Part shown: in pieces, positions 1 through 64,000 of the stretch
How the letters are laid out: the number at the start of each line of letters is the position of its first letter
Numbering within the stretch: position 1 is the first letter of the stretch
Source of the DNA: Haloprofundus salilacus
Lineage (GTDB): Archaea; Halobacteriota; Halobacteria; Halobacteriales; Haloferacaceae
Length of the DNA stretch: 64,000 nt
NCBI RefSeq assembly: GCF_020150815.1
Contig: NZ_CP083723.1
Coordinates: 3,038,001-3,102,000, forward strand
Direction of reading: 5' to 3'
Notes under the pieces: generated by a model
Seen by the model: only the letters and a program-made list of their open reading frames with translations
Told to the model about the DNA's origin: nothing
Database searches by the model: none
Position numbers and translations under genes: made by a program

Positions 1-2
1 GA

Positions 3-611
3 CTGGCGCTTCGCAACGCCATCCGCCTGACGGCCGGACGGAGTGCTCGCTACTTCGACACCGAGACCACGACCTACCGGTTCGACGGCCTGCCGGAGCT
101 CCCGGTCGGCCCGGTGAACCTCCTGGGTGACCTGTTCGTCACCTCCCAGCAACTCGTCGTCCTCGCGAGCGCGGTCGTCGTTTTCCTCGTGTTACACGCG
201 CTGTTGACTCGAACCGATGTCGGCATCGCCATGCGTGCGATGGGCGACAATGAGAGTCTCGCACGGGTCCGCGGCATCGACACCCAGCGGATACGGGACA
301 GCGTCTGGATATTGGCCGGGGTACTCGCGGCGCTGGCGGGCGTTCTCGTCGGTGTTCAGACCAACGTCAACGCCGACACGGGTTTCGGCTACATCCTGCA
401 GATTCTGGCGGCAGCCATCCTCGGAGGTGCCGGGAGCGTTTACGGCGCAATCGCCGGCTCCTACATCATCGGACTGGTTCTGGCGCTCTCGGCCGCGTTC
501 CTCCCGTCGGGGATGACGGGAATCTCCTCGGCGGTGGCGTTCCTTATCCTCGTAGTCGTCCTGCTCATCAAGCCGAGCGGAATCGCAGGCCAGGAGGTGC
601 GGGAGGCGTGA
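3..611 (+). CDS. livH: Branched-chain amino acid ABC transporter permease LivH, 3' part
   Basis: This is the C-terminal part of a LivH-type inner-membrane permease for import of branched-chain amino acids or a related amide/urea substrate. The frame is open from the left edge of the window, so the start lies outside. About 200 residues are visible. They include the cytoplasmic loop with VGIAMRAMGDNESLARVRGID, which matches the conserved coupling-helix region of LivH (typically MRA...D...A...GI), followed by alternating hydrophobic helices and the conserved AAILGGAGSVYGAIAGS segment. It ends with the family-typical KPSGIAG. livM, livG and livF follow on the same strand, so this is the end of an operon whose substrate-binding protein is probably upstream. 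The exact substrate cannot be read from the sequence. Confidence 0.93.
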   Translation: MALRNAIRLTAGRSARYFDTETTTYRFDGLPELPVGPVNLLGDLFVTSQQLVVLASAVVVFLVLHALLTRTDVGIAMRAMGDNESLARVRGIDTQRIRDSVWILAGVLAALAGVLVGVQTNVNADTGFGYILQILAAAILGGAGSVYGAIAGSYIIGLVLALSAAFLPSGMTGISSAVAFLILVVVLLIKPSGIAGQEVREA

Positions 612-744
612 GTCACCTCTCGCGGATCACACAAGCGGCACGGTCGGAACTCACGGGGTGGCGGTGTCTGTGCGCGAGCACGGTCGGTTCCTTTCATGGT
701 CGCACTCCTATCCACAGTCGCACTCGCCACTGGAGGTGGCTCGC

Positions 745-1788
745 GTGAGCCTCACCGACCGCCTCCCCGAGGACGACTCCGGGTGGGCGTTCCTGTTCGG
801 AGCCGGCTGCGTTCTGCTAGCCGCGTTATTCGCGCTGACGCCACTGGTGGCGTCAGTACCCGGCGCGTTGTACGTCTTCATCGAGGTCGGCATCCTCTTC
901 GTCGTCTACGGGATGCTGGTGCTGGGACTCGATCTCCAGTACGGCCACACCGGACTGGTCAACTTCGGCCACGTGGTCTTCTTCGCCGTCGGCGCGTACA
1001 CCGTCGCGATGGTGTCGGCTCAGGACTCCTTCGCCGGCATCAGCTTGGGCTACCCGTGGCCGCTGGCGCTAGTGGCAGGCGTACTCGTCGCGGCGCTCCT
1101 CGGCGCGGCTGTCGGTGCCACCTCCCTCCGGTTGCGCGATGACTTTCTCGCCATCGCCACGCTGGCGACCGCAGAGATCTTCTACACGCTGTTCGTCAAC
1201 TTCCGGGGAATCTTCGGAGGCAACACCGGTATTCTCGGCGTTCCGCAGCCGGTGGCGGACCTCGCCGGTGACGGCGACACCACGCTCGTGGCCACGCTGT
1301 TGCTGTTCGGCGGCATCACCGCGTTCGCGTTCGCTGCGGTGACCCGGTTGACCGAGGCGCCGTACGGCCGGGTACTGCGAGCGATCCGCGCCGACGAACT
1401 CGTCACCCGCTCAGTCGGCAAATCCGTGTTCACCTACAAGATGCAGGCGTTCGTCTACGGTGCCGCACTCGCGGGGCTCGCCGGCGGTCTGTTCGCACTC
1501 TACACCGGCGCAATCTCGCCGGGCTTTTTCACTATCCACGTGACGGTGACGGTGTGGATCGGAATGTTGCTCGGCGGCGCGTCGAACCACCGCGCGGTGT
1601 TGGCGGGCCTCGCGATCATCATGGGGCTCCGTCTGTTGTCGCGATTCGCTCTCGACGTAGCACCCGTGTCCGCTGATGCGTTTGCCTCCATTCGGCTCAT
1701 CGTCGTCGGGATGATTCTGGTGGCGATCATCCGCTACCGGCCGGCCGGCATCTGGGGCGACGCCAGGGAACTGGGGGTCGACTCGTGA
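745..1788 (+). CDS. livM: Branched-chain amino acid ABC transporter permease LivM
   Basis: This is the second permease subunit of the Liv transporter, partner of LivH. The protein has about 347 residues and 8-10 hydrophobic helices. The LivM hallmarks are present: GLDLQYGHTGLVNFGHVVFF in the N-terminal third, TSLRLRDDFLAIATLATAEI in the middle, and a late segment with GRVLRAIRADE and GGLAGGLFALYTG. I chose the GTG start at 745 because a strong Shine-Dalgarno sequence, GGAGGTG, lies at 732-738. A longer GTG start at 658 would add 29 polar residues without a comparable ribosome binding site. The stop overlaps the livG start by four bases (GTGA), which indicates translational coupling. Confidence 0.94.
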   Translation: MSLTDRLPEDDSGWAFLFGAGCVLLAALFALTPLVASVPGALYVFIEVGILFVVYGMLVLGLDLQYGHTGLVNFGHVVFFAVGAYTVAMVSAQDSFAGISLGYPWPLALVAGVLVAALLGAAVGATSLRLRDDFLAIATLATAEIFYTLFVNFRGIFGGNTGILGVPQPVADLAGDGDTTLVATLLLFGGITAFAFAAVTRLTEAPYGRVLRAIRADELVTRSVGKSVFTYKMQAFVYGAALAGLAGGLFALYTGAISPGFFTIHVTVTVWIGMLLGGASNHRAVLAGLAIIMGLRLLSRFALDVAPVSADAFASIRLIVVGMILVAIIRYRPAGIWGDARELGVDS

Positions 1789-2540
1789 GCGTGCTTCGGG
1801 CCGACGGTCTCGTCAAGGAGTTCGGCGGCCTTCGCGCGATCGACGAGCTGTCGGTCTCGGTCGACCGAGGGGAACTCGTCGGCGTGATGGGGCCGAACGG
1901 CGCCGGCAAGTCGACGTTCTTCAACTGCGTGAGCGGCGTCGTAGTGCCCGACAGCGGTCGCGTCACCTTCAACGGTGAAGACGTGACCGGCGATCCGCCG
2001 GAAGTTTTGGCCCGAGCTGGCATGGTTCGAACCTTCCAGCTCACTCGGGAACTGGAAACGATGACCGTCCGGGACAACGTGCGCCTGGCTGCGCCCGACC
2101 AGCCGGGTGAACGCACGGTTCCCGCGCTTCTGCACACCGACTCGATGCAGGAGCGCGAGCGTCAGGTTCGCGAGCGCGCCGACGAACTCATCGAGGCGTT
2201 CGAACTCGGCCACTTGGCCGACGAGTATAGCAGCAACCTCTCCGGTGGCCAGCGAAAACTGCTGGAACTGGCTCGGGTGCTGATGCTTGACCCGGAGCTG
2301 CTCCTGTTGGACGAACCGTTTGCGGGGGTCAACCCCACGCTGACCCGCGAGATTGCGGGCCGTATCCGCGATCTCAACGACGAGGGTATGACCGTCGTCG
2401 TCATCGAACACGAACTCGAGACGCTGGTCGAACTCGTCGACCGCCTCGTCGTCCTGCAACAGGGGAGCCTCCTCGTGGAGGGAGAGCCCGAGGCAGTGCT
2501 GTCCGACGAGCGCGTCATCGATGCCTATCTCGGAGAGTGA
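1785..2540 (+). CDS. livG: Branched-chain amino acid ABC transporter ATPase LivG
   Basis: This is the first ATPase subunit of the Liv transporter, with 251 residues, the usual length for LivG. Walker A is GPNGAGKS near residue 36, the ABC signature is NLSGGQRKLLELAR near residue 150, Walker B is PELLLLDEPFAGVNP, and the switch histidine is in VVIEHELETL. The F-W-T-F-Q type motif of LivG appears as MVRTFQLTRELETMTVRDN. The GTG start overlaps the livM stop. The stop is followed within two bases by the ATG of a small ORF that leads into livF. The protein should act at the cytoplasmic face together with LivF. Confidence 0.95.
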   Translation: MSVLRADGLVKEFGGLRAIDELSVSVDRGELVGVMGPNGAGKSTFFNCVSGVVVPDSGRVTFNGEDVTGDPPEVLARAGMVRTFQLTRELETMTVRDNVRLAAPDQPGERTVPALLHTDSMQERERQVRERADELIEAFELGHLADEYSSNLSGGQRKLLELARVLMLDPELLLLDEPFAGVNPTLTREIAGRIRDLNDEGMTVVVIEHELETLVELVDRLVVLQQGSLLVEGEPEAVLSDERVIDAYLGE

Positions 2541-2542
2541 CT

Positions 2543-2656
2543 ATGCAGCTACAAGACACAGACGACAGTGCAGAAACCCGACTGTACCGGCACAGCACCA
2601 GGTGCTGGAAAGACTGTCAGAGCAACGACTGGCGGCCGGCGGAGGTCGTGACGTGA
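2543..2656 (+). CDS. Possible 37-residue coupled ORF between livG and livF
   Basis: A 38-codon frame starts with ATG two bases after the livG stop and ends in TGA overlapping the GTG start of livF (GTGA). A GGAG sequence at 2532-2535 sits eight bases before the ATG. The product would be about 37 residues, hydrophilic, beginning MQLQDTDDSAE and containing two Cys and two Trp. I do not recognise a family. Without it the livG-livF gap would be 112 bases, which is unusual in an operon whose other junctions overlap. It may be a small protein, a coupling ORF, or chance. Confidence 0.35.
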   Translation: MQLQDTDDSAETRLYRHSTRCWKDCQSNDWRPAEVVT

Positions 2657-3357
2657 GCCTGCTCGACGTTTCGGATCTCGACGCCGGGTACGGCGACCTG
2701 CAGGTGTTGTCGGGGGTCGACCTCCGCGTCGACTCCGGCGAGTACGTCGCCGTCGTCGGTCCGAACGGCGCCGGCAAGTCCACGGCGATGAAGGCGATCT
2801 TCGGCATCGCCGACCGAATGGGGGGTTCGATCACGTTCGACGGCGTCGACATTACGGAGCTCCCGCCCGAGACCGTCATCCATCAAGGATTGAGCTACGT
2901 CCCGCAGACCGAGAACGTCTTCCCCTCGCTGACCGTCGCAGAGAACCTCCGACTCGGAGCGTACATCCTCGACGGTACGCCGGATGAACGCCGCGAAGCC
3001 GTGTTCGACCGGTTTCCGGTTCTCGCCGACCGTCTCGACGAGACCGCGGGAACCCTATCCGGCGGACAACAGCAGATGCTCGCGATGGGCTGTGCGCTGA
3101 TGCTCGACCCCGACCTCCTCCTGTTGGACGAGCCCTCGGCCGGTCTCGCACCGGACCTCGTCGACGAGATGTTCGACCGCATCGACGCGGTCAACGAAGC
3201 CGGTACGGCCGTGCTGATGGTCGAGCAGAACGCGAAGGAGGCTCTGCGGCGCTGTGACCGCGGTTACGTGCTCGCGAGCGGTGAGAACCGCTACGAGGAC
3301 ACCGGCAACGCGCTTCTGAACGACGAGGAGGTCCGCCACCAGTTCCTCGGCGGCTAG
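2653..3357 (+). CDS. livF: Branched-chain amino acid ABC transporter ATPase LivF
   Basis: This is the second ATPase subunit of the Liv transporter, with 234 residues from the chosen start. Walker A is GPNGAGKSTAMKAIFG, the signature is LSGGQQQMLAMG, Walker B is DPDLLLLDEPSAGLAP, and the switch region is VLMVEQNAKEAL. The LivF-specific segment SYVPQTENVFPSLTVAENL is present. I chose the GTG at 2653 because GGAGGT lies at 2641-2646, seven bases upstream, and the protein then begins VSLLDVSDLDAGYGDLQVL like other LivF proteins. A longer frame from 2521 overlaps livG and adds 44 unrelated residues. Confidence 0.94.
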   Translation: MSLLDVSDLDAGYGDLQVLSGVDLRVDSGEYVAVVGPNGAGKSTAMKAIFGIADRMGGSITFDGVDITELPPETVIHQGLSYVPQTENVFPSLTVAENLRLGAYILDGTPDERREAVFDRFPVLADRLDETAGTLSGGQQQMLAMGCALMLDPDLLLLDEPSAGLAPDLVDEMFDRIDAVNEAGTAVLMVEQNAKEALRRCDRGYVLASGENRYEDTGNALLNDEEVRHQFLGG

Positions 3358-3386
3358 TCCGGACCGCCGCTCGCGGACCTCGCAAC

Positions 3387-3394
3387 GCTTTTAC
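3387..3394 (+). promoter_or_regulatory. TATA box of the pheST leader transcript
   Basis: GCTTTTAC at 3387-3394, with the core TTTTAC centred about 26 bases before the ATG at 3418. This is the distance expected for a haloarchaeal leaderless transcript starting at that ATG. There is no comparable TATA-like sequence 26-28 bases before pheS at 3667 (the region 3637-3644 is AACGGTGT), so this is the best visible promoter for pheST. Confidence 0.5.
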
Positions 3395-3417
3395 TCGACT
3401 GTCACATTCTGGCGCAC

Positions 3418-3501
3418 ATGGTATCCGAACCCCGACTCGGACGCACGACTCTCTCACAGCAGTCGCTTCGCGGGTTCGGCTTCTTCTTTACGGCCGCCTG
3501 A
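3418..3501 (+). CDS. Putative Phe-rich leader peptide of pheST
   Basis: A 27-codon leaderless ORF whose C-terminal part reads RGFGFFFTAA, with Phe codons TTC GGC TTC TTC TTT at 3475-3489 and a TGA stop at 3499-3501. It lies 165 bases upstream of pheS, the gene for phenylalanyl-tRNA synthetase alpha, on the same strand and behind the only good TATA box. Four Phe in five codons directly before phenylalanyl-tRNA synthetase genes resembles the leader peptides of bacterial pheST and pheA attenuators, where ribosome stalling at Phe codons reports the level of Phe-tRNA. A GC-rich stem begins within the last codons. That it is translated and regulatory is inference. Confidence 0.6.
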   Translation: MVSEPRLGRTTLSQQSLRGFGFFFTAA

Positions 3502-3607
3502 GAGCGGCGGACTCTCCGACGGCGCGAGGGCGTCGGCGGCGACGAAACCGCTCGGGTCGGCCGGTCGTCCGTAGGCCGTCGACCGTCCGCAGGTCGTTGC
3601 GGACGAC
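3493..3607 (+). promoter_or_regulatory. Mutually exclusive stems between leader peptide and pheS
   Basis: Several perfect stems can form in the leader RNA. Stem A pairs GCCGC 3493-3497 with GCGGC 3504-3508. Stem C pairs GAGCGG 3502-3507 with CCGCTC 3548-3553 and cannot coexist with A; it encloses stem B, CCGACG 3516-3521 with CGTCGG 3531-3536. Further on, stem D pairs GTCCGC 3585-3590 with GCGGAC 3599-3604 and competes with stem E, GTCGTCCG 3564-3571 with CGGACGAC 3600-3607. A ribosome stalled on the Phe codons would cover the 5' arm of A. No T-run follows, so the readout could be archaeal termination, RNA stability or translation. In GC-rich DNA some stems arise by chance. Confidence 0.35.
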
Positions 3608-3666
3608 GAGCGTTCGGAACTGCTAACAAGCGGGCAAACGGTGTCCACGACAACTCAGTACACAGC

Positions 3667-5169
3667 ATGCGACTCCCGGAATCACAGGTCGCGGTGTTGG
3701 AAGCCGCGAGTACAGACGAAACGCCCGTCGGTGAACTCGCCGACGAGACAGGGCTGAAACCCGAGACGGTGACGCGTGCCGCCTTCGACCTGCGCGACGA
3801 GGGTCTCGTCGCCATCGAAGAGCGGACCGAGACGACGACGACGCTCACCGAGGAGGGCGAGACGTACGTCGAGGCGGGCCTGCCCGAGGTCCGCCTCTAC
3901 CGCGCCGCCGTCGATGCGGGCGGTGCCGACGACGCGGTCCCAATGGGACAGGTCATCGGCGCGTCGGAGCTTCAGGGACCTGAAGTCGACATCGCGCTGT
4001 CGAACTTCGCACGGAAGGGGTACGGCCGCATCGACAGCGGCGAGTTAGTCGTCGACGACGACGCTGACCCCGACGCCGACGCAGAGGCCGCCGCGCTGGC
4101 CGCGCTCGCCGAGGGCGAGACCGTCGACGACGAGGAGACGCTCGACGAACTCGACCGTCGCGGCCTCGTCGACCGAAACGAGTCGACGGTTCGCTCAGTC
4201 GTCCTCACCGACGACGGCGTGACCGCGATGATGGAGGGCGTCGAGGTCGCCGAGACCGTAGACCGCCTCACCCCCGAGATGCTCACGTCCGGCGAGTGGC
4301 GCGACGTGGAGTTCGCCGAGTACAACGTCGAAGCCGACGCACCCGAGGAGCGCGGCGGTAAAGAACACGTGCTCCGACAGACCGCGGAGCGCGTCAAGGA
4401 CACGCTCGTCGGCATGGGGTTCAAGGAGATGGAAGGCCCCCACGCCGACTCGGAGTTCTGGATCAACGACTGCCTGTTCATGCCGCAGGACCACCCGGCG
4501 CGCACTCACTGGGACCAGTTCGCGCTGGACGTGCCGCCGATGGAGGAAATTCCCGAGGACCTGCTTGACCGCGTCGAAGCCGCCCACCGCGAGGGCGTCG
4601 GCGACGACGGCGACGGCTACCACTCGCCGTGGACCGAGGACGTCGCCCGCGAAATCGACCTCCGCGGGCACACCACGTCGCTGTCGATGCGCTACCTCTC
4701 GGGGTACGCCGAGGGCGAGTTAGAGCCGCCGCAGCGCTACTTCTCCGTCGAGAAGGTGTACCGAAACGACACCCTCGACGCGACCCACCTGCTCGAGTTC
4801 TTCCAGATAGAGGGCTGGGTGATGGCCGAGGATCTCTCCGTCCGCGACCTGATGGGGACGTTCGAGGAGTTCTACCGCCAGTTCGGCATCACGGACATCC
4901 AGTTCAAGCCGCACTACAACCCGTACACGGAGCCGAGTTTCGAGCTGTTCGGTCGCCACCCGACGACAGGCGAACTCATCGAAATCGGGAACTCGGGGAT
5001 GTTCCGCCCCGAGGTTCTCGAACCCCTGGGCGTTGACTGCGACGTGATGGCGTGGGGCCTCGCGCTCGAACGCCTCGCGATGCTCGTCACGGGCGCGGAG
5101 GACATCCGCGACCTGCACGGAACGCTCGCCGACCTCAACTTCCTGCGGAACGCGGAGGTGATTCGCTAA
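3667..5169 (+). CDS. pheS: Phenylalanyl-tRNA synthetase alpha subunit
   Basis: This is the catalytic subunit of the heterotetrameric class II synthetase that charges tRNA-Phe with phenylalanine. The protein has 500 residues, the archaeal length. An N-terminal winged-helix-like region (about 1-190, with ETVTRAAFDLRDEGLV) is followed by the class II core. Motif 2 is visible as RYFSVEKVYRNDTLDATHL, followed by EFFQIEGWVMAEDLS. Motif 3 is GNSGMFRPEVLEPLG then VMAWGLALERLAML. The stop overlaps the pheT start (TAATG). The gene lacks a TATA box at the leaderless distance and is preceded by the Phe-rich leader ORF. Confidence 0.97.
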   Translation: MRLPESQVAVLEAASTDETPVGELADETGLKPETVTRAAFDLRDEGLVAIEERTETTTTLTEEGETYVEAGLPEVRLYRAAVDAGGADDAVPMGQVIGASELQGPEVDIALSNFARKGYGRIDSGELVVDDDADPDADAEAAALAALAEGETVDDEETLDELDRRGLVDRNESTVRSVVLTDDGVTAMMEGVEVAETVDRLTPEMLTSGEWRDVEFAEYNVEADAPEERGGKEHVLRQTAERVKDTLVGMGFKEMEGPHADSEFWINDCLFMPQDHPARTHWDQFALDVPPMEEIPEDLLDRVEAAHREGVGDDGDGYHSPWTEDVAREIDLRGHTTSLSMRYLSGYAEGELEPPQRYFSVEKVYRNDTLDATHLLEFFQIEGWVMAEDLSVRDLMGTFEEFYRQFGITDIQFKPHYNPYTEPSFELFGRHPTTGELIEIGNSGMFRPEVLEPLGVDCDVMAWGLALERLAMLVTGAEDIRDLHGTLADLNFLRNAEVIR

Positions 5170-6968
5170 TGCCAGTCGTAGATGTAGACACGGACGAACT
5201 TCGCCGGTTGACCGGCCACGAGGAGAAATCGGACGACGAACTCAAAGACGACCTGTTCGCGCTCGGCCTCGAGTACGAGGGCGAGACCGAAGACGGTCTC
5301 CTGCAGTTCGAGTTCGGGCCGGACCGCCTCGACCGCCTCTCGGTCGAGGGCGTCGCCCGGTCGCTCCGCTACCAGTACGGCGACGACCGCGGGGTGTACG
5401 TCCCGCAGACGAACTCGCCGGACTGGACCATCGAAGTCGACGAATCGGTGCCCGAACAGCGGCCGTACGTGACGGGCGCTATCGTCCGCGGCGTCAAGTT
5501 GGACGAGGACGCGCTCGACTCGCTCATCCAGTTGCAGGAGAAACTGCACGCGACGATGGGCCGAAAGCGCGTCAAGGGCGCCATCGGCATCCACGACCTC
5601 GTGATGCTGAAGGGGGCGAACCTCGGCGAGCGCGAGGTCGGGGCCGAGAGCAGTCCCGAGGAGGTGAACGAGCGACGCGAGTCGACCCCGCGAACGAGTG
5701 GTAACTCCATCAGCTACCGCGGGGTCGACCCCGACGGCGAGCGGTTCGTCCCGCTCGATTCGGACGCCGAGCTGACGCCCGCCGAGGTGCTCGAACGGCA
5801 CCCAACCGGTGAGAAGTACGCCGACGTCGTCGCCGACTACGACCGCTACCCGGCCATCTACGACGAACTCGGCCTGTTCTCGTTCCCGCCGGTCATCAAC
5901 GGCCGCCGGACCGAGGTCGACGAGGACTCCACCGACCTGCTCGTCGAACTCACCGGCACCGACCAGTGGACCATCGACAAGATGTGCAACATCATCTGCT
6001 ACGCGCTGTCGGCGCGCGGTGGGACTATCGAGGAAGTCGAAGTCGAGACGGCGGACGGGACGCTCGTCAGACCCAACTTCGACGTCGACACCAAGACGGT
6101 CGAACACGACCGCATCGAGACGCTTCTGGGGACCGACCTCGACTTCGAGGAAGTCGTCGACCTGTTCGAGCGTTCCGGCCTCGGCGCCACCACGAATCTG
6201 GGCGACGAGATGAGCTACGAGGTCGAGATTCCGCCGTACCGCGTCGACGTGCTGCATCCGGTCGACCTTGTCGACGACGTGGGTCGCGCCTACGGCTTCA
6301 ACACGCTCGTGCCGCGCTACCCCGACGTGGGGACCGTCGGCGGCCGCCACGACCGCTCGGACCTCGAACGTGCGGTACGCGAGCGACTCGTCGGTCTCGG
6401 CTTCGAGGACATGCTGAACTTCCACATGACCGACGAGGTGACGAACTACGACCGGATGAGCGTCGAGTACGACGCTGACGACGGCGTCGACGACGATGGC
6501 GACGTCGCTCTCGGCGCGACGCCGCCGGTTCGCATCGTCGAACCCTACAGCGAGGACTACACGATGCTTCGGACGTGGGCGCTGCCGTCGCTGATGACGG
6601 TGTTGGAGAATAACACTCACCGCGCCTACCCGCAGGAACTTGCCGAGATAGGCTTCGTCGCCCACGAGGACGACAGCGAGAACACCGGCGTCGCCGAGAG
6701 CCACCATGTCGCGGGCGTCCTCGCGCGCTACGACGCGACCTACGAGGACGCGAAAGCCAAACTGCAGGCGCTCTGCCGCGACTTCGGCGTCGAACTGGAG
6801 ACGCCCGCCGCCGAGCATCCGTCGTTCATCGACGGTCGAACCGCCGCCGTCACCGTCGACGGCGAGAGTGTTGGCATAATCGGCGAAATTCATCCGGAAG
6901 TGCTGGTCGAACACGACCTCGAACTGCCCGTCGTCGCGTTCGAGTTCGAGTTGGCGGCGCTGCAGTAG
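5169..6968 (+). CDS. pheT: Phenylalanyl-tRNA synthetase beta subunit
   Basis: This is the 599-residue beta subunit of phenylalanyl-tRNA synthetase, required for tRNA binding and for editing of misacylated Tyr-tRNA-Phe. It begins MPVVDVDTDELRRLTGHEE. The archaeal/eukaryotic architecture is visible: an N-terminal region, a B3/B4 editing-like region with FSFPPVINGRRTEVD, a B5 domain ending EIPPYRVDVLHPVDLVDDVG, and a C-terminal inactive class II-like domain with YTMLRTWALPSLMTVLENN. The start ATG is formed by the overlap with the pheS stop. A longer upstream frame from 5052 is rejected because it runs through pheS. Confidence 0.96.
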   Translation: MPVVDVDTDELRRLTGHEEKSDDELKDDLFALGLEYEGETEDGLLQFEFGPDRLDRLSVEGVARSLRYQYGDDRGVYVPQTNSPDWTIEVDESVPEQRPYVTGAIVRGVKLDEDALDSLIQLQEKLHATMGRKRVKGAIGIHDLVMLKGANLGEREVGAESSPEEVNERRESTPRTSGNSISYRGVDPDGERFVPLDSDAELTPAEVLERHPTGEKYADVVADYDRYPAIYDELGLFSFPPVINGRRTEVDEDSTDLLVELTGTDQWTIDKMCNIICYALSARGGTIEEVEVETADGTLVRPNFDVDTKTVEHDRIETLLGTDLDFEEVVDLFERSGLGATTNLGDEMSYEVEIPPYRVDVLHPVDLVDDVGRAYGFNTLVPRYPDVGTVGGRHDRSDLERAVRERLVGLGFEDMLNFHMTDEVTNYDRMSVEYDADDGVDDDGDVALGATPPVRIVEPYSEDYTMLRTWALPSLMTVLENNTHRAYPQELAEIGFVAHEDDSENTGVAESHHVAGVLARYDATYEDAKAKLQALCRDFGVELETPAAEHPSFIDGRTAAVTVDGESVGIIGEIHPEVLVEHDLELPVVAFEFELAALQ

Positions 6969-7156
6969 GTCGCTCTTCTCTCTCCTTTCCGACGACTCAC
7001 CCTTTCAACTTTCGCAGCAACTGTAGCTGAACCCCGTACCGTTTCTCTCCGGCTGAATCCAAATAACTCGAACGAATATCTACTTCTTCTATATTCTTCT
7101 TGGGAATTTCAGGCTCCGGTGGATATATGTGGCTGATTGTCCCACATTGGGGCGTC

Positions 7157-8413
7157 ATGAATCCTCACGAAAAACAATTTGAGACGTTGTCGGTGACCCA
7201 CGGCGAACGCGACCAGCGTCTCGCCGAAGGCGTCGAGGACGTTGTCGTTCCCCTCCACCTGAGTTCGACGTACGAGATTCCCGATATCAATCCGGACGTG
7301 GGACTCGAAGATTTGGACCCTGACGAGGGACAGTTCCTCTACTCTCGGCTCTCGAACCCGACGCGGAACGCGCTCGAACACCGACTAGCGGCGCTCGAAG
7401 GCGGCGAGTACGGATTCGCGTTCGCCTCCGGTACCGCGGCTATCGTCGCCACCGTGATGGCCGCCGTCGAACCCGGTGACCACGTCGTCGCCTTCGACGA
7501 CCTCTACGGCGGGACGCGGACCATGCTGACTCGGTTGTTCGAGGGGCGCCTCCACGTCGACGTCTCGTTCGTCGACGCTCGCGAGGTGGACGTCGTCGCC
7601 GACGCAATGCGCGAGGAGACGGCGCTCGTCTGGATGGAGACGCCGACGAACCCGTTGCTTCGGCTCTGCGACATCGAAGCCATCGCCGAAGTCGCCTGCG
7701 AACACGGTGCGCTGCTCGGCGTCGACAACACGTTCCTCAGTCCGGCGTGTCAGAACCCGCTGGAACTCGGTGCCGACGTGGTGGTCCACAGCACGACCAA
7801 GTACCTTAACGGCCACAGCGACTCGCTCGGCGGGGCGGCCATCACCGACTGTCCGAACCTCTCCGAAGAAATCGCGTTCCTCCAGCGCGTCGGCATGGGG
7901 AACATGCTCTCGCCGTTCGACTCGTATCTCGTGCTTCGCGGGACGAAGACGCTCCCGCTGCGGATGCGCCAGCACAACGAGAACGCGATGGAAGTCGCCG
8001 AGTTCTTGGAGGACCACGAACGCGTGCGGGCGGTCCACTACCCGGGTCTGGAGAGCCACCCGCAGCACGAACTCGCGAAGAAGCAGATGTCCGGTTACGG
8101 CGGCGTGCTCTCCGTGGAATTGGACGCCGACCTCGACGGCACCGCCGAGTTCCTCGGCCACCTCTCGGAGTTCTCGTTGGCGGTGAGTCTCGGCGGCGTC
8201 GAGTCGCTCGTCGAACACCCGGCGACGATGACGCACTCGCCGTTGTCGCAGGCTGAACGCGACGAACTCGGCATCTCGAACTCCCTGATTCGTCTCTCGG
8301 TCGGCGTCGAACACGTCGACGACCTCGTCTCGGATTTGGAGGCCGGCTTCGCGGCACTCGCGTCGCACTCGGTGGCCGGCGGCGACGCGGCGGCGATGTC
8401 CGACGACGACTGA
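7157..8413 (+). CDS. Cys/Met metabolism PLP-dependent enzyme (cystathionine gamma-synthase or -lyase type)
   Basis: This is a fold-type I pyridoxal phosphate enzyme of the trans-sulfuration family, 418 residues. The family could include cystathionine gamma-synthase, cystathionine gamma-lyase, O-acetylhomoserine sulfhydrylase or methionine gamma-lyase, and sequence alone does not separate them. Visible hallmarks are YSRLSNPTRNALEHRLAALEGG, FASGTAAI, the YGGTRTM loop, the PLP lysine in VVHSTTKYLNGHSD, and the C-terminal SLGGVESLVEHPATMTHS. I chose the ATG at 7157 because a TATA box (ATATAT, 7123-7128) lies about 30 bases upstream. A frame from 7100 would start upstream of the transcript. Confidence 0.92.
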   Translation: MNPHEKQFETLSVTHGERDQRLAEGVEDVVVPLHLSSTYEIPDINPDVGLEDLDPDEGQFLYSRLSNPTRNALEHRLAALEGGEYGFAFASGTAAIVATVMAAVEPGDHVVAFDDLYGGTRTMLTRLFEGRLHVDVSFVDAREVDVVADAMREETALVWMETPTNPLLRLCDIEAIAEVACEHGALLGVDNTFLSPACQNPLELGADVVVHSTTKYLNGHSDSLGGAAITDCPNLSEEIAFLQRVGMGNMLSPFDSYLVLRGTKTLPLRMRQHNENAMEVAEFLEDHERVRAVHYPGLESHPQHELAKKQMSGYGGVLSVELDADLDGTAEFLGHLSEFSLAVSLGGVESLVEHPATMTHSPLSQAERDELGISNSLIRLSVGVEHVDDLVSDLEAGFAALASHSVAGGDAAAMSDDD

Positions 8414-8465
8414 GTCGGATCGTCACGGTATTTCCGGTCGTCTCGCCGTTTCGCTTCCTCGTCGG

Positions 8466-8915
8466 TCACTCGCCAGTTTTCACCTCCTTTCGACCTGTGA
8501 GCGTCTCTGGGTCGAGGCGGTACTCTCTGAACGTGATCTCCTCGGGCGGCCGGTCGAAGATGTCCACTTCCGGAATCTCGACCGCCCACAGTCCTTGGAC
8601 GGCGCTCGACTCGTAGGACGCCTCGGTCACGTCTTCGAGCGTGCCGGTCGCCACGACGCTTCGCCAACCATCGTCGGTCTGGGCGTGTGCGACGAACGTG
8701 AGGGGCCTGTCGACGACTCCCTCCTTCGTGCTCTCCGGTTGGAACGAGAGTCGAAAGTAGAAGTTCCCCGTCTCCGCGTCGTAGCCGTACGACACCGGCA
8801 CCGTAAACGGTGATTCGTCGACTCCCTCGCCGAAGGAGATGACGCCTGTACCGCCCGTCCCGAGGAACTCGTTCAGTTCCTTCGTGCTCAGTTGCACCCA
8901 GCGGATTCCCTGCAT
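8466..8915 (-). CDS. Pyridoxamine 5'-phosphate oxidase-like flavin-binding protein
   Basis: A 149-residue protein from the ATG at 8915 (MQGIRWVQLSTKELNEFLG). The pattern GTGGTGVISFGEGVDESPFTVPVS followed by GNFYFRLSF matches the split-barrel PNPOx-like family of haloarchaea (FMN or F420 binding). It probably acts as a small flavin-dependent oxidoreductase; the substrate is unknown. It is transcribed divergently from valS. The open frame extends to 9056 but the extra N-terminus does not fit the family and runs into the valS promoter. Confidence 0.8.
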   Translation of the reverse strand: MQGIRWVQLSTKELNEFLGTGGTGVISFGEGVDESPFTVPVSYGYDAETGNFYFRLSFQPESTKEGVVDRPLTFVAHAQTDDGWRSVVATGTLEDVTEASYESSAVQGLWAVEIPEVDIFDRPPEEITFREYRLDPETLTGRKEVKTGE

Positions 8916-9040
8916 ACTATGTGGTACGTCATGGCAACACAAAATCATCCGGTCGCGTCCGTCTCGGCTCCGCGCGGCCGCGATTTCCGTATCCCAACCG
9001 AGGCGTTTAACAGCGGTCCGGGGAGTAGACACGTCCGAGA

Positions 9041-11629
9041 ATGCCCAGTGGAGCATACGACCCGGAGGCCACGGAACGAAAGTGGCAGGAGCGGTGGCTC
9101 GACGAGAACACGTACGACTACGGCGACGCCGCAGTAGACGGGGATACGGTTTTCTCCATCGACTCGCCGCCGCCGACGGTGTCGGGGAGTCTCCACTGGG
9201 GCCACGTGTACGGCTTCACGCTGCAGGACTTCGTCGCCCGCTTCGAGCGGATGCGCGGCGAGAGCGTCTTCTTCCCGTTCGGCTACGACGACAACGGCAT
9301 CGCCTCCGAGCGACTGACCGAGGACGAACTCGACATCCAGCATCAGGACTACGAGCGCCGCGAATTCCAGCAGCTCTGCCGCGAGGTCTGCGCCGAGTAC
9401 GAGTCGGAGTTCACCGAGAAGATGCAGGCGCTCGGTATCTCCATCGACTGGGACCACACCTACCGGACCATCGAACCGCGCGTCCAGCGCGCCTCGCAGC
9501 TCTCGTTCATCGAACTGTACGAGCAGGGTCGCGAGTATCGCCAGCGCGCGCCCGCCATCTGGTGTCCGGAGTGCGAGACGGCTATCTCGCAGGTGGAGAC
9601 CGAGGACGACGAACAGCCGAGCCACTTCCACGACATCGAGTTTCAGGTCACGGATTCGGAGGAGTCGTTCGTCATCTCGACGACGCGACCCGAACTTCTG
9701 CCCGCGTGCGTGGCCGTCTTCGTCCATCCCGACGACGACGAGAACCAGCATCTGGTCGGCGAGGAGGCGACGATTCCGCTATTCGGCCAGTCGGTGCCTA
9801 TCATCGCCGACGACCGCGTCGACATGGAGACGGGGTCCGGTATTGTGATGTGTTGCACGTTCGGCGACCAGAACGACATCGAGTGGTACCAAGCGCACGA
9901 CCTAGACCTCCGCATAGCCATCGACGAGTCCGGCACGCTCACAGAAGTGGCCGACGAGTACGCCGGGTTGGACCGCGACGAGGCTCGCGAGGCCATCGTC
10001 TCGGACCTCGACGACGCCGGCGCACTGCTGGACCGCCGCAGCATCACCCACGTCGTGAACGTCCACGAGCGCTGCGGGACGAGCGTCGAGTTCCTCGTCA
10101 CCGAGCAGTGGTACATCAAACTGCTCGACAAGACTGACGAGTATCTCGAGGCGGGCCGGCAGATGGAGTGGTTCCCTGAGAAGATGTTCACGCGGTACAA
10201 AAACTGGATCGAGGGACTGCAGTGGGACTGGTCCATCTCCCGGCAACGCTCCTCCGGGATTCCGTTCCCCGTCTGGTACTGCGCGGAGTGCGACCACGAG
10301 GTCATCGCCCGGAAAGAGGACCTCCCGGTCGACCCGCTGTCGGACGATCCGCCGGTCGATAGCTGTCCGGAGTGCGGTCACGACGAGTTCGTCGCCGAGG
10401 ACGACGTGTTCGACACGTGGGCGACGTCCTCTTTGACGCCGCTCATCAACGCCGGCTGGGACTGGGACGCCGAGAGCGAGGAGTACGCGATGGAGCACCC
10501 GGAGATCTACCCGTTCAACGTGCGCCCGCAGGGCCACGACATCATCTCCTTCTGGCTGTTCCACACCGTCGTCAAGTGCTACGAGCACACCGGCGAGGTG
10601 CCGTTCGACTCGGTGATGATCAACGGGATGGTGCTCGACGAGAACCGCGTGAAGATGTCCAAATCGCTCGGCAACATCGTCTCGCCCGACGAGGTGTTGG
10701 AGGAGTACCCCGTCGACGCCGCGCGCTACTGGGCCGCCGGGAGCGCCGTCGGCGACGACCTGCCGTACAATGAGAAAGGCATCGTCGCGGGCGAGAAGTT
10801 GCTCCGAAAGCTCTGGAACGCCTCGAAACTCGTCGACAGCCTCACCCCCGAGGAGCGACTCGACCAGCCGGAGCTGAAGGCCATCGACCGGTGGCTGCTC
10901 GCGGAGATGGACGACACCGTCCGCTTCGTCACCGAGAAACTCGAAGCCCGGGAGTTCTCGAAGGCCCGCGACCACCTCCGGAGCTTCTTCTGGCACACGT
11001 TCTGCGACGACTACCTCGAAATCGCCAAAGAGCGCGACGACGAGTCGGCGGCGTACACGCTCCAGACGGCGCACCGTCGCTTCCTCAAACTGTTCGCGCC
11101 GTTCCTTGCGCACATCACCGAGGAACTCTGGCGCGAACTGTACGACGAGCGGAGCATCCACAACACCGAGTGGCCCGAGACGCTCGGTCTGGACGCCGAC
11201 CACGAGGCGGGCGAGACGGCGATGGCCGTCGTCGGCGCGCTCCGCAAGTACAAGAGCGACGCCCAACTGTCGCTGAACGCTTCTATCGACCGCGTCGACG
11301 TGTACGGCAACGTCTCGGGGTTCGAGACGGACATCCAGCGCGTGATGCACGTCGAGTCGCTTTCGACGCTGGACGAGGAGCCTGAAATCGAGTCCGTTGT
11401 CACCGGTATCGACCTCGACTACTCCGTCGTGGGTCCCGAGTACGGCAGTCAGGTACCGGAGATAGAGGCCGGTTTGGAGGTAGGGGAGTACGAAGTCGAT
11501 GGAGAGTCGCTGCGCGTCGCCGACATCGAACTCGGCTCGGAGATGTTCAAGGTTAACCGCGAACGGCGCTACACCGGCGAGGGCGAGATGCTCGAAGCGG
11601 GCGACGCAATCGTCATCGTACAGAACTGA
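9041..11629 (+). CDS. valS: Valyl-tRNA synthetase
   Basis: This class I synthetase charges tRNA-Val. It has 862 residues. The HIGH-type signature is LHWGHVYGF, near residue 54, and the KMSKS signature is VKMSKSLGNIVSPDEVLEEY. Between them lies the editing CP1 domain, with GSGIVMCCTFGDQNDIEWY and two Cys-rich clusters (CPECETAISQ and CAECDHEVI...CPECGHDEF), which probably bind zinc. The anticodon-binding domain follows with WNASKLVDSL. A TTTAA sequence at 9006-9010 lies about 33 bases before the ATG, so the transcript would have at most a very short leader. No Val-rich leader ORF is visible. Confidence 0.96.
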   Translation: MPSGAYDPEATERKWQERWLDENTYDYGDAAVDGDTVFSIDSPPPTVSGSLHWGHVYGFTLQDFVARFERMRGESVFFPFGYDDNGIASERLTEDELDIQHQDYERREFQQLCREVCAEYESEFTEKMQALGISIDWDHTYRTIEPRVQRASQLSFIELYEQGREYRQRAPAIWCPECETAISQVETEDDEQPSHFHDIEFQVTDSEESFVISTTRPELLPACVAVFVHPDDDENQHLVGEEATIPLFGQSVPIIADDRVDMETGSGIVMCCTFGDQNDIEWYQAHDLDLRIAIDESGTLTEVADEYAGLDRDEAREAIVSDLDDAGALLDRRSITHVVNVHERCGTSVEFLVTEQWYIKLLDKTDEYLEAGRQMEWFPEKMFTRYKNWIEGLQWDWSISRQRSSGIPFPVWYCAECDHEVIARKEDLPVDPLSDDPPVDSCPECGHDEFVAEDDVFDTWATSSLTPLINAGWDWDAESEEYAMEHPEIYPFNVRPQGHDIISFWLFHTVVKCYEHTGEVPFDSVMINGMVLDENRVKMSKSLGNIVSPDEVLEEYPVDAARYWAAGSAVGDDLPYNEKGIVAGEKLLRKLWNASKLVDSLTPEERLDQPELKAIDRWLLAEMDDTVRFVTEKLEAREFSKARDHLRSFFWHTFCDDYLEIAKERDDESAAYTLQTAHRRFLKLFAPFLAHITEELWRELYDERSIHNTEWPETLGLDADHEAGETAMAVVGALRKYKSDAQLSLNASIDRVDVYGNVSGFETDIQRVMHVESLSTLDEEPEIESVVTGIDLDYSVVGPEYGSQVPEIEAGLEVGEYEVDGESLRVADIELGSEMFKVNRERRYTGEGEMLEAGDAIVIVQN

Positions 11630-11755
11630 AGAACTGAGGCGGTGACTGTGCAGTTGTCTGTCCGTCCGCACGCGGGCGTTGCGCGCGAACGTCTATTCTT
11701 TCTCTGTCTCACTCCTTCTCTGTCCCTCCGTCCTCCGCTTCCCGTCCTCGACTTC

Positions 11756-12811
11756 CTACAGGTCGACGCCGACCACATCCGCGACGCTGTCGAAGCCATC
11801 GCGTTCCAACAGGTCGAGCAATCCTTCGTTGATGTCGCGGGCGACGCTCGGTCCCTCGTAGACGAGCCCTGTGTACAACTGGACGAGACTCGCTCCGGCG
11901 CGTATCTTCTCGTAGGCGCCCTCCGCGTCGGAGACCCCGCCGACGCCGATTATCGGGACATCGGTCCGGCGGGCGACGAACCGTATCGTCCTCGTCGCGC
12001 GGTTCTCGATGGGCTTGCCGGAGAGTCCGCCGCGCTCCGCTTGGTTCGGATTTCGGAGGGAGGTGGGTCGCTCCGTCGTCGTGTTGGTGGCGACGACGCC
12101 GTCAAGTTCGAGGTCTTCGACGACGGCGAGCGCTTCCTCGATAGCTGGTTCGGGGAGGTCCGGGGAGAACTTCACGAGCAGGGGCGACGCCCCGGCGTCT
12201 TTCAGTGCGCCGAGGATGCGCTCTAACGACTCGCGGTTCTGGAGTTCGCGGAGGCCGGGCGTGTTCGGACTGGAGACGTTGACGACGAAGTAGTCGCCCG
12301 CGTCGGCGACCCGTTCGTAGGTATAGAGGTAGTCCTCGGCGGCCTCGGCTAACGGGGTCGACTTCGACTTCCCGATGTTGATGCCGACCGGCACGTCGGG
12401 GAGTTCGCCCGCGTCGAGTCGTTCGCCCACCGCGTCAGCCCCGTGGTTGTTGAAGCCCATCCGGTTGATGATAGCTTCGTCCTCGGGGAGGCGGAACATC
12501 CGAGGGCGAGGGTTGCCGGGCTGTCGCTCGGCGGTAACGCCACCGACTTCGACGTGGCCGAAGCCGAGCGCGGCGAGAACTGAGGGAATTTCGGCGTTCT
12601 TGTCGAAGCCGGCGGCGACGCCGACCGGGTTCGGAAACGACTCGTCGAACAGGTCGACGCAGAGGCGGGGGTCGTCGACGGCGTAGCGACGCGCGAGGAC
12701 GTTCTCCAGTCGGGTGTGCTGTACGGCGCGGAGCAGTCGGTGGGTCGTCCGGTGAATCGTCTCGGGGGGAAGCGCGAACAGCGCAGGCTTCGTCGCGTCG
12801 TACAGTCGCAT
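11756..12811 (-). CDS. pyrD: Quinone-dependent dihydroorotate dehydrogenase (class 2)
   Basis: This FMN enzyme oxidises dihydroorotate to orotate in pyrimidine synthesis and passes electrons to membrane quinone. It has 351 residues, the class 2 length, with the N-terminal membrane-associating extension (LPPETIHRTTHRLLRA). Core motifs are PNPVGVAAGFDKNAE, VEVGGVTAERQPGNPRPR, INRMGFNNHGADA, VVNVSSPNTPGLRELQ, VKFSPDLPE, NTTTERP and IGVGGVSDAEGAYEKIRAGASLVQLYTG. The ATG at 12811 has an AT-rich TATA-like sequence (12835-12845) at leaderless distance. It acts in the same pathway as pyrC at 43101. Confidence 0.96.
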   Translation of the reverse strand: MRLYDATKPALFALPPETIHRTTHRLLRAVQHTRLENVLARRYAVDDPRLCVDLFDESFPNPVGVAAGFDKNAEIPSVLAALGFGHVEVGGVTAERQPGNPRPRMFRLPEDEAIINRMGFNNHGADAVGERLDAGELPDVPVGINIGKSKSTPLAEAAEDYLYTYERVADAGDYFVVNVSSPNTPGLRELQNRESLERILGALKDAGASPLLVKFSPDLPEPAIEEALAVVEDLELDGVVATNTTTERPTSLRNPNQAERGGLSGKPIENRATRTIRFVARRTDVPIIGVGGVSDAEGAYEKIRAGASLVQLYTGLVYEGPSVARDINEGLLDLLERDGFDSVADVVGVDL

Positions 12812-12892
12812 CGTGTGTACGCTGCCGACGCGTCCGCATTAATCCGCCGAAGGCGTCGCTCGGCGTGTAGGGCTACCGAGATACGTGCGCTC

Positions 12893-13090
12893 TCAGAAGT
12901 CGTGTTCCACTTCGTCCGGGTCGGCTTTCTGGATGATTATCTTGTTGTCGCGAACACGGACGAATACCTCGTCGCCGATCTCAAGACCGGCAACGGCGAG
13001 TTCGTCTTCGTGGAGGTTGACGTGCACGTTGTGGTATTCGCCGTTGTCGTCTTTGGCACCACTCGGGCTGAGCTTCTTTTTCCGGACCAT
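12893..13090 (-). CDS. Small AbrB/SpoVT-like DNA-binding protein
   Basis: A 65-residue protein beginning MVRKKKLSPSGAKDDNG. The middle (HVNLHEDELAVAGLEIGDEVFVRVRDNKIII) has the swapped-hairpin pattern of AbrB/MazE/SpoVT domains, LxxGDEVxVRVxxxxIII. It may bind DNA as a dimer. It is divergent from the MC1 gene. A TATA-like box (about 13115-13125) lies at leaderless distance. No toxin gene is adjacent, so an antitoxin role is not supported. Confidence 0.75.
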   Translation of the reverse strand: MVRKKKLSPSGAKDDNGEYHNVHVNLHEDELAVAGLEIGDEVFVRVRDNKIIIQKADPDEVEHDF

Positions 13091-13331
13091 CGCGGTTGTC
13101 TACTCGAACTTCGCCGTAGGATATACATAAGTGTTGTCTCACTGGCTCCTCGCGTGCGCGCGAACGCAAACGAGGCATCCGAACGGACTCTCAGACGACG
13201 ACGCCGGTTTCTTCGCATCTAATCGCCAGCACGCGCCACGGCGATATTTAAATCTTTCGTCGAATAGTGCTCATTTAGCCGATATATTTATATCAAATCG
13301 TGTGTTCGATTGCCATGGAGACCAGAAAACC

Positions 13332-13640
13332 ATGGTACGTGAAGACGGTAAGCGCAATTTCGCACTTCGAGATTCGAGTGGTACTGAATCGAGCGTGTTC
13401 TCGGGGAACACTCCCCGACAAGCAGCTTTGAAGGCCGCGAGACGGCTCGAACCGGGCAGTTCCGAGGAGGACGCCGACCGGACGGAGCTTCGCCTTCGGG
13501 AGAAAGGGACGGACAAAGTTCACATCTACGACGGGTGGGCGTGGAACGAGACCGCACCCGACAACAAACCCGACTGGATGCCCGACGACATCACCGAGGC
13601 GAACGTCTCGAAGAAAGGCATCGAGCACATCGAAGAGTAG
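13332..13640 (+). CDS. Non-histone chromosomal protein MC1
   Basis: This 102-residue protein belongs to the MC1 family, monomeric DNA-bending proteins of methanogens and halophiles. Recognisable segments are RNFALRDSSGTESSVFSGNTPRQAALKAARR, the block LRLREKGTDKVHIYDGW, and the C-terminal DNA-binding part PDWMPDDITEANVSKKGIEHIEE. The start MVREDGKRNFAL at 13332 gives the family length. A longer frame from 13131 runs through the promoter. Two AT-rich boxes lie upstream (ATATTTAAAT near 13243-13253, and ATATATTTATAT near 13281-13292). The nearer one predicts a start about 17 bases before the ATG, and GGAG lies at 13317-13320. Confidence 0.93.
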   Translation: MVREDGKRNFALRDSSGTESSVFSGNTPRQAALKAARRLEPGSSEEDADRTELRLREKGTDKVHIYDGWAWNETAPDNKPDWMPDDITEANVSKKGIEHIEE

Positions 13641-13664
13641 AGTATTCACGGTCCGGACATCTTT

Positions 13665-13744
13665 TGCGGCCGCTGTTCTCCGACAGGATTTTCTAGCGCG
13701 TGGTCGGAGAGTCAGACGCGCGGCTACCACTCGGCCAGACCGCA
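13665..13744 (-). other. tRNA-like or structured RNA element of unknown type
   Basis: On the minus strand an 80-base segment starts TGCGGTC and ends GGCCGCA, which pair as a 7-base-pair acceptor-like stem with one G-U. The segment GGCCGAGTGGTAGCC directly after it looks like a tRNA D arm. However, the anticodon arm would have a 14-base loop, and there is no T-arm with TTCRA. An alternative 8-base-pair stem pairs 13678-13685 with 13703-13710. It is either a tRNA relic, another structured RNA, or a chance fold in the MC1 downstream region. Confidence 0.2.
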
Positions 13745-13894
13745 CGCGCGACGCGTGGGATGATCGGTCGACCTCCTGCCGTGCGACACTCCTTCGTCGA
13801 GCCGTGGCGCCATTCAGTTGTTTCTCGGTCCGACACTGTCGCGTGTCTCTGACTCTCTCGCGGTGTGAAATCGCATGACGAGGCGCTCTCGGTT

Positions 13895-13914
13895 CGACGG
13901 TCTTTTATGTGACC
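13895..13914 (+). promoter_or_regulatory. rRNA operon promoter P1
   Basis: CGACGG followed by TCTTTTATGTGACC matches the known haloarchaeal rRNA promoter style (TTCGACGG-TTTTATGT). The TATA core TTTTATG is at 13903-13909 and predicts a start near 13932 (TGCGACG). The core is flanked by the short inverted repeat GGTC/GACC (13899-13902 and 13911-13914). Confidence 0.75.
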
Positions 13915-14010
13915 CTCCCATCGCTGGTAATGCGACGGTCGCCCCGTGACGGGGCGGCCGGGGTTGCCCCGAAGTCGTGCACCGCACGAACCCTGTGGCA
14001 ATCCCGAAAC

Positions 14011-14035
14011 AACGCCCTTATATGCTAAGGGCGTT
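14011..14035 (+). promoter_or_regulatory. rRNA operon promoter P2 with 10-bp inverted repeat
   Basis: The TATA core TTATATG (14018-14024) is nested in a perfect inverted repeat: AACGCCCTTA at 14011-14020 and TAAGGGCGTT at 14026-14035. The predicted start is near 14047. It is one of four tandem promoter-like elements upstream of 16S rRNA. Confidence 0.65.
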
Positions 14036-14094
14036 CACGTCGAAGTACGCCAAGGTCGCCGCCGGATATCGATTCCGGGGACGATCGGCATCCG

Positions 14095-14118
14095 ATGCCC
14101 TTAAGTGTATCAGGGCAT
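14095..14118 (+). promoter_or_regulatory. rRNA operon promoter P3 with inverted repeat
   Basis: TTAAGTG (14101-14107) is flanked by ATGCCCT (14095-14101) and AGGGCAT (14112-14118), an inverted repeat in the same arrangement as in P2. The predicted start is near 14130. Confidence 0.55.
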
Positions 14119-14206
14119 TCGGAGGTAATGCGGAAGAAGACACGATGCGATTGCGAGGCCGTTCAATTCGGCCATCAATCGCGGACTGGGTTGAAGCGAA
14201 TCCGAC

Positions 14207-14218
14207 GGGTTTATACCC
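14207..14218 (+). promoter_or_regulatory. rRNA operon promoter P4
   Basis: TTTATAC (14210-14216) lies inside GGGT/ACCC arms (14207-14210 and 14215-14218) and is preceded by TCCGAC as in P1. The predicted start is near 14240, about 200 bases before mature 16S rRNA. Confidence 0.55.
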
Positions 14219-14342
14219 ACAAATCGCCTCCACTCAAGTCCGAAGGAAATGAGGATTCCGCCCCTGCGGTCCGCCGTACAGACGGAATCTGATGTGAGCC
14301 AACGTAGTTCGGTGACACCCGACCGACCGACGGTCTCGTCAC

Positions 14343-14361
14343 CGAACTCGGACCATGCAAT
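14343..14361 (+). other. 16S rRNA processing stem, 5' arm
   Basis: CGAACTCGG (14343-14351) and ATGCAAT (14355-14361) pair with CCGAGTTCG and ATTGCAT in the 3' flank (15953-15970). The stem brings both ends of pre-16S together for the splicing endonuclease. The internal loop ACC/CC does not form the canonical bulge-helix-bulge as neatly as at the 23S stem. Confidence 0.65.
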
Positions 14362-14439
14362 ACCTAAACAACGGTGATTCGCTCTCTTCTTCGAAGAGAG
14401 CAAATCCCGCCACGCCCCCCGGACCTTGTGTCCGGGAGC

Positions 14440-15912
<1,473 letters not shown>

Positions 15913-15952
15913 ACTGACCCGTGACCACCCCGACGTGGGTGGCACACCTTTC

Positions 15953-15970
15953 ATTGCATCCCCGAGTTCG
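15953..15970 (+). other. 16S rRNA processing stem, 3' arm
   Basis: ATTGCAT (15953-15959) and CCGAGTTCG (15962-15970) are complementary to the 5' arm at 14343-14361. The arm lies between the 16S 3' end and tRNA-Ala. Confidence 0.65.
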
Positions 15971-16063
15971 CTGACGACCGCTCTGTCGGTCGGGCACCTT
16001 AGAACTACGTTGGCTCGCAAAGACGCTCCTGCTCTCCGTCGAGATCAAGACGAAAGCAGGAGT

Positions 16064-16135
16064 GGGCCCATAGCTCAGTGGTAGAGTGCCTCCTTTGCAA
16101 GGAGGATGCCCAGGGTTCGAATCCCTGTGGGTCCA
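16064..16135 (+). tRNA. tRNA-Ala (anticodon UGC)
   Basis: A 72-base cloverleaf. The acceptor GGGCCCA pairs with TGGGTCC with discriminator A. The D arm contains AGCTCAGTGGTAGAG, the anticodon arm is CCTCC-TTTGCAA-GGAGG with anticodon TGC, and the T arm contains GGTTCGAATCC. CCA is not encoded. It sits in the 16S-23S spacer as in most archaea. Confidence 0.98.
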
Positions 16136-16278
16136 TGACTCGGACTGAATCGAAGACCGTGTCCCTTAAGTGGGAGACGACACTCGATTCAGATCCGAAG
16201 CAAGAACCGATGCACCACCCCGTGTAAGCGTGGGTGGGAAGGGTTGAACACGTGACCATTCACTCCGGCACGTGTTAT

Positions 16279-16322
16279 GAAACCGTGTGTACGTGCAATC
16301 CAGACGTCCACTGGACCCGTTC
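16279..16322 (+). other. 23S rRNA processing stem, 5' arm with BHB
   Basis: GAAACCG (16279-16285), TACGTGCAATCCAG (16290-16303) and CTGGACCCGTTC (16311-16322) are complementary to the 3' arm at 19329-19373. Between them the central helix ACGT (16304-16307) pairs with GCGT (19341-19344), and the 3-base bulges CCA (16308-16310) and TTA (19345-19347) form a canonical bulge-helix-bulge, the target of the archaeal splicing endonuclease. Confidence 0.8.
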
Positions 16323-16362
16323 ATTGACTTGAACGGATTACAGTGTCCATCACTATACCATC

Positions 16363-19275
<2,913 letters not shown>

Positions 19276-19328
19276 CGCATGAGTATGGTGAAATGAGGTT
19301 TTCAGACGCTGCATTCGTTCGATCGATC

Positions 19329-19373
19329 GAACGGGTCCAGGCGTTTACTGGATTGCACGTATACAACGGTTTC
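19329..19373 (+). other. 23S rRNA processing stem, 3' arm
   Basis: GAACGGGTCCAG (19329-19340), GCGT (19341-19344), bulge TTA (19345-19347), CTGGATTGCACGTA (19348-19361) and CGGTTTC (19367-19373) pair with the arm at 16279-16322. The arm lies in the 23S-5S spacer. Confidence 0.8.
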
Positions 19374-19451
19374 ACAGTCACAGAAAGCCCAATGCAAACG
19401 TCTTGCATGACCGACAGTGGTTTGAGAACGGTTCGATTCCGTTCGTCGGCG

Positions 19452-19572
19452 TTAAGGCGGCCACAGCGGTGAGGCAACACCCGTACCCATCCCGAACACG
19501 GAAGTTAAGCTCACCAGCGTGAACGCAACTACTGGAGTGCGCGAGCCTCTGGGAACACGTTTTCGCCGCCTC
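19452..19572 (+). rRNA. rrf: 5S ribosomal RNA
   Basis: It starts TTAAGGCGGCCACAGCGGTG and contains CCCGTACCCATCCCGAACACG, GGAAGTTAAGC and CACCAGCG, then ACTGGAGTGCGCGAGCCTCTGGG, all typical of haloarchaeal 5S rRNA. The 3' end CGCCGCC pairs with GGCGGCC near the 5' end. The exact 3' base is uncertain by a few positions. Confidence 0.95.
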
Positions 19573-19678
19573 TCACTCATACTTCATTCATCGCCCACCG
19601 AGCGACAGCTCCGTGGGCGATCACTATTTCGAAATACATCGCTATCCTTAAGCGGACCACGACAGTACAAACAGACGC

Positions 19679-19754
19679 GCCAAGGTGGCAGAGTCCGGCC
19701 GAACGCAGCGGCCTGCAGAGCCGCCCATCGCCGGTTCAAATCCGGCCCTTGGCT
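19679..19754 (+). tRNA. tRNA-Cys (anticodon GCA)
   Basis: A 76-base cloverleaf. The acceptor GCCAAGG pairs with CCTTGGC with discriminator T. The anticodon arm is GCGGC-CTGCAGA-GCCGC with anticodon GCA, and the T arm contains CCGGTTCAAATCCGG. It directly follows 5S rRNA, the usual last gene of haloarchaeal rRNA operons. Confidence 0.97.
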
Positions 19755-19933
19755 TTTCCGTATTCCACAGTCGAGGACGACAGTCTGTCAGCGGCTCCGT
19801 AGTTTGGATTGCACCACGCACCTCGTAGCTGTCTGCTGTCGGCCGATTCGTCGATCCAGTACTCTCAGTGGGCGAAGCTTCGTATCCCGAACCGCGCAGT
19901 TCACTCACCGTCACCGAAATCGCAGAGCCGTAG

Positions 19934-20092
19934 GCTTCCGCGGCCTGTCTCGCAGTAAAGTGCCTGTATCGGGTTCCGCTCTCAGCTGTCGAGACGGGGG
20001 GCGCGACGCCCGTCGTCGAGATCGAGGCCGGCGGTGCCCGATTCGAGGTGTCCGGCGTCCGCGACGGGACCGCCGGCGTCTCCCTCGACTGA
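19934..20092 (+). pseudogene. 3' fragment of an unrecognised protein gene
   Basis: In the 477-base gap between tRNA-Cys and the next gene, one frame preceded by a TAG at 19931 has strongly GC3-rich, haloarchaeal-type codons and ends in TGA at 20090-20092. The readable tail includes LYRVPLSAVETGGATPVVE and then EAGGARFEVSGVRDG. There is no start codon with a sensible N-terminus, so it looks like the decayed end of a gene. I do not recognise the family. The rest of the gap (19755-19933 and 20093-20200) shows nothing I can support. Confidence 0.3.
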
Positions 20093-20231
20093 GTTCTCGG
20101 CGACAACTGTCCGGCGGCGACTGTCAGTCGACATGAGGGCGCTCGGATTTGACGTTCGACGCCCCGTCGGATTCCGCTCGACGGGTCTGCGAAAAGTAAC
20201 CGTTATACCCCATCTCTCCTTTGCCAAAACT

Positions 20232-21092
20232 ATGCAACGACGCGCCGCAGCTATCTCCGTCGCGTTCTTCCTGTTGGTCGGAGCGGCCTCGTACTCGCTC
20301 ATCGCGACGGCCGAAGAACCGACGATACAGTTCGAGAACGCCGAATACGAACTCCAACAGGGTGACCAGTTCACCCAAGGAGGCCAGCAGTACACGGTCA
20401 CGTCGCTCGACGCGCAGGTGGAGGGTGGCGACCACGGGTCCGCGGCGACGCTCTCGCGAAGCGGCGAACTCGCGTGGACCAACCAGTCCGCGCAGTACTC
20501 GCAGACGTGGGAGAACAACTCCTCGGTGACGGTCTCCAACGAGAGCTATCGAGTCATCATCCCCAACGAGTCGAACCCCAATACGTTCGCGCTTCAAGAG
20601 GAACTGAACCGGACGGCGCTGCTGCAGGCGAACCAGTCGGTCGACAACGAGATGGTCACGCGCGACGGTCAGCAGTACGTCGTCTACAACGACGGCAGCG
20701 GGAACCCGACGCTCATCCCCGCAGAGCAGTTCTTCCCCGACCCGAGCAGCACGCAGTACAACGAGGGTCAGCAGTTCGACTACGAGGGGAACCAGACGAC
20801 CATCCAGAACGTCACCGCCAGCGAGGCGACGCTGACGTGGACCGCTCCTCGTAACAACACCGTCGAACTCGAAGACGAGTCGACCGTCACCGTCGGCAAC
20901 GAGCAGTATCTGGCGTACTTCCCGAGCAACGAGACCGTCTACCTGACGCAGAACATGGATAGCTACAACGCCCAGCGCGAAGACATGGCCGCCTTCGACC
21001 GCCACATGAAGGGGCTCCAGGGCGTCACCATCCTCTGTGGTTCGCTCGTCGTCCTCCTCATCGGACTAGCGTACCTCCCCTCGCGGTACTGA
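20232..21092 (+). CDS. Two-helix envelope protein with many N-glycosylation sequons
   Basis: A 286-residue protein. It has an N-terminal hydrophobic segment (residues 6-26, ISVAFFLLVGAASYSLIA) and a C-terminal one (about 262-281, VTILCGSLVVLLIGLAYL), with a long hydrophilic domain between them. That domain holds eleven N-x-S/T sequons (for example NQSA, NNSS, NRTA, NQTT, NVTA, NNTV, NETV), so it is probably exposed outside the cell and N-glycosylated. Two repeats resembling QQYTVTS/VTVSNESYRVI suggest a beta-rich fold. The TATA box TTATAC (20203-20208) lies 26 bases before the ATG. I do not recognise a named family. Confidence 0.8.
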   Translation: MQRRAAAISVAFFLLVGAASYSLIATAEEPTIQFENAEYELQQGDQFTQGGQQYTVTSLDAQVEGGDHGSAATLSRSGELAWTNQSAQYSQTWENNSSVTVSNESYRVIIPNESNPNTFALQEELNRTALLQANQSVDNEMVTRDGQQYVVYNDGSGNPTLIPAEQFFPDPSSTQYNEGQQFDYEGNQTTIQNVTASEATLTWTAPRNNTVELEDESTVTVGNEQYLAYFPSNETVYLTQNMDSYNAQREDMAAFDRHMKGLQGVTILCGSLVVLLIGLAYLPSRY

Positions 21093-21172
21093 ACCGAACG
21101 AAGGCCTTCGTCTCTCCGCCTTTCCTCTCTCTTCCCTTTCTCTCTCCGCTCAAGCACCTCGCCAGCGATGGC

Positions 21173-22105
21173 TCAGCGGTCGCTCTGCTGTCGAACCGCG
21201 AGCACGGGTGTCGACCCCGTCCGGAGGACGCGCTCGGTCACGCTCCCGAGCAGATAGCGCCGGAAGCCGCTTCGTCCGTGCGTCCCCATCACCACCAAGT
21301 CGACGTCGTTGGCCGTCGCGTACTCGCCGATCTCCTCGTGCGGAACGCCGTGTACGACCGTCGATTCGCCGCGGACGCTCGCCTCGCGGGCGCGCTCGAC
21401 GACCGCGTCGGCGTCGGCCCGCGCGCTCTCGTCGAGTCGCTCGACGAACGCACTGTCGATGCCGCCTGCGCTGAACAGGCCGCCCTCTTCGGCGAGGTTC
21501 ACCACGGAGAGCGCGTGAATCTCCGCGTCGAACGCCCGAGCGACGGCCACCGCGTGCTCGGCCGCCGCCTCGGCGCAGTCGCTGCCGTCGGTCGGGACGA
21601 GAACTCGCTGGTAGGAACTCGGGGCGTCGTCGTCCTCGTGGACGGTCATCACCGGGCAGTCGGCAAGGCGGACGACGCGCTCGGCGACGCTCCCGAGCAG
21701 ATAGCGCCGGAGTCCGCTGCGCCCGTGCGTTCCCATCACCACCAGGTCAACGCGTTGCTCGTCGGCGTACGAGAGAATCGCCTCGTGTGGCACGCCCGTC
21801 CGCAACGCGGTTTCGAGATTCGTCGCCGGCGACTCGATCTCTACCGACGATTCTGTCTCCACCGGGATTGACTCGACTCGCTCACCGACCGAGTCGAGTA
21901 CTCCTTCGCCGTGTCTGCGGAGCACGTCCCGGTACTGTCGAGTCTCGTTCTCGTCGGGCGGTATCGACGTCTCATCCGGTTCGCTGTTGGCGACGTACAA
22001 CGCGTGAACCGACGCGTCGGTTGCACGAGCCAGAAGCAGCGCATGGTCGAGCGCCCTCATCGCCGCTTCGCTCCCGTCGGTCGGAACCAGTATCGTGTCG
22101 TACAC
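21173..22105 (-). CDS. Tandem-domain universal stress protein (UspA x2)
   Basis: A 310-residue protein made of two UspA domains, each about 145 residues. Domain 1 starts VYDTILVPTDGSEAAMRA and ends with the nucleotide-binding motif VMGTHGRSGLRRYLLGSVAERV. Domain 2 starts RVLVPTDGSDCAEAAAEHA and ends VMGTHGRSGFRRYLLGSVTERV. Both contain G-2x-G-9x-G-S, so both probably bind ATP. I chose the GTG at 22105 because translation then starts exactly at the UspA domain. The open frame goes to 22162. Two-domain Usps are common in archaea and are linked to stress survival. Confidence 0.92.
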   Translation of the reverse strand: MYDTILVPTDGSEAAMRALDHALLLARATDASVHALYVANSEPDETSIPPDENETRQYRDVLRRHGEGVLDSVGERVESIPVETESSVEIESPATNLETALRTGVPHEAILSYADEQRVDLVVMGTHGRSGLRRYLLGSVAERVVRLADCPVMTVHEDDDAPSSYQRVLVPTDGSDCAEAAAEHAVAVARAFDAEIHALSVVNLAEEGGLFSAGGIDSAFVERLDESARADADAVVERAREASVRGESTVVHGVPHEEIGEYATANDVDLVVMGTHGRSGFRRYLLGSVTERVLRTGSTPVLAVRQQSDR

Positions 22106-22313
22106 GGTCGGACACCGGGTAGAGGTATGACACCAATCGACATGAATTGTCGGCGACGGCACGTGGGCGGTGCAGTCGCCGAGGCAGACGTAGTTGGCGG
22201 TTGTCGCAGTCGGCGCGGTCGGCGGTTACCTTGAGTGACGCAGTCTGCACGGTCGGCGTCGTCGACGCGACAGGACGGCCGGATAGAAGTGGCTCGCCGC
22301 CCTACGAGCGGTC

Positions 22314-22667
22314 GTGTCCGACTACAACGACGACCGCGACGCTCGGCCATCCGCAGCCGACGTCGATGACACGCCGACGATTCACTGTACGCGCTGCGAC
22401 CGCACGTGGGACCTCGCCTACGAGTTAGACGAGCTGAACGTCGGCAACCAGTCGTTCGAGCAGTTCGCCCTCGACCACAGGCGCCACACGGGTCACTTCC
22501 CCGACGACGTGACGCCGTGGATCGCGACGTGTCGACAGTGTCCCGACGGCGAGCAGTTCCTCTCCGAACGGCCCGCCCGCCGGTGGGCGGAGACGCACGC
22601 GAGACACACTGCCCATCCCGTCTCGCTCGAGTACAGCGACGAGCGGTCGGTCGTCGAGCCGGAGTGA
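22314..22667 (+). CDS. Small Cys/His-rich haloarchaeal protein
   Basis: A 117-residue acidic protein from the GTG at 22314. CTRCDRTW near residue 25, CRQCPDGEQF near residue 74 and a spread of histidines (HRRHTGHFPDD, THARHTAHPVS) suggest a zinc-binding fold with two CxxC knuckles. I do not recognise a named function. Proteins of this kind are widespread in Halobacteria next to housekeeping genes. The codon usage is normal for the genome. Confidence 0.75.
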   Translation: MSDYNDDRDARPSAADVDDTPTIHCTRCDRTWDLAYELDELNVGNQSFEQFALDHRRHTGHFPDDVTPWIATCRQCPDGEQFLSERPARRWAETHARHTAHPVSLEYSDERSVVEPE

Positions 22668-22805
22668 TCCGTTCGCGCGTCGCGGACGAGAGGAGCCCAC
22701 GGCGGCGACCGCGGTCCCGATTCGCCGGTCGGCGAGTCCCCGGGCGGTAACACCGATGTCCGTGGCGGTTTATCTCCCCCGAGTCCCTCAGTACCGACTA
22801 CAGTC

Positions 22806-23735
22806 GTGCTCTCGGACACCCCCGGCATCCACCACGTCTCGACTATCGTTCGCGACGCCCAGCGCAACGTCGACTTCTACGTCGGCGTCCTCGGTCTGCG
22901 CTTCGTCACGCGAACCGTCGACTTCGAGGACCGATTCGCCTATCACCTCTACTACGGCGACGAACGTGGGACGGAAGGGTCGGTGCTCACGTTCTTCCCG
23001 TTCCCCGAGGAGGTCGACGGCCGCGTCGGTCGCCCCCAGATCACCGCCGCGTCGCTCGCCATCCCCGACGACGCCGTCGACTACTGGACGACCCGCTTCG
23101 ACGACCACGGCGTCGAGTACGGTATCGACGAACGGTTCGGCGAGACGGTCGTCTCCTTCACAGACCCGGACGGGACGCATCTCGAACTCGTCACCGCGCT
23201 GGGCCCGAGCGAGCCGTGGACCGGCGGTCCCGTCCCGGCCGAACACGGGATTCGCGGCGTCCGCGGCGTCTCGCTCCTCTCGGCGAGTCCGTTCGTCACG
23301 GCGAGTCTGCTCGACACGTTCGGCCTCGAACTCGTCGCTCAGGAGGAGGACGTGGTCCGCTACCGCGCCGACGGCCGCGGGTCTGTCGTCGACGTCCTCG
23401 ATCGGGAGGCCGCGTTCGGCCGCGAGGGCGCCGGAACGATCCACCACGTCGCCTTCGGCGTCCCCGACGAGGCAGCGCTCCACGAGTGGCGCGACCTGCT
23501 CGCCGACCGTGACTGCCGCGTCTCGCGGGTGACCGACCGCCACTTCTTTCACTCGCTGTACGTCCGCGACGCCGGCGGCGTCCTCTTCGAGTTGGCGACG
23601 GAACCGATCGATCTGGTCGACAGCGACCACGAACCCGGACGACACCTCGCGCTGCCGCCGCAGTTCGAAGCGGACCGCGAGACGATCGCGTCGCAACTGC
23701 CGCCGCTCGAACTCCCCGAGAGCGTTCCGGAATGA
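22806..23735 (+). CDS. Ring-cleaving dioxygenase, VOC superfamily (MhqO-like)
   Basis: A 309-residue protein from the GTG at 22806 with two vicinal-oxygen-chelate modules. It begins LSDTPGIHHVSTIVRDAQRNVDFYVGVLGLRFV, with metal ligands expected at His in GIHHVS, at TIHHVAFGV in module 2, and at the Glu of GVLFELAT. The pattern FFPFPEE, followed by FTDPDGTHLELV, matches the ring-cleaving dioxygenase family that includes MhqO of Bacillus. The next gene overlaps by ATGA and encodes an MhqD-like hydrolase, so both may detoxify quinones or catechols. The substrate is inferred from that pairing. Confidence 0.88.
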   Translation: MLSDTPGIHHVSTIVRDAQRNVDFYVGVLGLRFVTRTVDFEDRFAYHLYYGDERGTEGSVLTFFPFPEEVDGRVGRPQITAASLAIPDDAVDYWTTRFDDHGVEYGIDERFGETVVSFTDPDGTHLELVTALGPSEPWTGGPVPAEHGIRGVRGVSLLSASPFVTASLLDTFGLELVAQEEDVVRYRADGRGSVVDVLDREAAFGREGAGTIHHVAFGVPDEAALHEWRDLLADRDCRVSRVTDRHFFHSLYVRDAGGVLFELATEPIDLVDSDHEPGRHLALPPQFEADRETIASQLPPLELPESVPE

Positions 23736-24418
23736 CTGACGACGCTTCCACCCGAATCGACCCCCACGCCGACGAACCGATTTCGACGGCCGGTGCGCCC
23801 CCCGCCGCAACGACGGCGGCGGTCGTGTTGCTGCACGGGCGGGGTAGTTCGCCCGACGCCGTCCTTCGGCTCGCCGACGAGTTCCACCACCGGGGCGTGC
23901 TCTACGTCGCGCCGAAGTCGAGCGGAAGCGTCTGGTACCCCGGCGGCGTCGACGCCCCGGTCGAGAGCCGACGCGCGTATCTCGACTCGGCGTTCGCCCG
24001 CGTCGACACCGCGCTCGATATCGCGGCCGAGACGGGCGTCTCTCCGAAGCGTTGCGTCCTGTTCGGTTTCTCACAGGGCGGCTGTCTCGCCGCCGAGTAC
24101 GCCGCCCGGCAGCCGAAACGGTACGGCGGCCTCGCGGTGCTCGCCGGCGGACTCCTCGGGCCGACCGACGCGTTCGAGACGCTCGACAGATTCGACGCTG
24201 AGAAGGGGTCGCTCGACGGGACGCCGATATTTCTCGGTTGCGGCGACGACGACCCGCACGTCACGCCCGGGCGAATTGACGCGTCAGCAGATGTCTTTTG
24301 CCGACTCGGCGGCGACGTGACGACACGGCTGTACGAGGGCTTAGGACATTACATCAACGACGACCAGATGCACGCCGTCGACGAGATGGTCGCGAGCGTC
24401 GCAGGGCCTCCCTCCTAG
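23732..24418 (+). CDS. Phospholipase/carboxylesterase-type hydrolase (MhqD-like)
   Basis: A 228-residue alpha/beta hydrolase. The nucleophile motif GFSQGG is near residue 111, the oxyanion region is VVLLHGRGSSPDAVLRLADEF, and an Asp (GCGDDDPHV) and a His (GLGHYIND) complete the triad. The start ATG overlaps the stop of the dioxygenase gene (ATGA), so the two are translationally coupled. In Bacillus the mhqNOD cluster pairs the same two families and responds to hydroquinones; a similar role here is inference. Confidence 0.88.
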   Translation: MTDDASTRIDPHADEPISTAGAPPAATTAAVVLLHGRGSSPDAVLRLADEFHHRGVLYVAPKSSGSVWYPGGVDAPVESRRAYLDSAFARVDTALDIAAETGVSPKRCVLFGFSQGGCLAAEYAARQPKRYGGLAVLAGGLLGPTDAFETLDRFDAEKGSLDGTPIFLGCGDDDPHVTPGRIDASADVFCRLGGDVTTRLYEGLGHYINDDQMHAVDEMVASVAGPPS

Positions 24419-24683
24419 CGCAGTCGGTCGCGGTGAATCGTGGTCAGTTACCGTCGTCGTCTCCGTTCTGGCTCATACTCGCACGAAAGTCGGTGCTCCT
24501 GATAACCGTCTCGCAAGCGGAAACGAACTCCTGTCAGCGACCGATACCGGTCATCTCCTCCCCTTCGCTCTATCCGGTGGAGGCGGCCACGAAGCCCATT
24601 CCCGAAATCACAGATTTTCTACTTAAATTTCGTCCAGAGAATCTTCATAGCTGTTCAGTCCCCAGTTCGAACTGTCGATACAT

Positions 24684-25286
24684 ATGAGCGACTACGAACT
24701 CGACCCACTCCCGTACGATTACGACGCGCTCGAACCGCACATCTCCGAGCAGGTGCTCACGTGGCACCACGACACCCACCACCAGGGTTACGTCAACGGT
24801 TGGAACTCGGCGGAAGAGACACTCGCAGAGAACCGCGAGTCCGGCGACTTCGGGTCGTCGGGCAGCGCGCTGCGCAACGTGACCCACAACGGCTGCGGGC
24901 ACATCCTCCACGACCTGTTTTGGCAGAACATGTCGCCGGAGGGCGGCTCTGAGCCGTCGGGCGAGCTCGCTGAACGCATCGAGACCGACTTCGGCTCCTA
25001 CGACGCGTGGAAGGGCGAGTTCGAGGCCGCCGCGAAGAACGCCTCGGGCTGGGCACTTTTGGTGTACGACTCGTTCTCGAACCAGCTGCGCAACGTCGTC
25101 GTCGACAAGCACGACCAGGGCGCACTCTGGGGGTCGCACCCCATCGTCGCGCTCGACGTGTGGGAGCACTCGTACTACTACGACTACGGACCGGCGCGCG
25201 GCGACTTCATCGACGCGTTCTTCGAGGTCGTCGACTGGGACGAACCCAGCGCACGCTACGAGCAGGCCCTCGAACTGTTCGAATAG
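24684..25286 (+). CDS. sod: Superoxide dismutase (Mn/Fe type)
   Basis: This enzyme converts superoxide to peroxide and oxygen in the cytoplasm. It has 200 residues. Metal ligands are visible: His in LTWHHDTHHQGYVNGWN, His in HNGCGHILHDLFWQNM, and Asp and His in DVWEHSYYYDYG. The family signature DVWEHSYY is intact. A TTAAAT box lies at 24623-24628, which predicts a leader of about 30 bases. The 265 bases before it hold nothing I can support. Confidence 0.96.
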   Translation: MSDYELDPLPYDYDALEPHISEQVLTWHHDTHHQGYVNGWNSAEETLAENRESGDFGSSGSALRNVTHNGCGHILHDLFWQNMSPEGGSEPSGELAERIETDFGSYDAWKGEFEAAAKNASGWALLVYDSFSNQLRNVVVDKHDQGALWGSHPIVALDVWEHSYYYDYGPARGDFIDAFFEVVDWDEPSARYEQALELFE

Positions 25287-25483
25287 ACGGCTCGGCGGCT
25301 CGACAAGCCACATTCCGTTTTTCCCACCGCTGCGTCTCGCAGGCCTGTCGAGTCCCGATTTCCCGTTCGAAGCAACCTCACGGCCGTTCTCGCAGTCGTT
25401 CGGTCGACCCGTACCGCTGTGTTCTGACTCTCTGGTACGTGACTGGCGATGGGTACATTACCGACCCCCGAGTAACGTCGTCG

Positions 25484-25900
25484 ATGGTCGAAGGTGCGCG
25501 AATCGCAGACCTCGAAGACGTTCCCGAGAGGGGATCGTACCTGTTCACCGTCGAAGACGCGTTCACCAACGAACGGGAGGTGATACTCGTCCCGTGCAAG
25601 ACAGACCCCGGCGTCGAGGCGTGGATAAACAACTGCACGCACGAGAACCAGCGGCTCGATCGGGGGTCCGGCGCCGCCATGCGCGACGGCGAGCTAATCT
25701 GTCCGAAGCACGGTTCGATGTTTGACGCCTGTTCGGGAGCGTGCGACAACGGCGAGGCCGCGGGAACGTCGCTGCCCGGAGTCGACATCGCCGTCGAGGA
25801 CGGCGGGGTGTTTCTCACCGACGACAACTACACCTACCTGCGCGGCGGCGGCGTCGAGGACGACGACGGCCCCGATTCGACGTCTCACATCGGATTCTGA
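25484..25900 (+). CDS. Rieske [2Fe-2S] protein
   Basis: A 138-residue soluble Rieske-type protein. Cluster ligands are CTH (in NNCTHENQRLD) and CPKH (in LICPKHGSMFDACSGACDNG), the C-x-H...C-x2-H pattern. There is no signal peptide or transmembrane segment, so it is likely a cytoplasmic ferredoxin or a component of an oxygenase; no oxygenase gene is adjacent. The ATG at 25484 has ACATTAC about 27 bases upstream. A much longer frame from 25007 runs through sod and is rejected. Confidence 0.9.
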   Translation: MVEGARIADLEDVPERGSYLFTVEDAFTNEREVILVPCKTDPGVEAWINNCTHENQRLDRGSGAAMRDGELICPKHGSMFDACSGACDNGEAAGTSLPGVDIAVEDGGVFLTDDNYTYLRGGGVEDDDGPDSTSHIGF

Positions 25901-26122
25901 GCGAGCGAATTGGGTCGGACCGAACGAGCGATGATCGGCCAACTCCGGCAACCGTCTGTCCACTCTCTCCTCGGCGTCGCTCCGTCTGACCAGCTGGTAA
26001 CGATCTCCGCGGGTTCGTTCGACGTTTCACCGATGAGCGAGACGGATGACGAAACGACTCGACGATGCAGGTCTGTCCCCCACAGACGTCGCACTGGTCG
26101 TTCGTTTCGGTGAGATTTGAAC

Positions 26123-26254
26123 TCAGGGAGTGATCTCTAACGGTTCGCGCAACCGCCAGACATCGGTCTCGGGGTCGAGTCGATGTGGCTCAGTTCCTTG
26201 TTCGGTGAGAATGCCGCCGTGGTACAACATCGACTTTAACTGGAACCAATCTGG
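26123..26254 (-). pseudogene. Gene fragment next to tRNA-Arg
   Basis: Within 25901-26324, a 424-base stretch without an intact gene, the minus strand carries a readable tail that begins PDWFQLKSMLYHGGILTEQG and ends WRLREPLEITP followed by TGA. An in-frame TAG lies just upstream (26255-26257). It looks like the C-terminal end of a lost protein. An ATG at 26230 could give a 35-residue peptide, but nothing supports its expression. The fragment is near the 3' end of tRNA-Arg, a common integration point. The rest of the stretch shows no feature I can support. Confidence 0.35.
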
Positions 26255-26324
26255 CTAACTCTCACAAAAGGTTCCAGTAGCGGTGCTACACCCTCTTGTG
26301 ATTCTGCTTCAAGAAGTGAAAGAA

Positions 26325-26397
26325 CGGACCCGACGGGATTTGAACCCGCGACATCTTGGTCCGGAACCAAGCACTCTGTCCACTGAGCTACGGGCCC
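26325..26397 (-). tRNA. tRNA-Arg (anticodon CCG)
   Basis: A 73-base cloverleaf on the minus strand. The acceptor GGGCCCG pairs with CGGGTCC with discriminator G. The D arm contains AGCTCAGTGGACAGAG, the anticodon arm is CTTGG-TTCCGGA-CCAAG with anticodon CCG, and the T arm contains GCGGGTTCAAATCCCG. No intron. Its 5' end is 38 bases from the end of tnpB. Confidence 0.97.
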
Positions 26398-26420
26398 TCT
26401 ATCCAAGCTACACGATAACT

Positions 26421-26430
26421 GGCTATAACC
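26421..26430 (-). promoter_or_regulatory. TATA box of tRNA-Arg
   Basis: On the minus strand GGTTATAGCC at 26430-26421, centred about 28 bases before the tRNA 5' end. It lies directly beside the right end of the insertion element and appears intact. Confidence 0.5.
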
Positions 26431-26434
26431 GTTG

Positions 26435-27736
26435 TCAATGACCCACGACTTCAGTCGTGGGCTTGTCAGTGGACTCACCTTCTACCTCCGTAACGGAGTA
26501 GGCGTAGAAATCGCCGTTTAGGTTCAGCGTCCCTGACGCTAGCGCACACTGACAGGGTGCGCCTCCACTCGAAGACTTCTGCCCCGAGTGGAGTCTCTTG
26601 AGAAGTTTGCGAGCGATGTTCTTGCTCGCGTTATAGTCCGCGTTCAGTTCGTACTCGCACTTCTGGCACACGAACTGATGCTTCGACCGCCTGTTGTTCT
26701 CATGGGTAAACCCGCACGCAGAACACCGCTGACTCGTATATTCTGGACTTACCTGCTTGACCTCGATGCCAAACATCGCGGCTTTGTATTCGACGTACCG
26801 GGACAGGCGTCGGAACGCCCACGCATGGAATCGCTTTGCACTAGCCATCCGATTGCGAATATCGGTCAAGTTCTCGAACACGACGTGGGTACAGTCGTGG
26901 GCACGCGCTTCTTCGAGAATCTGATTGGAGGCGCGGTGCAACTCATCCTGTATCCAACGGTGTTCACGGTCTTGCATCGACTGAATCGACAGGTGTGCCG
27001 ACCGTGTACCTGTCTGTTGCATTGACCCACGAGTCTTCTCGAACTCACGACGCCGATGGTTCATCTCGTCCGCGTTCCCGATGAATGCACCAGTCGAAGT
27101 CACGGCAAGCGATCCGTCCACGTTCAGGTCAACGCCAAGGACTGTTCTGTGCTTGGCATCGGAAAAAGAAGTCGTGGGTGATTCTTGCTCGTCACTTTCG
27201 ATTCGGCGCATTCGTGCGTGGAGGTAGAACGACTCAGTGGCGCGGTCGTACTGTAACGTGGACATACGGAATTCGTAGCCTTCGTTCAGCAGGTACTCGC
27301 CAATCGGTGTTCCCTCTGGATTGTCGGGAATCACGTAGTCGCACTCGACGCGACCGTTCACGGTTGAGAGCGAAACGTGGTCGCGATGGAACGTCGCAGA
27401 GCGTTTGTCGTAAACGACGCTCCATGCCGAGAAGTGTGGTTGACTCGTGTTATCGGTTTTCTTGAGACGAGCGACACCGCTTTTTGTGGCCTCAATAGCG
27501 CGTCGAATCCCTTTCTGCACGAGGTTTGCGGTCAACTCCGTCTCTGAACGTAATCGCTCGTAGAGGGCTTTCTCGGCTTTCTGTTTCGAGGTGACGCAGT
27601 AGTCGTTCGGGTGTCTCCATGCCCACTCTGCGGTTGTGTTCGCACAGTGGAGAAACTGGTCTTTGGTCTGATGGAGATCGTCGCACCGCTCGTCAGGAAC
27701 GTCAAGTTTGACCTTGACAGTGCGAATTACCTCCAT
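26435..27736 (-). CDS. tnpB: IS200/IS605-family TnpB (RNA-guided nuclease, OrfB)
   Basis: A 433-residue TnpB. The RuvC-like catalytic residues are present: Asp203 in LGVDLNVDG, Glu288 in VVFENLTDIRN, and Asp367 in NADYNASKNIAR. The zinc finger cysteines are Cys338, Cys341 (CSACG) and Cys357, Cys360 (CQKC). There is no adjacent tnpA, so the element cannot move by itself. The ATG at 27736 has TTTATAAATA about 28 bases upstream. The 3' end of the gene runs into a perfect hairpin, as expected for the right end and guide RNA scaffold. Because the catalytic residues are intact, it may still be an active nuclease. Confidence 0.93.
   Translation of the reverse strand: MEVIRTVKVKLDVPDERCDDLHQTKDQFLHCANTTAEWAWRHPNDYCVTSKQKAEKALYERLRSETELTANLVQKGIRRAIEATKSGVARLKKTDNTSQPHFSAWSVVYDKRSATFHRDHVSLSTVNGRVECDYVIPDNPEGTPIGEYLLNEGYEFRMSTLQYDRATESFYLHARMRRIESDEQESPTTSFSDAKHRTVLGVDLNVDGSLAVTSTGAFIGNADEMNHRRREFEKTRGSMQQTGTRSAHLSIQSMQDREHRWIQDELHRASNQILEEARAHDCTHVVFENLTDIRNRMASAKRFHAWAFRRLSRYVEYKAAMFGIEVKQVSPEYTSQRCSACGFTHENNRRSKHQFVCQKCEYELNADYNASKNIARKLLKRLHSGQKSSSGGAPCQCALASGTLNLNGDFYAYSVTEVEGESTDKPTTEVVGH
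26442..26461 (-). ncRNA. Right-end hairpin / putative guide RNA (omega/reRNA) scaffold of TnpB
   Basis: CCCACGACT (26442-26450) and AGTCGTGGG (26453-26461) form a 9-base-pair hairpin with a 2-base loop that overlaps the last tnpB codons. In IS605-type elements the guide RNA covers the tnpB 3' end and ends in the flanking DNA, which serves as guide. Here the flank reads ACAACGG then TTATAGCC on the minus strand, which is the tRNA-Arg promoter. RNA boundaries cannot be seen from the sequence. Confidence 0.5.
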
Positions 27737-27840
27737 CGTTAGTTCACATATTACACGAATTATTTATAAAGATTGATATTGACGTAGGGGAACTCGGCTC
27801 GCTATCGCCCGTGGGATTTGTAGATAATAGTCGGATTCCT

Positions 27841-27860
27841 CCAACGGCTAAAACCGTGGG
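27841..27860 (-). mobile_element. Solo right-end-like hairpin of an IS605-type element
   Basis: On the minus strand AAGCCCACGG-TTTTAG-CCGTTGGAGG resembles the 3'-end hairpins of other haloarchaeal TnpB elements (7-base-pair stem with one mismatch). It lies about 105 bases upstream of the tnpB start and in the same orientation, so it is probably a leftover of an older element. The gap 27737-28124 otherwise holds the tnpB promoter (27759-27769) and, between 27870 and 28020, unassignable sequence that may be IS debris. Confidence 0.35.
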
Positions 27861-28124
27861 CTTCCTCCTTGTATCCGTATGACCGTACACTTCGGTCGGC
27901 GACGCCGCATCCGCGCTCAACGTATTGACGACAGAATAGACCGCTTCCACGTCCCTCGCATGAACCACACGGCGGCTATCGCGCCCAGAACCTGTCCAAC
28001 GCCCAGCCCGTCTCCTCAAACCTGGTGACGAACGAGGGATGGAGACGGCGAAAATATAGAGAACTGACGAAGACGAGAGAGACGAAGAAAGTACGAAAGA
28101 GACGTGAACTGCCGAGTCGCCGAG

Positions 28125-28715
28125 TTACGGCGCGCTGCCGGTCTCGATGGTGAAGTCCGCGCGCGGGTAGGCGACGCAGGTGAGCGTGTAGCCCTCGTCA
28201 AGTTCGCCGTCGTCGAGCATCTGCTGGTTGTCGTGGACGACGTAGTCCTCAGAGTTGCCGCCGGAGGTGATCTGCCCCGCGCAGGAGACGCACTGCCCCT
28301 GTCGGCAGGCGTACGGGAGGTCCCAGCCTTCCTCTTCGCCGGATTCGAGGACGGTCTGGTTGTTCGGAATCTCGACGGTCTCGCCCTCCTTGACGAACTC
28401 CACCTCGAAGTACTCGACTTCGTCCTCGGGGATGTCGGCGGGGCTGGAGCTCTCCTCTTCGGCCTCGCCCTCTTCGAGTTCGCCTTCCTCGCCCGCGGCC
28501 GCGCCGCCGACGGCGACGGCGCCGCCGCCGCCGATAGAACGGTTCATCGGTTCGGGGAAGTCGGTCTCGGGGACCGTCGACGCGCGCTGATCGAGCACTT
28601 CCTGAGAGATGTCGGCGGTGGACGTCCACCCCGTCCCCTTCGAGAAGTGCATCGCGACGGCCAGCGCCGTCAGCGCCGCGCCCAGTCCAACCGCCACTGG
28701 GTCGATAAGAGCCAT
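28125..28715 (-). CDS. Membrane-anchored plant-type [2Fe-2S] ferredoxin
   Basis: A 196-residue protein. An N-terminal hydrophobic helix (about residues 5-22, DPVAVGLGAALTALAVAM) is followed by a Gly/Ala and Glu-rich linker (about 62-95) and a C-terminal ferredoxin domain. Cluster ligands are CRQGQCVSC (C-x4-C-x2-C) and the distal Cys in YTLTCVAYP. It probably passes electrons at the membrane surface. The acidic linker would act as a flexible tether. A TATA-like TTGTAAAC lies about 25 bases upstream of the ATG. No partner oxidoreductase is adjacent. Confidence 0.9.
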   Translation of the reverse strand: MALIDPVAVGLGAALTALAVAMHFSKGTGWTSTADISQEVLDQRASTVPETDFPEPMNRSIGGGGAVAVGGAAAGEEGELEEGEAEEESSSPADIPEDEVEYFEVEFVKEGETVEIPNNQTVLESGEEEGWDLPYACRQGQCVSCAGQITSGGNSEDYVVHDNQQMLDDGELDEGYTLTCVAYPRADFTIETGSAP

Positions 28716-28789
28716 ATCGGCGGCTACGGAGCGCTGGTTTACAACAGTTGTGATTCCTCCGACGGCTTACCGGCCGTCGCGCCGCCCGA

Positions 28790-29029
28790 CTACTCCAGCG
28801 GAATTCGTTTGAACTCCTCTTCGCCCCGTGCTCGTATTCGATCGATTCGATCTCGGGCGGTCACGCGCGTCTCGCCGAACGTCGCCCCGACGAGCGCGCC
28901 GATGGCCCCGCCGGTGCTCGCGGCTTCCTTGCTGAACAGTCCGCCGAGACCCGCACCGATGGCTGCGCCGATGGCCGCGTACCGAGCGCGGCTCAGCATC
29001 CGTCGAAGGTGGATAGATGCGCTGTCCAT
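28790..29029 (-). CDS. Small glycine-zipper-like membrane protein
   Basis: A 79-residue protein with a Gly/Ala-rich hydrophobic stretch, AAIGAAIGAGLGGLFSKEA followed by STGGAIGALVGATFGE, typical of glycine-zipper segments that pack in membranes. The charged C-terminus RDRIDRIRARGEEEFKRI would stay in the cytoplasm. GTTATTTG lies about 27 bases before the ATG at 29029, which supports expression. The function is not recognised. Confidence 0.65.
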   Translation of the reverse strand: MDSASIHLRRMLSRARYAAIGAAIGAGLGGLFSKEAASTGGAIGALVGATFGETRVTARDRIDRIRARGEEEFKRIPLE

Positions 29030-29090
29030 ACTCCCCCTACGTCACCGAGTCAAATAACACTGTTCTCGGTTCGTCGAGGCTCCCTCTGAG

Positions 29091-29384
29091 TTACGGAACC
29101 GTCGTCGTCGAGACGGACGGCCGCTGTCGCCGGCAACTGCCCGCGGTTCGACGGACGTCGGAAAGTCGTCCGAGGAGTTCGTCGGTGACGACCGGCGCAG
29201 TGCCGACGAGACTCGCACTGACCGCCAGTCCGAAACAGCTGAGCACTCCGCGCAGTGTCGCCGCCATCACGTAGAGCCCGACGACGGCTGCCAGAAGCGT
29301 CACGATAGCGGGTACCGCACCGTACCCGACCAGCGGGAGTCCTCTACGGAACTGTACTTCGAAACCGCGGAAAACCGAGGTCAT
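29091..29384 (-). CDS. Small hypothetical membrane protein
   Basis: A 97-residue frame with two hydrophobic helices (about residues 18-42, YGAVPAIVTLLAAVVGLYVM, and about 45-68, RGVLSCFGLAVSASLVG) and a basic, Ser/Thr-rich tail. No recognised family and only a weak TATA-like sequence upstream. The codon bias is less marked than in neighbouring genes, so the call is tentative. Confidence 0.45.
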   Translation of the reverse strand: MTSVFRGFEVQFRRGLPLVGYGAVPAIVTLLAAVVGLYVMAATLRGVLSCFGLAVSASLVGTAPVVTDELLGRLSDVRRTAGSCRRQRPSVSTTTVP

Positions 29385-29477
29385 CGTTCGCTCCTCTGTA
29401 CTCCTACACGCCGAGGAGATAGCCTCGCACCGTCCGTGCGTTCCGAGAGGCCGGTCGTTCCTTCCGAGAAGACGATA

Positions 29478-30371
29478 CTACTCGCGAGCGACTTCGTGCC
29501 GCCCGAACCCGTATCGGAGTCGGTTCGCCAGTCGCCGCGAGAACCGTCCCTCGTTTCGGCTGTCGAAGCGCTCGGCGAGCGCTTGATAGATGAGCGGCAC
29601 CGGCACCTCCTGTTCGAGCGACTCCTGCACCGTCCACGTGCCGGTCGATCCGCCGGCGACGTGGTCGGCAACGTCGCCGAGGTTCGACCCTTCCTCCGTG
29701 AACGCCTCTTCACAGAGTTCGAGCAGCCACGATCGGATGACAGCACCGTTGTTCCACGTTCGCGAGACGGCTTCGAGGTCGAGGTCGTAACGACCGTCCG
29801 CCAGCAGTTCGAAGCCCTCGCCGTACGCCTGCATCAGTGCGTACTCGACGCCGTTGTGGACCATTTTCACGTAGTGACCCGACCCCGACGGTCCCATCCG
29901 GTCGTGACCGTCGGGTCCGGTGGCGACGGCGTCGAAGACGGGCGTCAGTTCGTCGTACGCCCACTGCGGGCCGCCGACCATGAGCGAAAAGCCGAGTTTG
30001 GCGCCCGCGGGGCCGCCGCTGGTACCGCAGTCGAGGTACGCCGCCCGGCAGGCTTTCGCGCGCTCAACGGAGCGCTCGAAGTGGGAGTTGCCGCCGTCGA
30101 CGACCACGTCGTCGTCGTCGAGGTACGGGTCGAGGTCCGCGAGCGTCGCGTCGACGGCGTCGCCGGCCGGGACCATCAGCCAGATGCGCTTCTCGTCGCC
30201 GAGTTTCTCGACGAGGTCCTCGACGCTCGTCGCGGGTTCCGCGCCCGCGTCGGCGGCGGTCTCGACCGCTCGCTCGTTGAGGTCGAACGCGACCACGTCG
30301 TGGCCCGCGTCGACGACTCGTTCGACGACTATCTGCCCCATCCGTCCGAGTCCGATGACGCCTATTCGCAT
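29478..30371 (-). CDS. gnd: 6-phosphogluconate dehydrogenase, decarboxylating (short form)
   Basis: This enzyme converts 6-phosphogluconate to ribulose 5-phosphate and CO2 with NAD(P)+. It has 297 residues, the short GndA type used by haloarchaea in the oxidative pentose phosphate pathway. It starts MRIGVIGLGRMGQ (Rossmann motif GxGxxG), has VDGGNSHFERS, LDCGTSGGPAGAKLG, and the substrate/catalytic segment HYVKMVHNGVEYALMQ. CCTTACC lies about 25 bases before the ATG. It stands alone between small genes. Confidence 0.95.
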   Translation of the reverse strand: MRIGVIGLGRMGQIVVERVVDAGHDVVAFDLNERAVETAADAGAEPATSVEDLVEKLGDEKRIWLMVPAGDAVDATLADLDPYLDDDDVVVDGGNSHFERSVERAKACRAAYLDCGTSGGPAGAKLGFSLMVGGPQWAYDELTPVFDAVATGPDGHDRMGPSGSGHYVKMVHNGVEYALMQAYGEGFELLADGRYDLDLEAVSRTWNNGAVIRSWLLELCEEAFTEEGSNLGDVADHVAGGSTGTWTVQESLEQEVPVPLIYQALAERFDSRNEGRFSRRLANRLRYGFGRHEVARE

Positions 30372-30490
30372 GCTCGGTGGTTCTCGGGAGGGGGGTAAGG
30401 GATTGTGGTTCGTCAGTCGCTCGTTCGCGAGACTGCTCGCGCTGCGAGCGCCGCTGGACTTACCCTCCCTGCGGCCGTACTCCTCTCGGC

Positions 30491-30895
30491 ATGACGCTCA
30501 CAAACATCCTCGACACGGCCGTCGCGACCGCCGCGCCGACGACCCCCGTCGGCGACGTGACTGCCGCGATGCGCGAGGAGTCGCTCGAACTCGTCGCCGT
30601 CCTCGACGAGCAGCGACCGCTCGGTCTCCTGACGCCCGCCGACATCGGCCGCGCGTACGTCGCCGGCGAGGACCTTGACGGCAGAACCGCGAGCGAGGTG
30701 CTGTCGGGCGACCTGGTCACCGTCCGCGAGTCCGAGGACCTCTCGGCGTTGGTCGCCCACCTCGCGGACGCGAACGCCCGTCGCGCCGCCGTCGTCGACG
30801 ACGCGGGCGACTTCGTCGGCGTCGTCCGGTTGGAGGACGCGCTCGTCCAGTACGGCGAGGACCTGACGCGCATTCTCTCGATGTTCGACGGGTGA
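30491..30895 (+). CDS. CBS-domain pair protein
   Basis: A 134-residue protein consisting of two CBS motifs that form one Bateman module: residues about 8-60 (TPVGDVTAAMREESLELVAVLDE, then LGLLTPADIGRAYV) and about 68-125 (DLVTVRESEDLSALVAHLAD, then GVVRLEDALVQ). Such modules bind adenine nucleotides and act as sensors. CTTACC lies about 27 bases before the ATG at 30491. The longer frame from 30377 runs through the promoter. Confidence 0.85.
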   Translation: MTLTNILDTAVATAAPTTPVGDVTAAMREESLELVAVLDEQRPLGLLTPADIGRAYVAGEDLDGRTASEVLSGDLVTVRESEDLSALVAHLADANARRAAVVDDAGDFVGVVRLEDALVQYGEDLTRILSMFDG

Positions 30896-30938
30896 CGGAG
30901 GCGGCAGCCGCGGGAGAACGGTTCCCCCGAGCGGGCCG

Positions 30939-31589
30939 TCACCGACGCACGACCAACACGCTCAGGTCGTCAAACGAACTCTCCCCCGAGTTGTCGTCGT
31001 TGTCGACGGGGGCGGCCAACGCTCCGAGCGTCGTCCGTGTTTGGGACTCGGTCGGAAAGCTCAGCCGCTCGGAGACGAGCGCCTCGCGTTCGGCGTTCGC
31101 GCCGGAGTCGAGCAGGTGTGCCGCGACGCGCTCGGGCATCGAGTCGGACGGTCGCGGGATGACGAGCAGGTGCCGTCTCCCGACGTCCACCGCGAGCCGT
31201 TCGAGTTCGTCGGCGAGTGCCCCGCGCTTGTGCAGCGAGACGACCGTCGACTGCTCCAGCGGCGTCCGCGCCCGGCTGGCGGCGAGTTGCACCGCCGAGA
31301 CGCCCGGAACCACCCGTACCGGCCGGTCGACGGCGCGTTCGACGCGGCCGAGAAACTGGTAGCCCGAGACGTTCGGGTCGCCCCACAGCACCGCGACGCC
31401 GTGTTCTCCTTCGACCACTCGCTCACCGAACTCGTCCAACCGAGTCGTCTGGTCGCCGTACGAACAGCGAACGAACGCGGCGTCGGTCCGGTCGCGGACG
31501 AGGTCCAGCACTGTCTCGAAGCCGACGACGACATCGGCGTCCGCCAGCAGTTCGACGGCGCGCTCGGTGAGATACCGTGGGTCGCCGTC
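30939..31589 (-). pseudogene. cbiE: Truncated cobalt-precorrin-7 C5-methyltransferase (CbiE)
   Basis: The minus strand encodes about 215 residues of a precorrin methylase: DGDPRYLTERAVELLADAD, FVRCSYGDQTTRL, VAVLWGDPNVSGYQFLGRVER, VVPGVSAVQLAASRARTPLEQ and a C-terminal SAM-methyltransferase part. The family normally begins with VGxGPGDPxYLT, but here the text becomes unrelated just before GDPRYLT, and no start codon is close. The frame continues to 32048 only because it is antisense to a second gene fragment. The N-terminus is lost at a junction with the btuF-like fragment. No other cobalamin genes are in the window. Confidence 0.65.
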
Positions 31590-31946
31590 GTCGAGTGGAT
31601 GGACCCGCTTCGGATCGCCGGCAACTGGGTCCCCGAGGTCGTCGCCGCCGCGGGCGGCGAGTACGGTCTCGCCGATCCGGGACAGTCGAGCGTCGCCGTC
31701 GAGTGGGCCGACATCATCGACCACGCGCCGAAGGTGCTCGTCGTCGCGCCGTGTAGCTCCGACCCCGAGGAGACGCGGGCGCGCCTCGGCGAACTCTCCT
31801 CGCGACCAGGCTGGGAGTCGCTCCCGGCGGTCGAGCGCGGGAACGTCCACGTCTTCGACGGGACCGTGTTGAACCGGTGGACGCCGCGACTCGTCGAATC
31901 GGTCGAGGAACTCGGAGCAGTCTGTCGGAGCGTCGCGTCGGACTGA
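31575..31946 (+). pseudogene. C-terminal half of a BtuF-like cobalamin-binding protein
   Basis: About 123 residues read PWVAVVEWMDPLRIAGNW, VPEVVAAAGGEYGLADPGQ, VLVVAPCSSDPEETRARLGEL and then NVHVFDGTVLNRWTPRLVESVEELG. This is the C-terminal lobe of the periplasmic-binding fold of corrinoid-binding proteins (BtuF/TroA type). The N-terminal lobe and signal sequence are missing. Upstream the frame becomes antisense to cbiE. Both fragments end at 31575-31590, so a deletion or inversion has joined the remains of two cobalamin genes. Confidence 0.6.
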
Positions 31947-32013
31947 GGGCGGTTCAGTCACGGCCGCGGCGCGGAACCGGAGTCTCTTACCACCCGCCGC
32001 CCTCCGGAAGCGC

Positions 32014-32406
32014 ATGGAATTCACCGGTATCGACCACTTCGTGCTCACGGTCGAAGATATCGAGGAGACGTGCGCGTTCTATTCGGCGCTGGGTGCTGAA
32101 ATCGTTACCTACGGCGAGGGGCGGACGGCGCTGCAGTTCGGCGAGCAGAAGATCAACCTCCATCCCGCCGGCGACGAGTTCGAGCCGAAAGCTGTCAGCC
32201 CGACGCCCGGCGCGGGGGACTTCTGTGTCCTCACGGCGCTGTCCATCGACGCCGTCGAGGAGCGCCTCCGCGACGCCGGCGTGGCCGTCGTCGAAGGTCC
32301 GGTCGCGCGAACCGGCACGACGGGACCAATCACCTCGGTGTACGTTCGTGACCCCGACGGGAATCTCGTCGAACTCGCCGCCAGCGCCGCCCAGACGGGC
32401 GAGTAG
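32014..32406 (+). CDS. VOC-family protein (glyoxalase/dioxygenase superfamily)
   Basis: A 130-residue single VOC module. It starts MEFTGIDHFVLTVEDIEET with a likely metal ligand His in IDHFVLTV, has QKINLHPAGDE, and ends YVRDPDGNLVELA with the usual ligand Glu. The family covers lactoylglutathione lyase, extradiol dioxygenases and fosfomycin/bleomycin resistance proteins; the reaction cannot be chosen from the sequence. It is followed by an aminopeptidase gene on the same strand. Confidence 0.88.
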   Translation: MEFTGIDHFVLTVEDIEETCAFYSALGAEIVTYGEGRTALQFGEQKINLHPAGDEFEPKAVSPTPGAGDFCVLTALSIDAVEERLRDAGVAVVEGPVARTGTTGPITSVYVRDPDGNLVELAASAAQTGE

Positions 32407-32483
32407 ACGCGTCCGTCGCTTCCCCGTCCGAACCCATTCGCGAATCCATCCGTTTTTCCCGCCCGCCCGCCATCCGGACGCGC

Positions 32484-33581
32484 ATGGACGAGAGAGTACG
32501 CGAGCACGCCGAGGTGCTCGTCGACTGGAGCGCGCGCATCGAAGCCGGCGACGACGTCGTCGTCAGCGTCGCCGAGGACGCCCACGACCTCGCCGTCGCC
32601 GTCGCCGAAAAACTCGGCGAGCGCGGCGCGAACGTCGTCACGTTGTACGACTCCGCGGAGGTGTCGCGGGCGTACCTGAAGGCGCACGACGGCGAGTTCG
32701 ACGACGACCCGGCGCACGAACTCGCGCTGCTCGAACACGCCGACGTGTACCTCCGCCTCGGCGGCGGGCGGAACACGACGGCGAGCGCGGACGTGCCCGG
32801 TGAGACGCAGCGCGCGTTCGCTCACGCCCGCGAGGGGACGCGAGAGGCTCGCATGAAGACCGACTGGGTCGCGACGGTCCACCCGACGCGCTCGCTCGCC
32901 CAGCAGGCCGGGATGGCCTACGAGGAGTACCAGCAGTTCGTCTACGACGCCGTGCTCCGCGACTGGGAGTCGCTCGCCGACGAGATGGCGCAGATGAAAA
33001 ACGTGCTCGACGCCGGAAGCGAGGTCCGCATCGTGAAAGAGGACACCGACCTCACGATGTCGATCGAGGGTCGCACTGCGGTGAATTCCGCCGCGTCGGT
33101 CGCCTACGACTCGCACAACCTCCCCTCCGGCGAGGTGTTCACGGCTCCGTACGCCACCGAGGGCGAGGTGTACTTCGACGTGCCGATGACCATTCAGAGC
33201 AAGCGCCTCACCGACGTGCACCTCACGTTCGAGGGCGGCGAAGTCGTCGAGTTCAGTGCCGGGACGAACGAGGACGTTCTCGCCGACATTCTCGACACCG
33301 ACGAGGGCGCGCGCCGCCTCGGCGAACTCGGCATCGGGATGAACCGCGGCATCGACCGCTTCACCGACAGCATCCTCTTCGACGAGAAGATGGGCGACAC
33401 GGTCCACCTCGCGGTCGGTCGGGCGTACGACTCTTGTCTCCCCGAGGGCAAGGCGGGCAACCAATCGGCGGTCCACGTCGACATGATTACCGACATGAGC
33501 GAGGACTCGAGAATGCTCGTCGACGGTGAGGTCGTCCAACGGAACGGAACGTTCCGGTGGGAGGACGGCTTTGAGGCCTAA
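32484..33581 (+). CDS. Aminopeptidase, M29 (thermophilic aminopeptidase) family
   Basis: A 365-residue cocatalytic metallo-aminopeptidase. Recognisable segments are the N-terminal VLVDWSARIEAGDDVVVSV, the core VYDAVLRDWESLADEMAQMKNVLD, the metal-site blocks NLPSGEVFTAPYATEGEVYFD (Glu) and LGIGMNRGIDRFTDSILFDEKMGDTVHLAVGRAYD (Glu, His), and near the C-terminus QSAVHVDMITDM (His, Asp). These match the M29 ligand pattern. It probably releases N-terminal residues from peptides in the cytoplasm. Confidence 0.93.
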   Translation: MDERVREHAEVLVDWSARIEAGDDVVVSVAEDAHDLAVAVAEKLGERGANVVTLYDSAEVSRAYLKAHDGEFDDDPAHELALLEHADVYLRLGGGRNTTASADVPGETQRAFAHAREGTREARMKTDWVATVHPTRSLAQQAGMAYEEYQQFVYDAVLRDWESLADEMAQMKNVLDAGSEVRIVKEDTDLTMSIEGRTAVNSAASVAYDSHNLPSGEVFTAPYATEGEVYFDVPMTIQSKRLTDVHLTFEGGEVVEFSAGTNEDVLADILDTDEGARRLGELGIGMNRGIDRFTDSILFDEKMGDTVHLAVGRAYDSCLPEGKAGNQSAVHVDMITDMSEDSRMLVDGEVVQRNGTFRWEDGFEA

Positions 33582-33746
33582 TCGCCCGAGCGTTAGCTAT
33601 CGCTCTTCGAGGAGTAGACGAACGGATCCGAGCGAGACGCGAACGACGCTCGTCGACGTTGAGGGCTATCCGTTCGACACCGAGGAGAGGCCGCAGACGC
33701 CACGGTCGGCGGCGTAATCGGGCGCTTAACGGAGTGAAATCAGCGT

Positions 33747-34103
33747 TCAGCGGTTGTCGTCGTGGTTCTCGTTCTCCACGTCGATGCTGAGCGGTCCGGT
33801 CTGTTCGTCAGAGCCGTCCCCGCCGCCGAGGAGCCTCGATCGCAGGTCGTCGGTGAACGACTGCACCTGGTCACGGATCGTCTTGACCTCCTCCTCGAAC
33901 CGCTCGACGGTCCGCTCGACGTGGTACACCCGCGTCGCCGGAATCCGCCGGACGACGTCGCGGCCCTCGTCGTCCTCGCCGACTTTCACCAGCCAGTGGT
34001 CCTGGAAGTACGCGATGTGTTCGTTCTGGACGTTCTTCTCGACGGTTCCGTCGTCGGGGTCTTCGTAGACGATAGTCGCCTCTCCGAGTTCTTCGTCGAC
34101 CAT
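33747..34103 (-). CDS. Haloarchaeal conserved hypothetical protein with coiled-coil C-terminus
   Basis: A 118-residue protein starting MVDEELGEATIVYEDPDDG. The first 70 residues look like a small beta-rich fold (EHIAYFQDHWLVKVGEDDEG). The segment RVYHVERTVERFEEEVKTIRDQVQ is a likely coiled coil, followed by a polar tail. The ATG at 34103 has CCTATTTG at leaderless distance. The open frame continues to 34616 antisense to the next gene; that extension is rejected. No function recognised. Confidence 0.75.
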   Translation of the reverse strand: MVDEELGEATIVYEDPDDGTVEKNVQNEHIAYFQDHWLVKVGEDDEGRDVVRRIPATRVYHVERTVERFEEEVKTIRDQVQSFTDDLRSRLLGGGDGSDEQTGPLSIDVENENHDDNR

Positions 34104-34192
34104 ACACGGGGTAACGTCGTCCAAATAGGAAGTAGTGTGGGTGTCGACAGCGGCCGGTCGGCACCGCCGGCGCGACGAGACTCGGATACTGA

Positions 34193-34945
34193 CTATCCCT
34201 GCTTCGGTTCGTGGACGTGGCCGCACTCGGGACACTCGACCTCCTCGGCGCGCAGTTCGGCGCTCGACTGTCGAACTTCGCGCATGACGCTCGAAATCCG
34301 CTCCTCGGCGTCGAGTTCCTCTGCGACGGCCAAATCGACGCCTTCGACCTCCAGCAGGAACTTCGCGATTTCGGTCACCTCGTACATCGTCTCGTCCAAC
34401 TCCTCGGCGGTAAAGAAGCCGCTCATCGCGCCGTAGAGGAACGTCGCGCCCGACTTCTTCACCTTCCCCTCGAACGACGAGCGGGCCTGATTGACGGCTT
34501 GCGGGGTGTACGTGTCGGTCATGAAGGGAACGAGACGAGGGAGGTTTTCGCCGATTTTGGTCATCTCGACGCCCGTCTCGGTCCGGAAGTCCGCGCAGAG
34601 GCGGGCGATGGCCCACTCGCGGGCGGTGATGTACGTCCGGTCGCGGAGGAAGCCGTTGACCCGGTCGTACTGCGCGCCGTCCATCTTCTTGAATCGGGCG
34701 TACTTCTGGACGTCCTCGGGCACGTCCCCTTCGGGGCTCTCGAGTGACGAGTCCTCGGCCAGTTCGTCGGCGTCGGCCGGTTCTGCGCCGTCGTCGTTCG
34801 TCGCCCCTTCGGGCGTCGTCCGCTCCGTCGCCGCAGAGTCCGTCGATTCCGTCGCGCGTTCGTCGGCATCGACTGCTTCGTCGCGCTCACCGTTGGTCGT
34901 CTCTCGCTCCGGCGACTCCGAGGGCGTCGCGGGGTCGTCTGCCAT
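34193..34945 (-). CDS. Haloarchaeal DUF5806-like protein with C-terminal zinc ribbon
   Basis: A 250-residue protein. Residues 1-80 are an acidic, Ser/Thr-rich disordered tail starting MADDPATPSES. A folded helical domain follows (YARFKKMDGAQYDRVNGFL, ITAREWAIARLCADFRTETG, TYTPQAVNQARSSFEGK). The C-terminus ends ECPECGHVHEPKQG, half of a zinc knuckle. The DUF assignment is from memory and tentative. The Arg/Lys-rich core may bind nucleic acid, but that is inference. Confidence 0.75.
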   Translation of the reverse strand: MADDPATPSESPERETTNGERDEAVDADERATESTDSAATERTTPEGATNDDGAEPADADELAEDSSLESPEGDVPEDVQKYARFKKMDGAQYDRVNGFLRDRTYITAREWAIARLCADFRTETGVEMTKIGENLPRLVPFMTDTYTPQAVNQARSSFEGKVKKSGATFLYGAMSGFFTAEELDETMYEVTEIAKFLLEVEGVDLAVAEELDAEERISSVMREVRQSSAELRAEEVECPECGHVHEPKQG

Positions 34946-35089
34946 ACCCGCCCTTGTGAACCGGGTACAAAAGGGTTGTCGGCGTCGGCCGAGCGTCGTC
35001 GGTCGAGTGTCGTCGAAGCGACCGCTGGCGGGGGTGGCCGCCCGCTTCGGCGGTAACTGTTTTGACCTCCGCCTGCGACTGCCTCGCAC

Positions 35090-35458
35090 ATGAAGGTGTT
35101 ACTGGGAATCGGCGGAAGCGAGGACTCGTACTATGCGCTCGAACGGACGGTCGAACGAGCGGTCGCAGCCGACGACGACCTCACCGTCGCCATCGTCGAC
35201 AACCCGGACTCCGACGCGACGCCGGACGAGATAGAGACGCGCGTCCGCGAGCAACTGGATGCGGCCGCCATCGACGCCGAAATCCGACACGTCGAGGGCG
35301 ACCCCGGCAGTAATCTCGTCGACCTCGCCGAGAGCGGCGGGTTCGACCAACTCGTCCTCGGCGGCGGCCAGCGCAGTCCGATGGGCAAGATAAACATCGG
35401 CAGCATCGCCGAGTTCGTGCTTCTGAACTCCCACAAGACGGTGAAACTAGTGCGATGA
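35090..35458 (+). CDS. Small universal stress protein
   Basis: A 122-residue single UspA domain. It starts MKVLLGIGGSEDSYYALERTVERAV and ends with LVLGGGQRSPMGKINIGSIAEFVLLNSHKTVKLVR. The nucleotide-binding loop is modified: G-2x-G-9x-G is replaced by GGGQRSPMGKINIGS. The stop overlaps the start of a GNAT gene (ATGA), so both are co-translated, an association seen elsewhere in Halobacteria. Confidence 0.9.
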   Translation: MKVLLGIGGSEDSYYALERTVERAVAADDDLTVAIVDNPDSDATPDEIETRVREQLDAAAIDAEIRHVEGDPGSNLVDLAESGGFDQLVLGGGQRSPMGKINIGSIAEFVLLNSHKTVKLVR

Positions 35459-35988
35459 AGCGAGAACGTCTCTACCCCGACGAACCGGCGGGGCCGTTCG
35501 ACGCCCCGCCCGTTAGATTCGAAGACCGCGAGGACCGACCCATCGAGATCCGCGTCTACGACCCCGACGGCGACGACTACGAGCGTCTCGTCGAGATGTA
35601 CACCGAGTTCGACCCCGCCGACCGCGCGCAGGGAATCCCGCCGGGTCGCGAGGAGCGCATCCGGTCGTGGCTCGACACGATTCTCGATTCGGACTGTCTG
35701 AACGTCGTCGCTTGGCACGGCGACGAAGCGGCGGGACACGCGACGCTCGTCCCCGACGAAGACGCCTACGAACTCGCCATCTTCGTCCTCCAGCAGTACC
35801 AGCGTGCCGGAATCGGCACCCGCCTCATCGAGGCGCTGCTCGGCCACGGCCAGACGAGCGGCGTCGAGAAAGTGTGGCTCACCGTCGAGCGGTGGAACCG
35901 CGCGGCCGTCGCGCTCTACAAGAAAATCGGCTTCGAGACGAGTAGCACCGAGAGCTTCGAGTTGGAGATGGCGCTACGCCTCAACTAA
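35455..35988 (+). CDS. GNAT-family N-acetyltransferase
   Basis: A 177-residue acetyltransferase. The acetyl-CoA site is FVLQQYQRAGIGTRLIEALLGH (Q/RxxGxG/A as QRAGIG), with motif B AVALYKKIGFE. The N-terminus (about 1-40) is an acidic extension before RVYDPDGDDYERLVEMY. It overlaps the preceding UspA gene by ATGA. The substrate amine is not predictable. Confidence 0.92.
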   Translation: MKRERLYPDEPAGPFDAPPVRFEDREDRPIEIRVYDPDGDDYERLVEMYTEFDPADRAQGIPPGREERIRSWLDTILDSDCLNVVAWHGDEAAGHATLVPDEDAYELAIFVLQQYQRAGIGTRLIEALLGHGQTSGVEKVWLTVERWNRAAVALYKKIGFETSSTESFELEMALRLN

Positions 35989-36117
35989 CCCGCGCGATTC
36001 CGTCCCGACATCTCTTCTCGACGCTCCGTCGACGCTCAATCGACGCTCCGTAACCGCTTCCGGCACACACGGCCGACAGCCGTACGGTTAAGCCTGTTAA
36101 CGCACAGCACACTGCAT

Positions 36118-36876
36118 ATGAGTACCAACCGAGACGTTTTGCTGGAGAACAAGACGTGGACGGACGTCGAGGCGGCGCTCGAAGATGGGACGCGGACCGC
36201 GATTATCGCCGTCGGCTCCGTCGAACAACACGGCCCGCACCTCCCGCTCATCATGGACACTCTCGCGGGCGACGAACTCTCGCGGCGCATCGCCGAGGAA
36301 CTCGGCGACGCGTTCGCCGCGCCGACGATTCGACCCGGCTGCTCGGGCCATCACATGGAGTTCGCCGGCACGATCACGATTCCGCCGGAAACGCTGATGG
36401 ATCTGATTCGGTCGTACTGCCGGTCGCTGGACGCCCACGGCTTCGAGCATCTCGTCCTCGTCCCGACCCACGGCGGGAACTTCGCACCGGTCAACACCGT
36501 CGCCCCCGAAATCGCTCGCGAACTCGACGCCAACGTCGTCGCGCTCGCGGAGCTCGGCACGCTCATGACGCTGATGAACGAGGGACTCCGCGAGGCGGGC
36601 GTCGACTACGAGGAACCGGTGATTCACGCGGGCGCGGCCGAGACGGCCATCGTCATGGCCGTCGCCGAGGACCTCGTGCGAACCGACCGACTCGAACTCG
36701 GCCGCGAGGGCGACATCTCAGTCTCGCGGCTGCTCAGCGAGGGATTCAAGGCGATAACGGAGAACGGCGTCCTCGGCGACCCGCGGGAGGCGACGCCCGA
36801 GGCGGGCGAGGCGATTCTCTCGAAGCTAACGAGCGCGTACGTCGAGCGAATCGAGGCGGAGCGAGACGCGGTCTGA
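36118..36876 (+). CDS. Creatininase-family amidohydrolase
   Basis: A 252-residue protein of the creatininase/ArfB family. Metal-ligand blocks are VGSVEQHGPHLPLIMDT (Glu, His, Asp), CSGHHMEFAGTITI, LVPTHGGNFAPVN and IHAGAAETAIVMA (Glu). In archaea one member (ArfB) hydrolyses a formamide in riboflavin and F420 synthesis; others are creatininase or mycofactocin-type. No riboflavin gene is adjacent, so the precise function is open. GGTTAAGC lies about 28 bases before the ATG. Confidence 0.9.
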   Translation: MSTNRDVLLENKTWTDVEAALEDGTRTAIIAVGSVEQHGPHLPLIMDTLAGDELSRRIAEELGDAFAAPTIRPGCSGHHMEFAGTITIPPETLMDLIRSYCRSLDAHGFEHLVLVPTHGGNFAPVNTVAPEIARELDANVVALAELGTLMTLMNEGLREAGVDYEEPVIHAGAAETAIVMAVAEDLVRTDRLELGREGDISVSRLLSEGFKAITENGVLGDPREATPEAGEAILSKLTSAYVERIEAERDAV

Positions 36877-36892
36877 GACTGCGGAATTCTCT

Positions 36893-37345
36893 TCAGACCG
36901 ACAGCACCGGTTGACTCGCGTACAGGAGCACGTACTCGGCGGCTTTCTCCAGTACCTCGCCGGGGTCGCCCGAGACGGGTTCGCGCGGAACGACGATGAA
37001 GTCGGCGTCGAGCTCCTCGGCGGTGTCGAGGACGACGCTGCCGGGGTGTCGGGTCTTCACGTTCGTCGAGAAGCCGTAGGCGGTCGACGTAGTCATCTCG
37101 ACGTCGTTCTCCTCGGCCATTCGCGCGACGTTGTCGGTGAACGCTTCCGTCTCGGCGGCCACCTCGTCCTCGTCGACGGCGTCGCTCTCGATGGCGCGAA
37201 CCACCTCTTCGCCGAGGATGTAGACGGCGTGGACGGCGGCGTCGTACCGGTCGGCGATGCCGATGGCGTACTCGATGGCGACCGTCGACTCGTCGCTCCC
37301 GTCGACCGGGACCAGCACGATGTCGAGTTCCAAGGGCGTCGTCAT
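36893..37345 (-). CDS. Universal stress protein
   Basis: A 150-residue UspA domain starting MTTPLELDIVLVPVDGSDEST. The region normally holding G-2x-G-9x-G-S reads VVPREPVSGDPGEVLEKAAEYV, so the ATP-binding loop is degenerate and the protein may not bind ATP. It is divergent from another UspA gene at 37504. The longer frame to 37441 has no start that fits the family. Confidence 0.88.
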   Translation of the reverse strand: MTTPLELDIVLVPVDGSDESTVAIEYAIGIADRYDAAVHAVYILGEEVVRAIESDAVDEDEVAAETEAFTDNVARMAEENDVEMTTSTAYGFSTNVKTRHPGSVVLDTAEELDADFIVVPREPVSGDPGEVLEKAAEYVLLYASQPVLSV

Positions 37346-37503
37346 ACCCCTCTCTGTGCGGGCCTGCATCAAAAACGCTCCCCCCGAGTCGCCGCGGTCC
37401 GCCGCGAACGCTACGAACCGTTCCGAAGCGTCCCGTCGCATCTCTCTCGCCCGTCCCGCCGGTCGCGCGTGGTTTTATGCCGCGGCCGGGCGAACGCGGC
37501 GAT

Positions 37504-37941
37504 ATGTTCGACACCATCGTCATCGCGACGGACGGATCCGAGAGCGTTCGCCGTGCGGTGGCAGTCGCACTCGACCTCGCGGAGACGTTCGACGCGTCGG
37601 TGCACGCGCTCTACGTCGTCGACAGCGGGGAAGTGGACTCGTCGCCGGAGCGACTGCGCGAGGAGATGAGCGACGCGCTCCACGAACGCGGCGAGGAGGC
37701 GCTCGAAACCGTCCGTGCGGAGACGGACCGAGCGGTGACCACCGCCGTCCGGGAGGGCCGACCGGCGGCCGTCATCGGCGACTACGCGCGCGAAAACGAC
37801 GCCGACGTGGTCGCGACGGGTACGCGCGGCCGACACGGCGAGAACCGGTTCCTCATCGGTAGCGTCGCCGAGCGCGTCGTCCGAACCTGTCCGGTTCCGG
37901 TGCTCACGGTTCGGCAACTCGACACCTCCGAGAGCGTCTGA
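37504..37941 (+). CDS. Universal stress protein
   Basis: A 145-residue UspA domain starting MFDTIVIATDGSESVRRAVAVALDLAE and ending VATGTRGRHGENRFLIGSVAERVVRTCPVPVLTV. The nucleotide-binding pattern G-2x-G-9x-G-S is intact. It lies head to head with the UspA gene at 36893-37345 across a 158-base promoter region. Confidence 0.92.
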   Translation: MFDTIVIATDGSESVRRAVAVALDLAETFDASVHALYVVDSGEVDSSPERLREEMSDALHERGEEALETVRAETDRAVTTAVREGRPAAVIGDYARENDADVVATGTRGRHGENRFLIGSVAERVVRTCPVPVLTVRQLDTSESV

Positions 37942-37983
37942 GTCGCGTTCGGAATCGACGCTGTCGATTTCTCCCGTCTTTCC

Positions 37984-38424
37984 TCACTCCGCCTCAACGA
38001 GCAACTCGACGACGGCCGCGTCGGTTTCGTCGCGCTCTGCCGCCGCAAACAGTTGCCACCGGCCGACGACGCCCGCCAAGCGGTCCGCGTCGTCGACAAC
38101 GAGTGCGAACCGCTCGTTGCTTTCGAGCGCCCGTTCGAGACACGCCCCGACGGTCGTCGCTCCGTCGACAACGAGCGGTTTCCGAGGCGTGAGGTCGCCG
38201 ACCGTCTCGGGTGCTAGCGGGTCCGTCTCATCGCGGCGCAACTCCCGCGGACTCCGCACGTCGAGCGGTTGCTCGCCCTCGAGAACGACGACGCAGCCGC
38301 TCGGGTCGAGTCGCTCGGCGAGCGTCGCTAACGGCGTTCGCTGCGAGACGGCGTACACCGGCAGTCCCATCGTCGCATCCGACGCCTCCGCGCCGGGCTG
38401 CATCCCCTGTGCACTTCCTGACAT
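37984..38424 (-). CDS. CBS-domain protein
   Basis: A 146-residue protein with a recognisable second CBS motif, KPLVVDGATTVGACLERALESNERFALVVDDADRLAGVVGRWQLF, and a weaker first one around ATLAERLDPSGCVVVLEGEQ. The ATG at 38424 has TAACTAA at leaderless distance. A 7-base-pair inverted repeat (38475-38495) lies upstream of that TATA box and could be an operator. Nucleotide sensing is the likely role. Confidence 0.75.
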   Translation of the reverse strand: MSGSAQGMQPGAEASDATMGLPVYAVSQRTPLATLAERLDPSGCVVVLEGEQPLDVRSPRELRRDETDPLAPETVGDLTPRKPLVVDGATTVGACLERALESNERFALVVDDADRLAGVVGRWQLFAAAERDETDAAVVELLVEAE

Positions 38425-38474
38425 CGATTCGCCTGTAGGAGCGTATGACGTTAGTTACTCACACAATACTGTCT

Positions 38475-38495
38475 GTGTAAATGGATAGTTTACAC
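38475..38495. promoter_or_regulatory. Possible operator: inverted repeat GTGTAAA-N7-TTTACAC
   Basis: A perfect 7-base-pair inverted repeat, GTGTAAA at 38475-38481 and TTTACAC at 38489-38495, centred about 60 bases upstream of the CBS protein start and just upstream of its predicted TATA box. It stands out as AT-rich in a GC-rich region. A related half-site, ACTCACACAAT, lies at 38456-38466. Confidence 0.35.
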
Positions 38496-38688
38496 GCCAC
38501 CTCGCGCTTCGACGCGGTTTGTCTCGTGGAGGAAAACCGGACGACTGTGCCGGGGAATCGATGCTAGTTCTCCGTCTGCCGTTACCAAACATGCTGTCCA
38601 ACGGTGTTCGTCCGGGGTTCGATGCGTTTCGCCTCGCTCCCGCTCAGCGAACCACGGCCGTTTTCACCCCGCCACACCTCGTGGCGGT

Positions 38689-39912
38689 ATGGACGACGAC
38701 CTCATCGACTCCGGACGACTCCCGCTCTCGCGAAAATCGCTCCTGCCCGGAACCGGCTTCTTCTACCCCGACTCGCTCGACGAAGAGCGCGCCGACGAAC
38801 GCGTCAAGGAGGCGGTCGAGGGCGCTGAAGCCGTCGTCGTCGCCGACCTCGACGCCGACGGACTCGGCTGCGCGGCGCTGATCCGCGAACTGTACGATTC
38901 GGCGCTCGACCCCGAACCGTTCCTCGCGGATATCGAGAGCCGCATCGCGGACGACGGACTCGCCGTCGACGAAGCGGACGAAGAGGAAGACGAGACGGTC
39001 GACTCGCCAGTGGCGCTCGTCGGCGCGAGTCCGCACAACGTGGAAGACGCGCTCGAACGGGTCGCCGAGTACGCCGACGACGGAATCGACGCGTACGTCT
39101 GCGACCTCTGCCCCGACCAGTACGAGTACGTCGAGGAGGAACTAGAGGCGCTCGTCGCCCGCGCCGACAGCGTCCGCTGGTTCGACCACCACCAGTGGGA
39201 CAACGAGGTCGCGGCGGCGGTCCGCGAGGCGGGCGTCGACCTCGTCGTCGGCGACTCCGACGAGGAGTGTACGACCGACGTGGCGCTCCGCTCGCTCGAC
39301 TACGACTTCTCCGAACGGTTCCGTGAACTCGCCGACGTGACGCGCGACCACGACCTCTGGATCCGCGAGGACGCCCGCAGCGACGATCTCGCCGACTACG
39401 CCTACTGGGTCGACAACGAGGAGTACGTCGCCGTCGTCGGCGCGTACGGCGCCGACCTCCCCGAACAGGCGCTCGCGTACGTCCAACACCGGCGCATCGA
39501 GAAGGAGAAACTCATCGACCTCGCCGTCTCGCGCGCGGAGTTCAAACAGGTCGGCGAGTGGACCATCGGCGTCACCTACGGCCGCTGTTCGCAGAACGAA
39601 GTCGCCGAGGCGCTCCGCGAGCAGGGCGCCGACGCCGCTTTCGTCGTCAAACCCGCCGGCAGCGCGAGCATCCGCGGTTCGGAGGGCTTCGAGCGCGCGC
39701 ACGAGGTTGCCGCCTACGTCGACGGCGGCGGTCACCCGCGGGCCGCAGGCTGTAAACCCGACATCTACGACGACATGCTCGACTACGCGCACCACTGGAG
39801 CACGCAGGGTAGCGCGGCGAAACGCGTCATCCTGGCCGCCTTCGAGCGCGTCGCCGAAGCGGTCGAAGAAGAGGAAGACGAAGACGACGAAGGCGTCGAA
39901 ACCGAGCTGTAA
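38689..39912 (+). CDS. DHH-family phosphoesterase / single-strand exonuclease-like protein
   Basis: A 407-residue protein. The DHH core has VVVADLDADGLGCAALIR, CDLCPDQYEYVEEEL and the signature WFDHHQWDNE, and later DVTRDHDLW. The DHHA1-type end has the nucleic-acid binding GGGHPRAAG. Acidic inserts (EEDETVDS near residue 100 and the EEEEDEDDEGVETEL tail) are typical of halophiles. Archaeal relatives include RecJ-like nucleases and phosphodiesterases; which applies is not clear. Confidence 0.9.
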   Translation: MDDDLIDSGRLPLSRKSLLPGTGFFYPDSLDEERADERVKEAVEGAEAVVVADLDADGLGCAALIRELYDSALDPEPFLADIESRIADDGLAVDEADEEEDETVDSPVALVGASPHNVEDALERVAEYADDGIDAYVCDLCPDQYEYVEEELEALVARADSVRWFDHHQWDNEVAAAVREAGVDLVVGDSDEECTTDVALRSLDYDFSERFRELADVTRDHDLWIREDARSDDLADYAYWVDNEEYVAVVGAYGADLPEQALAYVQHRRIEKEKLIDLAVSRAEFKQVGEWTIGVTYGRCSQNEVAEALREQGADAAFVVKPAGSASIRGSEGFERAHEVAAYVDGGGHPRAAGCKPDIYDDMLDYAHHWSTQGSAAKRVILAAFERVAEAVEEEEDEDDEGVETEL

Positions 39913-39944
39913 ATCGGCCGCAGAGCGCGCGACGCGCCCACAAA

Positions 39945-40391
39945 CTACGCGTCGACGACCCAGCGATCCGAGTAAGACAGCCCGCACTCGCACTGCGCGT
40001 AGGCGTGAATCACGTCGCCGTCGGCGTAGATGCCGCCGACCTCCTCGTTCTGCGCCTCCGCGAACGCGAAGACGAACTTCGCACGGTGGTCGCCGGCTTC
40101 GCCTTCTTCCTCCTCGTCCGCGCCCGCGGCCGGGCACTCCCCGCCGCTCAGGTCGTCGGCGATGGCTCCCTCGTTGCCCATCGCACCCTGCGCGAACTCC
40201 ATCGCGTCCATCCCGGTTCCGGCGGCGAACAACCGCCGCCCATCGTCGCCGGGTTCGACGAGGACGACGCCGCCGTCGACCGTCTCGCCGTAGTTGGCTA
40301 TCTTCCCCTGCTCGTCGAGGTAGTCGTCGGTCAGAAACAGCGCCACGTCGTCGAGTCGCTCGCCTGCGAGAAACTCCTCTCGGTCGCTCAT
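39945..40391 (-). CDS. Haloarchaeal conserved protein (DUF5807-like)
   Basis: A 148-residue acidic protein starting MSDREEFLAGERLDDVALFLTDDYLDEQG. It has a conserved-looking C-terminus, DVIHAYAQCECGLSYSDRW, with three cysteines in the window that might bind metal. An acid-rich loop (AGADEEEEGEAGDH) lies in the middle. The family name is recalled without a search. It is convergent with the DHH gene. Confidence 0.7.
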   Translation of the reverse strand: MSDREEFLAGERLDDVALFLTDDYLDEQGKIANYGETVDGGVVLVEPGDDGRRLFAAGTGMDAMEFAQGAMGNEGAIADDLSGGECPAAGADEEEEGEAGDHRAKFVFAFAEAQNEEVGGIYADGDVIHAYAQCECGLSYSDRWVVDA

Positions 40392-40447
40392 GGCATCCCG
40401 TCGGCGTGCCAGCGGTAAAAAGCGCGTGACTGTGAGTCGTCAGTACG

Positions 40448-40846
40448 TTACGCGACTCGACCTTCGTTCCGCCCGTCGCGTCTGTGGTCACCGCCATTTC
40501 CGCGGTCGCCGCCGTTGCCGCCGTCCCTACTACGCCGCGCCCGATACACCCACGCGACGAACCGAAGGATGCGGGCCACCAGCGCCGCGTCGAGGAACAG
40601 GAGCGCGAACGCGAGGTCGTAGAACAGTTGTCCGCTGCCGAGCCACGGGAGGTAGATATTTCGGACGCCCGACGCGCCTAGAACCGCAAGGTAGCCCGGC
40701 AGCCAGAACGGGTACAGCGTGGCTTACAACGGTTCGACCAGCCAGCCCTCGGAGACGGGAATCCAGACGGCGAGAAGGAAGACGAACACGACGTCCGTCG
40801 AGTGGTCGCGCACCGTTCGGCGGAGGGCCGGAGAGAGTACTCCCAT
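40448..40846 (-). pseudogene. Small membrane protein gene interrupted by an in-frame TAA
   Basis: From the ATG at 40846 the minus strand reads MGVLSPALRRTVRDHSTD, then a helix VVFVFLLAVWIPVSEGW, then LVEPL and a TAA at 40724-40726. The same frame continues without shift as ATLYPFWLPGYLAVLGASG, a second helix region GQLFYDLAFALLFLDAALVAR and a Gly/Asp/Arg-rich tail to TAA at 40448-40450. The reading through the stop is uniform in codon bias. It is a recent nonsense mutation, a recoded stop or a sequencing error. The function is unknown. Confidence 0.6.
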
Positions 40847-40940
40847 GGATACTAGTTGTCTCACTGACATCATAACTCCACACGATGGTCGCAGTCGCGG
40901 CGAGTCGCCACGGGTCGCCGCGTCGTGGCGTTCCTCTCCG

Positions 40941-41375
40941 CTACTCGTCCAACTGCCGCGCGATGTCCGCCAGCGACGACTTCGGCTGTCGGGTCACCTC
41001 GTAGACAGCGCGCTTACCCGGCACGCGCAGACCGTAGAGGTAACCGGCCTCGACTTCGTCGAGTTCGACGCTCGTCCCCGGGTTTCGGTCGTTCGACTCG
41101 GCCCACTCGACCAGTCGGTTCTCGCCTTCGCCGGGCGTGCGCGCGAGACGGCGGTTGTCGTACGCGCCGCGAATCAGCAGGCAGTCGGCGTCGCCGTCGA
41201 TTTTCGCGTGGCGCTCGTCGCCGTCGAGGACGAGTCGGACGACGTCGCCCGCGCCGACGCCGTCGCCGAGTTCGGCGGGGAGGCGGAGACAGGGACGCCG
41301 CGTGCCGCCGCTTCGTTCGAGTCGGGCGCGGTACGTCGTCACCGAGGGGTTGTCGTGAGACACTCGGTCCGGCAT
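40941..41375 (-). CDS. Haloarchaeal conserved hypothetical protein
   Basis: A 144-residue protein from the ATG at 41375, which has TTTTTC at leaderless distance (41398-41406). The segment YRARLERSGGTRRPCLRLPAELGDGVGAGDVVRLVLDGDE resembles a small beta-barrel or AbrB-like fold. The rest (GYLYGLRVPGKRAVYEV) is also beta-rich. No recognised family. It is followed downstream by the interrupted membrane gene and lies next to rps6e on the same strand. Confidence 0.7.
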   Translation of the reverse strand: MPDRVSHDNPSVTTYRARLERSGGTRRPCLRLPAELGDGVGAGDVVRLVLDGDERHAKIDGDADCLLIRGAYDNRRLARTPGEGENRLVEWAESNDRNPGTSVELDEVEAGYLYGLRVPGKRAVYEVTRQPKSSLADIARQLDE

Positions 41376-41430
41376 GGTCGTCACTCCGAACTCGCCGGAG
41401 AAAAACGGTCGGAAATCGGATTCCAGAGAG

Positions 41431-41832
41431 TTACTCGTCGCCTTCGTCGCCTTCCTCGTCGCCGCCGAGGGCGTCGGCGACGCTGCCGCCGTCGACGACC
41501 TTGGCGTTTATCTGGACGACTTCCTCGCTGATCTCGCGACCGCGGACGCTGATGCGCTTGCGCTCGCCGTCACGGGAGGGTTTGTAGCCGACGCCGCCTT
41601 CCAGCAGCAGCGATTTGAGGTTCGGCCCCGCGACGTCCCCGCGCATTGGACGGCCCGCCTTGTCGGAGCCGCCGGTGAGTTCGAGGGTGAAGCCACTGAG
41701 GCCGACCGCGCCGCCGTCGACCTCGTCGCCGAGCTCTCGGCCGAGGAATCGGTTCGCGTCCTGTCCGTCCACGTCGAACTGGTGCGTCGTCCCGTCTTCG
41801 GGGTCGGCGACGACGACTTTGAAATCTGCCAT
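41431..41832 (-). CDS. rps6e: 30S ribosomal protein S6e
   Basis: A 133-residue small-subunit protein of the archaeal/eukaryotic S6e family. It starts [23 protein letters not shown], with the family pattern [21 protein letters not shown] and [33 protein letters not shown]. The acidic C-terminus [11 protein letters not shown] is a halophile feature. CTTTTTATCC lies at leaderless distance before the ATG at 41832. Confidence 0.97.
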
Positions 41833-41966
41833 ACGGGGTAGGAAACGGTCGCGGATAAAAAGAACGTCGAAAGGCGTCGCCGGTTGCTCGCGCCTCCTCC
41901 CGGGCGTTGTCGGGTGTTTCGGCGGGTGCGACCGGTTCCATCGACTCGCCCACCCGACTCACACCC

Positions 41967-42503
41967 TCACTCCGGCAGTACCAACTCCGGGTCGTCCAGC
42001 GCGAACAGCACCCGTTGGTCGTTCGACAGCGGTCGGAGCGCCACTTCGAGACGCCCAGCGCTCCGGGCGGCGTTCGCCACGCCCGCAATGTCGGCGATAT
42101 CGTAGTATAGCGGAACGAGCACGACCTGCCGGTCGGCGGACGCCTTCATCACCAACACCGCGAGGACGACGCCGTCTTCGCGCGTCCGGAGCACCTCTGA
42201 CTCGTCGAACGTCGCCGCCTCGACGACGGCTTCGACGGCGGTGAACTCGTTGCCGGGCAGCAGCACGTCCAGTCCGCTCCAGCCGTCGTCACCATCGTCG
42301 CCGTCGCCGCCGCTGCTGTCATCGTCCCTATCGTCGTCGCTCGCGCCCAATCCGATGTTCACTCCGTTTAGCGGTATCACGTCGCCCGGATGCAGTTCCG
42401 TCGTCTCCCACCCCTCGTCTCGGTACGCCTCGGCCGTCGCCTCCATGTCGGCGACGACGGCTTCCCACGCTGTCTCCTTACCAGCCAGCGGATGGTCGTT
42501 CAT
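41967..42503 (-). CDS. Haloarchaeal conserved hypothetical protein
   Basis: A 178-residue protein from the ATG at 42503 (MNDHPLAGKETAWEAVVADMEAT). Acidic Asp/Ser/Gly-rich linker around residues 60-78. The C-terminal half (LAVLVMKASADRQVVLVPLYYDIADIAGVANAARSAG) is well ordered and carries the typical haloarchaeal DUF pattern with a hydrophobic core. No function recognised. The longer frame to 42638 lacks a suitable start. Confidence 0.7.
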   Translation of the reverse strand: MNDHPLAGKETAWEAVVADMEATAEAYRDEGWETTELHPGDVIPLNGVNIGLGASDDDRDDDSSGGDGDDGDDGWSGLDVLLPGNEFTAVEAVVEAATFDESEVLRTREDGVVLAVLVMKASADRQVVLVPLYYDIADIAGVANAARSAGRLEVALRPLSNDQRVLFALDDPELVLPE

Positions 42504-42666
42504 ACCAGCGCCTGCCGGAGCGAGAGCAAAAAGCTTCGTTTCGGCGACGCCGTGAATCCGTCCGTGACGACAGACTCCGACGGGCGACTCTCGCCGTTCG
42601 CTACTTGTTTTCGCGCTAAAATAAGGCACAACAATCATACGTGTCGTCGTGGCTCTATCCTATGCA

Positions 42667-42966
42667 ATGTCGATTTTAGGGCAATCGCAGAACCAGATGG
42701 CAGGAAGCTCGAAGGAACAGATGGCTGAAACCGAGGAATCCGGTGCCGACGTGGCGCTCATCGCGTCGGGGCTCTCGGTGGCGCTGTCGTGGTATCAGTT
42801 CTACATCCGCGGCAACAAGACCCAGGGCATCTTCATCGGTCTCTGGCCGCCGACATTCCTCGCGTTCGCGAGCTACATGCGGCAGAAGGGGATGGCCGAC
42901 CGACTCGAGAACTCGGTCGTCGTCAACCCCGAGAGCCAGGGTCTGCTGAGCCGCGTCCTCGAATAA
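42667..42966 (+). CDS. Small two-helix membrane protein
   Basis: A 99-residue protein from the ATG at 42667 (MSILGQSQNQMAGSSKEQ). Two hydrophobic segments: about residues 30-46 (DVALIASGLSVALSWYQF) and 54-70 (GIFIGLWPPTFLAFASY). AATCATACG lies about 29 bases upstream. The downstream sequence has a T-rich stretch (GGCTTTATTTTTCC, 43034-43047) that may terminate transcription against the convergent pyrC. The function is unknown. Confidence 0.75.
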   Translation: MSILGQSQNQMAGSSKEQMAETEESGADVALIASGLSVALSWYQFYIRGNKTQGIFIGLWPPTFLAFASYMRQKGMADRLENSVVVNPESQGLLSRVLE

Positions 42967-43100
42967 AACTGCGCCACGACTGACCGACAGCCGAAACGCA
43001 TCCCCCGAGACGTTCCTCGGGATTCGACGGTTGCGGCTTTATTTTTCCGAGCGACGTACGGTCGGACGACTTATCGCCGGACGAGCGACTGTCGGACGGA

Positions 43101-44423
43101 CTACTCTCTGACGTTCGTTCCCGTAGCGTCGCCGAACGTCGCCGATAGCGCGCCCGTCTCGCCCGCCGGGTCGTAGACGACGCGCCCGCGGAGCGTCGTC
43201 ACCTGCGGGAACACGCCCGAGAACCCCTCGAACGGCGTCCACTCGCAGTTGCTGTGGAGGCCGTCGCCGCGAATCGTCCTCGGTTCGTCGGGGTCGACGA
43301 GCACGAGATCAGCGTCCCTGCCGACTTCGACCGCGCCTTTCCGCGGCAGGTCGAAGATGCGCGCCGGGTTCGCCGCGGTGAGGTCGCGGACGCGCTCGTA
43401 CGTCAGTCGTCCCTCGCGGGCCTCGTTCAAAAGCAGCGGAAGCATCGTCTCGACGCCCGGCACGCCGCTGGGGGCGCTCCAGAGGTCGGTCTCCTTCTCC
43501 TCGCGGGTGTGCGGCGCGTGGTCGGTGGCGACGATGTCGACGGTGCCGTCGGCGACGCGTTCGTAGACGGCTTCGCGGCGCGCCTCGCTCCGCAGCGGCG
43601 GGTTCATCCGCCCGTAGGTGCCCAGCTCCGAGAGATCCTCGCGCGACAGCAGGAGGTGGTGTGGCGTCACCTCGCAGGTCGCCCCCGCCTCGCTCGCGGC
43701 GTCGACGCCTTCGGGTGTGCTGGTGTGGGCGATGTGAATCGACGCCGCCGACTCCGCGCCCACGTCCAGCGCTCGCTCAACGGCGGCGGCCTCGGCTTCT
43801 GCTGTCCGGAACGCGCTCCACAGGTCAGCATCGGCCTCGCGGCCCTCGCCGCCGGCGTCTGTTCCTTTCACCGACGTGTCGAACAGTTCGGCGTCCTCGG
43901 CGTGGACGCTCACGGTGGCGCCGGCGTCGGCGGCGCGGGCGACGGCGTCGGCGAAGAGGTCGGCGTCGATACCCATGTCACCGGTCGAATCGGCGAGAAA
44001 CACCTCGCCGAGCGCGAACAGCGGGCGGTCGAACAGCGAGTCGGGATCCCACGACTCCGTGACGCCGCCGCTGATACCGTAGTCGACGAGCGACTTTAGG
44101 GCGAACTCGCTCTTCTCGTCGAACGCGTCGCCGTCAATGGTCGGGGGGTTGGTGTTCGGCTGGTCGACGACGGTGGTGACGCCCCCGGCGGCGGCGCTCT
44201 TCGACCCCGTCACCCACGTCTCCTTGTGCGAGTAACCGGGCTGTCGGAAGTGGACGTGCGCGTCGATTGCGCCGGGTAGAAGCAACCGTCCGTCGGCGTC
44301 GAGTTCGAGTTCGTCCGCGTCGGCCGAGAGCGTCCCCGTGGTTTCGACCGCCGCGATGGTCTTCCCCTCGGTTCGGACGTCGACCTCGCGGCCGTCGGCG
44401 AGGCGTGCGTGCGTGATGAGCAT
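43101..44423 (-). CDS. pyrC: Dihydroorotase
   Basis: This zinc enzyme cyclises carbamoyl aspartate to dihydroorotate, the step before PyrD. It has 440 residues. Metal ligands are DAHVHFRQPGYSHKETW (HxH), His in VSVHAEDAELF and His in SASIHIAHTSTPEG, and the catalytic Asp in VDIVATDHAPHTREEK. The C-terminus returns to the beta-sandwich of the amidohydrolase superfamily (RKGAVEVGRDADLVLVDPD). The ATG at 44423 gives the family start MLITHARLADG. Confidence 0.95.
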   Translation of the reverse strand: MLITHARLADGREVDVRTEGKTIAAVETTGTLSADADELELDADGRLLLPGAIDAHVHFRQPGYSHKETWVTGSKSAAAGGVTTVVDQPNTNPPTIDGDAFDEKSEFALKSLVDYGISGGVTESWDPDSLFDRPLFALGEVFLADSTGDMGIDADLFADAVARAADAGATVSVHAEDAELFDTSVKGTDAGGEGREADADLWSAFRTAEAEAAAVERALDVGAESAASIHIAHTSTPEGVDAASEAGATCEVTPHHLLLSREDLSELGTYGRMNPPLRSEARREAVYERVADGTVDIVATDHAPHTREEKETDLWSAPSGVPGVETMLPLLLNEAREGRLTYERVRDLTAANPARIFDLPRKGAVEVGRDADLVLVDPDEPRTIRGDGLHSNCEWTPFEGFSGVFPQVTTLRGRVVYDPAGETGALSATFGDATGTNVRE

Positions 44424-44552
44424 TGTTTGGACTGCCTGGCTGTCGTCGGCCGGGGTGGTAAACGGTGACGGTCCGCGCGAGCGCGCTCGGTCCGGAGACG
44501 CTGACTCGACGCCGAGAATCCCTTATTACCTCTCGCGCCGTCTCTCACGTGG

Positions 44553-44744
44553 ATGACGACCAACACTAATTCGATGAACAAACTGAGCATCGTCTCGACG
44601 CTCGTTGACGCTCTTGTCGCGTTCGCCAAGGGTCGGCGTATCAGCGGCGTCCTGCTCCTCGCCGCGGCCGCGCTCTCGTCGCGCGTGCGGGGAATCGGAA
44701 CGGCTGTCTCGCTGCTGCTCCGCCTTTACCGACGATTCCGGTGA
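44553..44744 (+). CDS. Small basic membrane-associated protein
   Basis: A 63-residue protein starting MTTNTNSMNKLSIVSTLVDAL. A hydrophobic stretch (SGVLLLAAAALSSRVRGIGTAVSLLLRLY) is followed by the basic end RRFR. Unusually basic for a halophile, which suggests a membrane location. TTATTAC lies 28 bases before the ATG. It is convergent with the lipoate ligase gene. Confidence 0.6.
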   Translation: MTTNTNSMNKLSIVSTLVDALVAFAKGRRISGVLLLAAAALSSRVRGIGTAVSLLLRLYRRFR

Positions 44745-44765
44745 GCGTCTCACTCGTACCGACGC

Positions 44766-45455
44766 TTACCCGGTAGCCGCTTCGACGCGCTCGACCGTCG
44801 TCTCTCGGTCTTCGACAAACGCGTCCTCCAACGCCCAAGCGACTTTTTCGGCGTCGTCAACCCCTCCCGCGCGAGCGACGCTGCCGACCGACTCGGTGTC
44901 GAACGGCACCGACAGCGCCGCGTACACCGGCTCTAAGACCTGCGAGATTTCCTCGTGGTCGGCGACGAGTATACACCCGGAGACGAGCGCCGCGCCCTTG
45001 CGGACGCGCTGGGCGATGCCCGCGATCTTCCCGTTGCACTGTACGGAGTGCGCGCCCGGACAGAACGACTCCGGCGGTTCGCCGCGTTCGGCGTTGACGC
45101 CTACCGTTTCAAGTGCGCGAATCACCGTCGCTACGGCGTCGTCGTACCGCTGGTTCAACCCACGCCGCATGTCCTCGACCGGGCGGGCGTGCGCGAACGC
45201 GATCGTCGTCCCGGTGTAGGCGACGGCTCGCCCGCCGACGCTTCGCTCGACGGGCGGGTACCCGCGCACCTCGGCCGCCTCGCGGGCGGCGTCGTAGCCC
45301 TCCGCGCGGGCGTCGCGCCGTCCGAACGCGAGTTGGCGGTGCGGCGACCAGACCCGGAGCGCCGGAACGCCCGTCTCGGCGGCGTCTTCGAGCAACGCCG
45401 CCGTCACCTCGCGATCCGCCTCCGGGTCGCTCGCTCTACCGCGTACGACTCGCAT
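44766..45455 (-). CDS. lplA: Lipoate-protein ligase A / octanoyltransferase family protein
   Basis: A 229-residue BPL/LplA/LipB-fold protein. Family motifs are WSPHRQLAFGRRDARAEGYDAA, the VERSVGGRAVAYTGTTIAFAHA block (RxxGGxAVxH-type, here with Tyr), the CPGAHSVQCNGKIAGIAQRVRKGAALVSGCILV block with the conserved Lys, and a C-terminal helix. It should attach lipoate to 2-oxoacid dehydrogenases or GcvH. I chose ATG 45455 because GGTTACGTG lies 28 bases upstream; GTG 45464 is the alternative. Confidence 0.88.
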   Translation of the reverse strand: MRVVRGRASDPEADREVTAALLEDAAETGVPALRVWSPHRQLAFGRRDARAEGYDAAREAAEVRGYPPVERSVGGRAVAYTGTTIAFAHARPVEDMRRGLNQRYDDAVATVIRALETVGVNAERGEPPESFCPGAHSVQCNGKIAGIAQRVRKGAALVSGCILVADHEEISQVLEPVYAALSVPFDTESVGSVARAGGVDDAEKVAWALEDAFVEDRETTVERVEAATG

Positions 45456-45568
45456 GTTCTCCACTGCGACCCCGGCGCACGTAACCGTCTCGGCTTCTCG
45501 CTTCCCGTGTCCCTGCTCTCCTCGCTAGCTTCGACGGGGCTATGCTCTCGGACTCCCACCCTCCGGCA

Positions 45569-46546
45569 ATGGCGGTCACGCTCTCTTCGCCCGTCGTCGA
45601 ACGCTACCGGCGCTTCTCGCTGTACAACTCGCCGTATCCGGCGCACGACGCCGGCTGCGCCGTCGACTTCTACCCCGAGACGAACGACGGCATCTCGCCG
45701 GTTTCGGGCGAGGTGATCGACACGAAGTCGGTTCGCGCCCCGCCGAAACCGTACGCCGTCGAACAAGACAACCTCATCCTCGTCGCCGTCGACGAGGCGA
45801 ACTCGCCGGGGGTTCGAGTCGACGGCGCGGAGACGACCGGCGGCGACGACGGAGACGACGAGAGCGACTACGTTGCCCGTATCCTCCACGTCGACCCGGC
45901 GGTCGAACCCGGCGACTACGTCGAGGCGGGCGAGTCGCTCGGCGAGATGGTCCGGTCGGGCTTTTTCGGTCAGTGGGTCGACAACCACGTCCACCTCGGC
46001 TTCCGCCACACCGGCCAGAACCCCTACCGCGCGGGCGGGTCGCTCCCAGTGTCGCTGGACGTCCCGGTCGAACCGCTCGCGTGGGACGGTTCGGGAACCG
46101 TCGTCGAGGTCGGCGAGACGTACGCACTGTTGGACGCGCCCTCACATCCCGACCCCGGCGCGTACTTCGCGGGAATTGCCGACGACGACGGGCGCATTCT
46201 CGACGGCGGGTTGGCGCACTACGACGGCGGCGGCGTGCTCTCGCCGACTCCTGACGACGAGGCGCGCGCAGCAGATACCTCGGACGCGATCGACGAGTCG
46301 GACGAGCCGGACACGTCGCTCTCGTTTCTCGGGTTTCCAGTCGGCGTCGCCAGTGGACGCGACGTGCGCTGGAACTCGTTCGACGTGGTGGCCAACAGCG
46401 AGCGCGCGACCGGTCTCTCGCTGTTTCTCGCGCAAGACCCGAACTTCGGCGCGAAACTCGTCTTTCACACTGGTCACCAGTTCGCCGTCGGCGACGTGGT
46501 TCGCGTCGAACTCTCGCCGAGCGACGACCCGATTCGACTCGGGTGA
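45569..46546 (+). CDS. M23/LytM-like domain protein of haloarchaea
   Basis: A 325-residue protein from ATG 45569 (an ATG at 45542 is possible). The first 170 residues follow the duplicated-hybrid motif of M23 peptidases: SLYNSPYPAHDAGCAVDFYP, GEVIDTKSVRAPPKPYA, ILHVDPAVEPGDYVEAGESLGEMVRSG and DNHVHLGFRHTGQNPYRAGG. The usual HxH zinc pair appears as VDNHVHLGF. There is no signal peptide, unlike cell-wall M23 enzymes. It may be a metal-dependent hydrolase or a non-catalytic relative. The C-terminal half is not recognised. Confidence 0.75.
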   Translation: MAVTLSSPVVERYRRFSLYNSPYPAHDAGCAVDFYPETNDGISPVSGEVIDTKSVRAPPKPYAVEQDNLILVAVDEANSPGVRVDGAETTGGDDGDDESDYVARILHVDPAVEPGDYVEAGESLGEMVRSGFFGQWVDNHVHLGFRHTGQNPYRAGGSLPVSLDVPVEPLAWDGSGTVVEVGETYALLDAPSHPDPGAYFAGIADDDGRILDGGLAHYDGGGVLSPTPDDEARAADTSDAIDESDEPDTSLSFLGFPVGVASGRDVRWNSFDVVANSERATGLSLFLAQDPNFGAKLVFHTGHQFAVGDVVRVELSPSDDPIRLG

Positions 46547-46585
46547 GTCGGCCGTTGGAGCGGCGAGCGGGTGCGGCGTCGAGCG

Positions 46586-46800
46586 TTATCCGTGTTGCCG
46601 GCGGTGGGTCCGCTGCCGTTCCGCGTACGTCTCGTCCGCCTCGACTTTCTCCCACACGCTTCGTAGATCAGCGCCGCCTCGCGCTTGTCGTCGGCCAGTA
46701 CTGCGCCTCGCACTCCTTGCCCTCGTTGTACTTCTTGCTCACACCACCGACGAACCTCACGGCTTCGCGGGGAGAATCGCGGTCTACAAACCGCTCCGCG
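46586..46800 (-). pseudogene. Frameshifted and truncated haloarchaeal gene
   Basis: Three successive frames on the minus strand read as one protein. Frame 1: AERFVDRDSPREAVRFVGGV then SKKYNEGKECE. Frame 2: AVLADDKREAALIYEACGRK. Frame 3: VEADETYAERQRTHRRQHG followed by TAA at 46586-46588. Each part has coding-like codon bias, so at least two frameshifts have occurred. The N-terminus is lost near 46800, right where the thioesterase gene begins. I do not know the function of the parental family. Confidence 0.55.
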
Positions 46801-46813
46801 GGAGAACACGAGT

Positions 46814-47314
46814 ATGGACGACTCGGACGAGATCGACCCGACGGTCGGCGACGACTCGGGGACCGGGACCGACTCGGAGGCGGTTCCGCCGGAGGCGGCG
46901 GCGCTGCTCCAGCAGTTCATCGAGCGGGAACACGGCTACCTCTCGTGGCTGAACACGCGCGTCGATAGCATCGAACGCGGGCGCGTCGTGATGTCGATTC
47001 CGTACGACGAGAAACTCACCAACACCACCTCGCCGCCGACTATCCACGGGGGCGTCGCCGCGACGCTCATCGACACCGTCGGGGGCGTCGCCCAGCGGTC
47101 GACGTTCGACGACCCGACCCAGGGCGGCGTCGCGACGGTGAATCTCAACGTGAACTACCTGCGCCGCGCCTCCGGCGACCTGACGGCGACGGCCGAAGTC
47201 GTCCGGGCGGGCGGAAGCATCGGCGTCAGCGAAATCACTGTCGAAAGTCCGACCCCCGACGGAGGTACCGAAGCCGTCGCCACCGGTCAGGCCGCCTACC
47301 GACTGTTCAGATAA
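46814..47314 (+). CDS. PaaI-family hotdog-fold thioesterase
   Basis: A 166-residue protein from ATG 46814 with an acidic N-terminal tail (MDDSDEIDPTVGDDSGTG). The hotdog core has MSIPYDEKLTNTTSPPTIHGGVAATLIDTVGG, the PaaI/YbgC-like signature HGGxxxTLxD, followed by VNLNVNYLRRASGDLTATAEVV. It probably hydrolyses acyl-CoA. The upstream pseudogene reaches almost to the start codon. Confidence 0.9.
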   Translation: MDDSDEIDPTVGDDSGTGTDSEAVPPEAAALLQQFIEREHGYLSWLNTRVDSIERGRVVMSIPYDEKLTNTTSPPTIHGGVAATLIDTVGGVAQRSTFDDPTQGGVATVNLNVNYLRRASGDLTATAEVVRAGGSIGVSEITVESPTPDGGTEAVATGQAAYRLFR

Positions 47315-47376
47315 CTCGGCTCGCCGCTTAGGAGTACGGCTCGGTTGCTAAACCCGATGAAATGGTCGGTCGCCGA

Positions 47377-47946
47377 TCAGTCGAACGCCACTTCGTCGAG
47401 TGCCGTCGTCTCGCCGAACAGCCAGTCGGCGTGTTCGACGGCGTACTCCTTGTGATTTTCCTCGATGTGGCCGATTGCGTCGGTGACGAGCACCGGCCGG
47501 AAGTCGCGGAGGCCGGCGCTACCGGCGGTGTGGAGCACGCAGACGTTCGCCAGCGTCCCGCAAATGAGCAGATCTTCGACGCCGTGGGCGTTCAACCACC
47601 CTTCCAGCTCCGTCTGGTAGAACGCGTCGTAGGTATGTTTCGTGACGACGTGGTCGTCGTCGCGGACGTCGAGTTCGGCGACGAGTTTGGTCTCCCACGT
47701 CCCCTCGACGACGTGTTCGCCCCAGCGGTCGAACTCGTCGTAGTAGTGGTTGCCGTCGAACTGTTCCGGGGGGTGGACGTCGCGGGTGTAGACGACGTGC
47801 GCACCGGCGTCGTGCGCGCGGTCGACGAGCGTCGACACCGGGTCGATGGCGTCCTCGCTCCCGGGGGCGTAGAGGCTACCGTCGGGGTGACAGAAGCCGT
47901 TCTGCATGTCGACGACGACGAGGGCGGTTCGATTCGGGTCGTACAT
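47377..47946 (-). CDS. Isochorismatase-family cysteine hydrolase (nicotinamidase-like)
   Basis: A 189-residue hydrolase. The catalytic triad is visible: Asp in ALVVVDMQNGFCHPDGSL, Lys in VTKHTYDAFYQTEL and Cys in ICGTLANVCVLHTA. Metal-binding DVHPPEQFDGNHYY resembles the D-x-H pair of nicotinamidases, so a PncA role feeding the NAD pathway (pncB is at 53326) is plausible but not certain. The ATG at 47946 gives the family start MYDPNRTALVVVDMQ. Confidence 0.9.
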   Translation of the reverse strand: MYDPNRTALVVVDMQNGFCHPDGSLYAPGSEDAIDPVSTLVDRAHDAGAHVVYTRDVHPPEQFDGNHYYDEFDRWGEHVVEGTWETKLVAELDVRDDDHVVTKHTYDAFYQTELEGWLNAHGVEDLLICGTLANVCVLHTAGSAGLRDFRPVLVTDAIGHIEENHKEYAVEHADWLFGETTALDEVAFD

Positions 47947-48080
47947 ACGGTTCCCTCCGGGTGCAGCGAATAAATCGTTTGGCGGACGACCGCCCAACGA
48001 CACCGGACGAGACTTTCGGCGATTTCGCAAACGCTGACGCCCGGCCGACCGCTTTTCACACTCGAATTCGTTGAGGACGT

Positions 48081-49637
48081 ATGCGACGTACACTCGCGGT
48101 CGTGGTCGCCGTGTTGATGGTGCTGTCGGGGTGCGCCGGATTCGTCGGTTCTGAGAACCCGACGGCGACGCCCGACGGTACCGACGCAGTGGACGACACC
48201 TCCGGAACCTCCGACTCGGCCGACGGCGTCGATTCAACCGACGACGCCCCGCCGGCCGGTGACGCGCCCGGCTCCGACAGCGGAGACGCGATGGCCGAGA
48301 ACCCGCCGGATCCCGACTCCGACAAACTCGGCTGGGAGGGCGGCTACTGGTACAATGAGACGCTCTCGGTCGACCAGTCGGACGGTCTCAACGAGTCCGA
48401 ACTCAACGCGGTCGTCAACCGCTCGATGGCGCGCGTCGAGTACATCCGTGGTCTGGAGTTCGAGGGATCGGTCCCCGTCGAAGTCATCTCGCGGGCGGAG
48501 TTCCGTAACCAGTCGTCCGGCAATAGCGCGGACTATCCGCCGCAGCGCCGCGCGTTCGACAACGCGAAGTTCGAGGCGCTGTTCATGATAAACGAGTCGA
48601 CCGACTCCATCGCTGTCCAGAACACCAATACGGGGAGCTCCGTCGGCGGCTACTACAGCCCTGCAGACGAGAAAATCGTCATCGTCAGCGAGAACACCAC
48701 CTCGCCGAAACTGAACGAGGTGACGCTCTCGCAGGAACTGTTCCACGCGCTCCAGGACCAGAAGTTCGACCTCACGAGCTACAACCAGTCGACGCGCGAG
48801 AAACACAACGCCGTCGACGGCATCGTCGAGGGGGACGGTAACTACGTCGACTGGCTGTACGAACAGCGCTGCGACGCCGAGTGGGACTGCCTCGAAGACA
48901 GCGCCCGAGGCGGCGGCGGTGGTCTCGCCAACTATGGACCGTACCTCATCCAGTACCAGCCGTACAGCGACGGTCCGGCGTTCGTCCGACAGCTCCGCGA
49001 ACGCGGCGGGTGGGAGGCGGTCAACGCCGCCTACGAGAACCCGCCGGCGAGCACCGAGCAGGTAATCCACCCGAACCGCTACCCCGACGACAAACCGGTC
49101 GAACCCAAGGTGACCGACCGGACGAGCGGGACGTGGCAGCGACTCGAACCGGAGGGACGGCCGAACTACGGCGAACTCGGCGAGGCGGGCGTGAACGCGA
49201 TGCTCGTCTACCCCATCTACGAGACGCGGGGACAGACGCAGATAATCCCCGCCCGTCACTGGTACAACCTCAACGAGAGCGGCGAAGTCGAGCAGTTCGA
49301 CCCGTTCAACTACGACCACCCCTACACGGACGGGTTCCGAGGTGACCGCTTCGTCGCCTACCAGAACGACGCGGGCGAGACGGGCTACGTCTGGAAACTC
49401 GTCTGGGACAACTCCTCGCAGGCCACCGAGTTCCTCGACGGCTACGAACGAGTCTTACAGTTCCGCAGCGCCGAGAAAGTCCAGGATGCGTCCGGACCGG
49501 GGACGGTCTACCGCATCGACGAGGGTGACAACGGGTTCGCCGACGCGTTCCGTGTCGTCCAACAGGGCGACACCGTCTACATCGTCAACGCGCCGACGGT
49601 AGACGAACTGTCGAACGTCCGGTCGTCGCAGTCGTAA
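48081..49637 (+). CDS. Hvo_1808-family surface lipoprotein, copy 1 (degenerate HExxH)
   Basis: A 518-residue lipoprotein: signal peptide with lipobox VLSGC (Cys18), then an acidic Ser/Thr/Asp linker to about residue 75. The folded part contains LGWEGGYWYNETLSVDQSDGLNESELNAVVNRSMAR, shared with the next gene. At the place where the paralogue has a zinc motif HELVH, this copy reads TLSQELFHALQDQKF, so the first His is Gln218. The likely third ligand Glu (GIVEGDGNYV) is kept. Several N-glycosylation sequons. TTTTC lies 26 bases before the ATG. It is probably on the cell surface; the enzymatic status is doubtful. Confidence 0.88.
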   Translation: MRRTLAVVVAVLMVLSGCAGFVGSENPTATPDGTDAVDDTSGTSDSADGVDSTDDAPPAGDAPGSDSGDAMAENPPDPDSDKLGWEGGYWYNETLSVDQSDGLNESELNAVVNRSMARVEYIRGLEFEGSVPVEVISRAEFRNQSSGNSADYPPQRRAFDNAKFEALFMINESTDSIAVQNTNTGSSVGGYYSPADEKIVIVSENTTSPKLNEVTLSQELFHALQDQKFDLTSYNQSTREKHNAVDGIVEGDGNYVDWLYEQRCDAEWDCLEDSARGGGGGLANYGPYLIQYQPYSDGPAFVRQLRERGGWEAVNAAYENPPASTEQVIHPNRYPDDKPVEPKVTDRTSGTWQRLEPEGRPNYGELGEAGVNAMLVYPIYETRGQTQIIPARHWYNLNESGEVEQFDPFNYDHPYTDGFRGDRFVAYQNDAGETGYVWKLVWDNSSQATEFLDGYERVLQFRSAEKVQDASGPGTVYRIDEGDNGFADAFRVVQQGDTVYIVNAPTVDELSNVRSSQS

Positions 49638-49761
49638 CCCCGAGCGTCGTTTTCGACCCGGATGCGTCGCCTCGATTCGGCGCACGCTGTCTCCGGTGTC
49701 GACACCTCCCGACACGTGGCCCTGTGGGAACGCTTTTCGCTACTCGCCGCTACGTGGACGT

Positions 49762-51123
49762 GTGCATACGCGTATCACGCTCGCACTCGTCGTCTGTCTC
49801 GTTTTCGCCGGGTGCGCGGCACCGTTGACGGACGGCTCGGCGCTCGGCGACGGTTTCGGCCACGCCAACGACGAGGACCGCCTCGGGTGGGAGAACGGCT
49901 ACGCCTACGACGACCCGCTGAACATCGACCAGTCCGACGGCCTCAACGAGAGCGAACGCGAGGCGTTCGTCGCCCGGACGATGGCCCGCGTCGAGAAGAT
50001 TCGCGGACTGGAGTTCGAGGAGCCGGTTCCGGTCGAAGTGATCACCCGCGAGGAGTACAGACAGCAAAGCGGCGGCGCGAGCGACCCCAAGTACGAGGCG
50101 TGGAACAACCAGGTGTGGGAGTCGCTGCTGCTCGTCGGCGAGGACCGCAACGTCTCGGACGTGATGGATTCGGTTTACGGCGGTTCGGTGCTGGGCTACT
50201 ACTCGCCGAGCGAGGACCGCATCGTCATCGTCAGCGACTCGGAGACGCCGACCATCGACCGGACGACGCTGGCGCACGAACTCGTCCACGCGCTCCAGGA
50301 CCAGCAGTTCGGACTCGAAGGCAGTCCGGTGACTCAGGACGGCCAACTCGCGCGGAACGGCATCGTCGAGGGCGACGCCCGCTACACCGAGACGCTGTAC
50401 GAGCGGCGCTGCGGCACCGAGTGGGACTGCGTCCCCCGCCCCGATAACGGCGGCGGCGGTGGCGGCGGCGACACCGGTGCGCCGGGCGTCTTCCTCACCA
50501 TCTACGCGCCGTACGCCGACGGCCCGCAGTTCGTCCACACGCTCTACGAACGGGGCGGCTGGGACGCCGTCAACGCCGTCTACGAGGACAAACCCCGGAG
50601 CACCGAGCAGATAATCCACCCGCCGAAGTATCCGAACGAGACGCCCGCGAACGTCAGCGTCGACGACCGCTCCTCCACAGAGTGGTCGCGGTTCGACACC
50701 AAACCCGTCGCCGACACCGTCGGCGAGGCGTCGCTGTACGCGATGTTCTGGCAGAACGGCTACATCGACCGGGAGAGCCTCCAGAACAGCCCCGACGAGT
50801 TCTCGCCGTACAACTACTCGCACCCGGCGACCGAAGGTTGGGCCGGCGACGCCATCGTCCCCTACGAGAGCGACGACGGCGAGTACGGCTACGTGTTCCA
50901 GAGCGAGTGGGACAGTCAGAAAGACGCCCGCGAGTTCGCCGACGCCTACCGCGCGACGCTGACGACCCGACTCGACGCGGAGCAAGTCGGCGACGGCGTT
51001 TACCGCGTCGACGACGACAGTCCGTTTGGCGACGCATTCCGGGTGCGGCAGAACGGAACGACGGTCACTATCGTCAACGCCCCGACGACCGGACAGTTGG
51101 ACGAGGTTCACGCGTCGGACTGA
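49762..51123 (+). CDS. Hvo_1808-family surface lipoprotein, copy 2 (HExxH intact)
   Basis: A 453-residue lipoprotein from GTG 49762: VHTRITLALVVCLVFAGC, lipobox VFAGC. It is a tandem paralogue of the preceding gene (LGWENGYAYDDPLNIDQSDGLNESEREAFVARTMARVEKIRGLEFE). TLAHELVHALQDQQFGLEG contains HExxH (His172, Glu173, His176), and GIVEGDARYTETLYERRC could supply a third zinc ligand, as in gluzincin metallopeptidases. The frame opens at 49696, but the chosen start puts the signal peptide at the N-terminus. A protease role is inferred from the motif only. Confidence 0.87.
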   Translation: MHTRITLALVVCLVFAGCAAPLTDGSALGDGFGHANDEDRLGWENGYAYDDPLNIDQSDGLNESEREAFVARTMARVEKIRGLEFEEPVPVEVITREEYRQQSGGASDPKYEAWNNQVWESLLLVGEDRNVSDVMDSVYGGSVLGYYSPSEDRIVIVSDSETPTIDRTTLAHELVHALQDQQFGLEGSPVTQDGQLARNGIVEGDARYTETLYERRCGTEWDCVPRPDNGGGGGGGDTGAPGVFLTIYAPYADGPQFVHTLYERGGWDAVNAVYEDKPRSTEQIIHPPKYPNETPANVSVDDRSSTEWSRFDTKPVADTVGEASLYAMFWQNGYIDRESLQNSPDEFSPYNYSHPATEGWAGDAIVPYESDDGEYGYVFQSEWDSQKDAREFADAYRATLTTRLDAEQVGDGVYRVDDDSPFGDAFRVRQNGTTVTIVNAPTTGQLDEVHASD

Positions 51124-51199
51124 CGCAAGGAAAGATGGATTATCTCAGCGAATTCTACATAGTAACACTATAAGAGTCCCTCTCTCTGGACTACAGGTA

Positions 51200-52720
51200 A
51201 TGGGTTTTAGGAAACGGACCTATGCTGGCGTTACAGGGCGGAAATTCATCGTAGCCCTCGGTGGAATTTTCGTCGCACTCGTAGCCATCTATCCGTTCCT
51301 CCCTATCGTCGACGATGGCTCGTCCGAAACCTGGGTCGTCCTTGGAATTCTAGTCGGCATCCCCGGTCTCGTCCTGTCGTACGGTGGCTACCGGTTGCCC
51401 CAAACTGACATCCGTCCCGAACTCTATCCTACTGTCGGCAAGTGGTGTCTCCGCGGCATTGTGGGAGGTCTCGCCATCATGATTCCTATCGTTCTTGCGA
51501 GTGACGATCCAAATATCGTCGGAAATACACTCTTGCTCACAGCACTGGGCAGTCTCGCGGGCTTCGGCGCAGGGAGGTACGACGCGCGGGCTAAAACACG
51601 GCAACTCGAACTCCAAGAGACGGTCGATCAACTGGAAACCTCGAACGAGCGCCTAGAACGACACCAGCAGTACACCGACGACGTTCTCGACACAATTGAT
51701 GATGTGTTCTATGTTTTAGACGAAAATGGATCTCTCGAACGGTGGAACCAAAGCCTCTCGGAGGTTTCTGGCTACACGGACGAGAAAATATCATCAATGA
51801 CTGCAGCCGACTTCTTCGAGGACGACGACCGTGATGCAGCCGTGGCTGCAATCCACAAAGGCTTCGAGAGTGGCTCGGTGGATGTAGAGCTCGAGCTACG
51901 CACCAAGGACGGCGATACCGTCCCCTTTGAGTTCGTCGGATCCACGCTCGAGAATACGTCCGGGAACTCTGTTCTGGCAGGCATCGGGCGTGACGTTTCG
52001 GACCGTGTCGAGCGCGAACAACGGCTCGAAGAGTCCAACGAGCGGCTCGAACAGTTCGCCTACGGTGCCTCCCATGACCTCCAAGAACCGCTTCGGATGG
52101 TTTCGAGTTATCTGCGGTTGATCGAGGACCGAGCCGACGAAGAACTGACAGAAGAGACCGAAGAGTTCCTCGAGTTCGCCATCGACGGGGCCGACCGCAT
52201 GCGTGACATGATTCAGGGGTTACTGGCGTACTCACGTGTGGAGCACCAAGGGGAGCCGCTCGAACCGGTCGACCTCAACGAAGTGGTTAGAGACGTGTGC
52301 GACGACCTCGACGTGCGTATAACCGAAAGTGATGCCGACGTAGACATAGAGGAGCTGCCTTGTGTGGCGGGAGATGAACGTCAGTTGCGTCAGGTGTTTC
52401 AAAACTTATTGAGCAACGCGCTCGAATATAGCGGAGACGAGCCGCCACAGGTGCATATTTCCGCCGACCGGAACAGTTCGATGTGGGAAGTGTCGGTTCG
52501 GGACGAGGGGATAGGGATCGAGCCAGACGAGCAAGATCGCATCTTTGAGGTATTTCAGCGGCTCCACTCCCAGAACGACCACGGGGGCTCGGGTATTGGC
52601 CTGGCACTGTGCGAGCGGATCGTCGAACGTCACGGCGGCGAAATCTGGGTAGAGTCCGAGCCTGGCGAGGGAGCGACGTTTTCATTTACCCTTCCGGTGA
52701 GGGATGAACATGTCGAGTGA
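51200..52720 (+). CDS. Membrane sensor histidine kinase with PAS domain
   Basis: A 506-residue kinase. Four hydrophobic helices lie at about 15-33, 44-62, 84-100 and 108-125, then a coiled coil (130-165), a PAS domain (about 165-275, DDVFYVLDENGSLERWNQSLSEVSG), a HisKA domain with the phosphoacceptor His292 in GASHDLQEPLRMV, and a HATPase domain with DEGIGIEPDEQ and GGSGIGLALCERI. The response regulator gene overlaps its end. Codon choice is less GC3-biased than around it (many GAT, TTT and TTA), which suggests transfer or a different history. CACTATAAGAG lies about 29 bases before the ATG. Confidence 0.93.
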   Translation: MGFRKRTYAGVTGRKFIVALGGIFVALVAIYPFLPIVDDGSSETWVVLGILVGIPGLVLSYGGYRLPQTDIRPELYPTVGKWCLRGIVGGLAIMIPIVLASDDPNIVGNTLLLTALGSLAGFGAGRYDARAKTRQLELQETVDQLETSNERLERHQQYTDDVLDTIDDVFYVLDENGSLERWNQSLSEVSGYTDEKISSMTAADFFEDDDRDAAVAAIHKGFESGSVDVELELRTKDGDTVPFEFVGSTLENTSGNSVLAGIGRDVSDRVEREQRLEESNERLEQFAYGASHDLQEPLRMVSSYLRLIEDRADEELTEETEEFLEFAIDGADRMRDMIQGLLAYSRVEHQGEPLEPVDLNEVVRDVCDDLDVRITESDADVDIEELPCVAGDERQLRQVFQNLLSNALEYSGDEPPQVHISADRNSSMWEVSVRDEGIGIEPDEQDRIFEVFQRLHSQNDHGGSGIGLALCERIVERHGGEIWVESEPGEGATFSFTLPVRDEHVE

Positions 52721-53171
52721 GCCCAGAAGCGCCGAGCCGGTCGACATACTCCTCGTTGAGGATAATCCTGGCGACATCCGCCTCACGAAAGAGGCATTCA
52801 AAGATGGGCAGATCGTGAACACGCTCCACGTCGTCGAAGACGGTGTCGAAGCCCTCGATTTCCTCTTTCAACGAAACGACTACGCCGACGCACCTCGGCC
52901 CGACCTCGTGCTGTTAGATCTCAACCTCCCCCGAAAGAACGGGGACGAGGTGCTCGAAGAACTTCACGAGAACCCTGACCGCCGGCGCATTCCAGTCATC
53001 GTCCTCACGAGTTCGGAAGCCGAAATGGACGTCGTCAAGTCCTACGAACTATGTGCAAGCGGGTACCTGACGAAGCCGGTCGATCCCATCGAATTCATCG
53101 ACATGATACAGGAGTTAGAGCGGTTTTGGCTCTCAATCATGCGATTGCCGACTGACACAGATCTTGATTGA
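52704..53171 (+). CDS. Single-domain response regulator (Rcp1-like)
   Basis: A 155-residue receiver domain. The acidic pocket is LLVEDNPGD, the phosphoacceptor is Asp72 in LVLLDLNLPRKNG, and the conserved Thr/Ser and Lys are in IVLTSSEAEMD and YLTKPVDP (Lys124). There is no output domain. The start at 52704 overlaps the kinase stop by 17 bases (ATG 52710 is an alternative). It should be phosphorylated by the kinase upstream. The codon usage also departs from the local norm. Confidence 0.93.
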   Translation: MNMSSEPRSAEPVDILLVEDNPGDIRLTKEAFKDGQIVNTLHVVEDGVEALDFLFQRNDYADAPRPDLVLLDLNLPRKNGDEVLEELHENPDRRRIPVIVLTSSEAEMDVVKSYELCASGYLTKPVDPIEFIDMIQELERFWLSIMRLPTDTDLD

Positions 53172-53325
53172 GAAGCGCGCTGTATTCAACATGGCCTCGT
53201 CACACTCTCACCGAGTGAGGGTTTCAACAGAGCCGTTCCTCACTTCGCTCGTACGCGTATCCCCTCTTCACACCGCCCGACGCACAACAGGGTGACTTTT
53301 TGCGTCGCCCGCCGAACCCGACGCC

Positions 53326-54483
53326 ATGAGCGACAGCGAGTTCGACATCGTCGGTCCGGAGGCCATCCGCGAGGGCCGCGCGACCGACGCCTACTTCGAC
53401 CGAACCGAGACGACGCTCCGGCACGCGGGCAAAAACCCCGCCGTCGTCGCCGAAGTCACCGCCGACCAGTTTCCCTCCGGAGAGTTCGAGTTACTCGCTG
53501 GCGTGAAAGACGCCGCCGCGCTGTTGGCCTCGCTCGGCGTGCGCGTCGACGCGCTCCCCGAGGGAGCGCTGTTCGACGGCGGCCCGGTGATGCGCATCGA
53601 AGGTAACTACCTCGACTTCGCCCGCTTCGAGACGTCGCTTCTGGGCTTTCTCTCTCACGCCTCCGGCGTCGCCACCGCCGCGCTGGAGACGCGCGTCGCC
53701 GCGCCGGAGTCGAACGTGCTCTCGTTCGGCGCGCGCCACGTCCACCCCTCCATCGCGGCGATGGTCGAGCGGAGTGCCCTCCTCGGGGGACTCGACGGCT
53801 TCTCGCACGTCGCCGCCGGCGACGTGCTCGGCCGGGAGGCTAGCGGGACGATGCCCCACGCGCTCCTGCTCTGCTTCGGCCGCGGCAATCAGGAGGAAGC
53901 GTGGCGGGCGTTCGACGAGGCGGTTCCCGAGGACGTCCCGCGCGTCGCGCTCTGCGACACCTTCTCCGACGAGAAAGACGAGGTCGTTCGGGCGGCGGAG
54001 GTGCTCGGCGACCGGCTCTCGGGCGTCCGCCTCGACACGACGAGTTCGCGCCGCGGCGACTTCCGCCACATCGTCCGCGAGGTTCGCTGGGAACTAGAGG
54101 CCCGCGACGTCGACGGCATCGACATCTTCGTCAGCGGCGGTCTCGGCCCGGCGGACCTCCGACAGCTCCGCGACGTGGTCGACGGCTTCGGCGTCGGCGG
54201 CTACGTCTCGAACGCCGACCCCGTCGACTTCGCGCTCGACATCGTCGAAATCGAGGGCGAGGCTATCGCTAAACGCGGAAAGCTCTCGGGCGTCAAAGAA
54301 GTGTATCGGACGCCCGACGGCCGCCACCACGTTGGTCTCCGCGGCGCGGACGCTCCAGTCGACGGCGAATCGCTCTTAGAACCGCTGGTTCGCGGCGGCG
54401 AAGTCGTCCGGTCGTTCGACATCGACGCGGCCGCCGAACGTGCGCTGGCCGACGCGGCGCGAACCGGCTTCGGCGCGGAGTGA
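53326..54483 (+). CDS. pncB: Nicotinate phosphoribosyltransferase
   Basis: This enzyme makes nicotinate mononucleotide for NAD salvage. It has 385 residues, the archaeal form. It starts MSDSEFDIVGPEAIREGRATDAYFDRTE with later FETSLLGFLSHASGVATAALETR, SFGARHVHPSIAAMVERSALLGG, GTMPHALLLCFG, ALCDTFSDEKDE, GVRLDTTSSRRGDFRHIVREVRW and VSGGLGPADLRQL, the phosphoribosyl-binding barrel motifs. TTTTTG lies about 29 bases before the ATG. It fits with the nicotinamidase-like gene at 47377. Confidence 0.95.
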   Translation: MSDSEFDIVGPEAIREGRATDAYFDRTETTLRHAGKNPAVVAEVTADQFPSGEFELLAGVKDAAALLASLGVRVDALPEGALFDGGPVMRIEGNYLDFARFETSLLGFLSHASGVATAALETRVAAPESNVLSFGARHVHPSIAAMVERSALLGGLDGFSHVAAGDVLGREASGTMPHALLLCFGRGNQEEAWRAFDEAVPEDVPRVALCDTFSDEKDEVVRAAEVLGDRLSGVRLDTTSSRRGDFRHIVREVRWELEARDVDGIDIFVSGGLGPADLRQLRDVVDGFGVGGYVSNADPVDFALDIVEIEGEAIAKRGKLSGVKEVYRTPDGRHHVGLRGADAPVDGESLLEPLVRGGEVVRSFDIDAAAERALADAARTGFGAE

Positions 54484-54612
54484 GAACGGCGAGAAGATCC
54501 TCTCGCCGCTGGTGTCGGGTGCGACGGCGTTGTTCAGGCGTGAGGAACGGACCGAACGAGGCGGAGCGTCGCGCGACGGTTGCGACTCGGAGCAGTGCCG
54601 CTGAGGCGGCCG

Positions 54613-54870
54613 TTACGTCTCCGCGTCGCCGAGCAGTCGACGCGCGACAGCGACGACGGAGAGCGCGCTCGCGACCACGCCGCCGAGAAAGAGACAGAGC
54701 AGCACGACGCCCGAGTACACCGGGAACCAGACGCTCTGCAGTCTCGCGAGGACGCCCGCAACGGCGACGCCGACGAACGCTGAGCCGATTGCGAGGACGA
54801 GTGCGTGCGGGAGGAAGCGAAGCGAGTAACGGAACTCCGAGTAGGGTCCCCTTACTGACTTGTCCATCAT
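54613..54870 (-). CDS. Small two-helix membrane protein
   Basis: An 85-residue protein from ATG 54870 (MMDKSVRGPYSEFRYSLRF). Two hydrophobic helices: LPHALVLAIGSAFVGVAVAGVL and WFPVYSGVVLLCLFLGGVVASALSVVAVA. TTTTCGCC lies at leaderless distance. No family recognised. Confidence 0.65.
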   Translation of the reverse strand: MMDKSVRGPYSEFRYSLRFLPHALVLAIGSAFVGVAVAGVLARLQSVWFPVYSGVVLLCLFLGGVVASALSVVAVARRLLGDAET

Positions 54871-54973
54871 ATATTCCGCGCCTGACAACGGCGAAAAGAG
54901 TTTATCGGAGGCTGCTAGAGGCGCGGTCGAGTGGGTCGCTGGGTCGCGTCGGTGAGGAAAAAGCGGAACCGAC

Positions 54974-55576
54974 TCAGAGTTCCTGGACGCTACCGCCGTC
55001 GGACCGCTCGCGGAACACTTGGCCCTCGAACAGCGTCACCATCGTCTCTTCGTCCTGCCACGCGAACGGGGAGAGACGCGCCTTCCGGCAGACGCGCGTG
55101 AGGTACTCCTCCTTGCTCCAGCCGTTCTCGACGGGAATCGTCGGGTAGAGCCAGCCGTGCTGCCCGCCGCTGTCGACGGCGACCCCGTGGGTACCGAGTT
55201 CGAGGTCAGTGAGTGGGTCGTTGGTGAGGATGTGGTCGTTGACGATGCAGACCGAAATGTTCAGATTCGGGAGTTCGGGCGGTTCGACTTCCGAGCCACA
55301 CGAGTCGCCCGACGCCGCTTGGATGGCGGCGTCGACTATCGCGTGGCCGAGTTGGTCTTTCCCTCGATACGCTCCTGCACACCCGCGGAGTTGTCGTCGT
55401 CCACGTGTGGACTGTAGCCGTACGAACGCGCCCGTTCGAGCATAGAACGCGTCACGCATGCTCCCCGGTTGCTCTCGTTGGCCGTGCAAGACGAACGATT
55501 CGACCGACTCTCGAGCGAGTTCGACGGCCCGAGCCCCATCCTCGTAGGAGAGGCGTATGGTCTGCGCCTCGGACAT
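54974..55576 (-). CDS. AMMECR1-family protein
   Basis: A 200-residue protein of the AMMECR1/TIGR00296 family. Signature segments are LRGCAGAYRGKDQLGHAIVDAAIQAASGD, ISVCIVNDHILTNDPLTDLELGTHGVAV, GWLYPTIPVENGWSKEEYLTRVCRKARLSPFAW. The conserved LRGCxG motif is intact. The molecular function of the family is not established; archaeal members are sometimes clustered with MEMO-type and radical SAM genes, which are not seen here. Confidence 0.94.
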   Translation of the reverse strand: MSEAQTIRLSYEDGARAVELARESVESFVLHGQREQPGSMRDAFYARTGAFVRLQSTRGRRQLRGCAGAYRGKDQLGHAIVDAAIQAASGDSCGSEVEPPELPNLNISVCIVNDHILTNDPLTDLELGTHGVAVDSGGQHGWLYPTIPVENGWSKEEYLTRVCRKARLSPFAWQDEETMVTLFEGQVFRERSDGGSVQEL

Positions 55577-55679
55577 ACAACCATTCAGGAGTGCTGTTGA
55601 CTTGAACGCTTCCCTTCACACAAGACACCGTTTTGACGGATTTTAATGCCCGCATAACGGCGCAAAATCCGACCGAACG

Positions 55680-55687
55680 ACTTATTC
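55680..55687 (+). promoter_or_regulatory. TATA box of RNase P RNA
   Basis: ACTTATTC at 55680-55687, with the core centred about 27 bases before the predicted RNase P RNA start near 55711. Confidence 0.5.
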
Positions 55688-55710
55688 GACTCCTGAGGCT
55701 ATGCCAACTC

Positions 55711-56121
55711 GGCAGAGAGAGCCCGACCACCGTGACCCGCGACGCGCCTCGCGCGCCGTTGGGACATGAGGAAAGTCCCCCCACCGTCCGAACGGGTGAC
55801 CGGGCGCAAGCCCGGAGTCGGAGACGGCTGGCTCTGGAACAGAAACGAGACCACTCGGTCCGACCGATGACGTGTAAAGCTCGCTCCGGCCTCACCGCCG
55901 GAGCGGTGCGCGAATCTGACCGTAAGGAAGGAGAGTTAACCCACCGAGGATGGACGGCCGAGAACGGATGGAACGGCGAAACCTCACCGGTGCAAGTCCG
56001 CGCCACGCGGTCTGCGGGCGACGCGATTCGTGCGTCGCCCACAGGTCGCACGGTAGTTCGGACGACGGACGCGGACGCTCAGCCGAATGTCGGGGCGAAC
56101 AGAAGGGGGCTTACTCCTCTC
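55711..56121 (+). ncRNA. rnpB: RNase P RNA (archaeal type A)
   Basis: The conserved regions of RNase P RNA are present: GACATGAGGAAAGTCCCCCCAC (CR-I, 55765-55785), the AACAGAAACGAG block (CR-IV, near 55840), GTAAGGAAGGAGAG (55922-55935) and CCGGTGCAAGTCCGC (near 55987). The ends pair: GAGAGAG (55715-55721) with CTCCTCTC (near 56113-56121), helix P1. Boundaries are approximate. The RNA cleaves 5' leaders from tRNA precursors together with protein subunits not in this window. A short T-run (GCTTTTCG, 56126-56133) follows. Confidence 0.93.
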
Positions 56122-56261
56122 AGCCGCTTTTCGCGCCGAGCGACGCGCCCGTCCGCCCCCCGGATTATTAACCGAAACCCGTACCAGTAATAGCAGAGAC
56201 GTAACTCCACCCCCGATTATGGTAGTTCGATTAATAAGCTTGCGTCGACTACGTCGAGACA

Positions 56262-58874
<2,613 letters not shown>

Positions 58875-59053
58875 GACGTTTCGCGCTAGTCTCGTAAATC
58901 GGGAATTCCCACACTCGCGACTTTTCCCAGCTTCGTTCCTGGTTTCGACCCTGCCGTTTTCGTCGTCTGTCTCGAACTTGTTCTCCGTTCCAAGTGTAAG
59001 CACAAACGGAGGGTCGCAACGCTCATACGTTCGCCTGCAGCAACTCACCACGT

Positions 59054-60100
59054 ATGCCGTCTCGACTGCAAACGCTCGCTGTCGTGGCTCTCCTCCTCGT
59101 CGCGGGGTGTCTCGGTCCCCTCACCGACGGGGGAAGTTCGTCCGACGTGCCGCTCCCCGGCAGTTCCTCGACGTCGACCGAACGCGGCGGTGCGACGGCC
59201 GACACCGGCGCGAATCCGTGGGGCGACGACCCGATAGTCGTCGCCATCGATAACCGCGGCGAACCCGGACGCGAGTTCGCGCCCCTCGTCCGCGACGCGA
59301 CCAACTACTGGGAGACGAACGCCGAACGGTACGCCGGGTTCAACGTCTCCTACCGCGTCGCGCCCGACGCCGAGAACCCCGACATTGTCGTCCAGTTCGT
59401 CGACGAGGTGCCGAGCTGCGACAACGTCACCCACGCCGCCGGGTGCGCGCCGCGAATCACCGACTCGCGGCAGATTCAGCGCCCCGAGAACGTCTCGGTT
59501 CGGACCGGTCTCTCAAACGAGTCGACGACGCTCGTGCTCCAACACGAGTTCGGCCACACGCTCGGTCTCGGCCACGACGACAAACCGGCGGACGTGATGG
59601 CCGCCTCGTCGGTGCTGTACACCGAACCGCAACCGAACGCGACCGAACGGGCGTTCCCGTGGACCGACCCCGAGTTCACCGTCCACGTCGACGCCGAGAA
59701 CGCCTCCGACCCCGACGGCGCCCGCGAACAGATTCGCCAGGCGTTCGAGTACTACGAAGACGGTGCTGACGGGAGCGTCCCCGGTAACCTGACGTTCGAG
59801 TACGTCGACTCGCCCGACGACGCCGACGTGACGATTCGCTTCGCCGACGGGTCGGCATGCCGCCCTAGCATCGATTCCGGGTCATGTGCCGTCACCTCCG
59901 GGCCGGACCCCGATGGCGACGATAAAATGGAGCACTACGACCGTCTCGACATCACGCTCGTCGACCTCGACACCGACGCCGTCGGCTGGCACGTCGGCAC
60001 GTGGTTCGCCTACGGTCTGGGCGCGGAGGAGGCCTCCGAGAAACCCGAACCGTTCCAGGACGCCAGTCCCAGCGACAAGCGAAGCGACTGGTGGGAGTGA
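59054..60100 (+). CDS. Metzincin-like lipoprotein with an internal degenerate duplicate
   Basis: A 348-residue lipoprotein with lipobox LLVAGC (Cys19). Domain 1 (about 58-185) ends in QHEFGHTLGLGHDDKPADVM, an HExxHxxGxxHD metzincin/matrixin zinc motif (His164, Glu165, His168, His174). Domain 2 (about 205-335) follows the same layout: a beta strand start FTVHVDAENA, then NLTFEYVDSPDDADVTIRF, a Cys-x8-Cys loop (CRPSIDSGSC versus CDNVTHAAGC in domain 1), and GWHVGTWFAYGLGAEEASEKPEPF where the zinc motif should be. The second site has lost its Glu and two His. Protease activity of domain 1 is inferred. Confidence 0.85.
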   Translation: MPSRLQTLAVVALLLVAGCLGPLTDGGSSSDVPLPGSSSTSTERGGATADTGANPWGDDPIVVAIDNRGEPGREFAPLVRDATNYWETNAERYAGFNVSYRVAPDAENPDIVVQFVDEVPSCDNVTHAAGCAPRITDSRQIQRPENVSVRTGLSNESTTLVLQHEFGHTLGLGHDDKPADVMAASSVLYTEPQPNATERAFPWTDPEFTVHVDAENASDPDGAREQIRQAFEYYEDGADGSVPGNLTFEYVDSPDDADVTIRFADGSACRPSIDSGSCAVTSGPDPDGDDKMEHYDRLDITLVDLDTDAVGWHVGTWFAYGLGAEEASEKPEPFQDASPSDKRSDWWE

Positions 60101-60143
60101 CTGTCGCCGACACAGTCATTTCCCCCCTCTTCGAAGACGGTGT

Positions 60144-61025
60144 ATGGCCTCCCTCCCGCCGTCTCCGGCCTCCTCCTCCCGGTCGTCGCCGCCGACGTCC
60201 TGCGACGACACCGATCGCGTCGAGTGGCGCGCCGCGCCCGGACGCGAACTCGCGGAACTCGCCAAACACGGACTCGCCGGACTCTCCCTCGCGCTTTTCT
60301 CGCTCGTCGCGGTCGGGATGCTGTTCTTCGCGTTCGGTACCTCGGTCGACGGCTACGCCGGCGTGTTTCTGATGCTGCTGATCGTCGGCGGACCCTTCTC
60401 GTTACTCTACTTCGTCACCGCGATCGGCGCCGGCGGCACCGAGTCACTCGTGAAACTGATTCCAGGCGCCGAGACGCTCTCGCTACCCGGTGTGACGGTG
60501 GCGATGCTCGGCGGCGGCGTCGCGATCCTGTCGGTGTTTGTACACCCGCTGTTGCCGGTCACGTACGCTGCGACTCTCGTCGGACTGTACGTCGTCGATA
60601 GGGCACAACGAACGGCGGGCGTCGTCGACGCCGGGACGGCGACGTTCACTCGGCACGTCGGTGAGACTGAACTCCGACACGACGTGTCGTCGTTCGCGGG
60701 ACTCCGCTCGTTCCGAGTCGGCGACTACGTCCTCTGTTGGCTCCAGTTCAACGGCCTCGCGCTCGGTACGCCGCGACTCGTCGTCTTCCCGGCCGCGAAG
60801 TTCCCGGCGATTCGAGCTACCTTCGACGAGATTCGAACAGCGGAACGCGACGAAGATTCGTCCGCACCCGGTGTCGGGGTCTACTCCGCCATTTTCGGGC
60901 TGTTGTTCGTCGGTCTTGCGGCGGCTATCGTGGTGGTCGTGGCGAATCCGCTGCTCTCGTTCTACGCGACCACCATCTTCGGACTGCTCGGCGCGTTCTT
61001 TCTCTTTCTCGCGTGGAAGTCGTAG
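60144..61025 (+). CDS. Polytopic membrane protein, unknown
   Basis: A 293-residue protein with about six hydrophobic segments, including GLAGLSLALFSLVAVGMLFFAF, YAGVFLMLLIVGGPFSLLYFV, VTVAMLGGGVAILSVFVHPLL and two at the C-terminus (SAIFGLLFVGLAAAIVVVV and SFYATTIFGLLGAFFLFLAW). A soluble-looking block (ELRHDVSSFAGLRSFRVGDYVL) lies between helices four and five. No family recognised. The ATG at 60144 lies 40 bases after the preceding gene. The frame from 59886 overlaps that gene and is rejected. Confidence 0.75.
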   Translation: MASLPPSPASSSRSSPPTSCDDTDRVEWRAAPGRELAELAKHGLAGLSLALFSLVAVGMLFFAFGTSVDGYAGVFLMLLIVGGPFSLLYFVTAIGAGGTESLVKLIPGAETLSLPGVTVAMLGGGVAILSVFVHPLLPVTYAATLVGLYVVDRAQRTAGVVDAGTATFTRHVGETELRHDVSSFAGLRSFRVGDYVLCWLQFNGLALGTPRLVVFPAAKFPAIRATFDEIRTAERDEDSSAPGVGVYSAIFGLLFVGLAAAIVVVVANPLLSFYATTIFGLLGAFFLFLAWKS

Positions 61026-61081
61026 AACCAGAGCCCCGTCGCCGCGGAGCGTTCTTGTCGGTCGCGCGCGAACCGCCGAGT

Positions 61082-61357
61082 GTGAACCACGAGGAACTGG
61101 AGAGCGCGCTTCGCCGCGAATTCGACGGCACCGACGCCGAGTTCCGCGTCGTCGTCCGACAGGCCGGCGACCTCGCCGACGTCGGACGGGTCGAGACCGA
61201 CAGGGGCGTCCCGCTCACCGTCGACGCCATCGTCGACGATCTCTCGGACGCGCCCGACGGTCGCGTCGCGAGTCGGTGGAATTGGTGGCTCGGCGCGCTC
61301 GAAGCCGCTTACGGCGGCTACGAACCGTATCAGGTGCGCTGGATACCGAAAGAGTAG
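61082..61357 (+). CDS. Haloarchaeal conserved small protein
   Basis: A 91-residue acidic protein from GTG 61082, starting VNHEELESALRREFDGTDAEFRVVVRQAGDLAD. Its C-terminus DGRVASRWNWWLGALEAAYGGYEPYQVRWIPKE has four Trp and is likely conserved. No function recognised. Codon use is typical of the genome. The frame from 60737 overlaps the membrane protein gene and is rejected. Confidence 0.75.
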   Translation: MNHEELESALRREFDGTDAEFRVVVRQAGDLADVGRVETDRGVPLTVDAIVDDLSDAPDGRVASRWNWWLGALEAAYGGYEPYQVRWIPKE

Positions 61358-61419
61358 CGTCCGCGAGCGGAGTCTGGTTCGATTCGGTCGATTCGGCAGG
61401 TTCGATTGCTTTAGCCGCG

Positions 61420-61629
61420 TCAGTCGCTCTGTCGTCCCGACGACGGAGGTTCGTCGGGGATGAGACTCAGCCCGGGAAGGTCGAGCACCGCCAGAAACCC
61501 GTGCGCGTCGATGACGTGTCTTCGTAGTGTCGAGACCGAGACACCGACGAAGGTCTCCGAACACTCCTCTAAGGGGCAAGCACCGGTGAACCGGTCGTGG
61601 TCGCGGTCGGCCGTACTATCGTCGCTCAC
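61420..61629 (-). CDS. Small C2H2-like zinc finger protein
   Basis: A 69-residue protein from GTG 61629 (VSDDSTADRDHDRF). The segment CPLEECSETFVGVSVSTLRRHVIDAHG has C-x4-C and H-x4-H, a C2H2-like finger. The rest (LAVLDLPGLSLIPDEPPSSG) is unstructured. An ATTACG sequence lies about 30 bases upstream. A frame extending to 61884 has no plausible start. Binding to nucleic acid is inferred. Confidence 0.65.
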   Translation of the reverse strand: MSDDSTADRDHDRFTGACPLEECSETFVGVSVSTLRRHVIDAHGFLAVLDLPGLSLIPDEPPSSGRQSD

Positions 61630-61814
61630 ACAGACCACCCCGGTTCGGAACGACTCGTCGTAATTTCGTTCAGAATAGTGATGGGTGAGTCGAGGTACAC
61701 GGCTGAACCTGCGATTTAAGGGTTGTAAACTTTCTGTTAAGCCGGGACGAACCTTTCGGATCTTGCTCATGTAACGCGTAGCCGATACGGCACCGTCGCC
61801 GCGGCAGCGGCCTC

Positions 61815-61880
61815 TCACGCCCGCGACAGCGCCGCCAACACGTCGTCGGTTTCTGTCCGGTCGGTCGTCTCGTCGCTCAT
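61815..61880 (-). CDS. Possible 21-residue ORF coupled to the HAD gene
   Basis: ATG at 61880 overlaps the stop of the HAD hydrolase (ATGA) and the frame ends with TGA at 61815-61817. The peptide is MSDETTDRTETDDVLAALSR plus Ala. It has halophile-like composition and an amphipathic end. It may be a small protein, the remnant of a longer gene or chance. Confidence 0.3.
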   Translation of the reverse strand: MSDETTDRTETDDVLAALSRA

Positions 61881-62599
61881 GCATCTAACTCGTCGAGCAG
61901 TTCGACGAGGTCCGAAAACGAGCGGACAACGAACTCAGGTCGGTACGGTTCGGGGTCGGGGTCCATGTTCGAACCGAGTTCGCCGACGTACCACGCCGCC
62001 TGCAACCCCGCGCCCTGCGCGCCCGCGACGTCGTATCTCAGCGAGTTGCCGACGTACAGCGTCGACGCGGCGTCGATGTCGAACGCCTCGACCGCAGCGT
62101 CGAACGGGTCGCGGTGCGGCTTTCGACGCGTCATGTCGCCCGCGTAGACGACGACGTCGAACGCGTCCGCGAGGCCGAGCGACGCCAGTTTGACCGACTG
62201 GCGCTCCTCAGGACCGTTCGTCACGAGTCCGACGGGACCGACGTCGCGCGCTCGCTCCAGCGCCCCCCTCGCGCCGGGGTGCAGCGACACTTTCGAGTAG
62301 TCGACCACGTCGAGAAAGCCCTGGGCCAGCGCGTCCGCGTCGACGGGGTCGGACGCTCCACGCTCGTCTTCCGAATTGTGGGCGTACTGCGCGGCGACTA
62401 TTGTGAACCCGCGCGCCAGATAGCCCAGTTGGTCGTCGGGGTCGGGCGGCCCCTCCAGCGCCGTCCAGAGGTCGCTCGGTTCGCCGAACGGGTCGACGCC
62501 CGCCCGCTCGAACGCGCCGTAGTAGATGGTCTCACCGTCTTGGTCTTGCCGACAGAGCGTCCCGTCGAGGTCGAACAATACGGCGTCGAGGGTGTTCAC
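61877..62599 (-). CDS. HAD-family hydrolase
   Basis: A 240-residue HAD subfamily I phosphatase. Motif I is LFDLDGTLCRQD, motif II is GLVTNGPEERQ, motif III Lys is in TRRKPHRDPFD, and motif IV is YVGNSLRYDVAGAQGAG. The cap domain lies between residues 20 and 100. It resembles phosphoglycolate phosphatase or haloacid-type enzymes, but the substrate is not predictable. Confidence 0.92.
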   Translation of the reverse strand: MNTLDAVLFDLDGTLCRQDQDGETIYYGAFERAGVDPFGEPSDLWTALEGPPDPDDQLGYLARGFTIVAAQYAHNSEDERGASDPVDADALAQGFLDVVDYSKVSLHPGARGALERARDVGPVGLVTNGPEERQSVKLASLGLADAFDVVVYAGDMTRRKPHRDPFDAAVEAFDIDAASTLYVGNSLRYDVAGAQGAGLQAAWYVGELGSNMDPDPEPYRPEFVVRSFSDLVELLDELDA

Positions 62600-62752
62600 G
62601 CCCGTTCTACGCGCGAATCCGGCAAAACTCCCTCGTCGTCATGTGCCCCTCGTCGCCGCCTGAGGGTCTCGGGGATGATGCACCCGGATTCTCCTCTGGC
62701 CGATTCGAACGGAACCGACGGACCCAAAGCGTCCTACCCGTTAGCGACGCCA

Positions 62753-64000
62753 ATGAGACTCCAGTTTCTCGGCGGCACGCGCGAGGTGGGCCGCAGCGCC
62801 ATCCTCGTCAACGACCGCCTCCTCCTCGACTACGGGATGCTGACGGGTAACCCCCCGCAGTTCCCCGTCGGATCGGTCGACCCCGAGGCGGTCGTCGTCT
62901 CCCACGGCCACCTCGACCACGTCGGCGCGATTCCCTCCCTCCTCTCCGGCGACGCCCGCCCGCCCATCCACTGGACCCCGCCGACGTACGAACTCGCGAT
63001 GACGCTCGCCCGCGACACGCTCAAACTTCACGGCGGCACCTACAACTGCCCGTTCACCGAAAACGACCTCAAGCGCGTCACCGAAGTCGCCGAGACCCAT
63101 GGCTACCGCGAGACGTTCGAGGCCGCAGGCCACGAGGTGACGTTCTACAACGCGGGCCACATCCCCGGTAGCGCCCACATCCTCGTCAGAGAGAAACGAA
63201 GTTTCTCTGGCAGCCGGACGCAGTCCGGCGACGACGGCGAAACGCGCCTGCTCTACACGGGCGACTTCCACACCGACAACCAGCGCTTGGTGTCCGGAAC
63301 GACCGCCCGGCCCGACGCGGACGTCGTCGTCTGCGAGAGCACGTACAGCGACGTCGAACACGAGACACGAGCCACGGTCGAAGAGCAGTTCGCACAGAGT
63401 GTCAAGATGACGCTCTGGGAGGGCGGCACGGTGGTCGTCCCGGCGTTCGCCATCGGCCGCACCCAGGAGCTGATGCTCGTCTGCGACGCCCACGACATCG
63501 ACTGCTACGTCGACGGGATGGGTCAGCGCGTCACCCGGATGCTCCGCACCTACCCGGAGTTCGTCCGTGACGCCGACGCGCTCCGCCGGGCGACGTCGAA
63601 CGCACGGTTCGTCACCGGTCGCGACGGCCAAAGAAAGCGCATCGCCCGCAAGAACACGGTCATCATCACCACCTCGGGGATGCTCTCGGGCGGCCCAGCG
63701 ATGACGTATATCCCCGAGATTCGTCGGAACCCGGTGAACAAGATAACCATGACCGGCTATCAGGTCGAGGGGACGCCCGGCCGGAGTCTGCTCGAAACCG
63801 GGAGTGCCGAAATCGACGGCCGCATCATGTCAGTCAGCGCGCGGACCGAGGCGTACGACTTCTCGGCGCACGCGGACCGAGACGGACTGCGGGCGTTCCT
63901 CGACGACTACCGGGACGTACCGGTGTTGGTCAACCACGGCGACCGCTGCGAGGCGTTCGCGGCCGAACTCCGCGACGACGGCTTCGAGTCCGCCGCGCCG
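62753..64000 (+). CDS. Beta-CASP metallo-beta-lactamase ribonuclease, 5' part
   Basis: A 416-codon open frame runs from ATG 62753 to the window edge, so the gene is partial and no stop is visible. The MBL core starts MRLQFLGGTREVGRSAILV, with SHGHLDHVGA (HxHxDH), AGHIPGSAHIL and YTGDF. The beta-CASP part has CESTYSD, VVVPAFAIGRTQELMLV, TTSGMLSGGPAM, FSAHADRDGLRAF and VLVNHGDRCEAF. Archaeal relatives are aRNase J / aCPSF-type nucleases, here without KH domains at the N-terminus. A 14-residue insert (REKRSFSGSRTQSG) between strands is encoded by a double palindrome at 63190-63229. Confidence 0.92.
   Translation, partial: MRLQFLGGTREVGRSAILVNDRLLLDYGMLTGNPPQFPVGSVDPEAVVVSHGHLDHVGAIPSLLSGDARPPIHWTPPTYELAMTLARDTLKLHGGTYNCPFTENDLKRVTEVAETHGYRETFEAAGHEVTFYNAGHIPGSAHILVREKRSFSGSRTQSGDDGETRLLYTGDFHTDNQRLVSGTTARPDADVVVCESTYSDVEHETRATVEEQFAQSVKMTLWEGGTVVVPAFAIGRTQELMLVCDAHDIDCYVDGMGQRVTRMLRTYPEFVRDADALRRATSNARFVTGRDGQRKRIARKNTVIITTSGMLSGGPAMTYIPEIRRNPVNKITMTGYQVEGTPGRSLLETGSAEIDGRIMSVSARTEAYDFSAHADRDGLRAFLDDYRDVPVLVNHGDRCEAFAAELRDDGFESAAP
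63190..63229. repeat. In-frame double palindrome inside the beta-CASP RNase gene
   Basis: AGAGAAAC-GAA-GTTTCTCT (63190-63208) is followed directly by GCCGGAC-GCA-GTCCGGC (63213-63229). Both are perfect hairpins. Together they encode the residues GluLysArgSerPheSerGlySerArgThrGln, which replace a short turn between HILV and DDGETRLLYTGDF. It looks like a small palindromic insert that keeps the frame. Confidence 0.6.

What the first reader, a model, noticed from the sequence alone, without database searches (positions are those of the whole stretch)
26398..27736. Catalytically intact TnpB whose natural guide would match the tRNA-Arg promoter
TnpB keeps all RuvC and zinc residues and a perfect right-end hairpin (26442-26461). 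The DNA next to the right end, which in IS605-type systems becomes the guide, is the TATA region of tRNA-Arg (26421-26430). The element stopped about 38 bases before the tRNA. Without tnpA, persistence might reflect guide-dependent cleavage of insertion-free alleles, or a side effect on the tRNA promoter.
Basis: partly seen in the sequence, partly recalled or inferred. Interest (0 to 1): 0.6.

Follow-up and report, generated by a model that had tools for sequence, protein, structure and literature searches.

The report
TnpB element beside a tRNA-Arg promoter
A small haloarchaeal jumping gene that encodes an apparently intact RNA-guided DNA cutter sits just upstream of an arginine tRNA gene, and its built-in guide would match the same spot in relatives that lack it; this is how its family normally works, but the same spot was hit independently in a second lineage.

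Summary
Window 26434-27878 (minus strand) is a complete tnpA-less IS200/IS605 (IS1341-type) element of a family with over 50 haloarchaeal copies. Its TnpB (433 aa) keeps the RuvC triad (D203/E288/D367) and zinc cysteines (C338/C341/C357/C360). The right end overlaps a predicted omegaRNA with covarying helices, a pseudoknot and the right-end hairpin. The 36 nt between that end and tRNA-Arg(CCG) are the natural guide and carry the tRNA BRE/TATA. The family inserts 3' of TCAC (37 of 43 copies). A second, independent insertion of the same family lies at the same promoter position in Halomicroarcula sp. SYNS111, whose sister genome has the clean empty site. Not shown: that the guide RNA is made or that it directs cleavage. 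Against strong present-day retention: this copy's left flank now reads TCAT and its left hairpin is decayed. The tRNA core promoter is unchanged, so a large effect on tRNA expression is unlikely. Verdict: a real, canonical TnpB element; a new member of a known kind in an unusually informative location.

The parts
26434..27878 (-). complete tnpA-less IS200/IS605 (IS1341-type) element; left end at 27878, right end at 26434
   Evidence: ends set by similarity to >50 copies, by same-genus empty sites and by a clean occupied/empty pair for a related copy
26435..27736 (-). tnpB, 433 aa, intact RNA-guided endonuclease ORF
   Evidence: RuvC D203, E288, D367; zinc C338, C341, C357, C360; branch dN/dS about 0.12
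27762..27770 (-). likely TATA box of tnpB (TTTATAAAT), about 30 nt upstream of the ATG, suggesting a near-leaderless mRNA
   Evidence: sequence; inference
27841..27860 (-). left-end hairpin, imperfect (one mismatch, one wobble); 29 of 43 copies have a perfect one
27879..27882 (-). left-flank target/TAM position, reads TCAT; family consensus TCAC
   Evidence: 37 of 43 copies TCAC; empty sites TCAC/GCAC
26434..26593 (-). predicted omegaRNA scaffold overlapping the tnpB 3' end
   Evidence: 27 both-side-changed cells against 6.5 in shuffles, 95% of cells paired against 30-44% when slid; same architecture as described for Halobacterium omegaRNAs
26563..26593 (-). omegaRNA helix 1 (CTCCACTCG/CGAGTGGAG) with compensatory changes
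26542..26562 (-). omegaRNA helix 2; loop half of the pseudoknot at 26548-26554
26464..26470 (-). pseudoknot partner (ACTGACA), position of the transposon-encoded motif
   Evidence: describes the same pseudoknot in H. salinarum
26442..26461 (-). right-end hairpin, perfect 8-bp stem, TGAA loop
26398..26433 (-). natural guide region AACGGTTATAGCCAGTTATCGTGTAGCTTGGATAGA (36 nt to the tRNA 5' end); the first ~16-20 nt would be the guide proper
   Evidence: guide position by analogy with ISDra2 (PMC8612924)
26423..26428 (-). TATA box of tRNA-Arg (TTATAG), inside the guide target
   Evidence: conserved in the four same-genus empty sites
26325..26397 (-). tRNA-Arg (anticodon CCG)

Best explanation
An intact tnpA-less IS200/IS605 element of a widespread haloarchaeal family inserted 3' of a TCAC tetranucleotide just upstream of the BRE/TATA of tRNA-Arg(CCG). 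Shown by sequence: exact ends, insertion target (predicted TAM), intact nuclease, conserved structured right-end RNA, and empty orthologous sites that carry TAM plus matching target. Inferred: transcription of tnpB runs through the right end into the tRNA-Arg promoter region; TnpB binds the resulting omegaRNA, whose guide is the first ~16-20 nt beyond the right end; the complex cuts insertion-free alleles (TCAC + AACGGTTATAGCC...), and repair from an occupied chromosome copy converts them. The occupied allele is spared because the target is then preceded by TGAC instead of TCAC. The tRNA keeps its own core promoter. Transposition itself needs a TnpA supplied in trans.
For: Family placement and intact residues. 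TCAC immediately 5' of 37 of 43 left ends. Four same-genus empty sites rejoining at the right-end base, G002 with TCAC and a 25-nt exact match. Clean occupied/empty pair SYNS111 / G292 with no target duplication. Two nearly identical copies in SYNS111 (L042 and L068) show that tnpA-less copies still move. omegaRNA helices covary and the pseudoknot is kept, matching the described Halobacterium omegaRNA layout. Branch dN/dS about 0.12 for the window copy. Mechanism shown in ISDra2 (PMC8612924) and as a gene drive on plasmids (PMC11870625).
Against: No RNA or cleavage data for this copy. Left flank reads TCAT and the left hairpin is imperfect, so this copy may no longer excise, and self-retention would act on a weakened TAM. 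No intact target remains in its own genome apart from its own right junction (TGAC), so any present activity would have to be on excised or incoming DNA. The TAM is inferred from the insertion target, not measured.
Confidence: 0.8

Rival explanations
1. The element is a neutral passenger at this site: TnpB and guide are intact only because the insertion is recent, and nothing guide-dependent keeps it there (compatible with the family placement, but denies present function).
For: Absent from the four other genomes of the genus. Left-end decay and TCAT suggest it no longer moves. The purifying selection measured may all predate the insertion.
Against: ORF, right-end hairpin and omegaRNA are intact while the left end, which TnpB does not need, has decayed; but a single copy gives no statistical weight to this contrast.
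Confidence: 0.4
2. The site is a real hot spot: the conserved TTCACAAC-GTTA at the tRNA-Arg promoter is a preferred landing site or a homing target, hit at least twice.
For: Window and SYNS111 insertions are at the same base relative to the promoter, from different branches of the family tree. The motif is kept at tRNA-Arg in 17 of 20 insertion-free genomes of the SYNS111 genus. Chance that one of 56 other copies lands on the same site is roughly 0.002 (all TCAC) to 0.016 (intergenic only).
Against: Only 2 of 392 genomes in the order sample show it. None of the other copies examined lies within 100 bp of a tRNA. The coincidence was noticed after the fact.
Confidence: 0.3
3. The insertion changes tRNA-Arg expression, by replacing upstream DNA or by co-directional read-through from tnpB.
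For: tnpB and tRNA-Arg are co-directional and about 36 nt apart. The sequence upstream of the BRE is replaced.
Against: The BRE/TATA block and the 36-nt spacing are unchanged between occupied and empty alleles.
Confidence: 0.12

Closest known systems
ISDra2 TnpB/reRNA of Deinococcus radiodurans (PMC8612924, PMC10097598)
   Same: RuvC triad, CCCC zinc finger, right-end RNA overlapping the tnpB 3' end, guide from the flank, TAM equal to the insertion target at the left end
   Different: No tnpA in the element; TAM predicted as TCAC rather than TTGAT; archaeal; activity not measured
Haloarchaeal IS1341-type TnpB elements and their sotRNAs/omegaRNAs (Halobacterium salinarum, PMC12558985; Haloquadratum and Natronomonas, PMC3119063)
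   Same: tnpA-less tnpB, near-terminal palindromes, omegaRNA with pseudoknot between second hairpin loop and a downstream motif plus right-end hairpin, many diverse copies
   Different: No Rfam sotRNA model matched this copy even at E up to 10, so its RNA is divergent in sequence; inserted at a tRNA promoter
IS200/605 TnpB gene drive on plasmids (PMC11870625)
   Same: Guide records the insertion site, so insertion-free copies would be cut
   Different: Shown there experimentally for plasmids; here only inferred, for a chromosomal site

Membership tests
IS200/IS605 family, IS1341-type (tnpB only) | near-terminal hairpins at both ends, no target duplication, insertion 3' of a short fixed target | tested here: met
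   TCAC target, no duplication in the occupied/empty pair
IS200/IS605 family, IS1341-type (tnpB only) | tnpB without linked tnpA | tested here: met
TnpB RNA-guided endonuclease | TnpB protein family match above curated cut-off | tested here: met
   NF040570 189.5 bits against cut-off 100; PF07282 82.4 bits against 26.3
TnpB RNA-guided endonuclease | RuvC D-E-D triad and CCCC zinc finger | tested here: met
TnpB RNA-guided endonuclease | structured right-end omegaRNA overlapping the tnpB 3' end | tested here: met
   covariation and pseudoknot; expression not tested
TnpB RNA-guided endonuclease | guide-dependent cleavage next to the TAM | not testable with these tools
   needs biochemistry; a compatible target exists in G002
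TnpB-derived nuclease-dead repressors (TldR-like; recalled from general knowledge) | loss of RuvC catalytic residues | tested here: not met
   D203, E288, D367 all present
Rfam haloarchaeal sotRNA families (RF02656, RF02657) | covariance-model match | tested here: not met
   no match at gathering score or at E up to 10 in 26300-28200

The most novel reading that the evidence does not exclude
The tRNA-Arg(CCG) promoter motif TTCACAAC-GTTA is a natural homing site for this TnpB family: a guide taken from a conserved tRNA promoter matches insertion-free alleles across species, so TnpB can drive the insertion through polyploid, mating haloarchaea, and tRNA 5' maturation by RNase P trims the read-through transcript to give the omegaRNA a defined 36-nt guide tail.
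Probability: 0.1. Interest if true: 0.65.

Novelty: new member of a known kind. Interest (0 to 1): 0.3.

Why it matters
The locus gives a natural test of TnpB-guided retention in archaea: exact element ends, a defined insertion target, a natural guide, and a same-genus genome whose empty allele matches the guide perfectly. A second independent insertion at the same promoter in another family supplies a replicate. If the guide were shown to cut the empty allele, it would extend the TnpB gene-drive idea from plasmids to chromosomal loci.

Tried and rejected
AlphaFold2 model of TnpB (24-sequence alignment) was poor (mean pLDDT 35) and was not used or searched. Vertical inheritance of one insertion shared by the window and SYNS111 was rejected: the SYNS111 copy groups with another copy in its own genome at 0.25% distance, and sister genomes of both are empty. 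A second target for the natural guide in the own genome was sought; the nearest with an intact TCAC has two mismatches inside the seed. Rfam sotRNA models did not match. The origin of the extra left-flank DNA (27883-28124) was sought in the own genome and in plasmids without result.

Full report
What is there. The window comes from a haloarchaeal chromosome (archaeal rRNA operon; G000:C1, 3.73 Mb genome). On the minus strand lies tnpB (26435-27736, 433 aa), which matches NCBIfam guided_TnpB (189.5 bits, cut-off 100) and the Pfam Cas12f1-like TNB domain. Solved Cas12f and TnpB proteins are the closest structures by sequence. The residues D203, E288 and D367 and the cysteines 338, 341, 357 and 360 are invariant or nearly so among relatives. 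They line up by position with ISDra2 D191/E278/D361 and C331/C334/C351/C354 (PMC10097598; offsets from the match). No residue that is invariant in the family differs in this copy. Changes private to this branch are mostly synonymous (55 synonymous, 24 nonsynonymous; dN/dS about 0.12), although the branch may largely predate the insertion.

Ends. Fifty-six loci in other haloarchaea encode close relatives. DNA similarity stops at 26434 on the right and near 27872 on the left. At the left end, 37 of 43 copies have TCAC exactly 10 nt before the conserved GGAGGAAG block. The element is therefore 26434-27878, and the window's own left flank reads TCAT. Right ends are CTGAC (window TTGAC).

Empty sites. 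All four other genomes of the genus lack the element. Their tRNA-Arg upstream region rejoins the window exactly at the right end: G002 reads TCAC followed by 25 nt identical to the window's right flank; G001 and G003 read TCAC with one mismatch at guide position 4; G004 reads GCAC. A cleaner pair comes from Halomicroarcula sp. SYNS111 (L042), which carries a relative at the same place, and its congener G292 (L180). The empty allele is ...CCCGGGTTCAC|AACCGTTAAGAGG and the occupied allele is ...CCCGGGTTCAC|AGATGTGCAA...CTGAC|AACCGTTAAGAGG, which fixes the ends, the target and the lack of target duplication.

Independence. L042 is nearly identical to another copy in its own genome (L068) and far from the window copy in the tree, so two separate insertions hit the same promoter position. 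The target and core promoter (TTCACAAC-GTTA, with small variations) are kept in 17 of 20 insertion-free genomes of the SYNS111 genus. In a sample of 392 genomes only the window genome and G321, which by its coordinates is SYNS111, carry a right end at this position next to tRNA-Arg. None of the other copies examined has a tRNA within 100 bp. A rough chance estimate is 0.002 to 0.016, suggestive but post hoc.

The guide RNA. The right 160 nt of the element folds into helix 1, helix 2 whose loop pairs with a downstream ACTGACA motif (pseudoknot), and the right-end hairpin. On 44 sequences, 95% of pair cells are paired (30-44% when the partner is slid), and 27 cells show both-side changes against 6.5 in shuffles (RNAalifold agrees on most helices). 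Some compensatory changes alter the protein sequence (CAC to CAT on one side with AGT to GAT on the other; read), which argues for selection on RNA pairing. One helix that I proposed (columns 147-161) pairs poorly in the family (75%) and should be discounted. The layout is that reported for Halobacterium omegaRNAs (PMC12558985). Rfam's models do not match it. The flank that would become the guide is the 36 nt between 26434 and the tRNA; it holds the tRNA's BRE/TATA.

Mechanism. By analogy with ISDra2 (PMC8612924), TnpB guided by this RNA would cut alleles reading TCAC-AACGGTTATAGCC..., that is, the insertion-free allele, and spare its own right junction, which reads TGAC. A gene-drive effect of this kind has been shown on plasmids (PMC11870625). 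In the own genome no other good target exists, so activity would be directed at excised or incoming empty alleles. Two points argue against strong present-day self-retention: the left flank is TCAT, and the left hairpin is imperfect. The element has no tnpA; two Y1 transposase genes are elsewhere, one interrupted by a stop. The tRNA core promoter and its spacing are unchanged, so a marked promoter effect is unlikely. Because tnpB and the tRNA are co-directional, read-through followed by RNase P cleavage at the tRNA 5' end could define the guide tail; this is inference.

Verdict. The element is a canonical member of a known kind; its placement makes it a convenient natural test case and leaves open whether the tRNA-Arg promoter is a preferred site. 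The confidences given for rivals are not exclusive of the best explanation: the neutral-passenger and hot-spot readings concern present function and site choice, not what the element is.

Noticed in passing
L101, L046, L052, L054, L065 (left ends): A short (~57 bp) insert with two hairpins interrupts the left-end palindrome at the same point in five elements from different genomes and genera, resembling the small mobile repeats reported to target IS605 palindromes in Haloquadratum (PMC3119063; sequences).
   Followed up: partly
L005/L006 (G000:C2:38210-38596): Internally deleted copy of the same element in the same genome, both ends intact and a TCAC left flank.
   Followed up: partly
window 27883-28124: About 240 bp between the ferredoxin gene and the element have no counterpart in the four same-genus genomes (intergenic there ~75 bp) and no match in the own genome or plasmids.
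   Followed up: partly
L003 (G000:C2:153320-154701): A more distant TnpB (46% identity) shares the TCAC target and CCCACGAC/GTCGTGGG hairpins, and lies about 1.3 kb from the only uninterrupted tnpA gene found in the genome, a possible source of transposase in trans.
   Followed up: partly
G000 whole genome: 24 TnpB-like matches but only two tnpA genes, one with a stop codon.
   Followed up: no
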